From a virus, in the IMG/VR virus record IMGVR_UViG_3300047287_000455, positions 1 to 23,664 of that record: a stretch of DNA of 23,664 nt; one strand, written 5' to 3'. Positions 1 to 23,664 of this stretch are shown one piece after another. The notes beneath the pieces are model-generated. The model did no database searches and was not told the DNA's origin. It saw only the letters and a program-made list of their open reading frames with translations. The stretch's first letter is position 1. The number at the start of each line of letters is the position of its first letter. Both the position numbers and the translations under genes were made by a program.

Positions 1-57
1 AGAGTAGGACTCAACTGCCTCAACGTCGGGGCAGGTGAGGTAGAGGGTGTCGTTCAT
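1..57 (-). CDS. Start of a leftward gene, cut by the window edge
   Basis: On the minus strand an ATG at 57-55 opens a frame of 19 codons that stays open to the window edge (it begins MNDTLYLTCPDVEAVESYS). An AGGGA motif lies 9 bases upstream of the ATG, a reasonable ribosome binding site. Codons are GC-rich (CTC, ACC, TGC, CCC), unlike the AT-rich genes that follow on the other strand. The protein is not recognised. If real, it is transcribed divergently from the virion genes, so the interval 58-281 would hold promoters in both directions. The fragment is short, so the call rests only on the open frame and the ribosome binding site. Confidence 0.35.
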   Translation of the reverse strand, partial: MNDTLYLTCPDVEAVESYS

Positions 58-281
58 GATGGGCAGTCCCTATGGTTGAGTTAGGTTTGTGAGCGTGATC
101 AATCGACCTGGGGGCCGTTCACGATCATTATATGCATTGAACCAATCAAAGAATTGCCAGAAGATACCACGGAGAAGGGGTACCCCCACCCCGATTCCCG
201 AAAACCATTCCATAGACAACCCCCTCAGAAAATTTTTAAAATTAGGGAAAACTAAGGCACTGATAATCTAGTAATCTAATA
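58..281. other. Divergent intergenic region
   Basis: No convincing gene lies here. A 60-codon frame from a GTG at 89 has no ribosome binding site and an unnatural basic composition. The region separates a probable leftward gene from the rightward virion operon, so promoters are expected. A CTGATAATC motif at 260-268, 13 bases before the ATG at 282, recurs at 3953-3961 ahead of the tail tube gene and could be a -10-like element, although no clear -35 box is seen. A GGGGTACCCC palindrome at 177-186 has no loop and is not a terminator. Confidence 0.4.
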
Positions 282-491
282 ATGCATCCAGAATTACCAA
301 CAGGCATCAACGAATTATTAGAAGTAATCAATGAATCGAGCATTGATTTAGTAATGTGTAATGGATGTGGATTCAAGCGACCAATAAACACGCAGTATTC
401 GAAATATATTACGAACGGGATCAATTCATGTCGTTTTTGTCGACCATCATCACCACAGGACAACCCACAGGACAACCCAGGAAATCATTAG
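282..491 (+). CDS. Small putative zinc-ribbon protein
   Basis: A 69-residue protein with two CxxC pairs, C26-N-G-C29 and C50-R-F-C53, separated by 20 residues, a spacing suited to one tetrahedral zinc site. The tail end is a short tandem repeat (PQDN PQDN) encoded by two copies of a 12-base unit. The stop codon at 489-491 is one base from the ATG of the next gene, so it is probably the first gene of the rightward operon and translationally coupled to gene 493. There is no Shine-Dalgarno before its own ATG. The function is unknown; a small nucleic-acid or protein-binding regulator is possible. It could also be a chance frame, but the paired cysteines and tight spacing argue for a real gene. 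Confidence 0.55.
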   Translation: MHPELPTGINELLEVINESSIDLVMCNGCGFKRPINTQYSKYITNGINSCRFCRPSSPQDNPQDNPGNH

Positions 492-492
492 G

Positions 493-1011
493 ATGACATC
501 ACCATTAGCGACGTATATCAATTCCAGTTTCATCATAGGGTATGATTCAGGGGTACCATCAATTATAGATGGCAGATACAGCAGTAATAATTCCAGGCAA
601 TTTTTAGTACAGTGTTATTTACGAAGGATTCAATCAGGCAATACGGACACGGGTCTAGGTGAATTCGGATCTAGTGGTTCAAGTAAATATCCAGGGTATG
701 GGATTGATGTGCAAGCATTTTTATATCGAGGGTATGCATTACGTTACAGTCAGATTACGGATAATTTCGAATTAAATATAAACGGATCAAACGAGAAAAA
801 TTTAGGATGGATTCAGATTACGGATATACCGTATTTCATGACGGCCCCGGGTTTCAGGTCAATTAATTTACGACATGGCCATCAAATAATCAACGATAGT
901 TATATTCAGATACTGGGGGGAGTATATGGTTCTGATGGAATTGACAATATATTATATAATGAGTTAGGTGGTATACCGATTACGATATCAGCAATAAATA
1001 AGGGTATATAA
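493..1011 (+). CDS. Unknown neck or minor tail protein
   Basis: A 172-residue protein rich in Gly, Ser, Tyr and Ile, with no signal peptide or membrane segment and a beta-rich look in its second half (around residues 75-165). No family is recognised. It sits one base after the zinc-ribbon gene and 12 bases before a tail-completion gene, so a role at the head-tail junction (stopper, head closure or minor tail protein) is likely from position alone. An AGGAA motif lies about 10 bases before the ATG. Codon use is strongly AT-biased (TTA, ATA, ACA), as in genes 1024-2839. That the gene is real is fairly sure; its function is inference. Confidence 0.82.
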   Translation: MTSPLATYINSSFIIGYDSGVPSIIDGRYSSNNSRQFLVQCYLRRIQSGNTDTGLGEFGSSGSSKYPGYGIDVQAFLYRGYALRYSQITDNFELNINGSNEKNLGWIQITDIPYFMTAPGFRSINLRHGHQIINDSYIQILGGVYGSDGIDNILYNELGGIPITISAINKGI

Positions 1012-1023
1012 AATAAGATAATA

Positions 1024-1545
1024 ATGGCAAATAAAACATTTGATGATTTTTATAATGATTACATGGGGATAATGGATTCAGGTATATTTTATGAATTACG
1101 AAGAAACATCAGACCAAATATTCGTGTATCAGTTACGACCACAGATAGTACCACTAGTATTGTAAATAAATTAAAGCTTCAGTTAAATAAGACACCAGGG
1201 CTATCAATTCCAGCACTAGATAAGATATTACAACAAGCAATCAGTGCTAATGTATGGCGTCTTCGTAATGGGATTGGTGATATTATCAGCAGTGGTGATT
1301 TATTAAGATCACAAAGTATCGATTTAACATCTGATGGTTTACGGATCAGTTATGATGTACCGTATGCATCATTAATACATTATGGTGGATATATAAAACC
1401 ATATGGCAATCAAGATGCACGTTTAGTTTATATTCCAGGGCGACCATGGGTACAGACGGTATTGGATGGTGGATTTAATAATTTCGAGTTATCGGTAGTA
1501 TATTCGGATATTATCCTCAGGATATTAAAAGAATTTTCGGTGTAA
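1024..1545 (+). CDS. Tail completion / neck protein (HK97 gp10-like or gpS-like)
   Basis: A 173-residue protein. Around residues 65-120 it has a helical stretch followed by a region of the form YASLIHYGGYI, and after about 20 residues comes YIPGRPWV. A Tyr-Ala then His-x-Gly-Gly then a Pro-x-Arg-Pro pattern is typical of phage tail-completion proteins (HK97 gp10-like and phage virion morphogenesis families), which sit at the top of the tail and let it attach to the head. The length matches these families (about 130-180 residues). No Shine-Dalgarno is visible before the ATG. It lies in the same AT-rich operon as the unknown gene before it and the chaperone gene after it. Confidence 0.82.
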   Translation: MANKTFDDFYNDYMGIMDSGIFYELRRNIRPNIRVSVTTTDSTTSIVNKLKLQLNKTPGLSIPALDKILQQAISANVWRLRNGIGDIISSGDLLRSQSIDLTSDGLRISYDVPYASLIHYGGYIKPYGNQDARLVYIPGRPWVQTVLDGGFNNFELSVVYSDIILRILKEFSV

Positions 1546-1607
1546 TAATTTGAATATTTTATATTTTATAATTATCGGAATACTTGATGCGGTCTTAATG
1601 AAGCGAC

Positions 1608-2219
1608 ATGGATCTCAGTAAGCTGCCGTTTGTTGTCCAACCAAGGCGGCAACCAATCATGGAACATATTGGTTCTCAGGAGGCTGGATATATTAAGATT
1701 GAGCGTCGTGGTTATCTGAGTAGTGGTGAGAAATCATTTGTACAACAAGCGATTGCGAGTGATGATGGAACAATACGTATCATTGCATTAGCGCGACAGA
1801 TCAGTTCTGATAATAACATATCATTAGAATCTGCATATCAAGATGTTATAAAAATCATCAGCGGCAGTTTAGAACGTGATGAGCGATTGAAGCAAATTGA
1901 GATACAATATTTCACGGATTTCACTGAGTTATTGAATAGTCTGAGTATGATGCAAGCAAAGGAGCAATTAATTACTGCATTATGTTTATTACGTTATCGC
2001 GTAAATCCAGAGCTTGATGTAAATGATGTAATGGAGTTACATCCTGATATCATCAGTGGTTTAGCTGAATTATATCGAGACGAGGAGAAGCGTAGTATTG
2101 AGAAATTTGAGCAGACAACGAAGGATACGGAGTCAACAGAGCAGACGGGGGCAGTGGATACTGTTGATGTTGTTGCTATTGAAAAAAAGCGCTCCAGGCG
2201 CGTGACGGCGCCAACCTGA
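1608..2219 (+). CDS. Tail assembly chaperone, short form (lambda gpG analogue)
   Basis: A 203-residue, mostly helical, acidic protein. It opens with a conserved-looking segment (PFVVQPRRQPIMEHIG, then IKIERRGYLSSGEKSFVQQ) of a kind found in cyanophage tail assembly chaperones. In siphophages this protein binds the tail tube and tape measure proteins before tail polymerisation. The last codons contain the slippery run A AAA AAG at 2183-2189. Ribosomes that do not slip finish nine codons later at the TGA at 2217-2219; those that slip back one base continue into the frame of 2270-2839. The short form should be the major product, as in lambda G/GT. The start is the ATG at 1608, with only a weak upstream AAG. 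A GGAATACT element sits 31 bases before it. Confidence 0.88.
   Translation: MDLSKLPFVVQPRRQPIMEHIGSQEAGYIKIERRGYLSSGEKSFVQQAIASDDGTIRIIALARQISSDNNISLESAYQDVIKIISGSLERDERLKQIEIQYFTDFTELLNSLSMMQAKEQLITALCLLRYRVNPELDVNDVMELHPDIISGLAELYRDEEKRSIEKFEQTTKDTESTEQTGAVDTVDVVAIEKKRSRRVTAPT
2183..2212 (+). promoter_or_regulatory. Programmed -1 ribosomal frameshift site
   Basis: Seen directly: the heptamer A AAA AAG occupies 2183-2189 in exactly the zero-frame phase needed (codons GAA AAA AAG from 2181). A 7-base spacer follows, then a perfect stem GGCGC (2197-2201) with GCGCC (2208-2212) closing a 6-base loop. After a -1 shift the next codon is GCG at 2189 and the frame is open through 27 extra codons (ALQARDGANLIPFDKYYWQ, then LKREFPGD) into the frame of 2270-2839. 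Known: this heptamer is the efficient slippery site of E. coli dnaX, and tail chaperone genes of siphophages use -1 slippage as a rule. Inferred product: 194 + 27 + 189 = 410 residues. Confidence 0.87.
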
Positions 2220-2269
2220 TACCATTTGATAAATATTATTGGCAATTAAAACGTGAATTTCCTGGTGAC

Positions 2270-2839
2270 ATGGAGTTTACGTATGACAGATATTGGGAAT
2301 TACCGTATCCATATATTATGGATGCGATAATATCAATAAATAAATTACGACACCAGGAATTACATGAGAATGAGATACCAATTGCGGTCTTAGCATGTCA
2401 GCAAGCTGAGATTAACAGGGACCGTAAGAAACAAAAGAAACCATATACAACATCTGATTTTTATTGTTATCCGATTCAAGCTGAGCAAGATACCATTGAT
2501 GCTAGGTATGCGGCAAGTGCTATTCGTTTAATTGAGTTGGGGATGTTTCCAAGGTGGGGTTTATTTATTTATAAAGAATTAATAAAGAATGCGGATGAAT
2601 CATCAGCAGCCGAGATTCTAGCTTATGTGTGTGATACGGCAATAATACTGGCACCTACTGATGCATCTGGTGCATGTCGTGGTTTATTGATTGCGATGGA
2701 AGCAGCATCACATCGTATTTTACATTTCGATCAAATTGATCGCAATGGACATGTAATTACTGATTGCATTAACATAAGAATGCCTCATATTAATGGTAAG
2801 GTAGCTGCAGTGGAGAATTGTATACTGGATATCGTATGA
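2270..2839 (+). CDS. Tail assembly chaperone frameshift extension (lambda T part of gpGT)
   Basis: A 189-codon frame counted from the first ATG, but its frame is open back to the frameshift point at 2189 and has no ATG, GTG or TTG start with a ribosome binding site upstream. It is therefore best read as the C-terminal part of a 410-residue fusion made by -1 slippage in the preceding gene. It opens YDRYWELPYPYIMDAI and is helical, with several cysteines (for example in YVCDTA and SGACRG). In lambda the T domain recruits tail tube subunits to the tape measure-bound chaperone. A separate protein started at 2270 cannot be excluded. It ends 44 bases before the convergent HNH gene. Confidence 0.83.
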   Translation: MEFTYDRYWELPYPYIMDAIISINKLRHQELHENEIPIAVLACQQAEINRDRKKQKKPYTTSDFYCYPIQAEQDTIDARYAASAIRLIELGMFPRWGLFIYKELIKNADESSAAEILAYVCDTAIILAPTDASGACRGLLIAMEAASHRILHFDQIDRNGHVITDCINIRMPHINGKVAAVENCILDIV

Positions 2840-2882
2840 AATATTAAGAAATTATGCATTTTCTATTAAAAAGATTAAAAAA

Positions 2883-3254
2883 TTATAAAATATATATATC
2901 TTTTACCTGTTGTTCAGTAATGACTTGACCTGTTTCCAACCAATGGTCGATGCGACATTCTTTCCACTGTTGATAGAACGATTGTTGACGGAACCATGAC
3001 CGCCATTCTTGTGAGCCCTTATCTAAATTGCATGATTTATCGGCTGGAACTATGTTATCTGTCAGGTCTTCGCCTCCTTTGCATCTTGCTTTGACGTGAT
3101 CCAGTGTCAAACTGGAGTCATCGATAGGCGGCTTTCCGCAATAGGCGCAACAATTCCCCCAAGTATCTTTAATTGACTGTCTCCATTTTCGTTTCGCTTC
3201 TTTATGCGTCAGGGCTTCCATATTGTACAAATAATCGTAGATACGACGATGCAT
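2883..3254 (-). CDS. HNH homing-type endonuclease
   Basis: A 123-residue protein on the strand opposite to all flanking virion genes. Zinc-type CAYCG motif at residues 36-40, then LTLDHVKARCKGGEDLTDNI with the general-base His53 after Asp52, Asn67, and a closing SCNLDKG where the third motif residue is Asn76 (an HNN-type active site). In most relatives the segment reads ACxSCN; here the first of those cysteines is Asp72, so one expected zinc ligand is changed. The C-terminal WRSWFRQQSFY-type helix is common in free-standing phage HNH nucleases. The start has a strong AGGAGG four bases before the ATG, unlike the flanking genes. It likely nicks or cuts related phage genomes lacking the gene and spreads by repair. 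It lies between genes and splits no ORF. Confidence 0.92.
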   Translation of the reverse strand: MHRRIYDYLYNMEALTHKEAKRKWRQSIKDTWGNCCAYCGKPPIDDSSLTLDHVKARCKGGEDLTDNIVPADKSCNLDKGSQEWRSWFRQQSFYQQWKECRIDHWLETGQVITEQQVKDIYIL

Positions 3255-3276
3255 CAGGCCTCCTGACTGGTGATGC
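3251..3276 (-). promoter_or_regulatory. Hairpin covering the HNH start codon and ribosome binding site
   Basis: GCATCA at 3251-3256 and TGATGC at 3271-3276 form a 6-bp inverted repeat. Read on the minus strand, the HNH start codon lies in the 3' arm and the AGGAGG ribosome binding site lies in the 14-base loop next to it. An RNA hairpin here could limit translation of the nuclease from read-through antisense-direction transcripts, as is known for T4-type homing endonucleases such as I-TevI. The stem is short, so regulation is an inference. Confidence 0.4.
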
Positions 3277-3385
3277 CTGCCTTCGGGGTATTTTGCACGA
3301 TTATTCGTCTAATATTTTAGGAGCCCAGGACGGCGAGAGATAATAATTGCTTGCCATCCTGATATTAGCGATTACAGTATTATAT

Positions 3386-3424
3386 TTCCTGAAATGCTGA
3401 CATAAATTGCATTATTTCAGGGAA
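3386..3424. repeat. Imperfect inverted repeat upstream of the tail-terminator-like gene
   Basis: TTCCTGAAAT at 3386-3395 pairs with ATTTCAGGGAA at 3414-3424 with one bulged G, and TGC (3395-3397) can also pair with GCA (3409-3411). There is no trailing T run, so it is not a classic terminator. It lies 28 bases before the GTG start of the next gene in the otherwise featureless interval between the HNH gene and gene 3452. It could be a regulator site, an RNA leader structure, or a scar of the HNH insertion. Confidence 0.35.
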
Positions 3425-3451
3425 TCCTAGTGATATTTACATATTTTCAAG

Positions 3452-3883
3452 GTGTCACAATCCAGAGTAGAATCACCGCTTGATATTTACAATGAATTAT
3501 CGGATGACACTGAGTTTATGTCATATGTTGGTCAATATATATTCAACAATGAATCTACTAGCGATGCGCTCAGTATTATAACACCTGGGAAGCCATTAAC
3601 TGGAACTTCTGGTATTAGCGGCCTTGAGGTTATCATTCACGATGCGGCTAATTTGTCGAGAATTGATTATTTGACTGATGCACCTGATATTTCTTCAACC
3701 TATAGTGTATTTTTAATTTTGTGGGATCCGGCTGATGGTATCACTTTAAATAATGCTGGCAAACGTATGATGCAAATATTTGCAGGTGCCAGATTAATAC
3801 AGACTGTCAGTAACAGTAATAATGAGCATTTATTGGTACAAAATATCATGGAAATTCCGAATAATGCACAAATACTAATCTAA
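3452..3883 (+). CDS. Tail terminator-like protein
   Basis: A 143-residue protein started by a GTG; no in-frame ATG is available near the start and no strong ribosome binding site is seen. The mixed alpha/beta look (an N-terminal helix, then strands in GLEVIIHDA and YSVFLILWDP, then a helix NNAGKRMMQIFAGAR) and the position directly before the tail tube gene fit the small tail-terminator proteins (lambda gpU class) that cap the tube and stop its growth. No diagnostic motif is recognised, so the role rests on size, order and fold impression. A GGAATCCTAG element lies 31 bases upstream of the start and recurs ahead of the next gene. Confidence 0.72.
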   Translation: MSQSRVESPLDIYNELSDDTEFMSYVGQYIFNNESTSDALSIITPGKPLTGTSGISGLEVIIHDAANLSRIDYLTDAPDISSTYSVFLILWDPADGITLNNAGKRMMQIFAGARLIQTVSNSNNEHLLVQNIMEIPNNAQILI

Positions 3884-3937
3884 GTATTGGCAGACTATCA
3901 ACTTGTATGAAATATTTATTTGGAATCCTAGTAATAG

Positions 3938-3961
3938 GCAGGTAGGTACCTGCTGATAATC
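3938..3961 (+). promoter_or_regulatory. Hairpin and CTGATAATC motif ahead of the tail tube gene
   Basis: GCAGGT (3938-3943) and ACCTGC (3948-3953) form a perfect 6-bp hairpin with an AGGT loop, followed at once by CTGATAATC (3953-3961), the same 9-mer found at 260-268 ahead of the first virion gene. No T run follows, so a terminator is unlikely. The pair may be a promoter region (hairpin or operator next to a -10-like box) for the highly expressed tail tube gene. This is a suggestion from position and recurrence only. Confidence 0.3.
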
Positions 3962-4000
3962 CTTGTCGTCTCGCACTAGGAAACCCTACCTAGCTCAAAT

Positions 4001-4600
4001 ATGGCAAACATTTCAACTGCCTTCGGTTATGATGTTTTTATCATCCCGATGGCTGCCGCTAACGTTGACGTTGCCTTCACTGGCATTACTGGTGCTGTTG
4101 GTGCTGGCGCCGGCAATTTCATTGACACGACCGCTATTGTCGCTCCTGGCGATACTGTCAGCTATACCGGTGGTATTTTCACCGTTGAGGCTGCTGCATT
4201 CGGTATGGATGGCGCCGACGCTCCTGTGAAGTTGTATGGCCTGACCAACGCATCCCTGGAGACTGGTACCAACTCCGAGGAAGTGGTTACCTATGACTCT
4301 GATACAGGTGGCTTCAACTTAACCCTGCCTACTTCCAAGACCTGGAGTGTATCATTGGCTGGCGTGGCTGACTTCAAGGACGCTGGCTATCAGATTCTGC
4401 GTCTTACTGAGCAGAATACTGTGAAGGATGCTCTGCGCGTGAAATTCGGCCGTGTAGGCCCCACGGGGACCACTGAAGCGATCTACGGCTATGGCACCCT
4501 CAGTGGCTACACCGAGTCCATTGAGGCCGGTTCTATCGTGTCCTGGGAAGCAACCCTGGAGGGTTATGGCCCGTATGTGATTGACATTGATGCCAACTGA
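4001..4600 (+). CDS. Major tail tube protein
   Basis: A 199-residue protein whose hexameric rings stack to form the tail tube around the tape measure protein. The C-terminal half is diagnostic in style: TWSVSLAGVADF (about residues 127-138), DAGYQILRL, then LRVKFGRVGPTGTTEAIYG and SIEAGSIVSWEATLEGYG, as in siphophage tail tube proteins of the TP901-1/phage_tail_2 kind. Position fits too: after a terminator-like gene and before the tape measure. Codons are markedly more GC-rich than in the operon at 282-2839, as expected of a very abundant protein. There is no Shine-Dalgarno before the ATG. A strong intrinsic terminator begins 26 bases after the stop, so the gene is probably its own short transcript with limited read-through. 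Confidence 0.92.
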   Translation: MANISTAFGYDVFIIPMAAANVDVAFTGITGAVGAGAGNFIDTTAIVAPGDTVSYTGGIFTVEAAAFGMDGADAPVKLYGLTNASLETGTNSEEVVTYDSDTGGFNLTLPTSKTWSVSLAGVADFKDAGYQILRLTEQNTVKDALRVKFGRVGPTGTTEAIYGYGTLSGYTESIEAGSIVSWEATLEGYGPYVIDIDAN

Positions 4601-4625
4601 GCATCAATAGCCAATAGAATACAAT

Positions 4626-4647
4626 GGGGGCTAAGAGCCCCCTTTTT
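4626..4647 (+). terminator. Intrinsic terminator after the tail tube gene
   Basis: GGGGGCT (4626-4632) and AGCCCCC (4636-4642) form a perfect 7-bp GC-rich stem with an AAG loop, followed by five Ts (4643-4647). It separates the tube gene from the tape measure gene and can account for the large excess of tube over tape measure protein. Confidence 0.92.
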
Positions 4648-4694
4648 ATTATCAGTATTCGGAAATCTAGTCCTAGGAATCCGTTATTGACTAG

Positions 4695-7600
4695 ATGGCC
4701 AAGGGTAGTGGAGATCTGAATTTTACAGTTAACTTTGATACCCAACAGGCTGGGCGCGAGATTGCTACATTGCTGCAGGAATTTGCGAGTGGATCTGAAA
4801 AGGCTGGCAATAAATTAGAACGTGCCCTTGGGGGTTCTGTTGAACAAAAACTAGTAATCAGGACTGTACGTGGCGATAACGGCGTCAAGGAATTAAAGAG
4901 CGAATTGATTACCGTTAGATCTGAAGCTGATAAATTAAAAAATGCTTTACTGCAGGCAAATAAAGTCCAGCCCCTTAGCGTAACCAGTATAAGGCAGCAA
5001 ATCAATCAAGCTTCGCAACTGCGAGATTCAATTGCAAAATACGGTGTAGCATTAGATGAAATAAACAGAAAGAGCATTTCAGGCGCTCAAATCAGTAGTC
5101 AATGGGTTGAGGCCGATGCCAGGGTAAAACAGCTTACTCAATCTCTGAGGCTGGTTGAATCTGCGAACAGGGGTTTAGGCGGATCTTTGGCTGATGGTTT
5201 CGCCAGATTTATTTCAATCGGTGATAAATTACAAGAAATTGTTGGTATTTTTCAGAGTGTTAATATTGCAGTTGCCGCACTGACTAGCCCAATCAAAAAT
5301 GCTATCAATGCACTTGCAGACTTAGATGCATTTGGCCTATCATTTAAAGCAATTGGAGCTGGCGCTGGTATTGCTGCAACCGCATTTGGCAATGCGACTA
5401 ATATTGCACTTGGTCTGGGTGTTAATATCAAGACTGTTCGCGAAGGTTTTCAGCAATTATCACCTGTTATTTTAAATACTGGCGGTAATATTGAGGATGT
5501 TTCCAAAATTACAGAGTCACTTTCCAGTCGATTTGTTGCATTTGGTCTGAGTGCTGACAAATCAAGGCGCGTAATGAATGGTGTCATCCAGGCATTCGCT
5601 AAGGGAAAATTACAAGCTGAAGAATTAACACAACAAATTTCTGAGGCTGATCCTGCATTCAAGACTGATTTTGCGCAGGCATTATTTAAGGCACGTGGTC
5701 AACTTGGTGCACTGAGTTCCGAGATCAAGGATGGTACGGTAAAGTCACTTGAACGGTTAGTAAAAAGTGGCAATATAACTGCTGATGTACTGAGAGTTGT
5801 TATTCCATTAATCACTAAATCTGATGTATTATTTGGTAAATTAGGCGATTCTGCGGCATCTGCTGTTGATGGTTTCCGCAGGGGCGATGCAACATTAAAT
5901 CAGGTCAGAACTCAATTTGAAAATTTAAATCAATTGAGCTTAGAACGTCTGGCAAATGTCAGCAGGCCAGTCATTACTGTATTCTTAGAATTACAAGCAG
6001 TTGTAACTGATTTTGTTACTCGGATTTCAAAATTAAGTGCAGTAAAAGAAATCGTTACATTCTTTGAGGCGGCGGGTAGGGCAATTGTCAATTTGACGAC
6101 TGGGTTCTTGTCATTAGTTGAACTTAGTACAAGGGTAACTGGATTTGTCCTTCAATTTGTCAATGTATTTGCTAAAATTCCGGGTGTTCTTGAGATAGTT
6201 GCCATTGCGGTTGTCGCCAAATTTCTGAATCCCGTACAAAAAACAATTCAATCCGTTGGTGGCCTCAGTCAGGCGTTAGTAAATCTTGCCAAGTCTTCTA
6301 ACCTAGTAAAAAATAGTGGCGGCGGGGCGGTAAGTGGTACTGTATTTAATACTAAGGATTCAGAAGTTGCGTTGGTTGCACAACGTAAATTAAGAGAGGA
6401 ACTAACAAAACCACTAACAAGTGGCGTTGCAGCAGCTTATACCAAGCAAACAGCAGAAGCAATTAAATCAGATGGCATATTAGAGACACTCACTGGCAAG
6501 CAGCGTAAGCGTTTAGATACTTTGCAAGTGAAATTGGGCGAGTTAACGCAAAGGTATTCAAATGCAGCATCGGAATTTCGTTCATTAAAAGTAAATCCAG
6601 ATGCATCAAAGATAGATATTACGTCCGCTGAAAGTACTTTAAATCAATTAAAGAAAGAAATCAATGGCACGTATAAGCAAATCTCTTCAATTACTGGGGT
6701 ACCGATCAAACCTCAGCTTTCTATTCCAACCCAACAAATCGATGAATTAGGTGCATTGTTTGATTCATATCAAAGCAAAGCAGTCACAGCATATGCAAAC
6801 GTAACTGCTGCTTCTAATTCAACGCTACCAGCGATTGAATCTCAAATAAAAAAATTGCAACAACAAAGAGATGCTGCAAAGAGTAGTCTAGATGCATTTA
6901 AAGGAATATCATACTTACCTGGTGCAGATGAAGCCAGGACTAAGTTTGAGCAATTGGATAAGGCCCTGGAATCCGAAAAACAGAAAGCATTCCAGTTAAG
7001 TAACAGTTATTTAGCATTGACCAAGTCTGAACTGGATTTGGCGGATGTGACTGGCACTTTATCGGAAGGGCAGAAATTATCTGAACAACAGCTTAAGAAG
7101 TTAGGTACGGCAATTAAAGTTAATACGTTTGCGTATGACGATGCAGTTGCCAGCTTAAATGGCTTTAAAAATGAACAGGATGCCTTAACACAGCAATCCA
7201 GAAAATTATCAGATGAATTAAGCAATGGAGGTGCTGCAATCGGTAGTGATCGATATCGACAACTGAAACTAGAAATAGAACAGGTGAATGCACGTCAAGC
7301 TGATTTGACTGGTGAAATTCAGCGTGGTACGGCAGCAGTAGATGCTTTCAGAAACAAAGGCATAGCTCTTGAAGGTGTTTTAGCTGAAGGAGCAAAATCA
7401 GGTAAGGGTTTCCGTGGACTGGAGACATGGCTGAGAAAAGGTGCAGTTGAGGGTCGTGGCCTCCAGAAGGTCATAGGTAGTCTTGGCACAGGTATAATTG
7501 GATTTGGTCGTGGTATTATTGATGTCACCAAAGGACTGATAAGTTCTTTTAAGGAAATTGCTAGCCAACTGGCAATTACCGCTGTGTTTGCTATTGGAAT

Positions 7601-10352
7601 GCAGGCATTCGCTAAAGCAAATGAGATATCAGCAAAAGAAGTAGAAAAAAATAAAGGATTTGTTGATTCGCTGAATGCTTCTACAAAAGAATTAAATGAT
7701 TTAACAAATAGCTATGGCAATGCCGTTAACAGTGCAAGTCAGAATACTATTGATTTTAAATCTAATTTATCTGGAACAGATCAAATATTAATTGGCCTTG
7801 GTGGTGCCATTAAATCTGCTACTGATGCTCTTACTGGATTATTTGGTGGTGGCAAAAGCAGGCAATTTGACGAAGCAACCGGAACATTCAAGGAGACTAC
7901 AAAAGAAGTGAATGTCATGGCACTTGCTCTCGCTGGTGCAGCCCTTGGATTCGTATTCCTAGGTGGCCCTATAGGAGCTGCCATTGGTGGCCTCGCTGGA
8001 TTTACTGTTGGTCTTTTTGCGGCCAATGCAAGTCTTACCGAAATAAAAGAAAAAGGAAAAGGATTCCGTGACTCCCTGGAGCAACAATTCCAAGCTACTG
8101 TTAAGCTTGGCAATGCTTTGAAAAATAATTTAGGAAAGGCTTACAGTGAAGCTGCTAAAGACGTAAAATCCGGGAAAATTACATCTGAAGATGGATTTGC
8201 GCAGCAAAGTATAGCAATTGGAAATGCTGTAAAACAATATAAATTATATAATGAATCAGTCAATAAAACTTCCGATAAAATTAAAGGAATAACAGCAAGT
8301 CTTAATGAACAAAAGGCTGCAAATGCAAAACTGAAGGCAGAATTATCGAAACCTGGTGGCTACAGATCAATGGGCGAAGATTTTCTCGGCATGTCTCAAT
8401 CATCCGAACAAAAATCTAGAGAGCAGGCAATAAAACAATTAGAGCAAGGAAATGAAAAAGAAAATCAACTTATTCAAACACGAAGAGAACTAACTGTGCA
8501 ACAAAAAACTTTGATGAAACAGTTGAATGAATTAAAAGCTGCCTATCCAAGATTGACCAATGAAATGATCCTTAATGGCAATAGTGCTACCAATTTATCT
8601 GAAAAGTACAAAAATGCAAAAGACAGTTTACAAGAACTTGATCCCAAACAGCTTGGCGCTGAATTTGATGCAACAGCCAAGAAGGCTGGTTTATTAAAAG
8701 TTCAACTTGAAGGTGTTGATCAACGTGCGCAAAGTAGTGAATTGAAAGGTTATATTGAAGGTATCAGAAAAGGGCTCGGCAATGGCGAAATTGAAAATAG
8801 CCTAAAAAATATTGATAATATCGTCAAATCCCTGGAAGAGCGTTCGATATTACTTGATATCAGCTCACCTGAACTGCCTACTGTCATTGCTGAATTAACT
8901 CAAGCAAGAGAGAAATCAGATCAACTGAATGGTCGAAAAGCCAACATTGAAATCGCTGTTACGACAACCGGCCTGCAGACCGGTCAACTTTCTTCTACTC
9001 AAAATAATATTAATCGTCTAATCAGTGCCTATGAGCAGTTGTCTGGGACTGTCGTTATTGGAACACCACAATTTGAACAAATTAAGACATTTAAGGCTGG
9101 ACTGGCCGACCTTGCCAGCTATGTTGCCAAAACAAAATTAGAAATACAAAAAGAAAACGCAAGTCTGCAAAACACAATTAAGGATAATGAAATAAAAATT
9201 AATCTTAATCCGGGTCCATTACGTGAATCGCTTACAATTGCTAATCAAGCAAATACTCAAATCAAGAATGCGGCATTAGATTATGCGCAGACAATAGGAA
9301 ATGTGGAACAAATGCGTGCGTCTGGGCTGGTCAGTCAAGGCATAGCCAATGAGATGCTAAATCAAGCTGGCCTTAAATTCAAAGAAAGTTTAACTAGTGG
9401 TGCGGCCAGTATAGCTGAGGCTGCCAGATCAGCGAAAGAATCGCTAGATTCTGCCCAAAGTGCATACAGCAATCTAGTTTTAAGCAAGCCACAATTCTTT
9501 ACCTCCGAAGAGATAAAGGCAAATGCACAAAAAATTATTTCAGAGACTGAGAGATATGTGAATGAGCATGGTATTAAGGTTAACTTCGCTGGAACACCTG
9601 ATCAACAATTACAGCAAATGGCAGATTTTCTTGCAACCAGGAAGGAGGCCGAAAAATTAACAAATACAATTTCCGAAGCGCAAGCAGCAATCGTTAACCT
9701 GGACAAGGCATTCGCCAAGCTACAGGCAGGAGCGGGTGCACTGGCCGGACTCGATTTGAGTATGCCAGTACTGAATTCCTCCCAAATTGGTGATAACTTG
9801 AAGTATGCTTCTGATCAAGCCCAGTTAATATCTAATACCTTAAATGATTTACCTAAGGAAATCTCGATTAAAGTTGTTTACTCTGGCAATCCTCCTAGGT
9901 TTACTGGTGGCCCCGTTAGTGCCGGCCAGGCCTATACTGTTAACGAATTGGGCCAGGAAGGCTTCCTTAGTAGTGCTGGTAGGGTCAGTGCCATTAACAG
10001 GCCTAAGAATGCCTCCTGGCGGCCTCCATCGTCAGGTACGGTGATTCCTGCTCATATCTGGAAGCAGATGAAAGGTAATAGTGCATCGAAAGTTGATGTA
10101 TCTGGTAATTATACTCGTCAAGGTAGTACTGTTTCACTGGTGACAGCATTGGGATCTTATCTATCTGCTCATTCTGCTGTTACTTCCAGGACCAATGGCG
10201 AAACCGCTAGGATACAAGCACATCAAGCTGGTCAGATTGAAAAATTATCTAGAGCAATTAATAAATTAGCTGATAAAAACTGGAACATTGGAGTCAATGT
10301 ACGGAATACTGGTAATACAGCCTATCTAGATGCGATTAACAGGATAATCTGA
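4695..10352 (+). CDS. Tail tape measure protein
   Basis: A 1885-residue protein, by far the largest in the window. Residues about 212-375 look like the conserved N-terminal tape measure domain (repeated GA helices, then AFAKGKLQAEELTQQISEA). Hydrophobic segments lie near residues 955-972 and 1073-1110 (ALAGAALGFVFLGGPIGAA), candidates for membrane insertion during DNA ejection. Much of the rest is predicted long helix/coiled coil rich in Gln, Lys and Glu. Residues about 1735-1790 carry the usual closing signature (FTGGPVSAGQAYTVNELGQ, then EGFL). At about 1.5 angstrom per residue the tail would be close to 280 nm if unprocessed. No Shine-Dalgarno is seen; CCTAGGAATCC lies just upstream. The stop overlaps the next start by one base (TGATG), so the two are coupled. 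Confidence 0.97.
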   Translation: MAKGSGDLNFTVNFDTQQAGREIATLLQEFASGSEKAGNKLERALGGSVEQKLVIRTVRGDNGVKELKSELITVRSEADKLKNALLQANKVQPLSVTSIRQQINQASQLRDSIAKYGVALDEINRKSISGAQISSQWVEADARVKQLTQSLRLVESANRGLGGSLADGFARFISIGDKLQEIVGIFQSVNIAVAALTSPIKNAINALADLDAFGLSFKAIGAGAGIAATAFGNATNIALGLGVNIKTVREGFQQLSPVILNTGGNIEDVSKITESLSSRFVAFGLSADKSRRVMNGVIQAFAKGKLQAEELTQQISEADPAFKTDFAQALFKARGQLGALSSEIKDGTVKSLERLVKSGNITADVLRVVIPLITKSDVLFGKLGDSAASAVDGFRRGDATLNQVRTQFENLNQLSLERLANVSRPVITVFLELQAVVTDFVTRISKLSAVKEIVTFFEAAGRAIVNLTTGFLSLVELSTRVTGFVLQFVNVFAKIPGVLEIVAIAVVAKFLNPVQKTIQSVGGLSQALVNLAKSSNLVKNSGGGAVSGTVFNTKDSEVALVAQRKLREELTKPLTSGVAAAYTKQTAEAIKSDGILETLTGKQRKRLDTLQVKLGELTQRYSNAASEFRSLKVNPDASKIDITSAESTLNQLKKEINGTYKQISSITGVPIKPQLSIPTQQIDELGALFDSYQSKAVTAYANVTAASNSTLPAIESQIKKLQQQRDAAKSSLDAFKGISYLPGADEARTKFEQLDKALESEKQKAFQLSNSYLALTKSELDLADVTGTLSEGQKLSEQQLKKLGTAIKVNTFAYDDAVASLNGFKNEQDALTQQSRKLSDELSNGGAAIGSDRYRQLKLEIEQVNARQADLTGEIQRGTAAVDAFRNKGIALEGVLAEGAKSGKGFRGLETWLRKGAVEGRGLQKVIGSLGTGIIGFGRGIIDVTKGLISSFKEIASQLAITAVFAIGMQAFAKANEISAKEVEKNKGFVDSLNASTKELNDLTNSYGNAVNSASQNTIDFKSNLSGTDQILIGLGGAIKSATDALTGLFGGGKSRQFDEATGTFKETTKEVNVMALALAGAALGFVFLGGPIGAAIGGLAGFTVGLFAANASLTEIKEKGKGFRDSLEQQFQATVKLGNALKNNLGKAYSEAAKDVKSGKITSEDGFAQQSIAIGNAVKQYKLYNESVNKTSDKIKGITASLNEQKAANAKLKAELSKPGGYRSMGEDFLGMSQSSEQKSREQAIKQLEQGNEKENQLIQTRRELTVQQKTLMKQLNELKAAYPRLTNEMILNGNSATNLSEKYKNAKDSLQELDPKQLGAEFDATAKKAGLLKVQLEGVDQRAQSSELKGYIEGIRKGLGNGEIENSLKNIDNIVKSLEERSILLDISSPELPTVIAELTQAREKSDQLNGRKANIEIAVTTTGLQTGQLSSTQNNINRLISAYEQLSGTVVIGTPQFEQIKTFKAGLADLASYVAKTKLEIQKENASLQNTIKDNEIKINLNPGPLRESLTIANQANTQIKNAALDYAQTIGNVEQMRASGLVSQGIANEMLNQAGLKFKESLTSGAASIAEAARSAKESLDSAQSAYSNLVLSKPQFFTSEEIKANAQKIISETERYVNEHGIKVNFAGTPDQQLQQMADFLATRKEAEKLTNTISEAQAAIVNLDKAFAKLQAGAGALAGLDLSMPVLNSSQIGDNLKYASDQAQLISNTLNDLPKEISIKVVYSGNPPRFTGGPVSAGQAYTVNELGQEGFLSSAGRVSAINRPKNASWRPPSSGTVIPAHIWKQMKGNSASKVDVSGNYTRQGSTVSLVTALGSYLSAHSAVTSRTNGETARIQAHQAGQIEKLSRAINKLADKNWNIGVNVRNTGNTAYLDAINRII

Positions 10353-11101
10353 TGACCGTTACAGTTGGTTCTTTCTCTTTTCCTAACTTAACGGCTCAAC
10401 CATTTGGCTATCAAGAAAGTGATACTATCTCTGGATTCACAGCAAGAAAATGGGCATTGAATGGTCTTTTATTGCCATCTGAGTGGTTAGATTTACTAGA
10501 TGTCTATGATTCATGGCGTGACACCAGGATAACAGATACTCCCACTGAAACATCTGGGGTGGTCGGAACTACCGTTAATTTTAGTGGTACAGGTCCCGGC
10601 GGTCAGTCATGGACGAATATAGCCTGTTGGTTTGTAACAGCACCACAGGGCACTCAGAGTGGCGCATACATATCAGTCAGCATTGAATTAGTTGATGCCA
10701 ATCAACAACTTGCGGTTATCTTAGTACAGAAAGAACAGCAAACCACAACAAGTGAAGATATTGTAGATCTGGGTACTATTACGCTGGGCACCACTGTCCT
10801 TACGTTACTTAAACCTGTAGACTCATATCAAACTAATCCAAATATGGAATTCACAGCAACTGGTGTGCATTATATAACAGGTAATTTAACACCATATAAT
10901 GTAAAGGATGTCGAGGGTACGACTGACTTAACTGGTTGGAACAATATCAGGTCATGGTATGAAACCGAGATTTCTGCTGTGCCCTTGGCTGGTAGTTACT
11001 TCCCAATAAGCGCCCCCAGTGCAACAGCAGCAAATAAAATAGTAGGTGGTGTTAAAACAGTTGAATATACAGTTTCCATACAGTTGGGGTATGTATTATG
11101 A
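10352..11101 (+). CDS. Distal tail-like protein with an apparent internal duplication
   Basis: A 249-residue, beta-rich protein starting in the TGATG overlap with the tape measure stop and ending in an ATGA overlap with a 17-codon mini-ORF. First gene after the tape measure is the usual place of the distal tail protein, which closes the tube and carries the hub. Residues about 1-120 and 125-249 look like two copies of one domain: each contains a W-x-N-I-x-x-W core (SWTNIACW and GWNNIRSW) and each ends in a similar strand (ISVSIELVD and YTVSIQLGY). Duplicated tube-type domains are known in tail hub and adaptor proteins, where they convert six-fold to three-fold symmetry. Function is inferred from order and this pattern. 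Confidence 0.85.
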   Translation: MTVTVGSFSFPNLTAQPFGYQESDTISGFTARKWALNGLLLPSEWLDLLDVYDSWRDTRITDTPTETSGVVGTTVNFSGTGPGGQSWTNIACWFVTAPQGTQSGAYISVSIELVDANQQLAVILVQKEQQTTTSEDIVDLGTITLGTTVLTLLKPVDSYQTNPNMEFTATGVHYITGNLTPYNVKDVEGTTDLTGWNNIRSWYETEISAVPLAGSYFPISAPSATAANKIVGGVKTVEYTVSIQLGYVL

Positions 11102-11151
11102 CTGATTATATGCTTCATACTACTGAAAGTCAAGGTACTATTATATCATGA
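11098..11151 (+). CDS. 17-codon coupling mini-ORF
   Basis: An ATG at 11098 overlaps the TGA of the distal-tail-like gene (ATGA), runs 17 sense codons (MTDYMLHTTESQGTIIS) and ends in a TGA at 11149-11151 that overlaps the ATG of the hub gene at 11148 (ATGA again). The exact double overlap across a 46-base gap could hand terminating ribosomes from one gene to the next where no Shine-Dalgarno exists. The peptide itself need not have a function, and chance is possible. Confidence 0.28.
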   Translation: MTDYMLHTTESQGTIIS

Positions 11152-14100
11152 GTATCGATTTACGGGCTAATGTAACCTGTAGTTTAGGGACGCTGATAAC
11201 TGGTAGCGTTAGTGATGATTACATTCAAGGAAGTGGGCTGATAAAAACAAGTGGCAGTGTTGAATTAAGTGGCATAGTTACTCCAGCCATCGGAACTGTT
11301 GTTACGTTTTTATATACAAAAGATGGTAATACATATTCCATACCAAGGAAATTACGTGTTCTGAGCAGCTTTGCTGATCCATATAGGCGCATAACAAAAG
11401 TTGAGCTGGGTTGTAAATTGACATATCTTTCTGATTTGAAAGAATCAATTGATTGGACCGCATTCGACGATCCACTGAATACAGGATTTACCACTGCTGA
11501 CGCTAGAATCATTACGATACCAATATATGCATCCAGTGCGATGAATAAATGTTTGACCGAATTAGGAATAACAGCTAACAATAATCCACTTACAAACGCA
11601 TTTAGCATTGCCTCATTTGACTTTAGTTCTGGCTATGTTGAGGTATTAAGTAATTTACTGGTCAGCGAAAGTTATTGTGGATATCTTGATGGCAATGAAA
11701 TATTGCAAATTTTTTCGTTAAATCAAAATGGAGGTACTGGACCTGTTATAAATAGCTCAAATATTATCGATCTTGGCAGTATTGGTACTGGCGATTTACC
11801 TGGAGAGGCTGTAACTGTTAGCTATAGTACGCTTAAATTAACTCAGCCTGATAATCAGTCCAATACAGCGCAAACTGATAATCAGGCCAATACAGCGCAA
11901 ACCCTATGGGAAGAAGAAATAACATACGGTCTGCCTCAAGCTGTTTTTGTAGACAATCCATTTTACGATCGCAATCCATTTCCTTATCCAATACCTCAGT
12001 ATTATCAATACAATTACACGCCAACCACTATTACAACAACTGAATACGATGATTTGAACCGTGTAAAGAAACGTTATACAGTAGACTATACAATTGCGGC
12101 AGTTATAGCTCCAAGCTACGTGCAACATCGCGCTGGAGCTTACGGCGGCGCTACCTCGCCCCCAACCGGGAGTAAAGTTTTTACAATTACAACAACAGAG
12201 CTTTTTGATTATGTTTATCCTTACTCACTCACAAAAGCACAGAACGGTGGAGTAGAACCTGATCCTGCCATATATGAACAGATAGCCGTGCAAGTAACGC
12301 GAGTAACGGAACCAATGTTGAAGTTGATGGGATCAACACAGATCTATGAATGGGCTGGCCAGGAAAACGTAGATTTTTCATATCGCTCTGAAGATTTTTC
12401 TAGGGTTACTACAAGCCTAGTGTACGTATATCCGGAAACAACAAATACAGAAGGTTATGATGTAATAACAAAAAATAGATCAGAAAGCTATAGCTGTTTT
12501 ATGTATACACAGCAAGGACAGCAAGGCATTTCATCAGCATTATATACAAATAAAGGTAGTACTGTTTTCTTTACCGATCTGGCCTTATCAATTCTAGAAC
12601 ATGGAGCGAGTCTTATATATATTGGAACTGAAAGTAAGACTGCAAAAGGTCGGGCATTTGGATTGCAAAGTAGGCCGAGTCCCGTTAATTTAATTAATGG
12701 TAATAATGCTAGTGGTGGCGATCCTAACAATGGATACCGTACTGACAGCACTTCCGAATTAGAATTAGCGCTTGGCAGTGCAACAGCCCAAAGAAGGATT
12801 GAGTTTTCATTACCATACGCACCAGATGATAAATTTATTAAACATTTAACTAATCCTGTTACATATGGATCTATTCCTAGTGATGCACCTCAAAAAGCTG
12901 CGACATATGGCCGCATTCAAAATAAATTACTTCTTGGTAATCGCAATGGAATGAATTTACAATTAACGCCAGAATTGATGCCATCAGCTCCATTCTCTCC
13001 TGTGATTGTACAAGCGAATGGACTTAGTGCATTATATAGAATCAATGGAACAAACTGGCAATTATCAAGTGATGGAGTCATTGCTAGTACAGATGCTTTA
13101 TTTTGGGGTGCTATCGGTAGTTCAGGTGGCACAACTGGTGCATTTTGGTTTCCAGTTGCTCCAGGGATTACTACTTTACCTTCAACTCCACCTGAAGTTA
13201 ATGGTCAAATAACTGTTGATGGTACGATTCCTGTGTGGAATGAAACAGTTATACTTAACGGTATCTTGAAAGTGTCCGCCGAATTGAACAATGTTTCTTA
13301 TTCATTAGATCTAGTAACACAACTGGATTCGACGGTGCTGATTGCAGTGGAAATAATTAAGACAAAAGGTTTTCCGGTTACGAATATTATCGATATTCAA
13401 GTTAATGCACTAGCTCCTCGTTTTGAAATAAGTTTCGATATGCGTACACCTGCTACTGATTCGGTTATAGACGCAATTGTTCCAATTATTGGCAGAGAGG
13501 TTGGTATATATGTCTCACCAACTACTGCGGATTGCTCAATAACAGCTTATGCGCCGACAGCGCAAGAAGCTGTTGGTTTAAGGGTTCCGGCTGCCGATAT
13601 TACAATAATTTCGAATTTAATAACTATACCTACGGGAAATATATTTAGACCTTCTGCTGCCGATACTGCTATTAATTCTATAGTACCAACTGTCGGAAGA
13701 TTTGTTGGAATTTACGCTAATCCAGTTGCGACTAATACCACTATTGATGGATTACCTCCTCTCTTTAGTCTCGGCAGTACAAATAGTTTATTATTGCATA
13801 TGGATGGCACTAACGGAAGTACAACATTTACTGATAGTAGTCAAAATCTGTTATCAGTTACAGCAAATGGTAATGCTGTAATTAGTTCTACTCAGAGTAA
13901 ATTTGGCGGCGCAAGTGGCTTTTTCGATGGAACCGGTGATTATCTGAGTATCGCTAATACCACAGCAACTGATCTTTCCGCTGATTTCACAGTCGAGGCA
14001 TGGATAAATGTCTCTTCTTTTGCTACTGCTAATGTAATAGCCGGAAAGTGGGGATCAACACAACGTTGCTGGTTATTTAGCATACTTAGCGCTACTTCAA

Positions 14101-14423
14101 TTTCATTTTCCACTGGAAGCAATGGAACTTTCAGCTTGACTACGACCAAAACTACTCCCGTGACACTTCAGGTCAATACATGGTATCATGTTGCGGCCTG
14201 TAGGTCTGGCACTTCCCTTAGGTTATTTGTTGATGGCGTACAGGCCAGTACAACTGCTACTGATTCTGCCAATTGCACAGGTACGCAGGTTACTGCAATT
14301 GGTATAAATGGAGACGGTAATATCAGTGGTTTCTTTGGTTATATTGATGAACTCAGAATTTGTAAATTAGCTCGTTATGTCGCAAACTTTACACCTCCTA
14401 CCAGTGCATTTCCTAATGCGTAA
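11148..14423 (+). CDS. Tail hub/adhesin protein with C-terminal LamG-like domain
   Basis: A 1091-residue protein. The first ~100 residues (GSVELSGIVTPAIGTVV, then RKLRVLSSFADPYRRITKVELG) resemble the tube-like first domain of siphophage tail hub (Tal-type) proteins, and the position after the distal-tail-like gene fits. Residues 234-251 are a 9-residue tandem duplication (DNQSNTAQT DNQANTAQT). Residues about 760-875 repeat a Pro/Ala/Thr/Ile motif (IVPIIGREVGIYVSP and IVPTVGRFVGIYANP). Residues about 878-1091 form a concanavalin/LamG-like domain: LLLHMDGTNGSTTFTDSS at its start, then FTVEAWINV, WYHVAACRSG, LRLFVDGVQ and GYIDELRI. This suggests a carbohydrate-binding tip directly on the hub. 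It has no own ribosome binding site and appears coupled through the mini-ORF. Confidence 0.9.
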   Translation: MSIDLRANVTCSLGTLITGSVSDDYIQGSGLIKTSGSVELSGIVTPAIGTVVTFLYTKDGNTYSIPRKLRVLSSFADPYRRITKVELGCKLTYLSDLKESIDWTAFDDPLNTGFTTADARIITIPIYASSAMNKCLTELGITANNNPLTNAFSIASFDFSSGYVEVLSNLLVSESYCGYLDGNEILQIFSLNQNGGTGPVINSSNIIDLGSIGTGDLPGEAVTVSYSTLKLTQPDNQSNTAQTDNQANTAQTLWEEEITYGLPQAVFVDNPFYDRNPFPYPIPQYYQYNYTPTTITTTEYDDLNRVKKRYTVDYTIAAVIAPSYVQHRAGAYGGATSPPTGSKVFTITTTELFDYVYPYSLTKAQNGGVEPDPAIYEQIAVQVTRVTEPMLKLMGSTQIYEWAGQENVDFSYRSEDFSRVTTSLVYVYPETTNTEGYDVITKNRSESYSCFMYTQQGQQGISSALYTNKGSTVFFTDLALSILEHGASLIYIGTESKTAKGRAFGLQSRPSPVNLINGNNASGGDPNNGYRTDSTSELELALGSATAQRRIEFSLPYAPDDKFIKHLTNPVTYGSIPSDAPQKAATYGRIQNKLLLGNRNGMNLQLTPELMPSAPFSPVIVQANGLSALYRINGTNWQLSSDGVIASTDALFWGAIGSSGGTTGAFWFPVAPGITTLPSTPPEVNGQITVDGTIPVWNETVILNGILKVSAELNNVSYSLDLVTQLDSTVLIAVEIIKTKGFPVTNIIDIQVNALAPRFEISFDMRTPATDSVIDAIVPIIGREVGIYVSPTTADCSITAYAPTAQEAVGLRVPAADITIISNLITIPTGNIFRPSAADTAINSIVPTVGRFVGIYANPVATNTTIDGLPPLFSLGSTNSLLLHMDGTNGSTTFTDSSQNLLSVTANGNAVISSTQSKFGGASGFFDGTGDYLSIANTTATDLSADFTVEAWINVSSFATANVIAGKWGSTQRCWLFSILSATSISFSTGSNGTFSLTTTKTTPVTLQVNTWYHVAACRSGTSLRLFVDGVQASTTATDSANCTGTQVTAIGINGDGNISGFFGYIDELRICKLARYVANFTPPTSAFPNA
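11848..11901 (+). repeat. 27-bp in-frame tandem duplication in the hub gene
   Basis: Two adjacent 27-base units, 11848-11874 and 11875-11901, differ by one base (T to G), giving Ser versus Ala. They add nine residues rich in Asn, Gln and Thr to what looks like a flexible linker. Near identity points to a recent slippage or duplication event. Confidence 0.92.
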
Positions 14424-14735
14424 TGAGCTGTATCAGTAGTTTGGGTGCGGTAGTATATTGTTATGATTATTGCCATCAATCTCTGTAGTTACACAGTAAC
14501 TGGCTTTGCAATTATTGCAATACAACAAGCAATATCCACAAGAGTAAGTTATTCACTGTTAATTTCATGAACTCAATTTTTGCTAATTTTATGTCTACGA
14601 TTCTTTTTATCCATGAAGTTATCTGAAGCTATTCACGTTAGTGCTATATTCTATCTGATATTTATGTATTTTAAATTTTAAATTTATTGGACATTTCTTG
14701 ATATTGGCATACTAGATTCGAATTAGCCACATAAC
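14424..14735. other. Intergenic region with a perfect operator-like dyad
   Basis: About 310 bases without a credible gene. It contains AGTTAC-ACA-GTAACT (14487-14501) and, five bases on, a perfect 7+1+7 dyad TTGCAAT-T-ATTGCAA (14506-14520). The downstream part (about 14640-14700) is very AT-rich, with repeated TTTTAAATTT. No GC stem with a T run is present, so no intrinsic terminator is seen after the hub gene. The interval probably holds a promoter for the genes from 14736 on, but no box can be named with confidence. Confidence 0.5.
14506..14520. promoter_or_regulatory. Perfect dyad, possible regulator binding site
   Basis: TTGCAAT and ATTGCAA flank a single T, a symmetric site of the size bound by dimeric regulators. 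A second short inverted repeat (AGTTAC/GTAACT) lies five bases upstream. No T run or GC content supports a terminator. The binding role is inference. Confidence 0.3.
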
Positions 14736-15170
14736 ATGGCAGTCACCGTATCGCAGTTTGATCATAATGCACAACGTTTTGCTTCTGGTGCCAATATTGC
14801 TGCAGATGTATATAAGGTCGCCTTGTATACAAGTGCGACATTTTTAGCATCTGCAACTACTTTAGCCGGTATCACGAAAACAGAAGTTGCATCTGGAAAC
14901 GGGTATACAACCGGTGGACTGACATTAGCAGGTGTTGCGATTACGCAAGTTACTACTAACGATGCAAAGTTTGACGCCAATGATGCTTCCTGGACAGTAC
15001 CGGCAGGGGGTAGTCTGGCAGCAGCTTATGGTATCGTTTACAATTCAACAGATGCTAACTCTCCGCCAATGTTATTTATTGATTTTGGTGGTACTCAAAC
15101 AGTTACAGATGGTGGTATTTTCCAGATTATCTGGGATAATAACGGTATATTTACGTTTACTGTAGCTTAG
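14736..15170 (+). CDS. Small virion protein, probable tail or fiber component (paralogue of 15175)
   Basis: A 144-residue protein of phage-structural style: MAVTVSQFDHNAQRFASG at the start, then VYKVALYTSATF, SGNGYTTGGLTLAGV, a strand AAAYGIVYNSTDANSPPMLFI and a closing IFTFTVA. Similar proteins occur beside tail genes in environmental phages and are usually labelled hypothetical. It is beta-rich with no cysteine, signal or membrane segment. Four bases separate its stop from the next gene, whose product shares the SGNGYT motif and overall plan. No Shine-Dalgarno is seen before the ATG. A role in tail tip or fiber attachment is inferred from neighbours. Confidence 0.85.
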   Translation: MAVTVSQFDHNAQRFASGANIAADVYKVALYTSATFLASATTLAGITKTEVASGNGYTTGGLTLAGVAITQVTTNDAKFDANDASWTVPAGGSLAAAYGIVYNSTDANSPPMLFIDFGGTQTVTDGGIFQIIWDNNGIFTFTVA

Positions 15171-15174
15171 TATA

Positions 15175-15582
15175 ATGGCAACTTTAGTGCTTAGTCAAGC
15201 CGAACTTGCGCGTGTAGCTGCATTGGCTTATGAAGGCGAGACGATAACTGTAATGCTTTGTTTACTTGGTGCTGAAGCTTACACTGCAGAAGATTTGGTC
15301 ACAGATTGGGAGACCATAGAAATTTCCGGAAATGGGTATACCCGTTGGACTTCGCCAACTATTAGTGCTGGTAGTTACAGCAATACTACGTATCAATATA
15401 GGCTACCTCAGATATCGGCGCAATTTACGGCATCAGGTGCCGGCTACAGCTATAATACTGTAGTTATCTATGTTTCTGGCTGTGACTATCCATATGCAAT
15501 TGTCACAGAAGATCCAAATATTGCATTAGCGAGTGGTCAGACCCAGACATATCAGATAACACTGATTACAGATGATGCATAA
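15175..15582 (+). CDS. Small virion protein, probable diverged paralogue of the 14736 product
   Basis: A 135-residue, beta-rich protein. Its order of motifs parallels the 144-residue product before it: a variable N-terminus, ITVMLCLLGA where the neighbour has YKVALYTSAT, SGNGYTRW where the neighbour has SGNGYTTG, a strand YNTVVIYVSG where the neighbour has YGIVYNST, and a final QTQTYQITLI where the neighbour has TDGGIFQIIW. This suggests an old tandem duplication. The ATG lies four bases after the previous stop, and its own stop overlaps the next start (TAATG), so 14736-17471 reads as one coupled operon. The function is not known. Confidence 0.8.
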   Translation: MATLVLSQAELARVAALAYEGETITVMLCLLGAEAYTAEDLVTDWETIEISGNGYTRWTSPTISAGSYSNTTYQYRLPQISAQFTASGAGYSYNTVVIYVSGCDYPYAIVTEDPNIALASGQTQTYQITLITDDA

Positions 15583-17471
15583 TGTCATTAAATATAAATA
15601 TAACAGTTGATTCCAATGATTTAATAAATCAAGATAAAAATACACGTACAGCCCTAAGGTATACCAAAGCTGGTAATGATAATCAGTTAAAAATTGAAGA
15701 GAAATCCAGTATTCAGCGCAAAAAAGAAGCCAAGGCGAAGGGTCTGGAGTCGAATGGGAAAACGTTCTATTCGGTTCAGACATTAGAGAATCCCAAAATA
15801 GATGAGCCAACAGCGGTCATTCGCCTTGATGGCGTAGCCCATGGCTTTCTTAGGTTTTATCAATATTACGTGGGCAATCAGTATACAGATTCCGCGATGG
15901 CAGTTTCTTCTGGGGATGATACTCAATATGTTGAAGTTATTTTGCCGTCTATTCTTGGTGATCCGGATATACAATTACATTTTGGCGATTCTCCTAATGT
16001 TTATAATGGATTTGATCCACCTTGGATTAACACTCAGTATCCACCAGGAAATTGGCCCGCTGGCTTTCCTTTTGATCGTTGCGGTTACGGCTATCCTATT
16101 TATGTGCCCAATTCTGGAAGTCAATCCCAATCTTACTGCAATCAGTTTGGGTTGGACGGTTTTGAGGTAAAAGCAAAAAATACTTTCTATGGGTATTATG
16201 ACAACAACGGTAATTATCAACCCGGGTCTATAGATGAATACGAGTTTGCTAGCGATGCTGAAATATCTACAATACTAGGCACAACTGTTGAGTATCTCAG
16301 ATATGGTTCTGAAACCGATACGGGCAAATACGATTTAGCTATTTTTCACTCATTACCAATAGATTCAAAAACCTTTATACTTTATTATTCAGAACAGCAT
16401 TACAGATATGATTATTACTATGGTGGTTCGACAAAATACACTATGTCATTCGTGGACTTAAATAGCGGTCCCGCATACTATGAGCACTTTTTTCCAGGTA
16501 CAGTAAATAATCCCCAACCAGTACTTCGCCAGGCATGGTATAAATATATAGCTTCATCTTTAACAATTTCTACATTTGAACATTTTAATGATGAATACTA
16601 TTCAAGCGCCACATTAGAAAAATGTTTCTTAGTTTCTGAACGTGCTGTCCGAGAAATTTCGGTTCCCAGCGAACTATCTGCAAAAATGTCTGAAATCTAT
16701 AAATGGGGTGTACCCACTCCCGGTCCAGAGGCCCAATCGACAGCTACGACAACAACTACAACTACAGTTGACACAATAACAATTGAATTAATTCCGAATT
16801 TAACAATAGACAATTCCCCAATACCATTAGCCACTGGCGGCAGTTGTGTCGTATCATCTTCACCGGGCATGACTATCACTAGCACGAATGATTTGTTAAC
16901 GTGGGAGTATTATTTAAGCGGTGATCAACCAGATGAAAATGGTGAATATTACCACGCTAAGCCTGAATATGACATTAGTGCTGCGTATTCTTATGGCATG
17001 GGATACAACAGGACATCTGGCTTTCAAGGCTATATGGGACTTTCAACAGCAGGTATTTACGATATACTGGGAAATGGTAGCCGGTTACTTGAGGATAGCT
17101 GGGAAAACGATATGCGAACTATGGATTATAATTACATTAAAGAAAACTATTTTTCGCAAATACCTTCCAATAGGGTCGTGGAAGTTATTTCGCAATTTAA
17201 ATTTGAAAGTTATTCTTTTGATTTTGAGTTAAAAATTGGTACTGCAACGTTGACGAATCAATTTACTCCTATTGACACGTCTTCTTTTAGTTCTTTGGAT
17301 AAATTCTCTTACCCCATAACTCCAGAAAATGTTTCAGATCAGATATATGTGAATAATGTACATGTATTGCTTGCCTGGGACTGGGGCAGACCAGCCTATT
17401 GCCGCCAGCAGCTTCTTGCTCTCGGCTTCTCAGCCTCTGATCTCGTTCCAACTATTCCTAACTCGCTATAA
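15582..17471 (+). CDS. Large unknown virion protein (tail-tip or adhesin candidate)
   Basis: A 629-residue protein in a TAATG overlap with the gene before it. The N-terminal ~75 residues are charged and polar (SSIQRKKEAKAKG) and precede a Tyr-, Gly- and Asn-rich body. Residues about 386-400 contain a Thr run encoded by ACA/ACT codons, a probable flexible linker dividing two parts. Aromatic-rich segments such as HYRYDYYYGGSTKY and GYGMGYNRTSG-like stretches are of the kind seen in glycan-binding proteins, but no fold or catalytic motif is recognised. Position between small tail proteins and the head block suggests a tail tip protein or adhesin. It could instead be a capsid decoration protein. 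Confidence 0.82.
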   Translation: MSLNINITVDSNDLINQDKNTRTALRYTKAGNDNQLKIEEKSSIQRKKEAKAKGLESNGKTFYSVQTLENPKIDEPTAVIRLDGVAHGFLRFYQYYVGNQYTDSAMAVSSGDDTQYVEVILPSILGDPDIQLHFGDSPNVYNGFDPPWINTQYPPGNWPAGFPFDRCGYGYPIYVPNSGSQSQSYCNQFGLDGFEVKAKNTFYGYYDNNGNYQPGSIDEYEFASDAEISTILGTTVEYLRYGSETDTGKYDLAIFHSLPIDSKTFILYYSEQHYRYDYYYGGSTKYTMSFVDLNSGPAYYEHFFPGTVNNPQPVLRQAWYKYIASSLTISTFEHFNDEYYSSATLEKCFLVSERAVREISVPSELSAKMSEIYKWGVPTPGPEAQSTATTTTTTTVDTITIELIPNLTIDNSPIPLATGGSCVVSSSPGMTITSTNDLLTWEYYLSGDQPDENGEYYHAKPEYDISAAYSYGMGYNRTSGFQGYMGLSTAGIYDILGNGSRLLEDSWENDMRTMDYNYIKENYFSQIPSNRVVEVISQFKFESYSFDFELKIGTATLTNQFTPIDTSSFSSLDKFSYPITPENVSDQIYVNNVHVLLAWDWGRPAYCRQQLLALGFSASDLVPTIPNSL

Positions 17472-17633
17472 ATATTTCAGATATTTTTACAAAGTGTAAT
17501 CATAAATTCAAGTCAACCGTTTTATCTATGCACATTATATGTCAGGAAAAACAGTAATCACATCTAACAATATTTTAACAAGAATCAGGAACTCTATATC
17601 AGATTATCTGTAAACGTAAATTTATTAAATTAA

Positions 17634-17765
17634 ATGGCAGGTACATCAAAATTAAATTTACAAACATTAATACAGCAAGCACAGCTTCAAACTGCTGTAG
17701 CTCGTTTTGCATTCCTGAAGAAAGTTTCGGATAAAAAATTATTAGAAAAAATTGTCAACAGTTAG
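17634..17765 (+). CDS. 43-residue small protein
   Basis: An ATG at 17634 opens 43 codons to a TAG at 17763-17765 (MAGTSKLNLQTLIQQAQLQ, then TAVARFAFLKK and so on). The product is basic and wholly helical in look, with regularly spaced Leu, Ile, Val and Phe (an amphipathic helix). It sits 39 bases before the scaffold gene, and its stop codon begins the 5' arm of an inverted repeat. There is no Shine-Dalgarno, but that is the rule here. It may be a small head-assembly factor or a leader peptide for the scaffold gene. It is also short enough to be chance. Confidence 0.45.
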   Translation: MAGTSKLNLQTLIQQAQLQTAVARFAFLKKVSDKKLLEKIVNS

Positions 17766-17798
17766 GCATACTACTAAGCCCTTTAGGCGTGATGCCTA
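17763..17798 (+). promoter_or_regulatory. Inverted repeat between the small ORF and the scaffold gene
   Basis: TAGGCAT (17763-17769) and ATGCCTA (17792-17798) form a 7-bp stem; GCC (17778-17780) and GGC (17786-17788) can pair within the loop. The structure starts at the stop codon of the small ORF and ends six bases before the scaffold ATG, so it could couple or restrict scaffold translation. No T run follows, so it is not an intrinsic terminator. Confidence 0.4.
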
Positions 17799-17804
17799 GC
17801 AACA

Positions 17805-18542
17805 ATGTCCGAAGAAAATCAATCAGCACTTGAGATGAGTGCGAATCCCGCCAATGAACAGCCTGTTGGCGAGATCTCTGGCAATCGCAGCTATTCCGAA
17901 GAGGAAGTTCAGAACTTATTAAAAGCATTAAAGTCTGAACGTGAGGCACGTAAAGTATACGAAAAAGAAGTAAAAGAAAAATCAGTATTACTGGAGAAGT
18001 TTGCTGATACAGATCCAGAGGAATTCCGCAAATTACAAGAGGAAGTAGCCACTGCTGCCAGGGAAAAAGCTGCCGTAGAGGAGCGTACTGCTTTACTGGA
18101 AGAAAAGTATGGTTCCCAGGCTGCTGAAGCAATTAAAGAGCGAGAAACAGCTACACGTGAACTGCAGGAATTCCGCAAACGCTATGCTCTAGAAAAAGTA
18201 TTTTTTGCTGCTGGCGGCCGTACCGATTCAGCAGATAATGTGTCATTTTTTGATATGCTAGCAAATCAAATTGGCAGTAAATTTCGACTTGAAAAAGATG
18301 GCAGTATCACTGTTGTCGATAATGCTGGCGATCCTGTACTAGATAAAGAATCCGGTCGAAGAATCAGTCCTGAAGATTATTTGTCTCAATTCAAGACCCA
18401 TCCAATCTATGGTACTTTCTTTAAAGGTAATAAAGGATCGGGTGCGGGCATCGGTTATGGTGGTACAGATTCTAATGGTATGACTACGGAAGATTTGGGA
18501 TCACTTAGTCGTGACGAACTGTTCTTAAAGGCATTTGGTTAA
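17805..18542 (+). CDS. Capsid scaffold protein
   Basis: A 245-residue acidic protein directly before the major capsid gene. Residues about 28-130 are a near-continuous charged helix or coiled coil (EEVQNLLKALKSEREARK through KERETATRELQEFRKRY), typical of phage scaffolds. Residues about 131-215 look folded, and a Gly-rich linker (GNKGSGAGIGYGG) leads to a short helical tail (LGSLSRDELFLKAFG), where scaffolds usually bind the coat protein. It would template prohead assembly and then leave. No protease motif is visible in or near it. There is no Shine-Dalgarno before the ATG. A hairpin terminator follows, separating it from the capsid transcript. Confidence 0.86.
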   Translation: MSEENQSALEMSANPANEQPVGEISGNRSYSEEEVQNLLKALKSEREARKVYEKEVKEKSVLLEKFADTDPEEFRKLQEEVATAAREKAAVEERTALLEEKYGSQAAEAIKERETATRELQEFRKRYALEKVFFAAGGRTDSADNVSFFDMLANQIGSKFRLEKDGSITVVDNAGDPVLDKESGRRISPEDYLSQFKTHPIYGTFFKGNKGSGAGIGYGGTDSNGMTTEDLGSLSRDELFLKAFG

Positions 18543-18567
18543 TAAATTAATTAAATTTTAATTATAT

Positions 18568-18588
18568 GGCCAGTTTTAACTGGCCTTT
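18568..18588 (+). terminator. Intrinsic terminator after the scaffold gene
   Basis: GGCCAGTT (18568-18575) and AACTGGCC (18578-18585) form a perfect palindrome, with the loop probably TTTA or TTTT, followed by TTTGTT. The stem is strong but the T tract is short, so partial read-through into the capsid gene is likely. Confidence 0.72.
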
Positions 18589-18729
18589 GTTATATTTTTG
18601 GTATTATAAGTTTGAGTACCCAGCCCTGAGGTGGTTGTGATGACCTATCGGGGAGGGTCTAACGCAATGGATGAGACATCCTGAAGCGATTTACCTTTCC
18701 TGTCAACTGTTCATCCGTTTATTACTACC
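18586..18729 (+). promoter_or_regulatory. Capsid gene promoter region and long leader
   Basis: The interval from the scaffold terminator to the capsid ATG. Its first part is AT-rich (a TATTAT/ATTATAA motif at about 18601-18608 is a -10 candidate, without a good -35). Then comes a G-rich stretch with small pairings: GACC (18641-18644) with GGTC (18655-18658), and GGATG (18669-18673) with CATCC (18677-18681) around AGA. The bases before the ATG are pyrimidine-rich and unstructured, with no Shine-Dalgarno. It may be a leader that stabilises or controls the capsid mRNA. It matches no riboswitch or ribozyme consensus that I can recognise. Confidence 0.35.
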
Positions 18730-19629
18730 ATGGCACTTACCCTTGCAGAGGCTAAGAAGCACTCTACTAATCCTCAGGAACTGGCAATCGTCACCGAACT
18801 GGCTGCCGGCCCCCTGCTGCAAAATCTGCCCTTCCGTGAAGTGCAGGGCAATGGTTTATTCTGGAAGCGTGAAGAGTCCCTTGGGGACGTGGGCTTCCGT
18901 AATTTCAACGCTGGCTACACTGAGAGTTACGCTACTGTTAAGCAGCATAGCGAAGCCCTGAAACTGTTTGGTGGTGACATTAAAGTTGACCGCGCCATCG
19001 TTGATCTGGAAGGTCCCGAAGCTCGGGCTTATCAGATCCAATCGAAGACCCGCGCTATGCGCCTGTCTTTCGAAGCACTGTTCATCAACGGTGATTCGAA
19101 CAGCAGCGGTGGTGAATTCGATGGTCTGGCTAATCGCCTGCCTAGCACCTCTAGTCAGTACATCGAGAACTCTGCTACCGCTGATCTGCTCGACCTGGGC
19201 GCCCTGGACGAGGCTATTGATGCTGTGGACGCCCAAGGTGGCCAGAAGTATCTGGTGATGTCCAAGTCCGCTCGTCGCGCTCTGACGAAGGTTGCTCGCA
19301 CCTCGACTCAGATCGACATCATGCGTGATGAGTTCGGCTATCAGCAATTGGTGTATGGTGGCCTGAATGTACTGGAACTGGACCGCGATCATCAGAACGT
19401 GGCCATCCTGGATAGCGATCCGACCGATCAATCCATTTACGTAGTTGCTTTCGGTAACGATCTGCTGACCGGCCTTCAAAATGGCGGTCCTCAGGTGCGT
19501 GACCTGGGTGAAGCTACCGACTCGCCTGTCCTGGTGACTCGCGTTGAGTGGTATTGTGGGTTGGCTCTGATCAATGGTAGGGCTGCCGCTCGCCTTGCTA
19601 AGATCGACGCAACCGCTGCACTTGCCTGA
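18730..19629 (+). CDS. Major capsid protein (HK97-fold type)
   Basis: A 299-residue protein that forms the icosahedral shell. It starts MALTLAEAKKHSTNP; residues about 117-133 carry the FINGDSNSSGGEFDGL segment common in this coat protein class. LVMSKSARRALTKVART (about residues 175-192) and a closing GLALINGRAAARLAKI also fit, as does the position after a scaffold gene. There is no sign of a fused protease or a long cleaved N-terminal delta domain. Codons are the most GC-rich of the head block (CTG, CGC, GAC, ACC), as for the tube protein, fitting very high expression. The ATG lacks a Shine-Dalgarno. A terminator bounds it on each side, so it is probably a monocistronic late message. Confidence 0.95.
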   Translation: MALTLAEAKKHSTNPQELAIVTELAAGPLLQNLPFREVQGNGLFWKREESLGDVGFRNFNAGYTESYATVKQHSEALKLFGGDIKVDRAIVDLEGPEARAYQIQSKTRAMRLSFEALFINGDSNSSGGEFDGLANRLPSTSSQYIENSATADLLDLGALDEAIDAVDAQGGQKYLVMSKSARRALTKVARTSTQIDIMRDEFGYQQLVYGGLNVLELDRDHQNVAILDSDPTDQSIYVVAFGNDLLTGLQNGGPQVRDLGEATDSPVLVTRVEWYCGLALINGRAAARLAKIDATAALA

Positions 19630-19646
19630 TTATAACAGCGCTTCCG

Positions 19647-19670
19647 GGGGCCGCAAGGCCCCTTTTTTTT
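19647..19670 (+). terminator. Strong intrinsic terminator after the capsid gene
   Basis: GGGGCC (19647-19652) and GGCCCC (19657-19662) pair around a GCAA tetraloop (a stable GNRA type), followed by eight Ts (19663-19670). It is the strongest terminator in the window. Confidence 0.96.
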
Positions 19671-19777
19671 GTCCATGCGTGCTATAACAAGTGGTACTTA
19701 GTATGCTTACATGAAGATAATATTTAGTCGTATGACGAATCTATAACTAGGAACACTATCTTAGTCGATTTATTAAG

Positions 19778-20104
19778 TTGGAACCAGGAAGGTACGACAT
19801 TACAATACATCAAAGGGCAACCTTTAAGCGTGCTATTGACTTACCGATTGACTTAAGTGGTCATGAAGTTTATGCACAGATATGGGATGAGAAGCGCAGG
19901 AATAAAGTGGCAGATTTTGATATAACAATAACTGACGCGGTAGAAGGCCAGTTGCAGATGAAGATTGACTGGCAAGATACTACATTATTTAAGAAGGCAG
20001 CATTTTGGGATCTGCAAGTTGTATATGACAATGGCGACCGCGATTACTGGCTGGAAGGTGAGGTTACCATTGACCCAGGCCTGACCGCCAAGGAGGATGC
20101 CTGA
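19778..20104 (+). CDS. Small beta-rich tail protein upstream of the collagen-like fiber
   Basis: A 108-residue protein read from a TTG start (TTG GAA CCA GGA). No in-frame ATG or GTG lies near it, and the next Met is past residue 60, so TTG is the best choice although no ribosome binding site is visible. The plan ([68 protein letters not shown]) resembles the N-terminal beta domain of phage baseplate upper proteins, which attach receptor-binding fibers. The gene overlaps the fiber gene by one base (TGATG), and its last codons supply that gene's AAGGAGG ribosome binding site. A fiber adaptor role is inferred. Confidence 0.78.
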
Positions 20105-22437
20105 TGCCTGATGCAATAGTAGAAATAATTCAACAACAGGTAAATGTTTCCGTAGAAACAATTGGAAACGAGCAAGTTGTTGTAGTTACTACTGCACCAG
20201 TCGTCCAGATTGTTGATGTTGGAATCGTGGGTCCTCAGGGCCCGCAGGGTGCCACAGGTGTTATCGGTCTTACAGGTTCTACTGGGCCTGTGGGTGAGAC
20301 GGGTCCCATTGGTATTACTGGCTTCGTTGGTGTTACCGGCGCTACAGGTGCTATTGGTGTCAGTGGTGCAACTGGCATTGATGGGCCCACTGGACCCAGT
20401 GGACCAACCGGTCCTATAGGGCTCACTGGCCCGATCGGTGCTACCGGTGTGACTGGTGCCATAGGAGTCAGTGGGGCAACTGGTGTCATTGGTATTACGG
20501 GAGCAACCGGCGTTATTGGTATTTCTGGAGCTACTGGCATCGTTGGCCCTAGCGGTCCAACTGGACCTAGTGGGCCCATGGGATCTACCGGCCCCGTTGG
20601 TGTTACCGGTGCGACTGGAATAATTGGTCCCAGTGGGGTCACTGGTGCTACTGGCGTCGTTGGTGTCACTGGAGCTACTGGCATAATTGGTCCCAGCGGT
20701 CCGATTGGACCTAGTGGGCCTACTGGTGTTACCGGTGCTACTGGAGTCGTTGGTTCCAGCGGTCCAACTGGACCTACTGGACCCGTCGGTGTGACTGGTG
20801 CTACCGGTGTTGTTGGCGTATCTGGTGCTACTGGCGCAACAGGTGTTATTGGAGTATCCGGCGCGACTGGCATTATTGGCGTCAGTGGTGCGACGGGAGC
20901 TACTGGTGTTATCGGTATAAGCGGCGCTACGGGCGTTGTCGGTGTTACCGGCGCTACAGGTGTTATTGGTGTCAGTGGTGCAACTGGTGCCCAGGGTCCT
21001 ACTGGTGCTATTGGCGCCACAGGTCCAGTAGGTATTACGGGTGCAACCGGTGTAGCTGGCGCAACAGGTATCCAAGGCCCAAGTGGTCCCACTGGTCCGA
21101 CTGGTCCGACCGGCCTCAGTGGTCCAATTGGTATTACTGGTGCCACTGGTGTTACCGGTGCAACTGGTGTTGCTGGCATCAGCGCGAGTGGTCGTATTTG
21201 GTATTTTACACAGCTTGATTCTGATATTAGTGGCTATGAAAGCTTGGTGCCAGATTCACCGGATTCTGCGCCCCAGGACGATATGAGTGCTGTTACTACT
21301 AGTTCCAGTGGTGAGGTGCTAATTGAAGAATTTGCTACAGTAGCCGGTGATCCCGGAGTCGAGGAGATTCCTACTGGTGAATATGAAATCCGGTTCTGGA
21401 GCTATGTTTCCAGTAACAACGGAGATACTAGATTGGTATTCCGTGTTTATAAACGTAGCATAGATAGTACTGAAACTGAACTATTTCATGTTGTTTCACC
21501 AGAAATCAATGCTACTGCCTCTAGTTATTACAATCAAGTAATTGTAAATACACAATCAAATGTGATCGATCCTACCGATAGAGTCATCACTAAGGTATAC
21601 GCAAAAACAACTAGCACTGGTAATATTACTGCTCACTTTGTTCATTCTGGAAATACCCCTAGCTCTTGGAAGACTGCTATCACGCTGGGCTATGTCGGCC
21701 CTCAGGGTGCGACTGGTCCTACCGGGGTTCAAGGTCCGACTGGACCCGTTGGCGCGACTGGCGCTACTGGACCTCAGGGCCCAACTGGTGCTACTGGTGT
21801 CGAAGGCCCAACTGGTGCAAGTGGTATCATTGGCACGACTGGCGCAACGGGTGCTACGGGCGTAATTGGCGTCAGTGGTGCCACTGGGGTAACTGGTGAT
21901 ATTGGTATTTCTGGTGCCACTGGGGCAACTGGCGTTATTGGCGTCAGTGGTGCCACGGGCGTTATTGGTATTACAGGTGCAACTGGTGTTATCGGTATCA
22001 GTGGTGCCACGGGCGCTACGGGCGTTGTTGGTGTTTCCGGCGCTACTGGCGCTACTGGTGTTATTGGTGTTTCCGGTGCCACTGGAGCTACTGGCGTAAC
22101 TGGTACTGCAGCACCAAAAGCATTGACTATTATCAATCCCACTAGCTCCGAAGATGTTGTACTATTTTTTACCACTACTAGTATTACTTTATCGCAAATT
22201 CGATCGACAGTAATGGGTTTTACACCGTCTATTACATTTTCCGTTCGCTATGGTACTGACATTTCTGCTGCCGGAACGGAGGTAGTGACAGGTGGTATTA
22301 CTTGCACCAATACCACTACGGGATTAAGTACCACAATCTTCAACAATGCCACGATACCAAGTAATAATTTTGTATGGCTGATCACTAGTGCAAGTAGCGG
22401 TACAATCACTCAACTTGCCGTTTCGTTATTATTCTAA
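20104..22437 (+). CDS. Two-stalk collagen-like tail fiber
   Basis: A 777-residue protein. Residues 1-39 are a non-collagen anchor. Residues 40-360 are 107 unbroken Gly-X-Y triplets, about 361-531 form a beta-rich globular domain ([12 protein letters not shown] through AITLGYV), 532-669 are a second stalk of 46 triplets, and 670-777 are a C-terminal beta domain ([19 protein letters not shown] and on to LAVSLLF) of a type recurring in cyanophage-like virion proteins, probably the trimerising tip. The Y positions are mostly Thr, Ser, Ile or Val; charged residues are nearly absent and there is no Lys or Arg in either stalk. It would form a trimeric fiber for host attachment. It starts at ATG 20104 after AAGGAGG with a 7-base gap, the best ribosome binding site on the plus strand here. 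Confidence 0.92.
20221..21183 (+). repeat. First collagen-like Gly-X-Y repeat tract (107 triplets)
   Basis: 963 bases encode uninterrupted Gly-X-Y. A higher-order 27-base unit (GAT GVI GVS, with GIT or GVV variants) recurs many times. Glycine codons vary freely among GGT, GGC, GGA and GGG, so the DNA is less repetitive than the protein. Confidence 0.95.
21697..22110 (+). repeat. Second collagen-like Gly-X-Y repeat tract (46 triplets)
   Basis: 414 bases encode uninterrupted Gly-X-Y with the same GAT GVI GVS unit as the first tract, beginning GPQ GAT GPT and ending GVT GTA. The shared unit suggests that one stalk was copied from the other by duplication or recombination within the gene. Confidence 0.95.
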
Positions 22438-22440
22438 ATT

Positions 22441-23664
22441 ATGGCAACTCTTTTCCTTGATCTTGAAAATGGTAACGATAACTACGGTGGTACCAGTTTC
22501 AGTCTGCTGGCATCGGGTACGGATGGGCGGATCAGCAGCACCACATTCAGCAGCGCCACGGCGTCGTTTCCCAATAATGGCTCGCTGATTGGGCAGTACC
22601 TCAGCATTTTCAACGGCACCAGCTACCTGACGTTCAACATCACGGCTTGGGTATCGAGCACGTCGCTGACGATTGCGGCGATCTCGGGTGGCACGGCGCT
22701 GGCCAACCAGGCAGTGGACCGTCAGTATTACATCGGCGGGCGGTGGAAGAACATCACCACAGGCGCCACGGCGGTTCGCACAGTTCCAGGTGACACGATC
22801 CGCATCATGGGCAGCCCGGCGCCCACAAGTCTGGGCATCAACGGCACGTGGACATCAGGGGCGCTGCAGGCGACAAAGAGCATTACAGGCGCCACCAACG
22901 CCACACCAATCAGCATCACCTGCACTGCGCATGGTTACAGCACGGGAGATACGGTTGTCATCGAGTTAGTTGGCGGTAATACTTCTGCAATCGGGACATG
23001 GGAAATTACGGTTACTGGCGCTAACACCTTTACGCTGGACGCTTCTGCTGGCAATGCAAACTACACTAGCGGTGGCACAGTTCGACTTCGAAATAATACG
23101 CGGGTTAAGCTTGCATCGGCAGTGACTCAAAACATTGCATCTATTGGGTTCAGAACAGGCGCAGCATGGACATCGGCAGATGCTACAAACATTGCAACAG
23201 CCACTAGCACTACAACAAAAGAGCATAGGTTATCTGATCAGATTGCAATCGGCGCAGGATTTACGACAGGATTGGCGGCATATTGGACCACGCCAAGCAC
23301 GCTCGACCTATCCGGCTATCAACAAGTTTCATTTTGGATTCAGCAAATCAGCGGCACGGTGGGAGCGGCAGGCGCCGTGGATTTACGCTTGTGCTCCGAC
23401 ACTGCGGGCGCCACGGCCGTCAACACCATCAGCATCCCCAACCTAGCGGCCACGGGCCGATGGATGCCGGTCACCGTTGACCTTGGCACGGCACTTGGTA
23501 GCAGTATCCAAAGCATTGCGCTATACGTCAACACCGACAACGGTGCCCAGACATTCCTGCTGAGCAACATCATCGCCTGCAAAGCCAGCAGCGCCGCCGA
23601 CAGCCTGACTCTGACCAGTCTTATCGGCAAGAACACTACCGGCGAAACATTCTGGGGCATCCAG
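22441..23664 (+). CDS. GC-rich tail fiber/adhesin, C-terminus beyond the window
   Basis: An ATG at 22441, three bases after the fiber stop, opens 408 codons with no stop before the window edge. It begins MATLFLDLENGNDNYGGTSF, an N-terminus of the kind found on phage beta-helix or pectin-lyase-like adhesins. Residues about 148-216 (TNATPISITCTAHGYSTGD through YTSGGTVRL) match the small beta domain annotated in phages as E1 FCCH-like. Residues about 250-385 look like a carbohydrate-binding jelly roll (STLDLSGYQQVSFWIQQ and so on). There is no Shine-Dalgarno. Codon use turns sharply GC-rich after the first few dozen bases, then is mixed from about 22970 to 23240, then GC-rich again, which suggests a mosaic of transferred parts. 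A receptor-binding role is inferred. Confidence 0.85.
   Translation, partial: MATLFLDLENGNDNYGGTSFSLLASGTDGRISSTTFSSATASFPNNGSLIGQYLSIFNGTSYLTFNITAWVSSTSLTIAAISGGTALANQAVDRQYYIGGRWKNITTGATAVRTVPGDTIRIMGSPAPTSLGINGTWTSGALQATKSITGATNATPISITCTAHGYSTGDTVVIELVGGNTSAIGTWEITVTGANTFTLDASAGNANYTSGGTVRLRNNTRVKLASAVTQNIASIGFRTGAAWTSADATNIATATSTTTKEHRLSDQIAIGAGFTTGLAAYWTTPSTLDLSGYQQVSFWIQQISGTVGAAGAVDLRLCSDTAGATAVNTISIPNLAATGRWMPVTVDLGTALGSSIQSIALYVNTDNGAQTFLLSNIIACKASSAADSLTLTSLIGKNTTGETFWGIQ

Follow-up and report, generated by a model that had tools for sequence, protein, structure and literature searches.

A probable programmed -1 frameshift in a putative tail assembly chaperone pair conserved among cyanosiphophages

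Introduction

The locus described here raises the question of whether two overlapping reading frames in the tail module of a virus encode two separate proteins or, by a backward slip of the ribosome, a short protein and a longer fusion with a common N-terminal part. It lies in the window, i.e. the whole stretch of 23,664 nucleotides that was analysed, an IMG/VR record (IMGVR_UViG_3300047287_000455), for which a first-pass annotation made from the sequence had proposed a -1 frameshift giving a 410-residue tail chaperone fusion. Frameshifting of the -1 type in tail chaperone genes is textbook knowledge (reviewed in PMC5009743; Xu et al., cited in PMC10885494). For cyanosiphophages, we found no earlier report of such a frameshift in a literature search with little coverage of subscription journals. 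New here are the cyanosiphophage family, the mis-splitting of the pair in public records, the swapped heptamers, the lack of a common 3' stimulator and the displaced position of the pair.

Results

In the frame of the ORF at 1608-2219, referred to as G-like, the codons at 2181-2189 read GAA AAA AAG, and a recomputation of coordinates and phase confirmed that a slippery heptamer, A AAA AAG, stands in exact zero-frame phase, as the first-pass annotation had claimed (Table 1). The -1 frame has stops only at 2180 and 2837 and is, therefore, open from 2183 to 2839, so that the claim of an uninterrupted frame held as well; joining 1608-2189 to the T-like extension would give a fusion of 194 + 216 = 410 residues. 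The 7-base spacer and the 27 bridging residues that had been described are both present. The AlphaFold2 model of the G-like protein, for which as for the T-like part the alignments were built from window and contig sequences only, consists of a beta-hairpin followed by helices.

Table 1. Features of the tail module in the window
Feature	Position	Strand	Evidence
Neck/tail-completion protein	1024..1545	+	phrog_26 E=2.8e-4, phrog_5 E=6.4e-4; synteny
G-like ORF (203 aa), normal product, probable tail assembly chaperone	1608..2219	+	ORF list; AlphaFold2 pLDDT 86; a homologue at this position in every locus whose sequence covers it
Slippery heptamer A AAA AAG, zero-frame phase	2183..2189	+	Codon-phase check; AAAAAAG/GGGAAAG/GGGAAAA in 72/72 loci
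-1 frame extension, T-like (216 aa)	2189..2839	+	AlphaFold2 pLDDT 88; conservation; phrog_34388 E=1e-31
27 bridging residues 5' of first -1-frame ATG (2270); conserved IPFxxYYWxLK helix and FPGD	2189..2269	+	
7-nt spacer, heptamer to hairpin	2190..2196	+	
5-bp GC hairpin GGCGC(GUGACG)GCGCC, -9.5 kcal/mol, possible local stimulator	2197..2212	+	Folding
HNH endonuclease gene, antisense, tail-to-tail with T	2883..3254	-	PF01844
Small conserved gene (143 aa), probably tail terminator (position only)	3452..3883	+	
Major tail (tube) protein	4001..4600	+	phrog_38654 E=1.6e-81; PF06199 E=3.3e-7
Tape measure protein (1885 aa)	4695..10352	+	phrog_2335 E=1.2e-13

The window virus is a close relative of viruses infecting cyanobacteria. 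Relatives of both halves are present in the Synechococcus phages S-CBS2 and S-CRES1/2/3 and in many IMG/VR contigs, and relatives of T also in the Prochlorococcus phage PSS2, while no homologues of the pair were found in bacterial genomes. S-CBS2 gp15/gp16 (GU936714), the pairs of S-CRES1/2/3 and PSS2 gp64/gp65 have the same -1 arrangement with a heptamer, which is AAAAAAG except in S-CRES3 and PSS2, where it is GGGAAAG; identity is about 36-42% in the Synechococcus phages and lower in PSS2.

The comparison covered 72 distinct loci (S-CBS2, S-CRES1/3, PSS2 and IMG/VR contigs), which form 65 clusters at 95% nucleotide identity and 56 at 70%. The second ORF is in the -1 frame relative to the first in 72/72 loci, and each 0/-1 overlap has a single X XXY YYZ heptamer in phase, namely AAAAAAG in 48, GGGAAAG in 22 and GGGAAAA in two. 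Thus, a slippery heptamer is retained at the equivalent point in the homologues, which the first-pass annotation had suggested checking. Elsewhere in the G genes of the 72 loci, the same three heptamers occur in phase a single time in 12,762 codon steps; the in-phase heptamer in the overlaps exceeds chance. On the T tree, which is a quick version, the heptamer type was swapped at least four times, with two of the swaps forced by well-supported branches, and slipperiness was kept through all of them. G ends with a stop codon immediately 3' of the heptamer in 25 loci.

The bridge between the heptamer and the first possible start of the second frame carries evidence of a different kind. For codons lying between the G stop and the first possible T start, the pairwise differences were 0.31, 0.29 and 0.58 at the first, second and third position, respectively. 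Because one of the search patterns falls inside the bridge, the test was rerun to check for selection bias. The third-position bias persisted when only bridge residues not covered by the pattern were used (0.30/0.32/0.65) and also when the loci were limited to those lacking it (0.36/0.32/0.56), which excludes the search pattern as its source. Such coding selection upstream of any start suggests that coding downstream would need the shift. Moreover, AlphaFold2 places a helix at residues 13-23 of the T-like part (pLDDT about 90), wholly within the bridge, and a product started at ATG 2270 would, therefore, miss the helix with which its domain begins.

Stimulators of -1 frameshifting, either a 3' structure or an upstream Shine-Dalgarno sequence, are common but not obligatory. 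The hairpin described in the first-pass annotation is real, but it is weaker evidence than had been implied: the stability of the 71-nt stretch is like that of its shuffles (z 0.03), 2.8% of positions drawn at random from these genes have an equally good hairpin, and a counterpart is absent in the window's nearest relatives. For the family as a whole, the search for a 3' stimulatory structure gave a mean z of about -0.2 to -0.5, the same as for other stretches, and the best hairpins were no better than those at random positions (p=0.25). Because it is not conserved, the hairpin in the window is at most a local enhancer. Upstream of the heptamer, a Shine-Dalgarno-like GAGG is present in part of the A-type loci only and absent from the window, and the codon bias is marginal (23 GAG codons seen against an expectation of 16.1, p=0.011 with no correction for kinship); an upstream Shine-Dalgarno sequence as a general stimulator was rejected on these grounds.

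The genes are arranged in the order neck, G, T, antisense HNH, terminator-like, tube and tape measure in all loci that extend far enough for the order to be seen. The product of the terminator-like gene had no family or structure matches. In the window, the gap between the tube and tape measure genes is about 95 bases, which leaves no room there for another G/T pair; the tube and tape measure matches lie further apart in some relatives, so that this argument applies to the window only. From the length of the tape measure protein, a tail about 280 nm long would be expected by the usual rule of thumb.

The antisense HNH gene directly follows T in 71/71 loci holding that stretch. In most loci, its 3' end overlaps the T stop, and it abuts T otherwise. 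Its invariant residues include C36, C39, D52, H53, N67, N76 and several tryptophans; the zinc cysteines and the catalytic D-H and N residues are invariant. In PSS2, no gene is annotated at the corresponding position (about 6651-7088).

The designation as a tail chaperone agrees with architecture and synteny, by which there are two predicted products with a common N-terminal part from tail-module genes. In profile comparisons, no homology to the lambda proteins was detectable for either half, and direct comparison of G and T with lambda G and T (hhalign) was not significant. Matches to PF06223 (Phage_tail_T) were obtained for 12 of 71 T members, all below the cut-off and the best with E=6.4e-4 (PSS2), and none for the window's own T. 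The weak viral fold matches that Foldseek gave for the G model include a protein from Xylella phage Sano labelled "Pre-tape measure frameshift protein G" (E=0.078, prob 0.77). Neither half matched a solved structure (PDB) by sequence or by fold, and a scan for relatives of lambda T returned only copies about 99% identical to it. T belongs to phrog_34388, for which the function is listed as unknown, and G is without a PHROGs family. In the S-CBS2 record, the neighbours are labelled structural and gp15/gp16 are not, which is consistent with a chaperone outside the virion and goes no further than that.

Discussion

Based on the data reported here, we consider it very likely that a programmed -1 ribosomal frameshift joins the G-like and T-like frames into a 410-residue fusion, and the comparison with relatives makes a -1 shift at this site nearly certain as far as sequences can tell. 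The site, the reading frame, their conservation and the coding selection on the bridge are read from the sequences directly; the slippage itself and its rate we infer. In this model, most ribosomes would read 1608-2219 and release the 203-residue G-like protein, while a minority would slip back by one base with two lysine tRNAs on A AAA AAG, pair anew with AAA AAA and continue in the -1 frame as far as 2839, giving rise to the G-T fusion. By analogy with lambda G/GT, we infer the chaperone role and the contacts with the tape measure and tube proteins: the short form would probably coat the very long (1885-residue) tape measure protein, the rare fusion would recruit tail-tube subunits, and the ratio of the two would matter for tail assembly.

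Slippage of two lysine tRNAs on the ribosome is the simplest reading. Alternatively, T could be an independent gene, translated from the ATG at 2270 or through re-initiation once G has terminated, with the slippery site there by chance. An ATG is indeed present at 2270, it is the likely choice of an annotation, and GenBank records use such starts. However, any start would come after the conserved IPF..YYW.LK..FPGD segment with its helix, the second frame being free of ATG, GTG and TTG between the heptamer and the conserved W18 in 70/71 loci; an independent start in place of a slippery site, named in the first-pass annotation as evidence against the fusion, was thus not seen. In the bridge, the preference of variation for third positions of the -1 codons also speaks against an independent start and the in-phase heptamer in all loci against a chance site, so that we regard this explanation as very improbable, although a minor T-only product from 2270 may be made. 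Equally hard to credit is transcriptional slippage, by which an extra A in some mRNAs would make the fusion. A run of seven A's is present in 40 of the 48 A-type loci and would suit it, whereas the other eight have only six, 24 loci have GGGAAAG or GGGAAAA instead, and the A run always ends in AAG in codon phase, for which a slipping polymerase has no need; these three observations together disfavour it. Polymerase slippage also usually needs longer runs.

That an assembly or sequencing indel in the homopolymer splits a single gene might be suspected for a seven-A run in a metagenomic contig. The relatives refute this, leaving it practically no probability: the same -1 relation is found in 72 distinct loci, including the isolate genomes S-CBS2, S-CRES1, S-CRES3 and PSS2, and also at GGGAAAG sites. 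By contrast, the frameshift may be real and its product something other than a tail assembly chaperone, such as a neck factor or another factor of tail assembly. The placement of the pair before the tube gene and the lack of significant homology to lambda G/T would fit such a factor, but the pair lies inside the tail module with a two-product G/GT architecture, has weak matches to Phage_tail_T and to a frameshift protein G fold, and is the only chaperone candidate in the window's tail module. We consider this alternative unlikely, and, based on position, architecture, the weak Phage_tail_T matches and the weak fold match, suggest that the G/G-T pair is probably a tail assembly chaperone.

The design principles of the pair are overall similar to those of phage lambda G/GT (NC_001416), with an upstream G-like ORF, a -1 T-like extension and an X XXY YYZ heptamer shortly before G ends; the 22 GGGAAAG relatives even use the exact lambda site. 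However, there is no detectable sequence homology to lambda in either half, the T-like part has 216 residues and a C-terminal beta domain compared with 144 residues in lambda, and in 25 relatives the G stop directly follows the heptamer, unlike in lambda. The pair is also found before the terminator-like and tube genes, while the lambda pair is between the tube and tape measure genes, a position that is usual for chaperone genes but not obligatory. Because the profile comparison with lambda G and T was negative, we describe the pair as putatively lambda-like in its working and do not file it in the lambda G/T sequence families. The frameshift of Escherichia coli dnaX leads to early termination, and its upstream Shine-Dalgarno sequence and hairpin are well known. 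The dnaX heptamer is the same A AAA AAG as in the window (PMC5009743); unlike dnaX, the family described here has no conserved 3' hairpin and the upstream GAGG in part of its members only.

In GenBank, such pairs are entered as two separate genes with the second truncated at its N-terminus. For instance, S-CBS2 gp16 is annotated from 9910 and its homology begins at 9790. The expectation of the first-pass annotation that automatic annotation would split the pair and miss both the fusion and the bridge is, thus, borne out by the records of S-CBS2 gp15/gp16 and S-CRES1 gp72/gp73. With these findings, a group of cyanosiphophages gains a likely tail-chaperone pair that annotation now splits and truncates. 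Because the heptamer changes between A AAA AAG and G GGA AAG with the shift always kept and no common 3' RNA structure, these loci also offer a natural collection in which stimulators of -1 shifting in cyanobacteria could be tested.

The fixed HNH gene is an odder feature of this neighbourhood than the frameshift. Homing endonucleases are usually sporadic, and the fixation of the HNH gene here suggests that it has a function for the phage. We speculate, as a rather unlikely idea, that the G/T pair and the antisense HNH gene form one co-evolving unit, in which the role of the HNH enzyme, or of convergent transcription from its gene, would be in the assembly of tails or the control of late genes rather than that of a passing homing endonuclease, and that the pair was displaced ahead of the tube gene together with it. 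Elsewhere in the window, the scaffold and major capsid genes are at 17805-19629, downstream of the tail genes, which is an unusual late-gene order. Finally, a long collagen-like protein of 777 residues with GATG/GPTG repeats, probably a fibre, is encoded at 20104-22437, and its repeats give rise to long spurious ORFs on the opposite strand.
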